Shown here: positions 1-42,431 of the stretch, piece by piece | Numbering within the stretch: position 1 is the first letter of the stretch | Layout of the letters: each line of letters opens with the position of its first letter | Source of the DNA: a virus | Direction: 5' to 3' (one strand) | IMG/VR virus record: IMGVR_UViG_3300017788_000060 | Coordinates: 1-42,431 of that record | Length of the DNA: 42,431 bases | The notes under the pieces: generated by a model | Told to the model about the DNA's origin: nothing | What the model saw: the letters and a program-made list of their open reading frames with translations, nothing else | The model's database searches: none | Translations under genes and position numbers: made by a program

Positions 1-2302
1 AGTCGGTGGTTGGTAATCCGTCCCTAAAATAATTAAATCTTTCGTATGGTGATAACCCTGGTAAAAATCCTTTGTAAGTGGTCGCTATTTTAGGTTTACC
101 ATCACCCAATGGTGGTGGTGGATTCTTTTCAATAACACCATTTTCATTTTTTAATTCTTTCGAACCTACACTAATTAAACTTTCTAAACTTGTTATTTTT
201 TTAGCCAACTCAATTATGTCCGTGTCTTCTGATATTAATTCTTTAATATTTTTAAATTCTTCATCCGCCAACAATTTTATCATGTCGTTATTAAAGGAAT
301 CAAATAATGTCATGTATTTAACACGTTCATATAATTCATAAACAAACGAAGCGTAACTTTTATCAACAAATGGGATGTTTTCATTTATAACATCAATACC
401 CGATAAATCTTCAATTCTTTGATTTTCAGTATTAGAATCAAAAACATAATTTACATTATTTCTTGTCGGTTCATTATTTACATTAGTTTCAACCCTATTT
501 GTTACAATTTTTACATACTCTTCAATAAAATCAACCTCAGGCCAAAGAGTCTTATCGTATGATTTTAATTTATGTACTAACTCTTCGTCACCTGGATATG
601 CAATCACATTTTGTTTTCCCCCGACTTGTGGTTTTTTAACTTCAGGCCAAGGGTAGATGTTTTCTCCTTTTGATTCTTTAGATAAATTTGTAAGGACTTT
701 TTTTCTATTATTTGCCGCCTCGAATGCTTTATTGTGAACATCTTTCATTAATCTTATAAAGACCTCAGCGTTTGCTAATAACACGGCGAACATATTTCTC
801 ACTGTTGGTTCAAATCCAAAACCGAATTCTTTACTCTTGATAACCTTATTCATTTCGGTTTCGACATCATCCTCAACTTTTTTTCTTTGTTCTTCAAATG
901 ATTTTCTGATTTCAAATACATCTTCAAAAATACCATCAATATAAACAACCACTTTTTTGTCAGGTAGTGTTTTATAATATGACTGAATATCTTTCACATT
1001 TCTGATTGAAATTCTTTTAAAATCCCCACTTGTTTTATTTATTAAGACATTATTATTGTATAATTCTTGGGTTAAAAGCTTGGTTTTACCCATCGCGGTA
1101 TTGAAACTGGTTAAAAAAAGTTCAAGAGCTCCCGCTCCGTTACCTAATATATGTTTCGTCTCCGTCTTATCTTTTGCATTCAAATAAAACCACAAATCAC
1201 TTACAGTTTCGTTGTTTGTTGCGGTTTTAGTAAATGATGTATATTCTTGTGATAGATACTGTTTACCCCAAGCTTTGATTGAACTTTCAAAATCATTAAT
1301 AATGTCTTCCATTTCTTTTATTCCTTGGAAGACTTCCATACTCACTTTACTAAAAACTTGTTGTTCTAATATTTTGTCTAACGATTCTGCTATGTATCCT
1401 ATTTCTTTTAATGTACGAACAGGAAATCCTTTAGGGATTAACCCTTTAGCTTCATATTGTCTATAAATTGATTTAAGTATTGTGTATCCTCTTGAAGAGT
1501 GTGATACTTTTTTTTCATACAAACCAGTTTTTTCATTAAATTTTGCGTCTTTAGTTTCTTCAACTAAAAACATATACGGACAGTTGATTACCGCGGAAAG
1601 TGGTATATCGTTTAACCAAGCAAATGTTGAACCAACAAACGTTGTGGATATTTCAAAATTTCCATTACTTTCATTAAACTTAGAAGAAAATTTTGTCATG
1701 TGCAATCTATATCTGATTGCTTTACCGTAATAACCTTTAACGGTTAAATAAAATATTGGCCATGGTAAATGAAAAAACGCTTTATAAGGTGAGTTTTCTG
1801 ATGATTCAAATAAAGTTTTACCTCTAACGTCGACAAAATTAATTGATACTTGAGGTACAAAGTTTGCACCTTTTACGGCAATTTCAATGGAATCAATACC
1901 AAAAGATTGTCCTGTTGGGTCTTTAAATTGGTCTTGACCAAAGGTTACGTCGTACCCATCTTTATATGTTGATTCTTGTCCTTGAATGGGTTTTGGAACA
2001 AACGCATCGGTCCATGTTGTATCGAAATTACCATCACCACTAGCATTTCTTAAAAAATTTAAATTACCTTTTGCTATTTGAGTTAATGTGTTTCCAATAT
2101 TATCATCAGCAATAAGAGTCGTTCTTGGAATCAAATCCGCTTCCAAGTTAACATACATAACTAAGTTTTCCTGTTTATGTCCTCTTGGTTGTACTTCTCC
2201 ATTTGAATCAACAACACTGTTTGGGTCAACATAAATAAGATTGTTTTGGTCAACTTTTACAAGTATGTTTTCATTATTTGGATAATCCTTATTGCTCGCC
2301 AT
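1..2302 (-). CDS. Large baseplate/tail structural protein, C-terminus beyond left edge (partial)
   Basis: An uninterrupted leftward reading frame starts at an ATG at 2302 (MASNKDYPNN) and runs off the left edge, giving 767 visible codons with no stop. It overlaps the end of the gp53-like gene by 14 bases, the tight packing expected of one late operon. The N-terminal third looks beta-rich (VNLEADLIPRTTL, FVDVRGKTLFESSEN, FHLPWPIFYLTVKGYYGKA). The middle and end are more helical and charged (IKEMEDIINDFESSIKAWGK, FEEQRKKVEDDVETEMNK). There is no signal peptide or membrane segment. I do not recognise a named family. A baseplate role is inferred only from its position after the gp53-like and 1616-residue proteins. 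The true length is unknown because the end lies outside the window. Confidence 0.8.
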   Translation of the reverse strand, partial: MASNKDYPNNENILVKVDQNNLIYVDPNSVVDSNGEVQPRGHKQENLVMYVNLEADLIPRTTLIADDNIGNTLTQIAKGNLNFLRNASGDGNFDTTWTDAFVPKPIQGQESTYKDGYDVTFGQDQFKDPTGQSFGIDSIEIAVKGANFVPQVSINFVDVRGKTLFESSENSPYKAFFHLPWPIFYLTVKGYYGKAIRYRLHMTKFSSKFNESNGNFEISTTFVGSTFAWLNDIPLSAVINCPYMFLVEETKDAKFNEKTGLYEKKVSHSSRGYTILKSIYRQYEAKGLIPKGFPVRTLKEIGYIAESLDKILEQQVFSKVSMEVFQGIKEMEDIINDFESSIKAWGKQYLSQEYTSFTKTATNNETVSDLWFYLNAKDKTETKHILGNGAGALELFLTSFNTAMGKTKLLTQELYNNNVLINKTSGDFKRISIRNVKDIQSYYKTLPDKKVVVYIDGIFEDVFEIRKSFEEQRKKVEDDVETEMNKVIKSKEFGFGFEPTVRNMFAVLLANAEVFIRLMKDVHNKAFEAANNRKKVLTNLSKESKGENIYPWPEVKKPQVGGKQNVIAYPGDEELVHKLKSYDKTLWPEVDFIEEYVKIVTNRVETNVNNEPTRNNVNYVFDSNTENQRIEDLSGIDVINENIPFVDKSYASFVYELYERVKYMTLFDSFNNDMIKLLADEEFKNIKELISEDTDIIELAKKITSLESLISVGSKELKNENGVIEKNPPPPLGDGKPKIATTYKGFLPGLSPYERFNYFRDGLPTTD

Positions 2303-2615
2303 AATATAGATTATATAATTCTACGTTTCTTTTATAATCTTGTAAAGTCGTTGTTAACGGAAATGGTATTCTTATAACAAAATTATCAGGTATTTGAAAT
2401 TCAACACTACCAGCGGTTGGGTTTGCTTGTAAAATTAACCAACCAAATACTGGCGAACCATAATAGTCCTGTGATATTTTATCCAATCTATCCCTACCTT
2501 TTTTATAAAACATATATCTGTCCGTTGTTTTAATTGGTAACTCGATACCGGGCACGATTCTAAACTGACCATCCTCAACAAAAAACTGATATCTATCAAA
2601 ATATTGTCTACTCAT
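2289..2615 (-). CDS. gp53-like baseplate wedge protein (LysM-like)
   Basis: A 108-residue protein. It contains the pattern of short phage wedge or tail-X proteins: DRYMFYKKGRDRLDKISQDY, then YGSPVFGWLILQANP, then a segment beginning IPDNFVIRIPFPL. This matches the LysM-like fold of T4 gp53 and related proteins, where a residue run about time or scale is followed by YG.p..W.il.aN and a final strand 'G..l.IP'. T4 gp53 is longer (196 residues), so only the core is present here. It overlaps the upstream 1616-residue gene by 8 bases and the downstream gene by 14 bases, so translation is probably coupled. The expected role is joining baseplate wedges during tail assembly. The fold call is fairly firm; equivalence to gp53 is inference. 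Confidence 0.65.
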   Translation of the reverse strand: MSRQYFDRYQFFVEDGQFRIVPGIELPIKTTDRYMFYKKGRDRLDKISQDYYGSPVFGWLILQANPTAGSVEFQIPDNFVIRIPFPLTTTLQDYKRNVELYNLYYGEQ

Positions 2616-5600
2616 TATTTGTTCTATAGAAATTTAATTTATCACTAACTTTATTTGTTGTTGAAAATATATTTTCAACTTCTTCAATAATTACTTGGTT
2701 CGTTTCATCGGTAATAGATGAAATACCAAATTTGATATCTTTACCTGTTTTTCTACTTTTAAACTTGGTTAATTTAAATTTTTTCTCTTCTGGTTTTTGT
2801 ACAAATTTTTCTAATCGTCTTTTTAATTTATTTTTTAAAGAATCTTTGTATAGGTCCGGGTCTTTTAGTTCGTTTATTATAGAATCAATATCTTTTTTAT
2901 CCGAAAATAATTGTGACATTAAAAAATCAAAATCTGTAGATTGTATTGTTGGATTTAAAAATGTTATGTTTGTTGTTAAATCTTCAAACAATTTACTTGT
3001 GTTTTTGTCTATATAATCAATACAAGATTCATATTCACCATACAGCATATCAGATGTGAATCCACTAATCGCAACAGATTGAATTTTTTGATTAGTTGAG
3101 GTTCCGTCTTTACCATTTTTAATAACAAAATTTGCCTTATCTAAAGATATGATTAATTTATTTCTAGCAACATCTAATTCAGATAATAGATTTTCGGTTA
3201 ATTCATTTATTTTTTCTTCAATTTTTTTTATCAAAAATGATTTTAATATTTTTTCATTGGTATCTATCGCTAAAGAATTTGATAATTCTTTGTTGAATCC
3301 AAACATATCAACTAAGTAAGTATTTGAAGAATTGTTTATAAAACTAACTAACCCTGTTTTTAGTCCTGTGGTATATATGTTAAGTTCTTTAGTTGGTTGG
3401 TGTAATCCATATAGAGTTAATGTCTTACCGGGTGAGGGTGATGTGATGGTGTAAATGTCGTATTGATTAATTGGTCTATAATCACCTTTTAACATCATTG
3501 TTGTAATATCTCTACCGTATTTTTTATAAATTTTATTGTAGGTGTCGGTAAATTTATTAAAATATTCTTCGGTAGAATCAAATACAGATTTTATTAAATC
3601 AGAGTAATTCATGGTATTATCATCATTTTTTGTACCCATAAACAACCCGTCATTTACATTTTTTGTATTTTCTTCGTCACCATTTGGATTTATTTTATTA
3701 CCGTAAGTTTTGTTTAAATCATCTAAAAACTCACGTGTAAATTCTTCCGCCTTTTGACCACCAATTGTTTCATTTGTTGCAATTGACCTTTCATCATACA
3801 TTTCAGTGTTTGCAAAGAAATTAGAAGATAACGCGTTTTGTAATCTCTCGACAGGTTTTGAAAGACCTTGACCACCAATAAAGGTTATACTAAGTGTGAC
3901 AGACGCAATCATTGGTTGGACACCAATACCTTCCGGATTTAAATCCCATAGTATCTGACCCCCATCATCATAAGAAATGTTAACATCCCTAATAACAACT
4001 TTAGAATGGTAAAAGTCACCAATCCTAAGTATACATACCGGTGGTGGACCAAACGAAGTGTTTCTTGCTCTAACATCAGATTCTTCAGATATTCCTTTTA
4101 TGGGTATGGTATCACCAGGTCTAATACACTGAAGTAAAAAAGTTAATCTACTATTTAACCCCTCAGGTGTTGTTGAGTGAAACGCCGGATGAAAATATTT
4201 TAATTTTTCTTTTAATGAAGTAAATACAATAGGGTCAGTGTCTTCTAATTTTTTAAAATAAAAACATTCAGATAATGTTTTTGCAATGATTCTTTTTAAT
4301 GGGTCAATTGCAGGTTTTCTAGATGGTGGTGGAATTATAACTTCACCATTTTCTTCAATTCTTGTAATTGGGGTTGGGGTTGGGGTTGGTGGGGTTGGTT
4401 TTTTTGAATTCTCATTGTACTTAATTTCAACAATACTTTGTCTACAAAAAAAGGCAATTGGTGAATATATTTTTAAATCAGGTACTCTTATAAAATCTTT
4501 ATCCAAACAATTTTTATCAGGTACATTATCCTTGCCGGTAAATTTTTCACCAAAATTAACTGAATTAATTATTAATTTACTTTCTGTATTGTATCCAAAA
4601 TCTTTTAAACGATACTCTTTTTTAATAACAATAGGTTCGTCTTTTTGTATAATTACCTTATCGTTTTCTCCAGTATTTTTATTTTGTATTTCAAACTTTT
4701 CAGGCCAAATCATTGCTGGCTTGTCTTTCGGCGTTTTGGCTAATCTATCAAAAATATCTTGTAAAACGGAATGACTTCTTCTCATTGCTAACCTTTCATT
4801 GTAGTCGGTTGTTGCAACTGATGAACACGACGACGATATGTTTATGTACACATCTTCTATTGTTTTACCTGAATCTGATAGCGAATTTTTAATATCGGTG
4901 ATTCTTGTAACATATTCGTTATACGCGGCATCGGCTTCAGTAAAATAATTACCTATTTTTGTTTTTTGGTCTGTAATGTCTTGAGCTGTAATTATTTTGT
5001 TTTCATCACCAAAAATAAAAGACTTTTCTTTTTTTACTTGTATATCTGTTTGTGATAAACCTGTTAATGTTTTTAATGAGTTTTCTAAGGTATTTTCATA
5101 GTGACCTTTTCTTTCCTTAAATGCTTCGTATAATTTTGAATAATTTTCGCTTGTATTTGTTTTGTCACTTGGTTTTGGTATATCGTTTTCATATTTTAAA
5201 AACATCCTAAAAGGACCCTTTTTTTCGGAATTAGCATCGTTTCCCTGTGTCGTTGTATTTGTTGGGCTGGATTCAACAGGATACTCAGTTGTAACTTTAT
5301 ATTGTTTAATAATTTCAGGGTCTTTTCCTTTATTTAAAAACGCCTGTATGAGTTTGATATCATTTGTATCTAATTGTGCAAATCTTCTTATTAAATCATA
5401 AAAATCCAATTCTTCACATCCTGCAAAAAACGCATTAATGTAGTTTTCAGACTCTTCATCGGACATTCCTTTGAAGTATTCTCTAACTAATAAATTTAAT
5501 ATACTTGGGTGGTCAACAACAACTTTAAAGTTTAATTGTCCGGTTCTTGATGTATCTTGATACGTAAAGATTGGTTCGGGTCTACCTAAAAACTGATTGT

Positions 5601-7458
5601 CTTGCCATCTCGCTGAGTTGTTTTCACTAATTTTTAAATCATATGGTGGAAACCACATAACTCTTCCTCCGTTTGGTCCTCTCTCACAAAAAGGTAAGTC
5701 TCCATAAGTAAATCCCGGTGTATTTGAAGTTTTCCACGCTAAGTTTTCAATAGAAAACATATATTTTTTAGCATAAAACCCATCTCCTGTTGGAGATTCA
5801 AATATGTTTGTTGAGTTTTTAGCACCAAATGAATTTCTAAAACTATTTTTAGCGTCATAGTTTCCACTTGACATTGGGGCGATGTTTATATTCCAAGGTC
5901 TACTTTCACCCCCCATGATACTATCATCAAATTTTCTGATGTTAGCAGTTCTTTTCATTGTGTCAGAATAGTTCATGTAAGACCTGTCCTTTGTCCATAC
6001 CCTACAATATTCAGCACCTGTTTCTTGTTTATATTGGTCAACAAATTTTATTGCAGAACCTCGAGACAACATACTGTCTCCTTCTTTAAAAATTCTACTT
6101 GTTTGGTCGATAACGTTACCAACGTGTGTTCTTGTTGCTTGACCGTCTTTTGGCATTGAATCCAAAATTTCTTGAGTCTTGCCTAAAATTGAATCTTCTC
6201 TAAATCCGTATTTTGTTGATATTGAATTATTATAAGCATCACTTTCTCTTGATTGAAATTCTTCATTCCATAATCCAATTTTGTTTTGTGAGTTTTTACT
6301 AATCCATGTTAGTTTACCACTAATCGGTCCACCTTGGGAAATATTTCTTTGTCTTTCAAATAATGTTGCTTGTACTGGGTCAAACATTAAACTTAAGAAA
6401 TAACTACTTTTTACCATGTTGTCATTAAAATCAGACATGGTGTATTTTACATCCTCGCCTCTATCGTCCCCTATGTATGCAACACCTTTTGGTGCTTCAA
6501 GTCCTAAAAAGTTTTTTAACCCACCAGCAACATTATTTGCAAAATTGAAAAGTTTTGATGATTGTTGAGACCTAGCGGTTGTTGTGTAATTCGGTGCATA
6601 TGTCGAAAATGAAAGTTGGTCAAATAAAATTTGTTTTTGACCTTCCCCCAAGTATTCAATCATTAAGTCTGATGGTTTTCTACTTAATTTTGGTCTTCTT
6701 TGAATTCCAACTAAACTTCCTAAAACACCTGTAATGTCTTGTAATATCGCACCCGCTTCGGTTTTTGGTGTCGGTCTATTTACAATAGGGTTTCTTGGGT
6801 TGCTTAAATAATCTCCAGGTATTTCACTGAATGGGAATTCAACACCTGAAACAGTTTGTAAAAAATCTATACCCTTACCTAATAAACTACTGGCAACAGT
6901 AATTTTATAATTTTTTTCAATTAATGGTTCTCTACCGGTAATTAAATTTATCGCAGTGGCGGTGTTACCATCTAATGCATCTAAAACCCTAATTCTTCCC
7001 AAAGTTGCCATTTCTAAATTTTGTTGTAGTCTGGCTAATACGGGACCTTGTTTATTTTCTCTAATATTTTGTGTTGCGAATTTCATTAACCTCGAATCGT
7101 CATCAAAGTTTTGACCCGCCATAATGCTAACTAAATTAGTTGTTTGGGGTTCAAACGAATTAATATAACCCGCAGATAAAATACCACCATTTAGTTGTGA
7201 TAATGTTGGTAATGATGTGTTTGTGTATTCCTCAATAGTACTATTTGGTGGAATATATAGGTTAATAAAATTTTGACCAAAGTATACCGCCCAATTTGTT
7301 TTAACATCACCAGGGTCAACATTAGCAAAATTGCTTAGATTTTGAACAATGTAATTTGCGTCAGTAAACGTTTGAGGTCCATTGGGTCTGTTCAGAGTTT
7401 TTGAAATCAAAAAATCTCTAAATGTTTTTGTGGTATTAAAATCTAAATAAGTTGGCAT
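2608..7458 (-). CDS. 1616-residue multidomain baseplate/tail structural protein
   Basis: The largest gene in the window. The N-terminal part (MPTYLDFNTTKTFRDFLISK) reads like a baseplate protein. Around residues 480-500 lies RVWTKDRSYMNYSDTMKR, and near residue 640 DTSRTGQLNFKVVVDHPSIL, both in beta-rich stretches. A Pro/Thr linker ([13 protein letters not shown]) sits near residue 1024 and splits the protein in two. The second half has a beta-rich block near residues 1135-1200 (ILRIGDFYHSKVVIRDVNIS, WDLNPEGIGVQPMIASVTLS) followed by helical sequence to the end. The start at 7458 follows an ATATTTAT-type box by 6 bases. It lies directly after the tape-measure candidate and before the gp53-like gene, so a baseplate hub or wedge role is likely. 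No enzyme motif was seen. A fusion of two ancestral baseplate genes at the Pro/Thr linker is possible. Confidence 0.75.
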   Translation of the reverse strand: MPTYLDFNTTKTFRDFLISKTLNRPNGPQTFTDANYIVQNLSNFANVDPGDVKTNWAVYFGQNFINLYIPPNSTIEEYTNTSLPTLSQLNGGILSAGYINSFEPQTTNLVSIMAGQNFDDDSRLMKFATQNIRENKQGPVLARLQQNLEMATLGRIRVLDALDGNTATAINLITGREPLIEKNYKITVASSLLGKGIDFLQTVSGVEFPFSEIPGDYLSNPRNPIVNRPTPKTEAGAILQDITGVLGSLVGIQRRPKLSRKPSDLMIEYLGEGQKQILFDQLSFSTYAPNYTTTARSQQSSKLFNFANNVAGGLKNFLGLEAPKGVAYIGDDRGEDVKYTMSDFNDNMVKSSYFLSLMFDPVQATLFERQRNISQGGPISGKLTWISKNSQNKIGLWNEEFQSRESDAYNNSISTKYGFREDSILGKTQEILDSMPKDGQATRTHVGNVIDQTSRIFKEGDSMLSRGSAIKFVDQYKQETGAEYCRVWTKDRSYMNYSDTMKRTANIRKFDDSIMGGESRPWNINIAPMSSGNYDAKNSFRNSFGAKNSTNIFESPTGDGFYAKKYMFSIENLAWKTSNTPGFTYGDLPFCERGPNGGRVMWFPPYDLKISENNSARWQDNQFLGRPEPIFTYQDTSRTGQLNFKVVVDHPSILNLLVREYFKGMSDEESENYINAFFAGCEELDFYDLIRRFAQLDTNDIKLIQAFLNKGKDPEIIKQYKVTTEYPVESSPTNTTTQGNDANSEKKGPFRMFLKYENDIPKPSDKTNTSENYSKLYEAFKERKGHYENTLENSLKTLTGLSQTDIQVKKEKSFIFGDENKIITAQDITDQKTKIGNYFTEADAAYNEYVTRITDIKNSLSDSGKTIEDVYINISSSCSSVATTDYNERLAMRRSHSVLQDIFDRLAKTPKDKPAMIWPEKFEIQNKNTGENDKVIIQKDEPIVIKKEYRLKDFGYNTESKLIINSVNFGEKFTGKDNVPDKNCLDKDFIRVPDLKIYSPIAFFCRQSIVEIKYNENSKKPTPPTPTPTPITRIEENGEVIIPPPSRKPAIDPLKRIIAKTLSECFYFKKLEDTDPIVFTSLKEKLKYFHPAFHSTTPEGLNSRLTFLLQCIRPGDTIPIKGISEESDVRARNTSFGPPPVCILRIGDFYHSKVVIRDVNISYDDGGQILWDLNPEGIGVQPMIASVTLSITFIGGQGLSKPVERLQNALSSNFFANTEMYDERSIATNETIGGQKAEEFTREFLDDLNKTYGNKINPNGDEENTKNVNDGLFMGTKNDDNTMNYSDLIKSVFDSTEEYFNKFTDTYNKIYKKYGRDITTMMLKGDYRPINQYDIYTITSPSPGKTLTLYGLHQPTKELNIYTTGLKTGLVSFINNSSNTYLVDMFGFNKELSNSLAIDTNEKILKSFLIKKIEEKINELTENLLSELDVARNKLIISLDKANFVIKNGKDGTSTNQKIQSVAISGFTSDMLYGEYESCIDYIDKNTSKLFEDLTTNITFLNPTIQSTDFDFLMSQLFSDKKDIDSIINELKDPDLYKDSLKNKLKRRLEKFVQKPEEKKFKLTKFKSRKTGKDIKFGISSITDETNQVIIEEVENIFSTTNKVSDKLNFYRTNNE
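4370..4394 (+). other. G-quadruplex-prone tract inside the 1616-residue gene
   Basis: Three consecutive TTGGGG units are followed by TTGGT and another GGGG. This gives four runs of four G separated by 2, 2 and 5 bases on the plus strand. The tract encodes the Pro/Thr linker on the minus strand, so the mRNA carries the C-rich complement and any quadruplex would form in DNA only. Such a run stands out in this AT-rich sequence. Confidence 0.6.
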
Positions 7459-7464
7459 TTACCT

Positions 7465-7472
7465 TATAAATA
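7465..7472 (-). promoter_or_regulatory. Late-promoter-like TATTTATA box
   Basis: On the minus strand the sequence reads CTATTTATAAGGTAA and then the ATG of the 1616-residue gene. The box is one of a family that recurs just upstream of structural genes on both strands. If it is a -10 type element, the transcript would have almost no leader. Confidence 0.5.
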
Positions 7473-7494
7473 GAAACTTTTTATTTTTATAATC

Positions 7495-9462
7495 TTATTC
7501 CATTGGGGAATATGTGTAACTACCTTTTTCTTGTATCATATTGTTCGACATATCATTCATAAGACTTGGACTATTCATCGCATATCTAAACAGTGGGTCT
7601 GTCATGTTTCCATTAGATTGAAACTTATAAGTAACAGTTGAATTTGATTGTGTTTGTGCCGAACCTTTTGACATTGCGTTTACATCTTTTAAAGCGTCTT
7701 TTCCTAATATCCCTTGTTTTTGAAGTTCTTCCATTGAACTCTTTAAAGTTCCTTGTGTATTTTTTCCTACCTCATCCCAAAATTTACTTAATTCACCGCC
7801 TTTACCACTAACTTCGGCTGAAGTTGTTGCTTTTAATTTGGTACCTAATTTTTCTTCTAAGTATTTGTCAACGTCCGCAAGTGGTTGTCTAAATCCACCC
7901 GCAGCTCTCACCTTGGCTAAGGTTAACAAAGCACTCACGTCTTTTTGAATATTTTGTGTCGTTGTATATTGGTCTCGAGCAATATCTTCAACAGACATTT
8001 CTTCAAACGCTTTTTGGTTTTCTAATAAACCTTTAGCCATAGTTGGGGTTAATTGGTCTAATGCGACTTTAGTATCCTTCAGTCCCATTTTGTCTGCTAA
8101 TGATTGTGGAATATCGATAATCATTTGACCTCCCTCCATTTTGGAAATATTGGTTAAGAACTCTTTTTCTTTTTCGTCAATTTGTAGACCCGATGATAAT
8201 AAAGCGGTTGCCGCTGACGCTCTTTCAGATGATTTAATTGCGGTTTGAGCAAAATCTTCGTAAGACATTCCTAATTCTTTAGCCAACGCTTTAGCTTTTC
8301 TTAAATTAGCGCCTGAGATTTCAAACTTACCTAATTCGGTATTGTATGTTGTTAATGAACCCGCAACACCAATTAACGCGTCTTGTAATCCACCCGCGTC
8401 ATTGGTGGCCATATACATTAGTTTTAATGGGTCGTTAAAATCTCCGATAGCACCACCAATTGCTTGCAATTCAGCGGATAACGCAATTGCTTTATCGGGG
8501 TCAAATAGGTCGTCAGCCAATCTAAATACATCATTCATATTAATTTTGAATTCGATTGATTTTTGAACCATTCTTGTTAAACCATCAATACCACCTTTAA
8601 ATCCATATGAATTTAATTTACCCACATTTTGGTCTAAATCCGAGACCACTTTTCTTGCATTGAGACCTAACTCCAATGAACTCTTACCTGCTTTATCTAT
8701 TTGTACAATTGCATCTTTTGCACCAACACCGACTTTATCAAATCCGTCAATAGCAGCACTTAATTTATCTAAGTCACCGTAAAACGCTCTTGCTGTTTTT
8801 TGAGATTCAATTAAAACATCCTTACCGAATGTTGTCATTTTTCCGGTATTTTGAACCATATCAACAGCATAGTTTGAAACATCCTGAAAACCAAAAGCCA
8901 TTTGCGTTGCTGCGGGTAATGTGTCAATAATATTAGTCCTAACTTCTCGAGATAATTCACCTGTAACACCTAATTGTGCATTCACCTGATTTCTTAACTT
9001 TACCTCTTGTCCTAATATTTGAGTTACCCCTTCCATCACTTTACCTATTCCCGTACCCGCGAGATTCATAACCATATCACCCGCGGTTTTAGATTCCCTG
9101 ATAATATCAAATAAACCTTTTGACACTTCACTTAATTGAAAAATTGTGTCTTCTGTTCCTGCTAATGTGGAATATTGATATCCTATACTTTGTTGTGAGA
9201 TATCTTGAGTACCTAATAATCCGGTAACAGAAGATTGGACGGCACTAGTTACTTTACCAGGTTTAGAACCACTCCCATCGTTAGTTGTAGTGCTGTTACC
9301 CTCTAAATCACTCAAACTTCTATAACTAGAGTATCTTCTAAACTCTGATGTAATTGTTGCACCATCAGCGTTTGGATAGTATCCTTTATAGACATTTGTA
9401 AACTCAGCACTACCTTTTCTAGCTGCGTTAAATAATTCTTGGTCTTGTCTTGATGCTGCCAT
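7495..9462 (-). CDS. Tail tape-measure protein candidate (gp29-type position)
   Basis: A 655-residue, mostly helical and Ala/Gly/Leu/Lys-rich protein without aromatic-rich beta blocks. Repeated amphipathic stretches such as KDAIVQIDKAGKSSLELGLN and QSSVTGLLGTQDISQQS are typical of tape measures that fill the tail tube. A mildly hydrophobic region near residues 130-160 (GDMVMNLAGTGIGKVMEGVT) could be membrane-active. Length is close to T4 gp29 (590 residues). It sits between the small and gp26-like baseplate genes and the large structural gene, as expected for a tape measure or hub factor. The start at 9462 follows a TATTTATA box by 3 bases. The assignment rests on composition, length and context. 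It is not a motif match. Confidence 0.6.
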   Translation of the reverse strand: MAASRQDQELFNAARKGSAEFTNVYKGYYPNADGATITSEFRRYSSYRSLSDLEGNSTTTNDGSGSKPGKVTSAVQSSVTGLLGTQDISQQSIGYQYSTLAGTEDTIFQLSEVSKGLFDIIRESKTAGDMVMNLAGTGIGKVMEGVTQILGQEVKLRNQVNAQLGVTGELSREVRTNIIDTLPAATQMAFGFQDVSNYAVDMVQNTGKMTTFGKDVLIESQKTARAFYGDLDKLSAAIDGFDKVGVGAKDAIVQIDKAGKSSLELGLNARKVVSDLDQNVGKLNSYGFKGGIDGLTRMVQKSIEFKINMNDVFRLADDLFDPDKAIALSAELQAIGGAIGDFNDPLKLMYMATNDAGGLQDALIGVAGSLTTYNTELGKFEISGANLRKAKALAKELGMSYEDFAQTAIKSSERASAATALLSSGLQIDEKEKEFLTNISKMEGGQMIIDIPQSLADKMGLKDTKVALDQLTPTMAKGLLENQKAFEEMSVEDIARDQYTTTQNIQKDVSALLTLAKVRAAGGFRQPLADVDKYLEEKLGTKLKATTSAEVSGKGGELSKFWDEVGKNTQGTLKSSMEELQKQGILGKDALKDVNAMSKGSAQTQSNSTVTYKFQSNGNMTDPLFRYAMNSPSLMNDMSNNMIQEKGSYTYSPME

Positions 9463-9465
9463 ATC

Positions 9466-9473
9466 TATAAATA
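9466..9473 (-). promoter_or_regulatory. TATTTATA box before the tape-measure candidate
   Basis: Minus-strand reading is AGTATTTATAGAT and then ATG. The gap of 3 bases is too short for a normal leader. A transcript starting 6-7 bases after the box would begin at or inside the start codon. Either the box is not a promoter here, or translation is leaderless or begins downstream. Confidence 0.4.
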
Positions 9474-9617
9474 CTATTTAGGAGAGTTTTCCAATTCAAG
9501 AATATACTCAACATAATATCTACGTATAAAAATTGGCATGGTGAGGACATCACCGTAACTAAAACCTTTTTTGATTAAAAATAAAATTTCATCTAACTGT
9601 CCTTTCTTATATTCCAT
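9474..9617 (-). CDS. 47-residue baseplate-assembly protein candidate (gp51 position)
   Basis: A short frame starts at 9617 (MEYKKGQLDEILFLIKKG) and ends at a TAG at 9474. It overlaps the end of the gp26-like gene by 11 bases and ends 11 bases before the tape-measure start. It therefore fills exactly the space between two well-supported late genes in the same direction. The protein is Lys/Tyr/Ile-rich and ends in RRYYVEYILELENSPK. In T4-like marine phages a small gene follows the gp26 homologue and is often labelled gp51 (baseplate hub assembly). The resemblance here is positional, and the sequence is too short to be sure. Confidence 0.55.
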   Translation of the reverse strand: MEYKKGQLDEILFLIKKGFSYGDVLTMPIFIRRYYVEYILELENSPK

Positions 9618-10356
9618 AGAAAGGGCGAAAAAACTCCACCCCGAATCCAATTTCTACTTGGACATCTTCTCCTGACGGGGTTTTTACTGTTTTTGTTAAA
9701 TCAATTCCTGGTTTATTTTCTTTTACAAATTTTCTAAAATCTTGAGAGTCTTTAATTGGTAATCTCTCAACAAAATTGTGAATGTTCATAATATCACGGT
9801 TACCCGCAACAGATTTAATCATCATTTCAAGTTGTTTGGTTACAACAGGTGCAACACCTTGACCATTCCAACTCTTTTTTAATTCTTCTAAATCTCTTTC
9901 TTGTTTTAATGTTAAAAATTTAAAAGTAATAGACACTTTGGATTTTTCCATAAAATAAGAATACTCCCCATTAGAGTCTGATTCCAAATTAAAATCTTTA
10001 AATTTTAATTCACTCATATCAACAGAAACACTAAAATTGTTTTCGGTTTTTGGGTCAATTAAATTTAATTTATATTCAGGTCCAAACGCGGTATTTCTTA
10101 AAAATATTAAAACCGCTTGTCTATCTTCTTCAACAATATCTTCAACTTGAATATCTCTATCCAAAATTTTTCTTTTTAGTAATTCATCAATTACACCATT
10201 TGTTGCAATTAAATTTTGTGCAGACAGTACATTTTCATCTGCAGCGGTGAGATATGCAACTTTTAATGATTTCTTTTTTGATAGATAATGAATACCCCTT
10301 GATGGTAATTCAACAACGTCATATGCAATTGTTGGGTCAACTCTAAATTCTTCCAT
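9607..10356 (-). CDS. gp26-type baseplate protein (T4 baseplate family)
   Basis: A 249-residue protein. Its N-terminal half (VELPSRGIHYLSKKKSLKVA, YLTAADENVLSAQNLI, LLKRKILD) is the hallmark of the T4 base plate protein family (Pfam T4_baseplate, T4 gp26). These proteins begin with 'LPS.G..Y', an 'e.l.t' block and an asparagine-rich 'N.LI' segment. The family is related in sequence pattern to tail-assembly chaperones. T4 gp26 is 208 residues; the extra residues are at the C-terminus (FVKENKPGIDLTKTVKTPSG). It is followed by an overlapping 47-residue gene, and the tail tube gene with its own terminator lies upstream. No ATATTTAT box was seen at this start; the upstream sequence is simply AT-rich. 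Role: baseplate hub assembly. Confidence 0.7.
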   Translation of the reverse strand: MEEFRVDPTIAYDVVELPSRGIHYLSKKKSLKVAYLTAADENVLSAQNLIATNGVIDELLKRKILDRDIQVEDIVEEDRQAVLIFLRNTAFGPEYKLNLIDPKTENNFSVSVDMSELKFKDFNLESDSNGEYSYFMEKSKVSITFKFLTLKQERDLEELKKSWNGQGVAPVVTKQLEMMIKSVAGNRDIMNIHNFVERLPIKDSQDFRKFVKENKPGIDLTKTVKTPSGEDVQVEIGFGVEFFRPFYGI

Positions 10357-10405
10357 ATTTTTTATTTTATAATTAGTATAATTTACAAAAAGTTATAAAA
10401 AAAGT

Positions 10406-10430
10406 AAAGGTCTCCTTTTGAGAGACCTTT
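10406..10430 (-). terminator. Intrinsic terminator after the tail tube gene
   Basis: A perfect 9-bp stem, AAAGGTCTC paired with GAGACCTTT, has a 7-base loop. On the minus strand it is followed by ACTTTTTTTATAAC, a classic hairpin plus T-run. It lies 25-49 bases beyond the tail tube stop, so the highly needed tube mRNA can be made as its own unit. Confidence 0.85.
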
Positions 10431-10454
10431 ATTGACAGATTTTTTATTATTTGA

Positions 10455-10943
10455 TTAGTAAACTAAAATACATCTATCCATTCTTAACGAACAAGTAATA
10501 GATGCGATATCATCTCTTGAATAATCAAGTTCGTTAAAGTTTAAGTCGGTAATGAAAGCTCCTTGAAGAATCCATTTTTCAACCACAACCCCCGTTGGGT
10601 CTAACATTTCTAATTCAATATCTTTTTTATAACCAGCTGCGTAACCCATACGACCCGTTACAGACTCCGCGTGTAAACGGAACCACTCCATCAAAGCTTG
10701 TGCTGCAGATGGACCAATAGGGTCTTTGAATGTTACTCTTATTTCGTTCCATTCGAATCTACCAGCAACGTATGTTGAGGTGTTAATAAAAGGAATCGCA
10801 ACTGAATTTATTTTTGCACTTGGTCTTGCACTTGATGTTACATACCATTCATTTATTCCTAATGATGAAGGAAATCTAAGTATGAATCGGTTAACTCTTT
10901 TCGGTTCGTAGGGAACCGGCATTTTCATTAATAAATCTGCCAT
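10455..10943 (-). CDS. gp19: Tail tube protein (gp19)
   Basis: A 162-residue protein, almost exactly the length of T4 gp19 (163). Characteristic features are the N-terminal PYEPKRVNRFILRFPSSLGI, the central FEWNEIRVTFKDPIGPSAAQ followed by LMEWFRLHAES, and the C-terminal LNFNELDYSRDDIASITCSL. These are the conserved segments of contractile-tail tube proteins. The protein forms the hexameric rings of the inner tail tube that stack on the baseplate. It is a single-gene unit, with a terminator immediately downstream. Upstream is a 318-base gap containing an ATATTTAT box, a CTAG cluster and a parS-like palindrome. T4 has the order sheath then tube, and this is kept here. Confidence 0.95.
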   Translation of the reverse strand: MADLLMKMPVPYEPKRVNRFILRFPSSLGINEWYVTSSARPSAKINSVAIPFINTSTYVAGRFEWNEIRVTFKDPIGPSAAQALMEWFRLHAESVTGRMGYAAGYKKDIELEMLDPTGVVVEKWILQGAFITDLNFNELDYSRDDIASITCSLRMDRCILVY

Positions 10944-10985
10944 GTCAATATTTGTTTTTTAGTTTTTTTTATTTTTAATCTTTCT

Positions 10986-10993
10986 TATAAATA
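10986..10993 (-). promoter_or_regulatory. Late-promoter-like TATTTATA box for tail tube
   Basis: Minus-strand reading is ACATATTTATAAGAAAG, 42 bases before the tube start codon. Unlike most copies of this box it leaves room for a real 5' leader, which may help high expression of the tube protein. Confidence 0.5.
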
Positions 10994-11065
10994 TGTTGTA
11001 TATGAAAAAGTAAAAAAATCTTGTTACCACTTGATTATGTCAAAACTTTTTTGTATTTTTTCCAT

Positions 11066-11133
11066 ACTAGTACTAGATGCTAGTAAATATAAAACTAGAT
11101 TAATTAAACTAGAATTAAAATAACTAGAACTAG
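11066..11133. repeat. CTAG cluster (seven copies)
   Basis: CTAG tetramers occur seven times, six of them as ACTAG, at 11066, 11072, 11079, 11094, 11108, 11123 and 11129 (coordinates of the 5-mer). Spacings are 6, 7, 15, 14, 15 and 6. The left end contains the palindrome CTAGTACTAG. Two related ACTGG words follow at 11137 and 11148. The regular spacing suggests binding sites for a protein, but none is identified. It lies upstream of the tail tube gene. Confidence 0.6.
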
Positions 11134-11212
11134 AATACTGGTGCATATACTGGGTAATTTATAATTTTATTTCTTTTATATTTTTATTTTTTTTGTTTCA
11201 CACTATATTATA

Positions 11213-11230
11213 ATGTTCCACGTGGAACAT
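11213..11230. other. parS-like palindrome
   Basis: ATGTTCCACGTGGAACAT is a perfect 18-bp palindrome. Its 16-bp core, TGTTCCACGTGGAACA, differs from the canonical chromosomal parS (TGTTTCACGTGAAACA) by one base in each arm. The TGTTCCACGTG arm is itself a known natural parS arm variant. A half-site, TGTTTCAC, lies at 11194-11201. parS sites are loading sites for ParB in chromosome segregation. No parA or parB gene is in this window, so any partner would be host-encoded or elsewhere in the phage. Confidence 0.6.
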
Positions 11231-11254
11231 AAAATAGGGAGGGTTTCCCCTCCC
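11231..11254 (-). terminator. Intrinsic terminator after the tail sheath gene
   Basis: On the minus strand a perfect 7-bp stem, GGGAGGG with loop GAAA and CCCTCCC, is followed by TATTTTATG. On the plus strand the stem is followed by CTTTTTATT, so it can also act rightward. It starts 8 bases after the sheath stop codon. Its GC-rich stem is conspicuous against the AT-rich surroundings. Confidence 0.85.
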
Positions 11255-11261
11255 CTTTTTA

Positions 11262-14117
11262 TTAGATATCATCAAATGATGCTCCTGTTGGTGTAATTAT
11301 GAATTCAACATCTATAAATTCAAGAGCTCTTGTTGGCTTGATATAAATCTTACCTCTAAGAGTGTTTGCGTCGATATCTTCAGGGTCATTTGAAACCGTT
11401 ACACGGAATTCAAATAAACCTCTTTCTCTCTTAATTGCGTCTAATATTGGGTTAACCAATCTCAAGAATTCATTACGAACTTGTTCGTCATTTTGTTCGA
11501 ATAACAATCTTACCGCTACCGCTGAGATTAGTTTTCTCGCTCTAAGAAGTAATCTTCTAACATTAATTCTATCCAACGCTGATTCACGGACTTGAAGAGT
11601 TTTGTTACCCCAAATAATTGTACCAGTATCAGCATATGTTGCGATTGGGTTGATTCTAGCTTTGTATAGGTCATCTCTTTCATCCAAGGTTAATTTCTTG
11701 TACGCTTTAATTGAGTTTACTAAACCTCTTGAATAACCCGCTACCGCAAACCATGGGAATGATACGTTATCTGTTAATGCTATATTTCTCAATACTTCAC
11801 CTGTTGGTGGTAAATACAATTGAGTTGCGTTGTCTACGTCTCTAACTTGAATCCAAGGCCAGTAAACCGCCGAGTAGCTACTATCAATTGACACACCGTC
11901 CAAAGCGTCAATAACTTCATCTGCCGAGCCGTAGTTTGGTGGTGAAATCACATAAAGTGAATCTGCTCTATCTTCTTCAATCATATCAATTGCATAAGAT
12001 GTTAATGAACTGTGGTCGTAGAAATTAATACCAGGTGTTGCGAAGATGTTAACATCAACCGCTTCAGGGTTTGAGAAAGTATCGATACCTTGAGTGTAAG
12101 CGTAGTAGTCAGAGTTTCCTGATACTATACTAAACACACCACCATTATTAGTATTACCACTTGTGTAAGTATTTTTACCAAAGATATAACCATCACCATA
12201 GGTTCTTACATTTCTGTAGATATCCCAACCGTCGTATCCACCAGACGCTGCGAATGTGAATTTACGATAGTTAATATTTGTCAATACGTTATTAGCTCCA
12301 CCTGTCTGACCTTCTAAATCATACGATGTAGTTAAGAAAGTTGTTCCTGTGATTGTAGATGCGTTTGTTGATAAGTGGAAACCTTTAGTTGTACCAGCTG
12401 CTGAAGTTCCTTTGAATTTAAATAAGTCTCTATCGTATGTTACCGAGTTTGTTGGACTTGATAAACCAAAGTATGCTCTTCTTACTTTATCACCTGAAGA
12501 TAAAACAGGTGTTCCGTCAGCTTGGTAAGATGTTGTGTCACCAGCACTATAGAATGTGGTTTTGTACATCACCGAACCTAAAGTTGATGAACCAAATGAT
12601 GTGTTGTTTGTGAAACCTTTGAAACCAGCTGGATATGCGTCGGTTGGGTGATTATCCGCCATTGACAACATAATGTATCTTGAACGTAATTCATATTCAC
12701 CATCAGATGTTCCAACCTTTTTAGCAACATAACCAGGTAAATCTGGATTCATATTACATCTACCATATTTTTCAAGTACAACAACATTATCGTCTGTATC
12801 GTTAAAGTCTCTAACAATTAAGTCAAAGTCACCAGTGTCTATGTTAATATTAATAATTGAAATTTTTACTTCGTAGTTTGCGGTGTCTCCGTCTGATACT
12901 GTGATTACATCAAACAAATCATCAACTTCACCACCTCTCACTTCAGAAACGACAGTTGGTGTCATCGGAGTGTCCCAATATGTTAGAAAGTCGTTACCAA
13001 CAGTTTCGTATGATTCTGTTAAACTTAAACCTCTAATTAAACCTTGTTCGTAAGCTCTTACCAAATAATTTGGATAAGATTCGAATACGTAAATAGGAAC
13101 GTCACTTTTTAATTTATCGTATACATCAGTACCAAATACTTTTGTTACATATTTTGACGATGTGGTATCCATACTACAAGTGAATGATTTTGGTCCACTT
13201 GTTGAACCTGTAACGTTAACTGTGAATTCCGCTAAAGGATTTGTAGTAATTCCTGAACCTGTTACCACAAAATTTGTGTTTGAGGTAGTTTCTAAGTTTA
13301 AAGTTTGTCCGATGTAAGAACCCCTTGGTCTGAAAGCTAAAACCACTTGACCGTCATGTGCTGTATTAAGTGTTCCATAATAGGTATACCTAGTCACATC
13401 AAATCTACTTGAACCACTGTTGTACACAAATAAGTAAGAATATACTTCAGAACCTGCGGTGTTACAAAGTGTATTGAACCACTCCTTGTTGTTGTAATTG
13501 TTTGCGTTATCCAATCCTGTTAAAGGGGAAACTTCTTCAAGTGATGAGGTTTGACCACTGGTTCCCGAAGTTGGAACTTCACCCATAACAAACCACTGTC
13601 CATGATTAGATGATGTGTTACCACTAAAGTTTGCTACAATGTATTCTGTAATATAATTTCCATCTACAGATATTTTATCTGATAGTTCACTATAAATCGT
13701 ACTCGCTGTGATTGTTGTGGTTGCGGCCGACATTGTTAAACCCGTGGTTGTACCACTTAAAGTTCCCAATGTAACACCACCAATTGTTTGTACACCATAA
13801 GTTTTCACAGGTAAATAACCTGTTAAACCTAATATTCTTGTTACAAACAATTGGTTAGATTCTTCTAAATAAGATTTTGCGAAATAAGGTAATTCATATT
13901 TTGGATTATTGTTATTGTCTTTTAACGGACTTGTTCCTCCAAAGTATGACTTGAATTCGTCAAAATTTGTTATTAATACAGGTTCGAAAGCGGGGCCTTT
14001 TAGGGTTTCACCCACCAAACCCAATGTGCTCACACCAACACTTTGTGCTACGAATGTTAAGTCTTTTTCAGATGTATATACACCTGGAGATACAAAAACT
14101 CTATTTGAATTTGCCAT
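11262..14117 (-). CDS. gp18: Tail sheath protein (gp18), enlarged
   Basis: A 951-residue protein whose N-terminus (FVSPGVYTSEKDLTFVAQSV, then STLGLVGETLKGPAFEP and FDEFKSYFGG) is the standard opening of contractile-tail sheath proteins. The C-terminus (ATYADTGTIIWGNKTLQVRE, RINVRRLLLRARKLIS, FEFRVTVSNDPEDIDAN) is the equally standard domain that contacts the tube and carries the inter-subunit handshake strands. T4 gp18 is 659 residues. About 300 extra residues lie in the middle (roughly 120-600), rich in Thr/Ser/Gly/Asn. They are likely an outward-facing decoration domain on the sheath surface. The gene is flanked by a terminator downstream and an ATATTTAT box upstream. The protein contracts to drive tube penetration. 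Confidence 0.95.
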   Translation of the reverse strand: MANSNRVFVSPGVYTSEKDLTFVAQSVGVSTLGLVGETLKGPAFEPVLITNFDEFKSYFGGTSPLKDNNNNPKYELPYFAKSYLEESNQLFVTRILGLTGYLPVKTYGVQTIGGVTLGTLSGTTTGLTMSAATTTITASTIYSELSDKISVDGNYITEYIVANFSGNTSSNHGQWFVMGEVPTSGTSGQTSSLEEVSPLTGLDNANNYNNKEWFNTLCNTAGSEVYSYLFVYNSGSSRFDVTRYTYYGTLNTAHDGQVVLAFRPRGSYIGQTLNLETTSNTNFVVTGSGITTNPLAEFTVNVTGSTSGPKSFTCSMDTTSSKYVTKVFGTDVYDKLKSDVPIYVFESYPNYLVRAYEQGLIRGLSLTESYETVGNDFLTYWDTPMTPTVVSEVRGGEVDDLFDVITVSDGDTANYEVKISIININIDTGDFDLIVRDFNDTDDNVVVLEKYGRCNMNPDLPGYVAKKVGTSDGEYELRSRYIMLSMADNHPTDAYPAGFKGFTNNTSFGSSTLGSVMYKTTFYSAGDTTSYQADGTPVLSSGDKVRRAYFGLSSPTNSVTYDRDLFKFKGTSAAGTTKGFHLSTNASTITGTTFLTTSYDLEGQTGGANNVLTNINYRKFTFAASGGYDGWDIYRNVRTYGDGYIFGKNTYTSGNTNNGGVFSIVSGNSDYYAYTQGIDTFSNPEAVDVNIFATPGINFYDHSSLTSYAIDMIEEDRADSLYVISPPNYGSADEVIDALDGVSIDSSYSAVYWPWIQVRDVDNATQLYLPPTGEVLRNIALTDNVSFPWFAVAGYSRGLVNSIKAYKKLTLDERDDLYKARINPIATYADTGTIIWGNKTLQVRESALDRINVRRLLLRARKLISAVAVRLLFEQNDEQVRNEFLRLVNPILDAIKRERGLFEFRVTVSNDPEDIDANTLRGKIYIKPTRALEFIDVEFIITPTGASFDDI

Positions 14118-14156
14118 TTTTAAATTGTTTGGTTAATTAATTTTATTTCTTTATCA

Positions 14157-14164
14157 ATAAATAT
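14157..14164 (-). promoter_or_regulatory. Late-promoter-like ATATTTAT box for tail sheath
   Basis: Minus-strand reading is AAGATATTTATTGATAAAG, 39 bases before the sheath start. It overlaps the first of a series of AAAGATA boxes that extend to the divergent small gene, so a regulator bound there could affect both directions. Confidence 0.5.
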
Positions 14165-14251
14165 CTTTGTTTTTAGCAAAGATTCCCTTGATTTTTTTAA
14201 AAATGGTACTTAAAGATACTAATTTATCTTTATGTATCTATATTTATCTTT
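14162..14251. promoter_or_regulatory. AAAGATA/TATCTTT box array, possible operator
   Basis: The 7-mer TATCTTT or its complement occurs at 14162-14168, 14212-14218 (as AAAGATA), 14225-14231 and 14245-14251, with a 6-base match (AAAGAT) at 14179. The second and third copies form an inverted repeat with a 6-base spacer. The array fills the divergent region between the sheath gene and the ribbon-helix-helix gene. That protein family binds short repeated boxes and often represses itself. The function is inferred. Confidence 0.45.
14240..14247 (+). promoter_or_regulatory. Late-promoter-like ATATTTAT box for the ribbon-helix-helix gene
   Basis: Plus-strand reading is TCTATATTTATCTTTACC and then ATG. 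The box ends 7 bases before the start codon. It matches the box found before structural genes, which suggests the small gene is expressed with them. Confidence 0.45.
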
Positions 14252-14254
14252 ACC

Positions 14255-14434
14255 ATGAAAAATACCTCGAAAAATATAAAGGTGAGTGAAAATCATCACC
14301 AACTGTTAAAAGAATATTGTGATAAAAACGGATTAAAAATTTACAAGGTTGTTCAGAAATGGATTGATGAACTTTGTAAACAAACAAAATTGTCCGAACC
14401 CATCAAAAAAACAAAAGATATATACGGAGATTAA
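14255..14434 (+). CDS. Small ribbon-helix-helix DNA-binding protein candidate
   Basis: A 59-residue protein transcribed rightward inside a leftward tail operon. Its pattern is a short basic strand (KNIKVS), a first helix (ENHHQLLKEYCDKNG), a turn, then a second helix (KIYKVVQKWIDELCK). This is the order and size of Arc/ParD/CopG-type ribbon-helix-helix proteins, which dimerise and bind DNA through the paired strands. The last 17 residues are a polar tail. It has its own upstream box and sits beside the AAAGATA array, so autoregulation and control of the sheath gene are reasonable guesses. It could instead be an antitoxin without a partner. It is shorter than most annotation cut-offs. Confidence 0.6.
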   Translation: MKNTSKNIKVSENHHQLLKEYCDKNGLKIYKVVQKWIDELCKQTKLSEPIKKTKDIYGD

Positions 14435-14463
14435 TTAAATATTATAAACCGTATTTTGATTTA

Positions 14464-16260
14464 TCAAGGTGTAATTGATGGTGTTGGTGTGACGGATGGT
14501 GTGGTAGACGGTGTTACTGTAGGTGTAGGTGTTGGAGGGTCGACTAAATCGATTTGCAATAATCCATTATCACCGATACTTTGAGTTAAAATATATGTTT
14601 CAGTGTTCGGTGCATTACCGGTATATCCACTTATTAGGTAACCATTTTCATAAACACGTAGAACATATTCGGTTCCACCAGTAATCGAGACAAACAAAAA
14701 ATCACCAGCATCACTTGAATTAATAACCGCATTTTGACTTTCCCCACTTAAAATAGGAAATTGAAAGTTCCACATAGACGAAAAACTACTACCAAAAGAT
14801 GATATTACAGAACCATAAGTATTAGTATTTGTAAACAATAAATTTCTGAAAGGTGTGGGTGTTGGTGTTAATGTTGGTGTTGGTGTCGGAGTTTCAGTTG
14901 GAGTAATAGATGGTGTTATAGATGTTGATGGGGTAAGAGAAGGGGTGATTGTTGGTGTAACAGATGGTGTCATGGATGGTGTGGTAGATGGTGTTATCGA
15001 CGGTGTGACTGAAATAGTTGGAGTTACAGAAGGTGTAATTGATGGTGTTGGCGTTATCGACAAACTTACTGATGGGGTAATAGAACTTGTTGGAGTTACT
15101 GACGGAGTTACAGAAGGTGTAATTGATGGTGTTGGTGTCGGTGTTGGAGGTATCGTAAAAGTTGATTGGGTGATTACATCGTATCTATATTTTGTTTTCC
15201 CAATTGTATCGACTTCAATGGAACCAAAAGTGTTTGTTTGTGTTAAATTACTAAATGTACCATCAACAGTGTATTGAGTGGTTCCGCTATATTGATTTGA
15301 TTCAATAAAAATTTTAACTGGTATACTTATAGAACTACCAGTAACTGTTGATAATGTATCTGTAAAAGATATTTCAACGGTTTTATCTACTTTTTTAGTT
15401 GATGTTGCGGTATATTGTGCAATGATTGAACCACTTGAGTAATTTGATGATATAGTTATTATATTTTCAGATTTATCGATTGATGGTATACTTCTTAAAT
15501 CAGGTTCTATCATCGTTATACTTCTATTAACCGCTGGTGAAACTTCAAATTCCTCATCGTCAATTAAGAACCCTAACATTGTAAATCCATAATTTTGGAT
15601 GTAAAATCTTCTACCATCCAAGGTGTCCATTGGGGTATTATCTTCAATTCTATCTAACACTATTGGGATGTAGTGTCCTTTCACTCGGGTATATGCTTGA
15701 CGAGACGAAAACTTTTGTAAAACCTTTTGATTAAACTTATTTATGTCTCTAAATTTTGTACAAACAATAGTAACATCAAAACTAATATCAACCGCAATTG
15801 GTTGAGGGATTTTATAGATATCAGCGCCTATTTGGTTTCCGTCCCAAGTCGGAACCGAAGCGTAAAAGAAATCTCTTCTATCAGGAATGGTTCTTTGAAT
15901 AGACGGATTTGTACCTAATTGAACTTCAGGTTTTCTTACAACCGCAATAAACGGTAATTTAATATTTCCATCTTCATCACTAAAAGACCAATTATTAGTG
16001 TATTCACCCCATCTTTGAATTGTAAGAATTTTTGGAATCATGGGTATTTGGTCACCGTCGGAAATCACCTTGAAATTTTCTTTTACAAATTCCAACATAC
16101 CTAAATCAAGGTCATCATGTAATATCGAATCAGGAAGAAATGTGTCAGATTTGATAATTTCTTCTAATAGTTCTTTTCTTCTACCGGTAACCGCGGGACC
16201 ATCTGTATTTTGGTTTACACCGTATACTTTAATGTCTTTTTTTCTTTTTGGTAATCCCAT
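14464..16260 (-). CDS. Tail/neck structural protein with long Pro/Thr/Ser repeat tract
   Basis: A 598-residue protein. Residues 1-255 form a compact domain ([58 protein letters not shown]) that looks like a phage tail-completion or connector domain; I cannot name the family. Residues 260-370 are beta-rich and Ser/Thr-rich, like an Ig-type spacer. Residues 371-470 are a TPS/ITP/VTP/PTP tract, followed by a small beta domain (about 471-574). A second tract (575-598, starting [11 protein letters not shown]) ends the protein abruptly at SITP. The second tract looks like a linker that leads nowhere, suggesting loss of a further domain. It lies 2 bases after the gp14-like gene, so it is in the neck/tail operon. 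It may display a small domain outward on a stiff stalk. Confidence 0.7.
14467..14538 (-). repeat. Terminal Pro/Thr codon repeat, cut short by the stop
   Basis: This DNA encodes residues 575-598 of the preceding protein and has the same ACA/CCA/ATC/GTA-type degenerate triplets as the longer tract at 14851-15150. The stop follows directly. Confidence 0.7.
14851..15150 (-). repeat. Degenerate Pro/Thr/Ser minisatellite (100 codons)
   Basis: One hundred codons (residues 371-470) consist almost only of Thr, Pro, Ser, Ile and Val in 2-6-residue units ([14 protein letters not shown]). On the plus strand this reads as GGTGTTGATGGTGT-like words. The repeats can change length by slippage or recombination, and assembly of this stretch should be treated with care. 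Confidence 0.8.
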
Positions 16261-16262
16261 AA

Positions 16263-16775
16263 TTAAATTCCTCTAAATTCAGATTCTTGAGCAATCGCAC
16301 AAGTAATAGTTCTATAATGAGGTTTAAAACCAAACATATTATGTTTATTATCCGAAGTCACTTTTCCATCATTTACAACTGTATAATATCTGATTTTTTC
16401 CTCCGATTCGGGATATCCGATAAAATCACCATATCTAATATCTATGTCCATTTCTTCTAAATGTTTGATATAAACAGAAACCGTCATATTACCTGGTTCT
16501 AAATATCTATTTACCCCTTTTGTATAAGATGTATTTTTAGGTTCCTCTATTTTTACCAATGCGTAGAATTCAGTGGGAGGTAAGAATTTTATTTGGTCTT
16601 TACCAACCTCACCGTAAACATCATCAGTATCTGTTTTTTGTCTATCGACCCTAAACAAAACCAATTTCATTCCCAAATCACCATGCAAATATTCCTCACC
16701 CAATTGCACATTTAAATCAAAATCACTTTGGGAAAAGAATTTACTTAATCTCGTAATTGGTAGTTTATTCTTCAT
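16263..16775 (-). CDS. Neck protein candidate, gp14-like
   Basis: A 170-residue protein. The opening ([20 protein letters not shown]) and the segment [20 protein letters not shown] resemble T4-type neck protein gp14, where an early 'E.lye.i.iYg.di.YLPR' block is followed by a beta-barrel. Later segments ([39 protein letters not shown]) look like the beta domain that holds the tail-head interface together. It is shorter than T4 gp14 (256 residues). It is the first gene of the leftward late block and is followed 2 bases later by the Pro/Thr protein. The start is at 16775, 4 bases after a TATTTATA box. Family assignment is moderate; a structural role is likely. Confidence 0.5.
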
Positions 16776-16779
16776 TTAT

Positions 16780-16787
16780 TATAAATA
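16780..16787 (-). promoter_or_regulatory. Late-promoter-like TATTTATA box, head of the leftward block
   Basis: Minus-strand reading is GAACTATTTATAATAA and then ATG of the gp14-like gene. It shares a 53-base divergent region with the helicase start at 16829. That start has a weaker variant (TATATTTAAG) on the plus strand. Confidence 0.5.
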
Positions 16788-16828
16788 GTTCATTTATTGA
16801 TTCTATTTTATTATATTTAAGTTATTGT

Positions 16829-18583
16829 ATGCAGAGTAGGATTCCTGAGATAGAGGCTAGGGAAATCTTATCCACTTATGAAGGTTTTAACAACCAATTG
16901 ATAGAGTGGAAAAGGAGGTTGGCTGACCTTAAAAATTTTCAGTTAACAAGACCCCAAGCCGAGTATGTTTTAAAATACCACGAGGTTGTACCCCGTGTTG
17001 CAAAAAAATATATAAATATTGTAGAAGGTTTTGGTGAAAAAATAATGGAATCCAAACATCTAACAAAACCACCTGAAAAAATTTGGTGTGAAAAATTATT
17101 ATGTGAAAGTGAAATGGCTTACCACATTTGGGGTAGTGTTTCTGAATCAGAAAAAAATTACTCAATGTGGGTCCCAAAATTTGCAATAATTCAAGAAGAG
17201 AAAAAATTAAATAGAGAGGTTGACTATTCACCATATGACAATAGACCACCTTTACCACATCAAAAAGTTGCAATCGAAAAATTATTAGCAAACGATAAAT
17301 TCATATTAGCTGATGATATGGGTTTAGGAAAAACAACTTCAGCGATTATTGCGTCTTTAGAAAGTGGTGTTAAAAAAATATTAATTATATGTCCCGCTTC
17401 CTTAAAGATAAATTGGCAAAGAGAAATTGAAAATTACTCAAACAAAAAAACATTAATTGTTGAGGGTCGTAAATGGGGGTCAACTTTTGATTATTATATT
17501 ATTAATTACGACATTGTAAAAAATTACCATACAATTGGGGAACCCGAAATAGGTGAAGAAAGAAACAATCAAATTTTAAATGAAAAATTTGATTTAGCAA
17601 TAGTTGATGAAGCACATTATATTTCAAATACGACCGCACAAAGAACTAAACTTATAAACGATATATTAAAAAATATACCAAAAGTTTGGTTGTTGACCGG
17701 TACACCAATGACTTCAAAACCAATTAATTATTACAATTTATTAAGAATTGTAAACTCAAATGTGACTTTAAATTGGCAAGGTTATGTTAGAAGGTATTGT
17801 GGTGGATATCAGTTTACTGTAAACAAAAAAAAGATTTGGAATACCAACGGTGCGACTAACTTAGACGAATTAAGAATAAGGACTAAAAATTTGGTTCTTA
17901 GGAGAATGAAAACCGACATATTAGATTTACCAGATAAGATAATTACACCAATATTTTTAGATTTAAAAAGCACATACTACGATGAAGAACTTGAAGATTT
18001 TTTAAGGATTACAAGTGAGTCAAAAAACAAAGAATCTTTATCAGTTACAATTAATCGTTTAATGAAAGTAAGACAAATAATTTCACAAGAAAAAATTGAT
18101 TATACTTGTGAGATTATAGATAGGTGTTTAGAACAAGGTAAAAAAGTAATTGTCTTCACCAATTTTACAATGTCTTTAGACATGTTACACGAAAAATACA
18201 AGAAAAATTCGGTTGTGTTGGATGGTAGAATGTCTAAAGAAAAAAGACAACAATCTGTGGACCGTTTTCAAAACGAAGACAAAGTTAAAGTGTTTATTTC
18301 TAATATAATTGCCGGTGGTGTTGGTATCACATTAACCGCTGCGGAATGTGTTATTATGAACGACCTTTCTTTTGTTCCCGCACACCATAGTCAAGCGGAA
18401 GATAGAGCATTTAGGTATGGACAAAAGAAAAATGTGCTTGTGTATTATCCAATATTTGAAAACACAATTGAAAGAATAGTTTATAATATGTTACAAAAGA
18501 AAAAAAATATTATAGACCAAGTTATGGGTGATGGTGATTTCTCAGAAAGTTTTGCACAATCACTTCTTAAAGAGATTCTTTAA
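16829..18583 (+). CDS. SNF2-family DNA helicase/translocase
   Basis: I chose the ATG at 16829 (MQSRIPEIEAREIL), giving 584 residues. An earlier in-frame ATG would overlap the divergent gene and add an unlikely 24-residue hydrophobic leader. Superfamily 2 motifs are all present. Motif I is DDMGLGKTTSA (about residues 160-170), Ia ICPASLKINWQ, II VDEAH (about 260) and III WLLTGTP (about 287). Motif V is AGGVGITLTAA and VI QAEDRAFRYGQ (about 522). The pattern is that of SNF2 proteins of the SMARCAL1 type: a translocase that remodels stalled forks or displaces proteins from DNA. In T4, the related-role enzyme UvsW belongs to a different family. It is convergent with, and overlaps by 24 bases, the possible nuclease gene. 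Likely used in replication, recombination or transcript clearance. Confidence 0.9.
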   Translation: MQSRIPEIEAREILSTYEGFNNQLIEWKRRLADLKNFQLTRPQAEYVLKYHEVVPRVAKKYINIVEGFGEKIMESKHLTKPPEKIWCEKLLCESEMAYHIWGSVSESEKNYSMWVPKFAIIQEEKKLNREVDYSPYDNRPPLPHQKVAIEKLLANDKFILADDMGLGKTTSAIIASLESGVKKILIICPASLKINWQREIENYSNKKTLIVEGRKWGSTFDYYIINYDIVKNYHTIGEPEIGEERNNQILNEKFDLAIVDEAHYISNTTAQRTKLINDILKNIPKVWLLTGTPMTSKPINYYNLLRIVNSNVTLNWQGYVRRYCGGYQFTVNKKKIWNTNGATNLDELRIRTKNLVLRRMKTDILDLPDKIITPIFLDLKSTYYDEELEDFLRITSESKNKESLSVTINRLMKVRQIISQEKIDYTCEIIDRCLEQGKKVIVFTNFTMSLDMLHEKYKKNSVVLDGRMSKEKRQQSVDRFQNEDKVKVFISNIIAGGVGITLTAAECVIMNDLSFVPAHHSQAEDRAFRYGQKKNVLVYYPIFENTIERIVYNMLQKKKNIIDQVMGDGDFSESFAQSLLKEIL

Positions 18584-19714
18584 AGTTGTTTCCATATAAT
18601 CAATGTCTTCTTGTTTTTTTGATATAGTTTGAATTATTTGTACCCAAACGTTGTAAATTTTATCCATATCAAAATCTTCACTGTTTGCAGGTAGATTTAC
18701 ACAAACCTTTCTTTCTTCTTTTATAAAATTTAAATCTGTATCTTCAGATACATTAAGAGAAAACTCAACATCATTTTTAGAACAATACATAAAAAACTCA
18801 AAGAAAATTTTTGAGTTCAGAATATCATCAATTTTTTCTTCCATTAGAACATTATTTTTATTGTATGTATACCAACCATTTGATTTATCTAATATAGTGT
18901 CTTCTTTAAGATAAAGGAAAACCATTTTTGTTGGGTTTACCGTGTTTAATCTAAAATCATAATTTAAAGAAACTAAAACCAAAAAATCAATATTTTTGTT
19001 TATATAATCTGATACATCTATTAAATTTTTAAAATTATCTCCTTGAAATTTAACTACTTTACTTTGAATTTTTTTTACTTTAGAATTATCATCATTGTTC
19101 ACAGTAAATAAATCACAACCACTAATCATATCTATAGACGACCCTCTTTGTAAAGAAGTTCTATAAATCTTAACGGATGTTACATTTTTTTTAAAGTAGT
19201 GTTCAATACAAAGTTCTCCATAAGTTCCCGTTCCGATTATTCTTGACGCTATGTCAAAAAGTTCGTATAAAAAATCACTTGGACCTATAATTTTGTGGTC
19301 TATTAATATTTTTTCTTTGTATACTCTAAACCATTTAAAATAATTTTTTATTTCTTCTTCAATATAGTTTGGGGAATCATCAATAAAAGTGATTTCTTTT
19401 AATGGTTGACCATTTAGATTGTTTACACCCTTAAGGAAATAATCTTGAAAAATCCATTCGTTTAATTTTTCAATTATTTTTATATTGACTGTGTAATTTG
19501 TATTGAACTGATTAACAGGAGACCAAGAACCTTTAGGTGTTAATACACCGTATGTTCCATTCCTTTCACAAAACCCATATTGTTTTTTATTCAAATAGCA
19601 TTCCTTGAAAATTTCCCTCCATTCACTCAAAAAAAGGTCTTTAATAGGTCCCTTTATTGTGCAAATCTTTTTTACGTGGTTTTCTATGTTTCTCAAATTC
19701 CCAGTGGAATACAT
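18560..19714 (-). CDS. Putative PD-(D/E)XK nuclease-like protein
   Basis: A 384-residue protein with no family I can name with certainty. Near its middle it has a pattern compatible with a restriction-type nuclease core. These are an acidic helix (GTGTYGELCIEHYFKK), an acidic strand end (SSIDMISGCDLFTVNNDD), and after a short gap a QxK strand (KKIQSKVVKF). PD-(D/E)XK enzymes use E, D and (E/Q)xK in this order. The rest is Lys/Asn/Ile-rich and aromatic, unlike the structural proteins nearby. It has an exact host-type promoter and no late box, which suggests early expression. It converges with the SNF2 gene. Candidate roles are host DNA degradation, recombination or anti-defence. The active-site reading is inference. 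Confidence 0.5.
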   Translation of the reverse strand: MYSTGNLRNIENHVKKICTIKGPIKDLFLSEWREIFKECYLNKKQYGFCERNGTYGVLTPKGSWSPVNQFNTNYTVNIKIIEKLNEWIFQDYFLKGVNNLNGQPLKEITFIDDSPNYIEEEIKNYFKWFRVYKEKILIDHKIIGPSDFLYELFDIASRIIGTGTYGELCIEHYFKKNVTSVKIYRTSLQRGSSIDMISGCDLFTVNNDDNSKVKKIQSKVVKFQGDNFKNLIDVSDYINKNIDFLVLVSLNYDFRLNTVNPTKMVFLYLKEDTILDKSNGWYTYNKNNVLMEEKIDDILNSKIFFEFFMYCSKNDVEFSLNVSEDTDLNFIKEERKVCVNLPANSEDFDMDKIYNVWVQIIQTISKKQEDIDYMETTLKNLFKK

Positions 19715-19734
19715 TATTTGTTAGAATATAAAAA

Positions 19735-19765
19735 CAAATATACAGATATTTATTAGAAAATCAAA
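19735..19765 (-). promoter_or_regulatory. Host-type promoter, exact Bacteroidota consensus
   Basis: On the minus strand TTTG (19762-19765) is followed by exactly 19 bases and then TATATTTG (19735-19742). This equals the TTTG / TAnnTTTG consensus of the Bacteroides/Flavobacterium primary sigma factor. Transcription would start about 14 bases before the ATG at 19714. The region also contains an oppositely directed late-type box for the neck gene at 19746-19753. Confidence 0.7.
19746..19753 (+). promoter_or_regulatory. Late-promoter-like ATATTTAT box for the neck gene
   Basis: Plus-strand reading is CAGATATTTATTAGAAAATC, 16 bases before the ATG at 19770. It lies inside the spacer of the opposing host-type promoter, so the two cannot be fully occupied at once. 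Confidence 0.5.
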
Positions 19766-19769
19766 GTTA

Positions 19770-20888
19770 ATGCCCACAACTATAATTTCAAATACCGAAA
19801 AACAAAAATTGTACACCCAAGTGTTTCATTTATTGGGTTTGCCCGTTAGAGGGGTTGAACTCACGGAAGAACAAATGGACACCTTTTTAGAGTTGTCGGT
19901 ATCTGAATATGAACAATATGTAAGTGATTGGTTGATTGAATCACAATGGTCAGCACTTGCCGGTCTTAATGTGGATACACAATCATTAACTAGAGCATTC
20001 ACTACAAGAAGTTTAGACTACGAGACACAATACACCCATTCTTATTCTAAGATTGTTGGTCTACAGACGGGTGGTAATAGTGAATTAAAAAAAGATTACA
20101 TTTCATTATCAGCGAACACACAAACTTATGTGATTCCCGCTGGTAGAGAGATTAATGAATTATTATGGTTTTCGAGAGCGGAATTAACGGACTCAATTGT
20201 TGACCCATTTTTAGGTGGTTTTGGTGGTCTTGGAGGTGTTGCTTTTGGTGGTGTTGGTGGATTTGCACAACAAGGAGCTTCAGGTTCGTATTTCTTATTA
20301 CCAGCTTATGATTTATTATTAAGAATGGGTGATAGAAATATTAAAAACCGATTAATTGGTGGTGACTTGACATATAGAATTACAGCAGGACCAAACGGAA
20401 CAAAAATAGTTCACCTATACAATGTACCAGGTGGTAGATTTGATTTTGGTTCGATTCAAAACAATAGACAAAAAGTTTGGTATTGGTATTATGATACCAC
20501 AGACCCTGATACTTGTTTAGATAAAAATAGTGGTATTGTAAAATTACCTTCTGATGTTGAAACCGAAGAACTTACTTGGGATATGTTAAATAAACCAGCA
20601 CAAAACTGGGTTAGAAAATATCTCATAGCTTACTCTAAAGAAGGTTTAGGTAGAATATGGGGTAAATTCTCAGGTGATTTACAAGTACCTGATAGTGCGG
20701 TAAAATTAGACTATTCAAGTCTACTCCAAGAAGGTAAAGACGAAAAACTAAAACTGATTGAAGAATTAATGAATCGTTTAGAAAGACTTAGACCTGACAA
20801 ATTAATGGAAAGAAAAGGTATGGAAGCGGAAAACTTAAATAAAGCTCTTAAATACAGACCGTTCCAATCACCATTTAACGTTATCTAA
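19770..20888 (+). CDS. Neck/head-completion protein candidate, gp13-like
   Basis: A 372-residue protein. Conserved-looking segments are EKQKLYTQVFHLLGLPVRGV, EQMDTFLELSVSEYEQYVSD, VGLQTGGNSELKKDYISLSA and YVIPAGREINELLWFSRAEL, then RVWYWYYDT-like aromatic sequence. They resemble the neck proteins of T4-like phages that close the head after packaging (T4 gp13, 309 residues). A Gly-rich insert (residues about 149-170, FLGGFGGLGGVAFGGVGGF) is unusual and probably a flexible loop. The C-terminus is helical (EKLKLIEELMNRLERLRPDK). The start follows an ATATTTAT box. It is separated by 1 base from the convergent polymerase gene. The structural role is likely; the gp13 equivalence is moderate. Confidence 0.55.
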   Translation: MPTTIISNTEKQKLYTQVFHLLGLPVRGVELTEEQMDTFLELSVSEYEQYVSDWLIESQWSALAGLNVDTQSLTRAFTTRSLDYETQYTHSYSKIVGLQTGGNSELKKDYISLSANTQTYVIPAGREINELLWFSRAELTDSIVDPFLGGFGGLGGVAFGGVGGFAQQGASGSYFLLPAYDLLLRMGDRNIKNRLIGGDLTYRITAGPNGTKIVHLYNVPGGRFDFGSIQNNRQKVWYWYYDTTDPDTCLDKNSGIVKLPSDVETEELTWDMLNKPAQNWVRKYLIAYSKEGLGRIWGKFSGDLQVPDSAVKLDYSSLLQEGKDEKLKLIEELMNRLERLRPDKLMERKGMEAENLNKALKYRPFQSPFNVI

Positions 20889-20889
20889 A

Positions 20890-23787
20890 TTAGATATTTG
20901 TTGCGTGATAAGCAAAATCATTTCCATTCGTTTGAATTATTTCATCTTCATTACTCTTAATACTTTCAGCTTGAAGAGAAACCACCTTTCTGTTTAAATC
21001 AACCCAGTAAGGGTCGGCTAAATTCAAACTATCTTCTACATACATAAAGAACGGGTCTCTATTTACTCTATTCCAAAACAAAACCTCACTATCAGAAAGG
21101 GTCATTACCTCATCGTACTTGTCTTGACCGTCTTCTTTTAATGGGAACCCACTTACCAATTCACACTGTGTTCTCGTGAAGTATTGTCTATCTTCAGGTT
21201 TTTCAACTAAAATATCATGACGTATTTCGGGATTAAAAACAACTAAAAGAGGTTCAATTCTTTTATTAAAATTAGTAAGGTACCTTGCAACATTATAATC
21301 ACCTGTCATATCAGAATTGTTCGTTAATTCCTTTTCAGAAATCATATAACAATTGATTTCAATATAATTATCCGGCATTGGTCTGCCATTTTGTTGGGTA
21401 AACTCTTCCTGTTGTTTTTTCGTTGGTTTTGTTATCTTTTGAACATCACCATCAGATTTTTTTTGTCCATTATTGATATAATAAATTGTTTCACCAAGAG
21501 TTACGGGATAATTATTTTGAATCACCAATTCCATATGTGCTTGACGAGACATTAATGAACCGGCTTTAGTTGTTTTTTTAATGTGTTTCTTATAATCTTC
21601 CACCGATTGTTTAACACGAGATTTGTTAGCCATTTTTGACAACGGGATTTGTTTGTCATAAATTTGTTGGACATATCTATAATAAAGTTCAACAAAAGAC
21701 AAACCATCACCATTTAAAAGATGTTTTAACCCTTCGTCTAAAAACTCAACAACATATTGTTGTAATTTTTTAGATTTTATGGTATTACCTGTTAATTTAA
21801 TTTTTTCCTTACCCTTTTTAAGGAGTTTAATTATGTAATTTTTTCGAGAAACATTGATACACGCGGGTGCAGTATAATCAATATCTAAACCCATTTCGTT
21901 TCTCATAAAAGTATCGTTAAACTCAGCCGTGTCAGCTTCAATACCTTTATATTCCTTACCTATTTCAACTAATTCATTTAATCCCCTCCCAACATAAACA
22001 TGATTTTCTACATCGTCGGGTGTTGAAAAGTTTACACCATCTGTGTCCATAACCAATGGAACATAACCCTTTTTCTCAAAAAACATAATCATCATACGAA
22101 GACATTGTCGACCCGTACAAGTAATTGTTTCACCCATATTCATATCGCCCCAAGGAAATACTTGAGGTGCGGATAGTGAACCGAAGTATGCGTTAATAAA
22201 AATTTTAATGGGTAATTGTTTGCGGTCATACATTTCCGCTTCTACAGGGTTTGTTTTAGCGAGTTCACCAGCAAGTCTTTTATATTTGATACGAATGTTT
22301 CGGAAATACTTTAACATTGATTTTTGAACACCCATAACATCACACTCAGGAAAAACATCATAAACCAACTGAATTGATGGGTAAAGAGATGCGTAGTCAA
22401 ATTTTACGATATTTTTTGAGTACCCAACGTTTAATAATCTCGAAAGACCCCCCGTAATTGCTCTTTTTTCATCTTTAGTTGGAATTGCTAAACCATTTTC
22501 ATATGACCAAGCCAACATGATAATTTTCCAAAGAGTTGCGGTACCCATGGTTGCAATTCTTTCATAAGTGGTCGGGACCAATTTAGAAAGTAAAAATGTT
22601 GATTGTGAAAATGAATCATCGACAATCATTGTTTCATATAAGTCATCGTCAAGATATTGTTCTACAATTCTTTGACCCGACCATATTTCATATTTATTTG
22701 GATACTTTTCCAATAAATTTTCGGTGCCAGGCTCACCAATTTTTTTATATTTTCCCGTTTTTGGATTAATATAATAACTTTCATTTTCTAAATAAATCTT
22801 AGAAATAAAAGCCCCATCCACATAAACACGATTGGGTTTTTCTTTTTCCAAATATTGGGTAATATATTTCAATCCCCAAGATTTAATTTCAGAGTTAATT
22901 GCTTGTGCTCTCCTAACCGCGTGTGCAATATCCACGATATTATGACCCCAAATGATGTGTTGTATATAAGGTTCAATTTCGTTTGCTAATTTGAGTATAC
23001 CCTCTTTTTGTTTAATACCGTCAGACGTTAATATTGATGTACATTCAACAATATCAACACCTAAAATTTCGGCTCTTTTTAGGATAAACGGAAAATCAAA
23101 CGACGCCGAATTATAACCACCGATAATTGTTGGTTTTAGTTCTTTTATAATTTCAAAAAACTGCTCAATACATTTTTTTTCACCATCAGGTCCAAAAGCG
23201 GGAATGGTTTTTTGTAAACCACGATTATCCTTAACACCAATGAGGATTATCTCATTGGTTTCTGGTTCAAGACCCGTGGTTTCAATATCAAATACAAATC
23301 TGTGTACACCCGAGTAATCATCAATACCCTTGAAAAGTCTTTTTTTCTTTTGAATTAGATATTGTTCAACAGGAGACAATATGGTAAATAGATGTTTAAA
23401 CTTATCACCCCATGGGTCAATCCCACCCTGTTTGAAAAAATTGATTAGTTCTCGGTATCCTTTTAAACCCTTTACCAAATAGTTTTGACCATTTTCGAGT
23501 CTATCGTTACCGTGAGTCTCAAGTTTATCAATAATAATTCCATATTCACCCATTTTTTTCTTTTGAGTGGATTTACTACCTTGATAAAAATTACAAGAAC
23601 TTAAATCACCAACCCAAAGGAATGGTGTGAAAGAATCTGGTTTAACCAATTTACCCTTTTCAGGGTCTTGAATAATTTTGTAAATTTTGTTGTTTTGATA
23701 ATCGTATTCAACCCCAACAATAAATTCTTCAGGGTCCCATCCATTTAAAAAACTCTCGATTACCTCTTGAGAAATAACTTCTGACAT
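20890..23787 (-). CDS. gp43: Family B DNA polymerase (gp43)
   Basis: A 965-residue replicative polymerase; T4 gp43 has 898. The 3'-5' exonuclease has Exo I FDIET (D167, E169), Exo II YNSASFDF (N226, D231) and Exo III around Y378-D382. The polymerase has motif A DYASLYPS (464-471), motif B KQLPIKIFINAYFGS (about 523-537) and motif C DTDG (D581, D583). All catalytic acids are in place, so proofreading and synthesis should both be active. The N-terminal domain (residues 1-150) is compatible with the gp43 N-terminal domain that binds its own mRNA in T4. Upstream are a host-type promoter candidate and a strong inverted repeat in the leader. Its position among tail genes is unusual. Confidence 0.95.
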   Translation of the reverse strand: MSEVISQEVIESFLNGWDPEEFIVGVEYDYQNNKIYKIIQDPEKGKLVKPDSFTPFLWVGDLSSCNFYQGSKSTQKKKMGEYGIIIDKLETHGNDRLENGQNYLVKGLKGYRELINFFKQGGIDPWGDKFKHLFTILSPVEQYLIQKKKRLFKGIDDYSGVHRFVFDIETTGLEPETNEIILIGVKDNRGLQKTIPAFGPDGEKKCIEQFFEIIKELKPTIIGGYNSASFDFPFILKRAEILGVDIVECTSILTSDGIKQKEGILKLANEIEPYIQHIIWGHNIVDIAHAVRRAQAINSEIKSWGLKYITQYLEKEKPNRVYVDGAFISKIYLENESYYINPKTGKYKKIGEPGTENLLEKYPNKYEIWSGQRIVEQYLDDDLYETMIVDDSFSQSTFLLSKLVPTTYERIATMGTATLWKIIMLAWSYENGLAIPTKDEKRAITGGLSRLLNVGYSKNIVKFDYASLYPSIQLVYDVFPECDVMGVQKSMLKYFRNIRIKYKRLAGELAKTNPVEAEMYDRKQLPIKIFINAYFGSLSAPQVFPWGDMNMGETITCTGRQCLRMMIMFFEKKGYVPLVMDTDGVNFSTPDDVENHVYVGRGLNELVEIGKEYKGIEADTAEFNDTFMRNEMGLDIDYTAPACINVSRKNYIIKLLKKGKEKIKLTGNTIKSKKLQQYVVEFLDEGLKHLLNGDGLSFVELYYRYVQQIYDKQIPLSKMANKSRVKQSVEDYKKHIKKTTKAGSLMSRQAHMELVIQNNYPVTLGETIYYINNGQKKSDGDVQKITKPTKKQQEEFTQQNGRPMPDNYIEINCYMISEKELTNNSDMTGDYNVARYLTNFNKRIEPLLVVFNPEIRHDILVEKPEDRQYFTRTQCELVSGFPLKEDGQDKYDEVMTLSDSEVLFWNRVNRDPFFMYVEDSLNLADPYWVDLNRKVVSLQAESIKSNEDEIIQTNGNDFAYHATNI

Positions 23788-23816
23788 GTCGTATAAATTT
23801 GTTTTGACACATTTGC

Positions 23817-23835
23817 TTACAACAAAATGTTGTAA
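23817..23835 (-). promoter_or_regulatory. Hairpin or operator in the polymerase leader
   Basis: TTACAACA-TTT-TGTTGTAA on the minus strand is a perfect 8-bp inverted repeat with a 3-base loop, 30-48 bases before the polymerase ATG. If transcription starts from the promoter candidate just upstream, it lies near the 5' end of the mRNA. T4 gp43 represses its own translation by binding a leader hairpin, so a similar function is possible. A DNA operator is the alternative. Confidence 0.5.
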
Positions 23836-23848
23836 TTTGTCTTACTAA

Positions 23849-23879
23849 CAAGTATACGAAACTTTTACCACAAATCAAA
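23849..23879 (-). promoter_or_regulatory. Host-type promoter candidate for DNA polymerase
   Basis: On the minus strand TTTG (23876-23879) is followed by 19 bases and TATACTTG (23849-23856). This is one mismatch from TTTG-N19-TAnnTTTG. It overlaps the last bases of the preceding gene, as promoters in compact genomes often do. Confidence 0.55.
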
Positions 23880-24243
23880 ATATGGTGATAAATAATTTTT
23901 CCTTAATTGGGAGAATGAGTTTTGTAGTTGGGTTTAGATTCGTGTCTAAAAATTGGACGGTTACTTTACCCTCATATTTACCAACTCTCGCAGTTTGAGA
24001 TTCAGTAAACTGATGAGTTATATAATATTCGTCAGTTGTTTGATTGTATTTTTTATCTCTCGTGGTAATCAAACATGTAGAATTTAAAATTTCAGGTTCA
24101 CTTGTTTCTACATCGTACATATCAAAAGTAATGTCACAACTTTCTAACATGTCGTTAAATCCTGATTTATCGTTTTTGCCATCGTCGATAAGTCTCATTT
24201 TTAATATTGGTTCGGACGCCCCCTGTCTTATAAAAAATTCCAT
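23875..24243 (-). CDS. Small beta-sandwich tail/baseplate protein (BppU-N-like)
   Basis: A 122-residue protein. The alternation of strands (EPILKMRLIDDG, CDITFDMYDVET, NSTCLITTRD, ARVGKYEGKVTVQFLDTN, LILPIKEKLFITIF) follows the layout of the N-terminal domain of phage baseplate upper proteins. There a first strand on 'l.f.l.D.dG' is followed by 'a.v.f.m.d' and a final 'G.y.g.v.v.f'. Such domains anchor receptor-binding or fibre proteins to the baseplate. It is last in a two-gene unit with the LamG-like protein upstream, supporting a tail-surface role. The start at 24243 follows an ATATTTAT box by 4 bases. No catalytic residues were seen. Confidence 0.5.
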   Translation of the reverse strand: MEFFIRQGASEPILKMRLIDDGKNDKSGFNDMLESCDITFDMYDVETSEPEILNSTCLITTRDKKYNQTTDEYYITHQFTESQTARVGKYEGKVTVQFLDTNLNPTTKLILPIKEKLFITIF

Positions 24244-24247
24244 ATAG

Positions 24248-24255
24248 ATAAATAT
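24248..24255 (-). promoter_or_regulatory. Late-promoter-like ATATTTAT box
   Basis: Minus-strand reading is CTAATATTTATCTAT and then ATG of the 122-residue protein. It falls in the 30-base gap after the LamG-like gene. Confidence 0.45.
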
Positions 24256-24273
24256 TAGATTTGTATCATTTTT

Positions 24274-25632
24274 TTAAAGGCCAATCATACTATCGGTACA
24301 ATTTTCTACACATTCATTTATATTGTAATTAGGTTTAGTATCAACCAAATAGTGATGTCTAACTCTCACAAAATTCAGAGGTTCTTCATAGTATTGAACT
24401 CTTTTAAAATTAAAACAAGAAATTCCAACATTGTGTATTCCACCCGAATATTGTGTGCCACCAGCCCAAGATTGAACCATTGGTTGATAACCTCTTGTTG
24501 ATGGTATAACTTCTTCCCAACCTTTTAATTTATAGATGGTCCTACCATTTAAATAAATTTTTAAAGTACCTATTCTTCTGTTTCTCTCTAATGCCCATTT
24601 TTTATTTAAAATTTCAATATCTTCATATGTTGGAGTTGCACCTGTTAACCAATCACTGATTGAAGTTGTAAGTGTTCTACCGGTTATCAAATCATTCCAA
24701 CCACCATCATTTTCTATTCTACAATCTGTATAATACTTGTCTCTTTCAAAAGAAATCGTAATATTAAAATCATTTGATGTTCCACTTGTACATAAAACTG
24801 GTGTTTGACCTGATGAAGTATAAAAAGTTTCAGTATATCCACTATTGGTTGCACAAACTCCCGAATATCTAATTGCTCTCCATTGTATTCTTCCATCACT
24901 TGTAAATGAGAAAGATAAATTGTTATCCGCATAATCTCTTAAATCGTTTTCACCTCTAACGCCTAAATAATAAATGGTTCTACCACTTGTCCAATCTGAA
25001 CCGTCTCTATTAAGTACCAAGTCAATAGTCCAACCCTTTTCCGTCCTTCTATCTACTTTATACGAACAGTTATCACCACCCGCACCGTGATTAATTTGGT
25101 AAGCCCATGGTTTTGCTTCGGGTATTGAATCTTGGGGACAACAATTATCTGTATCGGCTAATTTAGAAATACACGCATATGATGCTCCTGTTATTCCTGT
25201 TGTGAAACCTGAAGTACTGAGTGAAAATGGGTTTGATATTGAATTATTGTATCCATTGTTCCTCAAGTAGTGAGTATTACCATTGAGTTCGTAAGAATAT
25301 ACATCGTTTTGTAAAATAATATCTGAATTTCCTAAAGTTGCGGTAAATGCTGAATAATAAAGAGTCCAAGTAAGGGCTGAGTATGTGTAACCACTGTCAT
25401 TTACGGTATTGTTATATTCAATTAAAGATATGGTATCTCTCGTACAATCTGTTCCAGTTAAACCAGTTGTATTAATAGTCAAACCGGTATATACGATTGT
25501 GTTATCTAAATCTAACACCAAACTATCGTAATCCAATTCAGTTTTAGAAATTTCGTAATCGTAATATTCCGAAGAATCGAGTTGTAAATCTAATCTACTA
25601 CCCCAAAATTTAAGTATGTTTTGACTATTCAT
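24274..25632 (-). CDS. Tail fibre/appendage protein with LamG-like lectin fold
   Basis: A 452-residue Thr/Ser/Gly/Asn-rich protein typical of phage surface appendages. The region about 200-420 reads like a concanavalin-A/LamG jelly roll: KGWTIDLVLNRDGSDW, TIYYLGVRGENDLRDYADN, LSFSFTSDGRIQWRAIRYSG and RIGTLKIYLNGRTIYKLKGW. The last is the usual 'l.iYlNG..v' strand. Cysteines occur in pairs (NCCPQ, SCFNFK, ECVENCTD), which is unusual for a cytoplasmically made tail protein. The N-terminal part likely attaches to the virion. It probably binds carbohydrate on the host surface. The start at 25632 follows an ATATTTAT box and is divergent from the rightward block. Confidence 0.6.
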   Translation of the reverse strand: MNSQNILKFWGSRLDLQLDSSEYYDYEISKTELDYDSLVLDLDNTIVYTGLTINTTGLTGTDCTRDTISLIEYNNTVNDSGYTYSALTWTLYYSAFTATLGNSDIILQNDVYSYELNGNTHYLRNNGYNNSISNPFSLSTSGFTTGITGASYACISKLADTDNCCPQDSIPEAKPWAYQINHGAGGDNCSYKVDRRTEKGWTIDLVLNRDGSDWTSGRTIYYLGVRGENDLRDYADNNLSFSFTSDGRIQWRAIRYSGVCATNSGYTETFYTSSGQTPVLCTSGTSNDFNITISFERDKYYTDCRIENDGGWNDLITGRTLTTSISDWLTGATPTYEDIEILNKKWALERNRRIGTLKIYLNGRTIYKLKGWEEVIPSTRGYQPMVQSWAGGTQYSGGIHNVGISCFNFKRVQYYEEPLNFVRVRHHYLVDTKPNYNINECVENCTDSMIGL

Positions 25633-25640
25633 GCTATTCT

Positions 25641-25671
25641 ATAAATATCTTTCCTTTCTTTTGATATTTAT
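25641..25671. promoter_or_regulatory. Divergent pair of ATATTTAT boxes forming an inverted repeat
   Basis: The minus-strand box (25641-25648) and plus-strand box (25664-25671) extend to ATAAATATC and GATATTTAT. They form perfect 9-base arms around a 13-base pyrimidine-rich spacer. They face the LamG-like gene (start 25632) and the rightward block (start 25690). This symmetric arrangement is the clearest single argument that the box is a directional promoter element. Confidence 0.6.
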
Positions 25672-25689
25672 ATTAAAAAAGATAATTGC

Positions 25690-26448
25690 ATGGATAAATA
25701 TGTTAAAAATATAATTGAAGAGACATTTGCGTCCAAAAAACAACAAAGATATTTTTATGCAAAAGCAAATGACAAGTCTATTTCAAAGAAAGAAAGACAG
25801 AAATGGTCAAAATGGGCTAAAGAATATTCTGACGATACTGATTTTGAAAAAATACCCGAAAAGGTTGAAACTGAAGTTGATGAGATTGTGGATGAAAAAG
25901 GTAACGTGGCTAGAAGAAAAATTCCTGTTACTAAAGCAAGTAAAGGAGGTTCTCATTCAATGACTGATAAAGTTGTTAAAACGGGTGCTGGTAGTATGGG
26001 TATTCACGGTGTTCACGGTACACACACCTCTCTTAGATATTGGGCGGAGTCTGATTTAAGTAAAGCTTTAGGATATGAAAAAACTTTAGGTAAAGATGAG
26101 GACATAGAAAGTGCTTTTGAATACTTTGAAGACGACTTAGGAATGAGTGACGATGAAGCTGAAGAAAGATTGTCGTCATATGGATATGACGAAAAATTAA
26201 AAGGCGATAAAGTTAGATTGATTGAAAATCCAAAAAAATTTGTCAAAGATTACGTTGAAAGTGTTTTAAAGAAAAAATCTACTTCAGACGATTTAGTAAA
26301 AAAAGACCAAATTGAAGATATCGATTCTGAATTAAATCCAATAATTAAAAGACAAGTAATGTCTTTAAAAAATACTTTAGTAAAAAATAATGTTTCTGTT
26401 GAAGATGTAATAGACATCCTAAAACAGGAAGACGAATCCGATGAATAA
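25690..26448 (+). CDS. Unrecognised phage protein with KKQQRYFYAK motif
   Basis: A 252-residue, strongly charged protein. The N-terminal part has KKQQRYFYAKANDKSISKKE followed by RQKWSKWAKEYSDDTDF. This Lys-rich motif recurs, by my recollection, in many phage proteins and small virion-associated proteins. The middle (GAGSMGIHGVHGTHTSLRYW) is His/Gly-rich. The rest is acidic and helical (EDDLGMSDDEAEERLSSYGY, VEDVIDILKQEDESDE). No enzyme motif was seen. It opens the rightward block behind an ATATTTAT box and overlaps the next gene by 8 bases. A head-assembly or virion-internal role fits the composition, but this is only a guess. Confidence 0.7.
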   Translation: MDKYVKNIIEETFASKKQQRYFYAKANDKSISKKERQKWSKWAKEYSDDTDFEKIPEKVETEVDEIVDEKGNVARRKIPVTKASKGGSHSMTDKVVKTGAGSMGIHGVHGTHTSLRYWAESDLSKALGYEKTLGKDEDIESAFEYFEDDLGMSDDEAEERLSSYGYDEKLKGDKVRLIENPKKFVKDYVESVLKKKSTSDDLVKKDQIEDIDSELNPIIKRQVMSLKNTLVKNNVSVEDVIDILKQEDESDE

Positions 26449-26938
26449 AGATTTAAAAGGTCGAATATTTGATGTCCCACAAGATATTTTGGACAAAATA
26501 AACCACACGGTTTCTGGTTTAAATGGAAAAAACGTGCGTGGAATACAAAGAGCAAAAAAACTTTTGTTGGATAAAAAAGTCAAGTATGGACAATTAAAAA
26601 GAATTATTCACGACATCCAAAACATGGATAAAATAAATGAAAGAGTTAAATATGATTTGTGTGGTGGTGATTTAATGGAAAAATGGGCTAGTAAATTTTT
26701 AAAAGGAGAGAGAGATTTGATTAGTAATAGAAAGGATTCAAAAATGAAAACAGACGACATGATTGGTATGACCGGCGAAAGAAAAAACAGTCACTTAAAA
26801 TCCCATAAAAAAAGGTTTAGTTTTAAAATCCCAACTAATTTAATTAAAAGTAACTCACATAAATCAAGTATTTCACCTTTAATATCCACGAAACTTTTTG
26901 AAGAATTAGATAAAATAAAAAAATTAATAAAATATTAA
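26441..26938 (+). CDS. Unrecognised basic phage protein
   Basis: A 165-residue, Lys-rich protein (GRIFDVPQDILDKINHTVSG, KLLLDKKVKYGQLKRIIHDI, HKKRFSFKIPTN). The first 70 residues look like a helical domain. The remainder is basic and probably disordered. There is no signal sequence or catalytic motif. It overlaps the previous gene by 8 bases and is followed by the repeat protein after 1 base, so these are one operon. The high positive charge would suit nucleic-acid binding or packaging with DNA, which cannot be shown from sequence. Confidence 0.7.
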   Translation: MNKDLKGRIFDVPQDILDKINHTVSGLNGKNVRGIQRAKKLLLDKKVKYGQLKRIIHDIQNMDKINERVKYDLCGGDLMEKWASKFLKGERDLISNRKDSKMKTDDMIGMTGERKNSHLKSHKKRFSFKIPTNLIKSNSHKSSISPLISTKLFEELDKIKKLIKY

Positions 26939-26939
26939 A

Positions 26940-27605
26940 ATGCCAACACAATTAGAAATAATCGGAGATAGAGAAAGAAACAATCTCATGTCAAGAAACG
27001 AATACAATCTTGGTGATTTGTATAGTTCAAATAACACAGGCGCGTTGTCAGATGGTGATGAAAGAGGTAAAGGTGAATTAAGTGGAAGTATTGGTTCTAA
27101 AACAGATATAATCGAAAGAACATCTCTTCAGTCTAAAAATCTTTATGGACCCACAAATCAATATAGTAGCGGTAATGTAAACGCACTATCTGATGGAGAT
27201 GATAGGGGTAAAGGTGAATTAAGTGGAAGTATTGGTTCTAAAACAGACATCACGGAAAGAAACACTTTAGTGGCTAAAAACATATATAATAATTCATTTC
27301 AATATTCATCAGGTAATCCGAACGCACTTTCCGACGGAGACGACAGAGGTAGAGGTGAAAACAACACCGGCGGCGTTGGTACCCTAACTGATATTAATGA
27401 AAGGACAACACTTTTAGCAAAAAATATATATACCAATAATTTTGAATATTCCTCAATAAACCCTAATGCTATTTCAGACGGTGATGAAAGAGGTAGGGGT
27501 GAAAATAATACAGGTGGTGTGGGTACTGTGACAGATATTAATGAGAGAACAACCTTAGGTGCTAAAAACAAATACGGAAGTACAAAAACATATCCCGATT
27601 TTTAA
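26940..27605 (+). CDS. Protein with four 47-residue tandem repeats (SDGDxRGxGE)
   Basis: A 221-residue protein made almost entirely of four tandem units of 47-48 residues. Each unit carries YSS.N..A(L/I)SDGD(E/D)RG(K/R)GE, a Gly-rich link, TDI.ER, and then L..KN.Y. The SDGD signature begins at residues 37, 84, 131 and 179. Units 1-2 have GELSGSIGSKTDI, and units 3-4 have GENNTGGVGT in the same place, so the array grew by duplication of two-unit blocks or neighbours. Asp-Gly-Asp runs could bind calcium, but no canonical EF-hand or RTX spacing was recognised. It ends in a TAATG overlap with the next gene. A virion structural or scaffold role is likely from context only. Confidence 0.75.
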   Translation: MPTQLEIIGDRERNNLMSRNEYNLGDLYSSNNTGALSDGDERGKGELSGSIGSKTDIIERTSLQSKNLYGPTNQYSSGNVNALSDGDDRGKGELSGSIGSKTDITERNTLVAKNIYNNSFQYSSGNPNALSDGDDRGRGENNTGGVGTLTDINERTTLLAKNIYTNNFEYSSINPNAISDGDERGRGENNTGGVGTVTDINERTTLGAKNKYGSTKTYPDF

Positions 27606-28474
27606 TGATGAATTTTGAGTCAATATTGAAAACTTTTCTTTTTGAAGCACCTTCAGGACGACTACAACGAACTCTTGAGTATGCTATCAAAAATAGAATG
27701 CCGGTTTCTTTTGACTACAGAGGACCTACTAAAGGTGAAGTTTTACCAGGTAGAAGAGTGAAAGCAGAATTGGTCGCATCTGGTTTAACCAAAAAGGGAA
27801 ATTTAGCGGTAAGAGGATGGGTTCAGCCACCCTCAGTGTCTAAAAAAGGTTTTGGTGAACACGGATGGAGAACATTTATTTTAGATAGAATTTCATCAGG
27901 TTCTGTCCAAGTGTATGAAGACCAACAGTTTAATCAAAAAAGACCCGGTTATAAAGAAGGAGAAGATAAAAGTTTTTCAACAACCTATGTAACATCCGAT
28001 TGGGATACGGTTAGTCAACCAAAACAACAAGAACCAATTAAAACACCTGAACCTAAACCAAAACAAGAACCAAGAGCAAAACAAGAATTACCACAACCTA
28101 AACCAAAAGATAAACCTGAAGTTACACCAACTGAAACCCCCAAAAGAGAAGTTGAGGTTTTCAATGATTTAAAAAACAAAATCAAGGTATTAGACAACGT
28201 CAAACAAATAACACCTGACGAATTTAAAAACGCAATCAACGACCTCTACAAAAAGAAAATTGAGGATTGGAAAAAATCTCAAATTGAAATTGGTGGTAAC
28301 ACGAATGCTGGTGAGGGAACAAGAAGAAGAATGGAAAAAGATTCAGAAGCTGACTTAGATAGATTATTGAAACAAGACAATATTCAAGTAATCGAACCAT
28401 CACCCGAAGAAATTGGTGATAACATAGATTTACAAGAACAGGTTAAAAGAATCAAGACTTTAATTTTCTTTTAA
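27605..28474 (+). CDS. WYL-like domain protein with Pro/Lys linker
   Basis: A 289-residue protein. Residues about 15-115 resemble the Sm-like WYL domain of bacterial regulators. The order is a helix (RTLEYAIKNRMPVSFDYRGP), a basic strand (GRRVKAELVASGLTKKG), a core strand (NLAVRGWVQPPS), and then GWRTFILDRISSGSVQVYED with the 'R.f.ldrI' ending. WYL domains bind nucleic acids or nucleotides and are common in phage-defence regulators. A Pro/Lys/Gln linker (about 140-185, with repeated PKPK and KQE) follows, then a charged helical C-terminal region. No helix-turn-helix was found, so it is not a standard WYL transcription factor. The start overlaps the previous stop by 1 base. The domain call is moderate. 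Confidence 0.65.
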   Translation: MMNFESILKTFLFEAPSGRLQRTLEYAIKNRMPVSFDYRGPTKGEVLPGRRVKAELVASGLTKKGNLAVRGWVQPPSVSKKGFGEHGWRTFILDRISSGSVQVYEDQQFNQKRPGYKEGEDKSFSTTYVTSDWDTVSQPKQQEPIKTPEPKPKQEPRAKQELPQPKPKDKPEVTPTETPKREVEVFNDLKNKIKVLDNVKQITPDEFKNAINDLYKKKIEDWKKSQIEIGGNTNAGEGTRRRMEKDSEADLDRLLKQDNIQVIEPSPEEIGDNIDLQEQVKRIKTLIFF

Positions 28475-28501
28475 AAATACTTATTTTATAAAAAAATCAA
28501 T

Positions 28502-29089
28502 ATGGAAAAAACAGGACAAGGGGTACTATCACAAAATGATTTAATGCAGAGATTAGTACAAGCAAAAAAAGTTTTAAACAAAGTAGAAAGTGGTGATTAC
28601 GAAAAAGGTAACGTAAATGAAGATATATTAAGAAGTAACCCTGAAGATGTTTTATCATCAACAGTACAAAACCCACAAATAAAACAACCACAACAACCAA
28701 ATTTACAAAGAATACAAGAATCTAAATTACCTGAAGTAATTAAAAGAGCTATGATTGAAAATCCTATACCTCAAATTAGTTTATCAGACTCTTTAGACTT
28801 AAATTTTGTTGAAAAAACAAAGAAATTAATGGAATCCGAGGGGGTGTCCACAAAAAAATCGACACAACAAAAATCAACAGGTGCTCAAGTTAACAGTTCG
28901 GATTTAGTAAAACAATTAACCCCGATTATTGAAAACATAGTAAGAAAGACTGTTGTCGAAATAATGGATACTAAACTCAATCAAATATTAACAGCACAAC
29001 AAACCATGAGTATCAATGAGAACTTGGTTCTAAAGGTTGGTGATTCTGTGTTCAAAGGTAAAATTACAGGAGTAAATAAGTCTAAGTAA
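28502..29089 (+). CDS. Unrecognised coiled-coil phage protein
   Basis: A 195-residue protein with a helical N-terminus (LMQRLVQAKKVLNKVESGDY), a Gln/Pro/Ser-rich middle (IKQPQQPNLQRIQESKLPEV) and a helical C-terminal segment (VKQLTPIIENIVRKTVVEIM). The end is a short beta-hairpin-like tail (VLKVGDSVFKGKITGVNKSK). No family recognised. The arrangement is like small phage scaffolding or head proteins, but this is only a compositional likeness. It starts 27 bases after the WYL-like gene, with a TTATTTTATA sequence upstream, and ends 52 bases before the glycosyltransferase. Confidence 0.65.
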   Translation: MEKTGQGVLSQNDLMQRLVQAKKVLNKVESGDYEKGNVNEDILRSNPEDVLSSTVQNPQIKQPQQPNLQRIQESKLPEVIKRAMIENPIPQISLSDSLDLNFVEKTKKLMESEGVSTKKSTQQKSTGAQVNSSDLVKQLTPIIENIVRKTVVEIMDTKLNQILTAQQTMSINENLVLKVGDSVFKGKITGVNKSK

Positions 29090-29090
29090 G

Positions 29091-29123
29091 TTTGACTTTT
29101 CAATTTTTTTTCTTATAATTTAT
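29091..29123 (+). promoter_or_regulatory. Possible host-type promoter before the first glycosyltransferase
   Basis: TTTG (29091-29094) is followed, after 19 or 21 bases, by TATAATTT or TAATTTAT. The -33 element is exact but the -7 element is imperfect. It would give a leader of about 15 bases for the gene at 29142. Confidence 0.3.
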
Positions 29124-29141
29124 AAAAAGGGAAAAAATTGA
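29100..29141 (+). promoter_or_regulatory. AT-rich inverted repeat ending at the start codon
   Basis: TCAATTTTTT (29100-29109) and AAAAAATTGA (29132-29141) are perfect 10-base arms, and the right arm touches the ATG at 29142. If transcribed, the purine stretch AAAAAGGGAAAAAA before the ATG would be paired, which could limit translation. It may simply be chance in AT-rich DNA. Confidence 0.35.
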
Positions 29142-30362
29142 ATGTCAAAAATTAGAATCTTAGCAATACCACCCGATACACATGGAGTTGGTAAATACAG
29201 AATATTAGACCCATATAAATTTATTGGTGACCACTACTCAGACGAGTTTCATATCGACATTGCATTAAATGTTGAAATGAATGATAATTTTTTCAAAAAC
29301 TACAATATTGTAGTTTTTCACAGTTTTATTCATCAAACAAGTCACGAAGACAATATTGCCAGAATTAAATGGTTAAAATCTCAGGGAATTAAAACTATTA
29401 TGGACATTGATGACCATTGGTCTCCCGACCACAGACATCCAATGTATCATCATATTCGTGAAAACGAAATGCCAAGGAAGAAAGTAGAAATGATGAAGGA
29501 GTCCGACTATGTCACATGTACAACGGAATACTTCGCAAACGCATTGAAAAAAAGATTAAACTTAAAAAATGTGATTGTTTTCCCAAACGCGATTGACCCA
29601 AATGAAAGTCAATTCCAACCAAAACCAACAGAATCGGATAGAATCAGATTTGGGTGGTTAGGGGGTTCCACTCACTTACATGATTTAGAACAAATAAGAG
29701 GTGGGATATCGGTCACTTCAAATCAATTTGAAAATATTCAATTTGTACTTTGTGGATTTGACTTAAGGGGTTCAGTTACCGAAATTAACCCACAAACCGG
29801 TGAACGTAAAGTAAGACCCATCCAACCGATGGAAACTGTTTGGTACAAATACGAACAAATATTTACAGACAATTATAAAACGGTTGATGATGAGTATAAA
29901 TCTTACTTGATGAATTTTGCTCAAACACCTGAAATTGATGTTAGTGATAAAAAGTATAGGAGAGTTTGGACACAACCAATTGGTAGATATGGTTCAAATT
30001 ACAATCTTTTTGATGTTTCATTAGCACCAGTAATCCCATCGGAATTCAATTCATACAAATCTCAATTAAAAATAATCGAGGCTGGTTTCCATAAAAAACC
30101 TATTATTGCAAGTGAGACAATGCCGTACACTATTGACCTAAAAACCGCATACAAAGAAGGAAAATTCTTGAATGATGGTAATGGACTTTTAGTTCACGAA
30201 AACAAAAATCATAAATTATGGTCTAAGTATATGAAGTTGTTAATAGAAAACCCAAATATGATTGAAGATTTGGGAAACAGACTTTACGAAACAGTTAAAG
30301 ACAAGTATTCTTTAGTAACCGTTTCTAAAAACAGAACAGAATTTTTCAAAACAATAATTTAA
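29142..30362 (+). CDS. GT-B glycosyltransferase (GT4-like)
   Basis: A 406-residue protein with a two-domain GT-B layout. The N-terminal Rossmann domain opens with KIRILAIPPDTHGVGKYRIL and includes IKTIMDIDDHWSPDHRHPMY. A linker (VIVFPNAIDPNESQF) leads to the nucleotide-sugar domain (RIRFGWLGGSTHLHDLEQI), and the C-terminal half holds APVIPSEFNSYKSQLKIIEA followed by GFHKKPIIASETMPY. This last part is the usual E-containing donor-binding segment of GT4 enzymes. Likely substrates are nucleotide-activated sugars; the acceptor (DNA base, virion protein or host glycan) is unknown. It is separate from the two other transferases 3 kb downstream. No hydroxymethylase was seen in the window to supply a modified base. 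Confidence 0.8.
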   Translation: MSKIRILAIPPDTHGVGKYRILDPYKFIGDHYSDEFHIDIALNVEMNDNFFKNYNIVVFHSFIHQTSHEDNIARIKWLKSQGIKTIMDIDDHWSPDHRHPMYHHIRENEMPRKKVEMMKESDYVTCTTEYFANALKKRLNLKNVIVFPNAIDPNESQFQPKPTESDRIRFGWLGGSTHLHDLEQIRGGISVTSNQFENIQFVLCGFDLRGSVTEINPQTGERKVRPIQPMETVWYKYEQIFTDNYKTVDDEYKSYLMNFAQTPEIDVSDKKYRRVWTQPIGRYGSNYNLFDVSLAPVIPSEFNSYKSQLKIIEAGFHKKPIIASETMPYTIDLKTAYKEGKFLNDGNGLLVHENKNHKLWSKYMKLLIENPNMIEDLGNRLYETVKDKYSLVTVSKNRTEFFKTII

Positions 30363-30375
30363 AAACCAAAAAAAT

Positions 30376-30609
30376 ATGCATTATTTAGTAACAGTAGGTT
30401 ATGAAACCGAAAATTTAGACAGAAATGGTAATCCTAGATTACAAAAAGTTAAGTACATTGTTGAAGCCGAGTCAGTTGAAGAAGCAACATTAGTTGTTTC
30501 AAAGTATAGAGCCGGTGACATGCGTTCTTCAGAAAGTTTGGCAATTGTAAAAATGCCAATCGAATGTATTATTGACCCACAAAACACTCCCGAGTACTTT
30601 AAAAAGTAA
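30376..30609 (+). CDS. DUF4494-like small protein
   Basis: A 77-residue protein. The order is a strand pair (MHYLVTVGYETENLDRNGNP, LQKVKYIVEAESVEEATLVV) and then SKYRAGDMRSSESLAIVKMP. This resembles DUF4494, a short domain common in Bacteroidetes genomes and their phages, in which '.v.vky......dG......e.ylv.A.s..EAe..i' is followed by a strand. Its function is unknown. It starts 13 bases after the glycosyltransferase and is followed 4 bases later by the HD-like gene. The family call supports a Bacteroidota host. Confidence 0.6.
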   Translation: MHYLVTVGYETENLDRNGNPRLQKVKYIVEAESVEEATLVVSKYRAGDMRSSESLAIVKMPIECIIDPQNTPEYFKK

Positions 30610-30613
30610 AATC

Positions 30614-31186
30614 ATGATAACAGCAGAGCAAATAGAATCTAACAAGAAAAAATTTCTTGAAACAAATTCTAAATACAAAATCTTCACACAAGAACTATTA
30701 GATTTTTTGGGTGATGATTTTTTTACCGCACCAGCATCCACAACTTTAGATATGTATGGTTGTTTTCCTGGTGGTTTGTTGAACCATTGTTTTAAAGCGG
30801 CCAGATATTCGGTAAAAACGAATGAATTATTACCTGAGACTATGAGGGTTGAAACAACTTCAATACTTAAATGTATTTTTCTTTCTCAAGTTGGTAAGAC
30901 TTTTATGTTTAAACCAAACCCAAGTGAATGGCACAGAAAAAATCTTGGCAAAATGTACGAATTTAATGAACAATACGTTTCAATGAAATCAGGCGAAAGG
31001 GCTTTGTATTATGCTGTTAATAACGGTGTCCAACTTTCAGAAGAAGAATTTCAATCTATTTTGAATTCAGATAAAGAATCGGATGACAAGATGGCAAAAT
31101 ATCGTTCAGGAACACTTTCAAACGTAATAAGAATTGGATTTGAATTATCAATATTAGAAGAAAAAAATGGACAAAAAGGAAATTGA
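30614..31186 (+). CDS. Degenerate HD-domain protein
   Basis: I chose the ATG at 30614 (MITAEQIESNKKKFLE). An upstream in-frame ATG lies inside the previous gene. The 190-residue protein has the fold pattern of a small HD hydrolase: GCFPGGLLNHCFKAARYSV is the first His helix. The expected 'LLHDIGK' becomes IFLSQVGKTFMF, so the signature His-Asp pair is Ser-Gln. A later block (YVSMKSGERALYYAVNN) continues the family pattern. Metal-dependent hydrolysis is therefore doubtful; it may be a binding protein. It is followed by dUTPase with a 20-base overlap, so it belongs to a nucleotide-metabolism operon. Confidence 0.6.
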   Translation: MITAEQIESNKKKFLETNSKYKIFTQELLDFLGDDFFTAPASTTLDMYGCFPGGLLNHCFKAARYSVKTNELLPETMRVETTSILKCIFLSQVGKTFMFKPNPSEWHRKNLGKMYEFNEQYVSMKSGERALYYAVNNGVQLSEEEFQSILNSDKESDDKMAKYRSGTLSNVIRIGFELSILEEKNGQKGN

Positions 31187-31766
31187 ATTGTATATTAAAA
31201 AATTACAAGATTTAGAAAAAGAAATCCTTAGTGATGAATCTGACGATTCGTCAATTATGGGTGACTTAAATAAATTACTTTTTAATCTTAGTGACGATAT
31301 TAAGACTCAAGTTGAGGAGCAAGTAAATAGATTCGAGGTTAAGGTAAAAAAACTACACCCCAATGCGGTTATTCCAAAATACGCAAAAGATGGGGACGCG
31401 GGTATGGATTTAGTTGCCACATCGATTTTATCTGAAACTACAACCGATGTTACTTATGGTACAGGAATTTCGATGGAAATCCCAAAAGGTTATGTTGGGT
31501 TAGTGTTTCCTCGCTCATCTATTAGAAAATATGATTTATCGTTATCAAATTGTGTGGGTGTAATTGATAGTGGGTATAGAGGTGAATTGCAAGCGACGTT
31601 CAAAAAAACTAATTGGTTAAAAGGTGGTGAATCAGATAAATATCAGATTGGAGATAGGATTGTTCAAATAATGATTGTACCATATCCATCAGTAACATTT
31701 GTTGAAGTTGATGAATTATCACAAACAGATAGAGGTGAAGGTGGGTTTGGTTCTACTGGTACATAA
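31167..31766 (+). CDS. dut: dUTP diphosphatase with N-terminal extension
   Basis: A 199-residue protein. All five trimeric dUTPase motifs are present: I AGMDL (78-82), II PRSSIR (115-120), III GVIDSGYRGE (131-140, with the catalytic Asp), IV GDRIVQIMI (about 162-170) and V RGEGGFGSTG (189-198). It converts dUTP to dUMP and pyrophosphate, preventing uracil incorporation and feeding dTMP synthesis. Residues 1-60 are an acidic, helical extension (LYIKKLQDLEKEILSDESDD) not found in compact dUTPases; it may mediate partner binding. It overlaps the HD-like gene by 20 bases. Confidence 0.95.
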   Translation: MDKKEIELYIKKLQDLEKEILSDESDDSSIMGDLNKLLFNLSDDIKTQVEEQVNRFEVKVKKLHPNAVIPKYAKDGDAGMDLVATSILSETTTDVTYGTGISMEIPKGYVGLVFPRSSIRKYDLSLSNCVGVIDSGYRGELQATFKKTNWLKGGESDKYQIGDRIVQIMIVPYPSVTFVEVDELSQTDRGEGGFGSTGT

Positions 31767-31791
31767 TAATTATATTAATAAAAATACATAC

Positions 31792-32508
31792 TTGAGAAAG
31801 ACAGCAACAAAAACAGCAAATATCGTAGACGATAGAAAAACCCCTAAAAAACAAAGAATTAGGGAATTAATTAAACAACCAAAAGAAAAATTCTTAACTA
31901 AAAACCAAGAAGAATATTGGAGAATTTTAGGTGATAATGAAATAACACTTTGTTTTGGTCCTGCTGGTGTTGGTAAGTCTTATATTGCAATGAAAAGAGC
32001 GATTGACCTATTGTGGGATGATAATAATAAATTTGAAAAAATTATTATTGTTAGACCAGCGGTTGAGGCAGAAGAAAAATTAGGTTCACTACCCGGTGGA
32101 TTAGAAGAAAAATTAGACCCATACATTTATCCGTCGTACTATCTTTTAAACAAAATAATAGGTAAAGAATCGAGAGAAAAATTAAAAGAAGAAGGTTTTA
32201 TCGAAATAGCTGCACTTGCTTATATGAGAGGATGGAACGTTGACAATACAATTTTAGTATTTGAAGAAGCACAAAACACCACACCATCTCAAATGAAACT
32301 TTTATTAACCCGTATTGGGTTTAATTCTAAATTTTTCATATCGGGGGATTTAGAACAATCTGACAAATTCAAAGACAAAACAAAGACAGGTCTTTATGAC
32401 GCTAAAGTCAGATTAGGTGATTTGAGAAATGTGGGTGTATTTGAGTTTGGAAATGAAGACATTGTTAGAAATCCAATTATTACAGAAATCCTAAAAAGAT
32501 ACGATTAA
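31792..32508 (+). CDS. phoH: PhoH-like ATPase
   Basis: I chose a TTG start at 31792, giving 239 residues. The only upstream ATG in frame lies inside dUTPase and would add about 31 unlikely residues. Walker A is GPAGVGKS (56-63). The family hallmark follows (VRPAVEAEEKLGSLPGGLEE, then KLDPYIYPSYYLL), with Walker B ILVFEEAQNTTPSQMKLLLT and FFISGDLEQSD. PhoH proteins are P-loop ATPases thought to act in RNA handling and are common phage auxiliary genes. The non-ATG start makes translation level uncertain; a nearby sequencing error could also hide an ATG. Confidence 0.85.
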   Translation: MRKTATKTANIVDDRKTPKKQRIRELIKQPKEKFLTKNQEEYWRILGDNEITLCFGPAGVGKSYIAMKRAIDLLWDDNNKFEKIIIVRPAVEAEEKLGSLPGGLEEKLDPYIYPSYYLLNKIIGKESREKLKEEGFIEIAALAYMRGWNVDNTILVFEEAQNTTPSQMKLLLTRIGFNSKFFISGDLEQSDKFKDKTKTGLYDAKVRLGDLRNVGVFEFGNEDIVRNPIITEILKRYD

Positions 32509-32545
32509 ACTTTACTTATAAATTTTTATCAATTATATTTCCCAC

Positions 32546-33232
32546 ATGGAAATATTTGTAAGTATTGATGGTGTCTTAAGAAACACGATACAAAAATTTG
32601 ACTACCACTATAAAGATTATTATCTAAACACCGAAACTAACGAAGACGAGAAGTTCGATTATGGTGTCAATGGTATTCCAATATCTATAGAAAATTTATT
32701 AAATACATATAAATTTCAGTCCATAGATGAATTTAATAAATTTTTATATTTTGACTTTCCTATTGAAGTATATGGTCATGCCGGTTTAAGTTACAACCAA
32801 GCAGCAACCGAATTAAACACTTTTATTTACGAAAACAAAAACACAAAAGTCACTTTAGTTGGTTTGAGTGAGAAGGGTAAATCCAAACCTGCGACCCTAT
32901 TCTTTTTATCTAAAAATGGAATAATGGCAGATAGAATTATTTTTTCAAATCCAGAAAAAATAAAAGAATTATGGAGACAATGTGATATTTGGATTACAGA
33001 CGACATCAACGTGGTTTCTCAATGCCCCCTACATAAAAGAGTAATTAAATTTAATACCTTTTATAATAATAACTTTACAAATAGATTACAAATAAATAAA
33101 TTATCAGAAATAGATGAAAAATGGTTGAAATTTTCGGTCAAAACTACTACATTGATGTTGATGGAATTAGTAAAAAATGTCAAACAGGAAATCAAATCCA
33201 AAATGAAGACGGTACTACAACGTTGGAAATAA
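32546..33232 (+). CDS. HAD-like protein with altered catalytic motif
   Basis: A 228-residue protein. The opening IFVSIDGVLRN lines up with HAD motif I (DxDGVL), but the nucleophilic first Asp is Ser (S6). The second acid (D8) is kept. Later, KVTLVGLSEKGKSKPATLFF covers motif II/III, and IWITDDINVV keeps the motif IV acids. Many members are 5'-nucleotidases or polynucleotide 3'-phosphatases; without the nucleophile, normal phosphoryl transfer would fail. The final ~38 residues are encoded in an overlap of 112 bases with the next gene and read like out-of-frame sequence. The real protein may end near 33118. Confidence 0.55.
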   Translation: MEIFVSIDGVLRNTIQKFDYHYKDYYLNTETNEDEKFDYGVNGIPISIENLLNTYKFQSIDEFNKFLYFDFPIEVYGHAGLSYNQAATELNTFIYENKNTKVTLVGLSEKGKSKPATLFFLSKNGIMADRIIFSNPEKIKELWRQCDIWITDDINVVSQCPLHKRVIKFNTFYNNNFTNRLQINKLSEIDEKWLKFSVKTTTLMLMELVKNVKQEIKSKMKTVLQRWK

Positions 33233-33402
33233 ACATTTTCAAATACGAGATTATAAAAACTTGTATTGAAAGAGTATTAAATGAATTTGAAGAAACAGAT
33301 GAAAAACTTGGTGAGTTCGGTGAAAGTAACTTGTCAATATCATTCAAAATTGCATTTAACACATTAATAAAATATGAAATTTTAATATTAGAAGATGAAT
33401 AA
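33121..33402 (+). CDS. Unrecognised small protein overlapping the HAD-like gene
   Basis: A 93-residue protein. It opens VEIFGQNYYIDVDGISKKCQ, then has an acidic linker (QNEDGTTTLEINIFKYEII) and a helical C-terminus (CIERVLNEFEETDEKLGEF). Codon content is normal for the neighbourhood, so this frame is probably the real one in the overlap. It ends 8 bases inside the start of the next glycosyltransferase. I cannot assign a family. Confidence 0.6.
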   Translation: MVEIFGQNYYIDVDGISKKCQTGNQIQNEDGTTTLEINIFKYEIIKTCIERVLNEFEETDEKLGEFGESNLSISFKIAFNTLIKYEILILEDE

Positions 33403-34495
33403 TAAAGAAAACATTGAAAAATTATCAATAGCATTAGATAATCTAAATAATAAAAGTAATGTAATTTACTTTTTGGTTTATGATACAAAAAACAATCCAA
33501 GGGCATCCGTAAAACACATTTACGACATGGCACTAACATTAAAAGAGAATGGGTATAATTCAAAACTATTGGTCGAGGACAAAACATACTCCGGTGTAAG
33601 TTCTTGGTTGGGGGACACATATAAGGATTTAGAAATTATAACAATTAAAGATGATAGAGTTGAAATAAAAATTGAGGATGTTATTGTAATTCCCGAGTAT
33701 TATTCAAATGTTTTAGAATCAATGTCAAACATTAGATGTGTAAAGGTCATGTTGATTCAACAAAAAGAATACATTTTCGAAACCCTTCCAATTGGAAGCA
33801 GATGGTCTGATTATGGGTTTGATAGGGTTATTACAACCACAGAATTATCTAAAAAGTATATCAACGAAGTTTTTCCTGAATGTTTAGTACATATTATTCC
33901 ACCAATTATTAGTGACGAATTTAAATCGAGTGAGGAAAACACAAAACCAGTTATTGGTATTATGTGTAAAGACAGGTCAACAAATAAAAGAATAATATCA
34001 GAATTCTATATTAAATATCCTCACCTTAGATGGTTGACCTTTAGAGATATGATAAACATGTCTTATCAAGATTTTGCAAATAATTTAAGAGAATGTTTGG
34101 TGTCAGTTTGGGTTGATGAGGATTCTACCTTTGGTACGTTCCCATTAGAATCAATGAAATCCGGTGTACCTGTAATTGGTAAAATACCTAAAAATGAACC
34201 AGATTGGTTAAGTGAGAATGGTATGTGGACATATGATGAATCAAAAATTGTTGAGATTTTAGGCACATATGTAAACGCTTGGTTAGACGGTATTGAAATT
34301 AATAATGAAGTCAAACAAAAAATGAAGGACACATTGTTACCTTACGATAGTGGAATCACTAGAAGTAACATATTAAATATTTTTGATTCATTCATAAATA
34401 AAAGAATTGACGCAATTGAAAAAGCGTTGAATAAAATAAAAGAAGAATTTGATTCAGTATTAGATTCGGGTAAAGAAACACAAGAAAAAGTATGA
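33395..34495 (+). CDS. GT-B-like glycosyltransferase
   Basis: A 366-residue protein. The N-terminal Rossmann-like domain includes VIYFLVYDTKNNPRASVKHI and IYDMALTLKENGYNSKLLVE. A central hinge (CLVHIIPPIISDEFKSS) is typical of GT-B folds, and the second domain begins VIGIMCKDRSTNKRIISEFY. The donor-site segment is STFGTFPLESMKSGVPVIGK, with the E (LES) and Gly-Val-Pro-Val expected of GT4-type proteins. The last 50 residues are a charged helix (KRIDAIEKALNKIKEEFDSV). It overlaps the next glycosyltransferase by 4 bases (ATGA), so the two are translated together. Acceptor unknown. Confidence 0.7.
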   Translation: MNNKENIEKLSIALDNLNNKSNVIYFLVYDTKNNPRASVKHIYDMALTLKENGYNSKLLVEDKTYSGVSSWLGDTYKDLEIITIKDDRVEIKIEDVIVIPEYYSNVLESMSNIRCVKVMLIQQKEYIFETLPIGSRWSDYGFDRVITTTELSKKYINEVFPECLVHIIPPIISDEFKSSEENTKPVIGIMCKDRSTNKRIISEFYIKYPHLRWLTFRDMINMSYQDFANNLRECLVSVWVDEDSTFGTFPLESMKSGVPVIGKIPKNEPDWLSENGMWTYDESKIVEILGTYVNAWLDGIEINNEVKQKMKDTLLPYDSGITRSNILNIFDSFINKRIDAIEKALNKIKEEFDSVLDSGKETQEKV

Positions 34496-35271
34496 AAGAT
34501 ATATCAATAATTTTACCAATTCACAAATGGAGTGAAGAATATGAATTAATGTTTAAAAACGCATTTAATTCTGTTGAACAATTTTATAATGATGTTAAGT
34601 TAATAATCGTAGGTCCAAGTAAAGTTGTGTCAAATATACAAATTGAATCTACCAACTTAGAATATAAAGTTATAGAAAACAATGGTGAACATGATTTTTG
34701 TTCACAAGTAAACCTTGGCATTACAAATTGTGACACAGAATGGTTTTCAATTTTAGAGGTTGATGATGAATACCATAAAAATTGGTTATCATTAGTTAAT
34801 AGTTATAGAAATGAAAATCCCGATGTTGGTGTATTTTTAAGTTTAGTTAAAGACATAAATGTAGAGGGTAAGTTTTTAAGTTATACAAATGAATCTACGT
34901 GGGCTTATGGATTTACTGAAAGACAAGGATTTTTAAATAATGAAGCATTATTGGAATATCAAAATTTTCAAATCTGTGGAGGTCTATACAAAACGTCGAT
35001 AATTAATGAATATGGTAAATTTAAGACAAACATTAAATTAACCTTTGGATATGAGTTTTTATTAAGATTAACTCATAACAATGTAATTGTTATGACCATT
35101 CCTAGATTGGGGTACCAACACGTTAATTTTAGAGAAGACTCCTTGTTTTGGAATTACAAAAATTCTGAAAACATGAAATTATCACAAGACGAAGTAAAAT
35201 TTTGGTTAGACACAGCCAAAAAAGAATTTTTCTTTAAAAATAACAGAGAAATAAACTATGTAGAAAATTAA
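34492..35271 (+). CDS. GT-A glycosyltransferase (GT2-like)
   Basis: A 259-residue protein. The opening DISIILPIHKWSEEYELMFK is the GT2 start. Next come KLIIVGPSKVVSN, HDFCSQVNLGITNCDTEWFS and ILEVDDEYHKNW, with the metal-binding DxD-type acids (VDD). The rest (ESTWAYGFTERQGFLNNEAL, FQICGGLYKTSIINEYGKF) fits an inverting transferase. It is the second gene of an overlapping pair of transferases and ends 2 bases before the sigma factor. This suggests coordinated expression of sugar transfer and late transcription. Confidence 0.75.
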   Translation: MKDISIILPIHKWSEEYELMFKNAFNSVEQFYNDVKLIIVGPSKVVSNIQIESTNLEYKVIENNGEHDFCSQVNLGITNCDTEWFSILEVDDEYHKNWLSLVNSYRNENPDVGVFLSLVKDINVEGKFLSYTNESTWAYGFTERQGFLNNEALLEYQNFQICGGLYKTSIINEYGKFKTNIKLTFGYEFLLRLTHNNVIVMTIPRLGYQHVNFREDSLFWNYKNSENMKLSQDEVKFWLDTAKKEFFFKNNREINYVEN

Positions 35272-35273
35272 AT

Positions 35274-35972
35274 ATGCCGCGTAAACGAACCCAAAAAATT
35301 TATTTTGGGGAGGAACAAGAACAAGCGGTAGTAAGATACTTAGAATCCAACTCCGAATCCGAAAAGAATAAGATATTCAACGAATATTTAAGAGAACCTC
35401 TCACAATAATGGTCGAAAGTATAATTCGACGTTATAAATTGTATAGAAAAGATTTTGAATTTGTGGACATACACGCAGATACTATGTCTTTTTTGATGAC
35501 AAAAATTAACAAATTCGACCACACAAAAAATCACAAAGCGTATTCCTATTTTGGAACTATTTGTAAGAATTATCTTATGGGTGCAATCCAAAAGGACGCC
35601 AAAGAAATGAACAGGAATGTTTCCTACGATGATATTTCTTCGGATTTAGAAGAAAGTGCTGAACATTCTTATTCGATTGATGAATATCAAATTGACTATA
35701 AAGATGTCATTATAAAATTTGTTATTGAATTGGAAAATTTCATGGAGATTGAAGAACTTAATGAAAATGAACAAAAATTAGGATTCGCTTTAATTGAAAT
35801 TTTTAGCAATTTTGAAAAAATTTTTCAAGTTGGGGAAGGTAATAAATTTAATAAAAACTTGATTTTGTTGTCATTACGAGAAATGACATCATTATCAACA
35901 AAGGAAATAAGAATTTCATTAAAAAGATATAAAAAAGTTTACGAAGGTATTATGACCGGTTTCGTAAATTAA
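35274..35972 (+). CDS. gp55: Late transcription sigma factor, gp55-like
   Basis: A 232-residue protein. The middle has the sigma-region-2-like pattern of T4 gp55. A helix (YRLYRKDFEFVDIHADTM-like) is followed by KFDHTKNHKAYSYFGTICKN, then YLMGAIQKDAKEMNRNVSYD. The latter corresponds to the '.aY.Yf.....yl..i' segment of gp55-family factors that binds core RNA polymerase and the -10 region. T4 gp55 is 185 residues and lacks region 4, as appears here. It directs host RNA polymerase to late promoters together with the sliding clamp. The ATATTTAT boxes in this window are natural candidate targets. It lies 2 bases after the GT2-like gene. Confidence 0.75.
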   Translation: MPRKRTQKIYFGEEQEQAVVRYLESNSESEKNKIFNEYLREPLTIMVESIIRRYKLYRKDFEFVDIHADTMSFLMTKINKFDHTKNHKAYSYFGTICKNYLMGAIQKDAKEMNRNVSYDDISSDLEESAEHSYSIDEYQIDYKDVIIKFVIELENFMEIEELNENEQKLGFALIEIFSNFEKIFQVGEGNKFNKNLILLSLREMTSLSTKEIRISLKRYKKVYEGIMTGFVN

Positions 35973-35981
35973 TAATTTCTC

Positions 35982-35989
35982 TATTTATA
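35982..35989 (+). promoter_or_regulatory. Late-promoter-like TATTTATA box
   Basis: Plus-strand reading is TTCTCTATTTATATATT and then ATG at 35994, a spacing of 4 bases. It heads the second structural module. Confidence 0.45.
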
Positions 35990-35993
35990 TATT

Positions 35994-36368
35994 ATGAGGG
36001 AAAAGAAAAACATAATATCATTAGATACCGATTCCGCGTTGGCTTTGATGCAAGAAATTTACAACGATATTGTTGAACAAAAAAATACTGCGTCAATGAT
36101 TACCAAAAAAATGTTAACGTTTATGAAAGACGCGGAGGATATGAGTGTAATTGGACCTGTAATTAAAGAACAACAAAAAATACTTAATGACTGCACCGAA
36201 AAGAAGATTTCATTAGTAAAACTACAAGGAGCTCTATTAAAACAAACTCAAGGAAGTGGACCAAGTTCGTCAGGTGGTAAACTTCAATTAACAGATGAGG
36301 ATAGAGTTATTTTAGAAAAGTTAATGAACGATTCTGATAGTGAGTCTTCCGGAACATACAGAGACTAA
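35994..36368 (+). CDS. Unrecognised small helical protein
   Basis: A 124-residue protein. It is helical at first (LDTDSALALMQEIYNDIVEQ, MITKKMLTFMKDAEDMSVIG), then has a Gly/Ser linker (GSGPSSSGGK) and an acidic C-terminal tail (DEDRVILEKLMNDSDSESSG). It lies just after the late sigma factor, where a gp33-type co-activator would make sense. The acidic tail could contact the clamp, but I see no firm sequence match. It overlaps the next gene by 1 base (TAATG). It could equally be a small structural or chaperone protein. Confidence 0.6.
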   Translation: MREKKNIISLDTDSALALMQEIYNDIVEQKNTASMITKKMLTFMKDAEDMSVIGPVIKEQQKILNDCTEKKISLVKLQGALLKQTQGSGPSSSGGKLQLTDEDRVILEKLMNDSDSESSGTYRD

Positions 36369-38326
36369 TGAGTAAATCAAAGGAAACCAAAAAAAAATTA
36401 TTAGCTCAAATTGAGGGGATAAATAAAATTAATGATGACCCCAAAAAAGATTCGGGTTTCATTGGTGACGCATATCAAAACAACATTCCAAATATTGATG
36501 AGCTCTTTGCCAAAAAAACTAGCGACTTAAAAAACAAAAGAAAAAGTAAAAAAGACAACGATAAAGACATTTTTAAAGATTTGTTAGATGTTGCTGAACA
36601 GTTTATTGGTAGTAAAAAGAAAACAAAATCAGAGTCAACAGATGTTCAAAATGAAGGAGTTCCTGTAAATGTAGAAAAAAATTTTGTAAAAGGTAAGGTA
36701 AAAAGATACGCAGTTTCTTCAGCAAAAGTAAGTTTAAATTCCGCTAAAGAAATTGTGGTAAAACATTTATCGGAAGCTCTTTTTATGGGAGATGGTATAT
36801 GTGGAACAAGGTCTTTATTCAATATTGACTCTATTGCTTTAAAACCCGAAGAATTTGATTTCTTAGATATTTTTACGATTGACCCAGACTCTACTTGTGG
36901 TAATCTTGTTTATGAAAAAGAATCTCCCGATAAAAACAAACAAAAGGCGAATAGGAAATTATATAATTTAATGTCCAATGGTGGGTTGTACACCTACGGT
37001 GCAAACAACGGAAAAAATTTATTTACCGCACAATGGAGTGCGTCAACACAACAATTTTTAATTACCGGATTAACTCAAGGTACAACAGGAACAACTAAGG
37101 TTCAGGACTTTATAAAAGACTATTATGAATCTTTAGAATTTCCTGACATTGAAGACATACTAAAGACTAGTATGATGTTGACGATTCAAGGTAGTTCAAG
37201 TTGTAGTGACTCAAGTAAATTTACAATATCACTAAATAAATCATTAAGATTAATTGATAGACTGTTTAAGGTTTGTGGCTCGAACACGCAAAAAGATGAA
37301 TTAAAAAATCAAACACCTGTTGATATGTTTAGTGAGAACGACGAGGATATCGAATCTTACTTTGATTTTGATGATGTTGAAGGTATTGATTTAGATGATG
37401 AAGAAAATAGATTTAAAAGAGTTTTAAAATTTAAAGATTGTTACAATTTTGAAATCCCTGTTGACGATATGCACGTTGAGGATTTCATATATTTAACAAA
37501 CAATAATAGTATTGAACAAGCTGTAGATTCTGTTTTAGAGAATGTGGCAAAAGATGCCGCTGAACAATCTGATTCTTCATTAGATATCGGTGCATTTTTA
37601 AACAATCTATTAAATAATTTTATCTTAAACATACCAAAAGCAATAATACTATCAGTATTGTCGGCTAAATTATTTTTACCACTAATTACGTTATATAAAA
37701 TTTTCAAAACGGGGTTATTAAATGTTGTCTTAAATGTCAAAGAATTGGCAAAAAAATTCTACAAAGCATTAGGAAACATAATAAAAGATTTGTTTTGGTT
37801 ATTCATGAGAGAATTTTGGAGACAAATAAAAGTGGACTTATTGGCTTTCGTTCAAACTATTGTTATGAAAATAGTTAAGAACAAGTATAAAAGATATCTA
37901 TTAATCATCACATCACTAATTGTCTTATTAAAAAGGGCGTTACAGACTGAAATAAATAACTGTTATGATTTATTTCAAACAATCTTACAAACAATAGAAA
38001 CAGCTCTTTCTCAAAAATCACCAATAGCGGTACCTTCTGTATTATTGTTATTTTCAGATTCTTTACCAGGGTTTAGTCAAGACAGAGCATTTATGAATAT
38101 AATGAATAGAATGGAGGCTAGCGGTATACCAACAGGACCATTGTATGGTGAGACAAACAAAATTGGTAATTTAGTTAAATCAGTTATCGATGGGTACACT
38201 GAAGAAGAAGACGCAAATTCATTTGTCAAAATTGTTTTAAAAGGTGGTACACTACCGGGTCCACCACTCGCCGGCGGAGCGGTAATTCCACCAGGATTTA
38301 TTACAGGTACAGGTAAAAAGTTTTAA
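36368..38326 (+). CDS. Virion structural protein with hydrophobic helical segment
   Basis: A 652-residue protein. Residues 1-100 are very basic and disordered (KKTSDLKNKRKSKKDNDK). The middle part is mixed. The stretch from about 395 to 520 is rich in hydrophobic helices (FLNNLLNNFILNIPKAIILS, YLLIITSLIVLLKRALQ) and could enter membranes. The end is conserved in style (SDSLPGFSQDRAFMNIMNRM, ASGIPTGPLYGETNKIGNL, PPLAGGAVIPPGFITGTGKK). I recall similar C-termini in uncharacterised phage structural proteins. It precedes the OB-fold spike protein, suggesting a baseplate or hub role with membrane contact. No catalytic motif was found. Confidence 0.65.
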   Translation: MSKSKETKKKLLAQIEGINKINDDPKKDSGFIGDAYQNNIPNIDELFAKKTSDLKNKRKSKKDNDKDIFKDLLDVAEQFIGSKKKTKSESTDVQNEGVPVNVEKNFVKGKVKRYAVSSAKVSLNSAKEIVVKHLSEALFMGDGICGTRSLFNIDSIALKPEEFDFLDIFTIDPDSTCGNLVYEKESPDKNKQKANRKLYNLMSNGGLYTYGANNGKNLFTAQWSASTQQFLITGLTQGTTGTTKVQDFIKDYYESLEFPDIEDILKTSMMLTIQGSSSCSDSSKFTISLNKSLRLIDRLFKVCGSNTQKDELKNQTPVDMFSENDEDIESYFDFDDVEGIDLDDEENRFKRVLKFKDCYNFEIPVDDMHVEDFIYLTNNNSIEQAVDSVLENVAKDAAEQSDSSLDIGAFLNNLLNNFILNIPKAIILSVLSAKLFLPLITLYKIFKTGLLNVVLNVKELAKKFYKALGNIIKDLFWLFMREFWRQIKVDLLAFVQTIVMKIVKNKYKRYLLIITSLIVLLKRALQTEINNCYDLFQTILQTIETALSQKSPIAVPSVLLLFSDSLPGFSQDRAFMNIMNRMEASGIPTGPLYGETNKIGNLVKSVIDGYTEEEDANSFVKIVLKGGTLPGPPLAGGAVIPPGFITGTGKKF

Positions 38327-38327
38327 T

Positions 38328-38528
38328 ATGGAACCCGAAAAATTAAAAAATATTATTGAAAATGCTAAAGATAAACCAAATAAAGATTTATTGGAGGCGG
38401 AGGAATTTTTGTATCAACAACATGAGTCACTAAAATTACATATTATTGATTTAACGAAAAAATTAGAATCAATAGAGAATTTACATGATGTTATAAGTAA
38501 AGAAATTGAAAATAGAAAACTTGTATGA
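38328..38528 (+). CDS. Small coiled-coil protein
   Basis: A 66-residue protein that is almost entirely a charged helix (AEEFLYQQHESLKLHIIDLT, KKLESIENLHDVISKEIENR). It starts 1 base after the previous gene and overlaps the OB-fold gene by 4 bases (ATGA). It is probably a trimeric coiled coil or assembly chaperone for its neighbours, but nothing in the sequence proves this. Confidence 0.65.
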   Translation: MEPEKLKNIIENAKDKPNKDLLEAEEFLYQQHESLKLHIIDLTKKLESIENLHDVISKEIENRKLV

Positions 38529-40087
38529 AAATAGTTGATTTAGGTGTTTGTATAGATAATAACGACCCAAAAGGTTTGGGTAGAATAAGAGTAATTGATT
38601 ACGACGATTATGTTGGTGGTAAATCAAATATAAAAAAAGATATTAAAAAATGGAGTAAAGATGACCCATTTATTGCGACACCATTTTTACCAAATAATAT
38701 TAACTTTATTCCAGAAATAAACCAAGCGGTAAAAATAATTCGTTATGACAATGAAAAAACAACTGTTAATCAAGAATATATAGCAGGACCATTCTCAACG
38801 AGATACGATTTTAACAAACAAACTTTTAACACCCAAATCTCTCAAACAACTTATGGTGTTTCTATTGAGGATAAAGAAGATATAATAAAAAACGAAGAGG
38901 GTACATTACCTGAAAATTGTAAAAACACACTTTCAAAATATAAAGATTATTCTGTTAGTGGAAAATACGGTTCAGATGTTGTCTTTACAACAGACGGTGT
39001 TGTTGTAAGAGGAGGTAAATTAGTTCAACAAGAGGTCACATCTAATGAAAATAAAGTTCTTTTAACAAAAGGGTATCCCGTGGCTTCTGATAAAGTTGCT
39101 AAACTTCATTTGAAAAAATTTGGTCCTAAACAATTTATAGTTGAGGAGGATAAAGAAGAAAGTTTTACTGAAAATTCTAACCTACAATTCATTATAGAAT
39201 ATGATGTAAATAATTTATCAAATCCAACATTCGCTAATTTTTATGTTTACCAAGTCAAATCAAATGTTGCTTCAAAATATAATTCGAATAATTTTACTGA
39301 ATCAACAGAAATGATATCGGGTGAAACTGTTTTTTTATCTGAATCAGGAAATACTTACACATTTAGAAGTGATTTAAATTCTATAAACGGATTTAGTGGT
39401 GCAACACTGTCTAAAAAAATACAGTTAACATATACAGAAATTAGGAACAAATTAACCTCAATACAAAAAAACGGATTTGGGGGTATTGTATCATATAAAA
39501 TTTTAACTGACTTGATTGCAACTTCACAATCAGACAACAACATATACCCATTCTTTTTTAGACCAACAAACGAATTTAAAAACAGAGGAACCACCACCAC
39601 AGAATTTAATAATAGAAATACATTATTTAACGCGATTAAATTGTCTTCAAAATCTTCATCCTCAGCATCTTTAGTTTATTCAAAAGATAGGGTGAATCCA
39701 AATACAAAACCAATTCCAAAAAAAGTTAAAACATTAAAAACCGATACGACAACGTTTGAACAAACATTTGGTAATATAACCGCCGACAAGATTTACTTAC
39801 TTTCAACTGATACAAATTTTACAGATAAGAAAATAGATTTTCCGGTTTTAAATTCATACGAATATGACCAATCTGATTATATTGAAAAAATAGAACCAAA
39901 TACATATTCTTTAGTGAGAGGTGAAATATTATTAGATTTTATTGAAGCACTTTACAATTTATTAATTGGTCATGTTCACAATATCAATGAGGAGTACATA
40001 AAAAGTGACCCCAACCACCAAGCGTTAGAGGTACTCTATAATAAATTAAAAGATGAATTGATAAATAAGTCTATTAAAATCAACTAA
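38525..40087 (+). CDS. Baseplate spike/hub protein with OB-fold (gp5-N-like)
   Basis: A 520-residue protein. The first strand (VDLGVCIDNNDPKGLGRIRV) is the signature of the gp5/gpV OB-fold, in which 'G.V..n.DP..lGRv.V' opens the domain. The expected continuation appears in PFIATPFLPNNINFIPEINQ and AVKIIRYDNEKTTVNQEYIA. Near residue 150 is GSDVVFTTDGVVVRGG, a strand pair common before the spike. T4 gp5 (575 residues) carries a lysozyme and a beta-helix; neither a lysozyme motif nor octapeptide repeats were seen here. The remainder is Thr/Asn/Ser-rich. Likely part of the central puncturing device. It is followed by an ATATTTAT box. Confidence 0.65.
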   Translation: MKIVDLGVCIDNNDPKGLGRIRVIDYDDYVGGKSNIKKDIKKWSKDDPFIATPFLPNNINFIPEINQAVKIIRYDNEKTTVNQEYIAGPFSTRYDFNKQTFNTQISQTTYGVSIEDKEDIIKNEEGTLPENCKNTLSKYKDYSVSGKYGSDVVFTTDGVVVRGGKLVQQEVTSNENKVLLTKGYPVASDKVAKLHLKKFGPKQFIVEEDKEESFTENSNLQFIIEYDVNNLSNPTFANFYVYQVKSNVASKYNSNNFTESTEMISGETVFLSESGNTYTFRSDLNSINGFSGATLSKKIQLTYTEIRNKLTSIQKNGFGGIVSYKILTDLIATSQSDNNIYPFFFRPTNEFKNRGTTTTEFNNRNTLFNAIKLSSKSSSSASLVYSKDRVNPNTKPIPKKVKTLKTDTTTFEQTFGNITADKIYLLSTDTNFTDKKIDFPVLNSYEYDQSDYIEKIEPNTYSLVRGEILLDFIEALYNLLIGHVHNINEEYIKSDPNHQALEVLYNKLKDELINKSIKIN

Positions 40088-40091
40088 AACG

Positions 40092-40099
40092 ATATTTAT
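40092..40099 (+). promoter_or_regulatory. Late-promoter-like ATATTTAT box
   Basis: Plus-strand reading is ACGATATTTATACTATAAAA and then GGGA and ATG at 40113. The purine run before the ATG is among the few that could serve as a weak ribosome-binding site. Confidence 0.5.
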
Positions 40100-40112
40100 A
40101 CTATAAAAGGGA

Positions 40113-41486
40113 ATGTCGTACTATCGTTCATATTTTTCTAAAAACAATACTATTATTGAAAATAGTCGAGTTAACACCGCTAAAAATCCAACAACCGAGA
40201 TTTATTACGGAGATGGATATTCTCGATTTATATTCAAAGTTGATTTTACAGATTTACAATCGAAGGTTAACAACGGTGATTTAGTTATTACCACAGGAAC
40301 GACTCATTACTTAAAAATGACCAACACGGTCATTGGTGACCCTAAATTAATAGGTGACAGTAAATCCAACGGAAAAGACCGAGCAACGTCATTCGATTTG
40401 ATATTATTCTCAATACCTCAATCATGGGACGAAGGTGTTGGGTATGACTATGAATTTACCACTTATGATGATAGTTCAGGTAATAAAATATATGACACCC
40501 GAGCATCTAACTGGTATGATAGAACCACAACATCAGGATGGACATATCCAGGTGTGTATACGGGAGCAACTGTCCTAAGTACAATTCATTTTAACAATGG
40601 TAATGAAGACATTAATGTTAATATTACAAATTACGTAAATGGTATTATAGTTTCGGGAAATACTGACCACGGATTAGGATTAGCATTCACCTCAGCATAC
40701 GAATCTATCACAACCGGTGAAACCCAACAATCCGTTGCGTTCTTTTCAAAATATACACAAACATTTTTTGAACCATTTGTTGAGTCAGTATTTGATGATA
40801 GAATAGATGATAACAGACATGATTTTATTGAGGAAAGATATAATAACCTATATCTGTATGTAACAAAAGGTACAAATTTTTACGACTTAGACAGTAACCC
40901 AACGGTCGATATTTTAAATTCAAGTAGTACCTCTATATCGGGTCTTACAGGTCTAACAACAACAAAAATAAAAAAAGGAATATACAAAGTTAGATTTGGT
41001 ATAACAGGACAATTATGTGATGGTAAAAGGTTCTTCTATGACAAATGGAAAAACTTATCTTTAGATGGAATATCTATAAGTGATGTTACACAAAAATTTG
41101 TACCTAAACCATACACCGCGGGTTACACCATTGGTACCAACCCAACAGAAACACAAAATTATAAAATACAATTTTCGGGTATAAAACAAAATGAAAAAAT
41201 TATAAGAGGTGAGCTTAAGAAAATTGTTCTATACTTTAAATCAATTGAGCAATCAAAAACTATATTGTTTGATAAAGTTTATTACAGAATATTCATAAAA
41301 GAGGGTAGGACAAATGTGATTGTTTACGATTGGACACAAGTAGATGTTACAAATGAAAATTCATTCTTTTTGGACACATCGTATTTGATACCTAGAGAAT
41401 ATTTTATGGAATTTAAAGCTAAAACATATACCGAGGAGATATTTTACAACGACTACGTAAAGTTTGAAATATTATCTGAAATTTAA
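40113..41486 (+). CDS. Large beta-rich tail/baseplate structural protein
   Basis: A 457-residue protein, Thr/Asn/Gly/Tyr-rich, with alternating strands (SRFIFKVDFTDLQSKVNNGD, TTHYLKMTNTVIGDPKLIGD, DINVNITNYVNGIIVSGNTD). A middle segment reads DDNRHDFIEERYNNLYLYVT, and the C-terminal half has IYKVRFGITGQLCDGKRFFY and YRIFIKEGRTNVIVYDW. No enzyme motif, signal peptide or coiled coil. It resembles phage virion proteins of the tail or baseplate in composition, but I do not recognise a named family. It is placed after the OB-fold spike protein and before the small Cys/Lys-rich proteins. Confidence 0.65.
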   Translation: MSYYRSYFSKNNTIIENSRVNTAKNPTTEIYYGDGYSRFIFKVDFTDLQSKVNNGDLVITTGTTHYLKMTNTVIGDPKLIGDSKSNGKDRATSFDLILFSIPQSWDEGVGYDYEFTTYDDSSGNKIYDTRASNWYDRTTTSGWTYPGVYTGATVLSTIHFNNGNEDINVNITNYVNGIIVSGNTDHGLGLAFTSAYESITTGETQQSVAFFSKYTQTFFEPFVESVFDDRIDDNRHDFIEERYNNLYLYVTKGTNFYDLDSNPTVDILNSSSTSISGLTGLTTTKIKKGIYKVRFGITGQLCDGKRFFYDKWKNLSLDGISISDVTQKFVPKPYTAGYTIGTNPTETQNYKIQFSGIKQNEKIIRGELKKIVLYFKSIEQSKTILFDKVYYRIFIKEGRTNVIVYDWTQVDVTNENSFFLDTSYLIPREYFMEFKAKTYTEEIFYNDYVKFEILSEI

Positions 41487-41488
41487 AA

Positions 41489-41496
41489 ATATTTAT
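41489..41496 (+). promoter_or_regulatory. Late-promoter-like ATATTTAT box
   Basis: Plus-strand reading is AAAAATATTTATTACT and then ATG at 41501, a spacing of 4 bases. It falls within 15 bases after the preceding stop codon. Confidence 0.45.
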
Positions 41497-41500
41497 TACT

Positions 41501-41932
41501 ATGGACCATTTAGAAGGAATTATTAAATCACAATTAAATAACTTAAAAGACGAGAGAACTACTGAAAATTATATGTTTTTCAGTAATTTAAAACAATTAC
41601 ACAGACAGTGTCAAATGTTACTCGAGTTAGACCCAACAATTGTTGAGTCAATATTACAAAATGGTCATGATTGGGCGGAAGACCATATTGCAGTAGCAAA
41701 AGAAAATGTTGACCAAGTTTTTGACTTTATGATGAATTCAACAAAAGATTCTATTAATGAGGCCAAATCAAATAAACTTTGCGCTAGAGGTGTTTCAACC
41801 GCTAAATCAAAATTTAAAGTTTATCCAAGTGCATATGCTAATGGATATGCTGTTCAGGTTTGTAAAGGAAAAATAAAAGGTCTTGACGGAAAGAAAAGAT
41901 GTTCGGGCTCATATTGCTCAGGTAAAAAGTAA
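41501..41932 (+). CDS. Small protein with YPSAYANGYA motif and Cys-rich tail
   Basis: A 143-residue protein. Residues 1-85 are helical (GIIKSQLNNLKDERTTENYM, VDQVFDFMMNSTKDSINEAK) and resemble a four-helix domain. The C-terminal 45 residues hold FKVYPSAYANGYAVQVCKGK and CSGSYCSGKK, a Lys/Cys-rich motif I recall from many large phages and some giant viruses. The four cysteines (LCARG, QVCKG, RCSG, SYC) may bind zinc. It overlaps the following gene by 1 base (TAATG). The motif is thought to be virion-associated; its function is unknown. Confidence 0.65.
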   Translation: MDHLEGIIKSQLNNLKDERTTENYMFFSNLKQLHRQCQMLLELDPTIVESILQNGHDWAEDHIAVAKENVDQVFDFMMNSTKDSINEAKSNKLCARGVSTAKSKFKVYPSAYANGYAVQVCKGKIKGLDGKKRCSGSYCSGKK

Positions 41933-42431
41933 TGGATAAGAAAATCGTTTGTGAATGTGGGTGGAATTGGATGATGTCTGATGGTGGGGATGACCCATAC
42001 ACATGTCATAAATGTGGTCAGGATAATACAGATAAGTACACAATGAAGATTTATATTAGTGAAGAAGATTTAACTTATGTAAATGAATCTATTGAATCTG
42101 GAGAAGTTTTAAAAGAAGACTTAGCAAGATGGTTTAAAGAAAAATGGGTTGACGTTTCTCGTAAAATTGACGGTAAACATCCTCCTTGCGGTAGAAAATC
42201 GGCTGATGGAGAAGAAGGTAGAAGGGGTTATCCAAAATGTAGACCACAAAAAAAAGTTTCAAAGGAAACCCCAAAAACCGCGGGTTCTTACAGTAAAAAA
42301 GAAAAAAAGGCCATGACTTCTCAAAAAAGAAGGGCGGAAAAAAAAGAACCCAAAGTTGGTAAAGGTAATAAACCAACAATGACAAAATTTGATGAAAATA
42401 TGGAAAACAAAATTAAATTGGACTTATCCTC
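41932..42431 (+). CDS. Zinc-ribbon protein with PPCGR...YPKC motif, cut by right edge (partial)
   Basis: A frame from the ATG at 41932 runs to the right edge with 166 visible codons and no stop. Residues 1-35 form a zinc ribbon (CECGW ... CHKCG). Residues about 60-105 carry LARWFKEKWVDVSRKIDGKH followed by PPCGR and YPKC. This is the same virus-wide family (I think DUF5872-like) as other '.KWv.vs....g...pCGR....PkC.P' proteins. It continues as a Lys-rich stretch (KKEKKAMTSQKRRAEKKEPK). It is adjacent to a gene with a related short motif. The basic tail suggests nucleic-acid contact. Confidence 0.7.
   Translation, partial: MDKKIVCECGWNWMMSDGGDDPYTCHKCGQDNTDKYTMKIYISEEDLTYVNESIESGEVLKEDLARWFKEKWVDVSRKIDGKHPPCGRKSADGEEGRRGYPKCRPQKKVSKETPKTAGSYSKKEKKAMTSQKRRAEKKEPKVGKGNKPTMTKFDENMENKIKLDLS

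Follow-up and report, generated by a model that had tools for sequence, protein, structure and literature searches.

Phage P1 and the extrachromosomal mycobacterial prophages have a partition site on the phage genome and encode their own ParA and ParB. Extrachromosomal mycobacterial prophages with partition systems are described in PMC7157519, and the general mechanism, by which ParB is loaded onto DNA in the form of a CTP clamp and then spreads, is reported in PMC12704722. A different arrangement is found in SGI1, whose parS mimics are reported to bind the ParB of an IncC plasmid, to stabilise SGI1 and to destabilise the helper plasmid (PMC10954446). Imperfect sites can also be read, as ParB of Pseudomonas aeruginosa is reported to bind parS-like sites with two substitutions as well as half-parS heptamers (PMC10419367). 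For Bacteroidota, parS was detected in a study of mouse-gut bacteria that included two Bacteroidetes, by means of TGTTTCACGTGAAACA with two mismatches (PMC10197239).

The locus analysed here lies in a 42,431-base virus record, referred to in full as the window. Matches of its genes to baseplate wedge, hub, tube, sheath and DNA polymerase indicate that the virus is a contractile-tail phage, and “T4-like” is our reading of the same matches. Between its sheath and tube genes is a palindrome of the host-chromosomal parS type, although a ParB domain was not detected in related records of this phage family, and we propose that it is a putative loading site for host ParB, with a probability of roughly 0.7. 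As in SGI1, a mobile element would carry a partition site read by the ParB of another replicon; however, SGI1 is an integrative mobilizable element with a plasmid as its target, and binding, stabilisation and displacement were shown there (PMC10954446), whereas for the phage site they are predictions. The chromosomal ParABS of Bacteroidota shares with it an identical 16-mer and the same freedom at the pyrimidine/purine and end bases, but here the site is phage-borne, has one canonical copy, and comes with no ParB domain in related records. P1 and the mycobacterial prophages resemble it in having the site on the phage genome and differ in having their own ParA/ParB. The half-parS and parS-like sites of P. 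aeruginosa are scattered on a chromosome of another phylum; binding there tolerates two substitutions or the loss of all but one intact heptamer, and most of the relatives' sites are of such a form (PMC10419367).

The palindrome and its surroundings

The features of the 318-base gap and its flanking genes are listed in Table 1. The original prediction had located a perfect 18-bp palindrome in the gap separating two tail genes, and both statements agree with our analysis. It had also described the core as differing from canonical parS by one base in each arm, which is incorrect, as TGTTCCACGTGGAACA is itself a parS form that many bacteria have; a half-site was predicted 13 bases to the left, and it does exist, but at a spacing of 12 bases from the 16-mer. 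This 16-mer, TGTTCCACGTGGAACA, is at 11214-11229 and occurs only once in the window. When the window was shuffled by dinucleotides, a parS match with up to three mismatches was seen in 12 of 100 shuffles, whereas the real match is exact.

Table 1. Coordinates of the sheath–tube gap features and flanking genes in the window
Feature	Position	Strand	Remarks
Tail tube protein gene, 162 aa	10455-10943	-	phrog_4542 tail tube, E 9.1e-26
Late-promoter-like TATTTATA	10986-10993	-	before the tube gene; invariant in the 16 rows of alignment A1
Seven CTAG repeats	11067-11154	-	bordered by CCCAGTAT / CCAGTAT, also given as CCCAGTAT / ATACTGGG
Half-parS TGTTTCAC	11194-11201	+	12 bases between half-site and 16-mer
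18-bp perfect palindrome ATGTTCCACGTGGAACAT	11213-11230	no strand	16-mer inside is of the host parS type
Intrinsic terminator of sheath gene	11236-11255	-	terminator-like on the + strand too (11237-11254)
Tail sheath protein gene, 951 aa	11262-14117	-	phrog_23 tail sheath, E 3.8e-60

Read in gene direction, the gap leads from the sheath terminator through the palindrome and the complement of the half-site into an AT-rich stretch, followed by the block of seven CTAG repeats, the late-promoter-like motif and the ATG of the tube gene. Over the whole window, there were no Rfam matches at gathering scores, and no tRNA genes were found. The half-site varies more than the palindrome does, being present, as read by eye, in five of the nine distinct gaps of the window's clade; among relatives, it is found in L136, L130 and L132 and absent from L122 and L137.

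The CTAG element is possibly an origin, a packaging element or a regulatory element. Its counterpart in a 232,626-base relative (G001) has 9 CTAG in about 94 bp, the only run in that genome of at least three CTAG spaced by less than 150 bp, and the GC skew of the same genome does not indicate a clear origin at the parS site. In one relative (L145) the element forms a long inverted repeat with a folding z of -7.53, the value for the window being -1.42. The TATTTATA motif possibly serves this phage family as its late promoter: it is located 11-50 nt ahead of 8 of the 32 window genes (2608-7458, 24274-25632 and 40113-41486, for example), and in G001 it occurs 15 times in sense and 11 times in antisense, with no strand specificity.

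Identity with chromosomal parS and the probable host

The 16-bp palindrome falls within TGTTYCACGTGRAACA and is, as TGTTCCACGTGGAACA, the exact chromosomal parS of Bacteroidota, where it is located near mnmG. GTDB genomes contain TGTTCCACGTGGAACA in at least 116 stretches from many phyla; carriers among the matches listed include Flavobacterium soli, Aequorivita, Algoriphagus and Chitinophaga solisilvae, the last with five sites inside 8 kb. Twelve Bacteroidota genomes preselected for having the 16-mer contained 1-5 sites each and no control matches. In an even draw of 198 Bacteroidia genomes, taken from the class of F. soli (G018) and including this known carrier, TGTTYCACGTGRAACA was present in 121 and its reversed control in none. 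A closer view is given by 30 mnmG loci of about 3.5-4.9 kb each, the best-scoring matches from a set of 60 genomes in which 57 gave a match: a site matching at 15 or more of 16 positions is carried by 26 of the 30, one (L416) reaches 14/16, and three (L401, L412 and L415) have none at 13/16 or better. The core of the phage site is that of the parS of the likely host group, whereas a different host core would have told against the original prediction.

The host is very likely a member of Bacteroidota, given the TTTG/TANNTTTG promoters of G001 and the nearest isolates, which include phages of Flavobacterium, Rhodothermus and Salinibacter. In 110 upstream regions of G001, the promoter TTTG-N17-20-TANNTTTG was found 25 times in sense and twice in antisense, against a mean expectation of 0.26 over 50 mononucleotide shuffles; a -33/-7 promoter consensus of Bacteroidota is described in PMC6847099. 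Among the 32 window genes examined, a promoter of this type precedes one (18560-19714), in place of TATTTATA, and it does so twice. Of the seven isolate records for the hub, four are Flavobacterium phage immuto; for the tube, the top of the isolate list comprises Microcystis phage Mel-JY01, an uncultured phage, immuto and Rhodothermus phage RM378. Among 17 isolate matches of the polymerase, ten are Salinibacter phages, and the other seven, phages of the cyanobacteria Nostoc, Anabaena and Dolichospermum, count against a Bacteroidota host, as does the top single match of the sheath, which is Mel-JY01. The helicase matched 1585 records from many hosts and gave no host signal. Immuto and Mel-JY01, the two nearest isolates searched whole, both lack TGTTYCACGTGRAACM, which counts against the proposed role of the site.

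Conservation and variation among relatives

Relatives were gathered by two sheath-protein searches of 80 loci each, partly overlapping, to which the window, L014 and L066 were added, and the resulting sample contains 119 full sheath–tube gaps, 88 of them distinct. A site matching at 13 or more of 16 positions is present somewhere in the gap in 71 of the 88; both arms are intact in 17 gaps, at least one arm is degenerate in 54, and no site is seen in 17. Close relatives do carry the site, the canonical form being found in all nine distinct members of the window's clade; its absence from them would have refuted the original prediction. In an alignment of 16 rows chosen from gaps that have a site (A1), ATGTT.C....G.AAC is invariant, which covers ten positions of the 18-bp palindrome, at a mean column identity of 50%. 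On a tree of the sheath protein, the absent state accounts for eight changes, which indicates repeated losses or gains. With 54 of 88 gaps holding a degenerate site and 17 of 88 none, the site is not indispensable, and this counts against its use by host ParB.

The 17 gaps that lack a site could also be taken to mean that the palindrome is a neutral remnant or arose by chance. We find this barely credible, as the site is kept in 71 of 88 gaps and, in the first batch of gaps, which is the batch the shuffle control covers, each gap with a site at 13/16 or better was equalled in at most 1 of 200 shuffles; the reading is already contradicted by these figures.

The position of the site is also informative. 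When sites up to 320 nt from the start of the tube gene are counted, 68 of the 88 gaps have one, at a distance of 218-300 nt, and the remaining three of the 71 are at 322 nt (L163 and L164) and at 1797 nt (L342, which has extra sequence between site and tube). Six gaps are 786-2241 bases long (L014, L201, L355, L364, L366 and L369), yet their sites are 227-287 nt from the tube gene. A distance to the tube that stays constant across long insertions shows that the site is not part of the sheath terminator. This has a bearing on the proposal that the palindrome acts as an RNA hairpin, either as a second terminator or as an mRNA stabiliser at the 3' terminus of the sheath transcript. The palindrome is only 5 bases from the terminator stem, the window copy alone folds well (z -3.89), and T-runs follow the palindrome in some relatives; nevertheless, where long insertions occur, the site parts from the sheath terminator and remains close to the tube gene, and CAC or GTG is retained by most variants in what would be the loop. 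Across 33 phage variants, C/A stands at opposite arm positions eight times and T/G seven times. As C/A pairs would break the hairpin in the sheath-sense RNA and T/G pairs in that of the opposite strand, the hairpin is preserved on neither strand. On these counts, with pairing not kept across relatives, we rejected a hairpin by the terminator, a condition under which the original prediction would have failed, and regard it as very improbable.

A comparison of phage and host sites shows where change is tolerated, within the limit that both sets were selected by likeness to the consensus. When half-sites are folded onto each other, changes in phage and host alike fall mostly at positions 1, 5 and 8; positions 3 and 7 are altered in 6 and 8 of 66 phage half-sites and in 1 and 2 of 56 host half-sites, and this higher frequency in phages counts against the proposed reading. 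Host sites near mnmG include TGTTCCACATGGAACA, TGTTCCATGTGGAACA and TGTTCTACGTGGAACA, the same cores occurring with other end bases in phages, and the host cores CACATG, CATGTG and TCTACGTGG are likewise found in phages. At least one intact GTTYCAC heptamer is retained by 30 of the 33 phage variants, and two are retained by 6. Because P. aeruginosa ParB binds sites with two substitutions and half-parS (PMC10419367), the degenerate sites of the relatives may still be bound by ParB, perhaps more weakly, although this extends a result across phyla.

Alternatively, the palindrome could be the operator of a phage-encoded regulator other than ParB, which shares the parS half-site by chance and has the late promoter of the tube gene or the CTAG element as its target. 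An operator would fit the nearly constant location of the site, which in 68 gaps is 218-300 nt upstream of the tube gene, and also the adjoining CTAG element, present as a single cluster in G001, and the degeneracy of the central bases in most distant relatives. We consider it unlikely, since the site is identical to host parS and varies at largely the same positions as the host sites, since nine records have one canonical copy each and thus no regulon, and since the 17 of 88 gaps that miss the site include several that retain the CTAG element.

Host ParB and the same site in other viruses

A self-encoded ParABS, with parB in cis, was not found in the searched records. The ParB_N domain (PF02195) was absent from 17 related records, which are possibly incomplete, and was recovered in 10 of 14 positive control genomes, while the ParB HTH domain (PF17762) was absent from 20 records, 12 of them relatives. 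The ParB_N search covers the first batch of 17 records, and the window's own phage may encode a ParB elsewhere in its genome. ParB_N was also absent from immuto and Mel-JY01. A ParB encoded by the phage was therefore dropped as the reader of the site, and, as far as the records are complete, these phages carry the parS of another replicon without its ParB.

Copy number is low. In the 17 records of the first batch (57-245 kb), the loose form GTTYCNNNNGRAAC was seen 0-3 times, similar to the 0-2 of its reversed control; ten further records (41-336 kb) have it 1-5 times (control 0-2), mostly with other centres. The canonical GTTCCACGTGGAAC is present in one copy in each of nine records, always at the sheath–tube gap, and the sheaths of these records are 90-95% identical to that of the window. 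About one site per phage genome is fewer than many chromosomes have, which counts against reading by host ParB.

On balance, loading of host ParB is well supported as a prediction by the exact Bacteroidota match, the promoter set of the relative, the conservation of the site, the absence of a ParB domain from 17 records and the host-like changes. Of the original proposal of a parS that loads host ParB, the identity as parS is strongly supported by sequence, and the loading stands as a prediction drawn from it. Host ParB, a CTP-dependent clamp, would most likely bind the site and load onto phage DNA, from where it could slide along the gap on either side and into the tail genes, and bound ParB could couple phage genomes to host ParA. 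Replication of the phage would create many copies of the site, outnumbering the one to few chromosomal parS, and ParB would be drawn off the chromosome. The likely net effect would be that of SGI1 on its helper plasmid, in which the parasite gains the benefit of partition or positioning and the original owner loses it. If ParB does bind, we would assign about half of the probability to a benefit for phage genomes in their positioning or inheritance, a carrier state included, about a quarter to titration of ParB, and the rest to late genes being controlled locally or to some other function.

Local control could also be the main purpose of loading, with ParB silencing or blocking transcription of the tail genes, a reading that overlaps with, and is contained in, that of a host-ParB loading site. 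The site is upstream of a late gene, and ParB at parS3 and parS4 is reported to repress adjacent promoters in P. aeruginosa (PMC5521831); as promoter-near ParB can repress, control of the tube gene has to be kept among the rivals. However, shutting off late genes that are strongly needed would cost the phage unless it were timed, and we give silencing as the main function a low probability.

The same 16-mer is found in other viruses. In IMG/VR viral contigs it occurs in at least 120 stretches, compared with 2 and 9 for two control palindromes of the same base composition, the first with a stop in one frame and the second chosen without stops. A translated search sorted the 120 16-mer loci listed into 79 sets, the largest with 31 members. 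By one ORF call, 71 of 127 viral 16-mers are intergenic and 56 are in ORFs; by a looser call, the numbers are 59 and 68, and those inside ORFs often translate as VPRGT. Since many viral 16-mers are in ORFs, the raw enrichment overstates the number of functional sites. With regard to host contamination as a source, ParB_N is absent from all 46 carriers that reach about 30 kb in length among the 120 listed, though a chromosomal parB need not adjoin parS.

Queries with parS also led to named phages, nine records of which were opened; ParB_N was found in one of the nine, Stenotrophomonas phage BUCTxx99. Pseudomonas phage KPP25, a phage of P. aeruginosa, has a perfect TGTTCCACGTGGAACA (L439, 1501-1516) by a terminator-like hairpin and next to structural genes, and ParB_N was not found in it. 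Phage Lana has TGTTCCACGTGGAACA between convergent genes, again with no ParB_N detected, phage XD2 has two sites inside 4 kb, and Xenohaliotis phage pCXc has three inside 6 kb. We tentatively suggest, at rather less than even confidence, that many phages, with hosts of many kinds, follow a strategy of carrying a parS of the host type but no ParB, which would capture host ParB to position genomes or strip the chromosome. Candidates, named on the same tentative footing, would be T4-like Bacteroidota phages, some Pseudomonas phages (KPP25), gokushoviruses and others, and the strategy could then be seen as a viral form of partition incompatibility.

Some further arrangements were observed. The parS query also matched a number of Microviridae records, and a gokushovirus, a 5-kb ssDNA phage (KT264816, L435), has two adjoining parS-type palindromes at about 2893-2924 in a 741-bp gap between VP2 and VP4. 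A 29-kb viral contig (L105) has five intergenic perfect 16-mers in 6.2 kb, at 4324, 6308, 8135, 9161 and 10442. Four linked viral contigs (L049, L071, L108 and L109) have TGTTCCACGTGGAACA and TGTTTCACGTGAAACA paired 8 bases apart, in a flank that may be phage or host.

Among the matches listed in the open-access full-text literature on parS, as far as these texts go, none dealt with the use of host parS by phages. For a mobilizable element, a parS mimic lacking the cognate ParB is known; what appears to be new here is its presence in phages, where the partition system of the chromosome itself would be the target. KPP25 and other cultured phages that carry this site make reading by host ParB directly testable. 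If host ParB does load, large phages would parasitise chromosome segregation by means of a 16-bp site alone. This would reveal a little-tested side of the conflict between phage and host, which would extend to the positioning of phage genomes, the carrier states of Bacteroidota phages and the depletion of ParB at the host origin.
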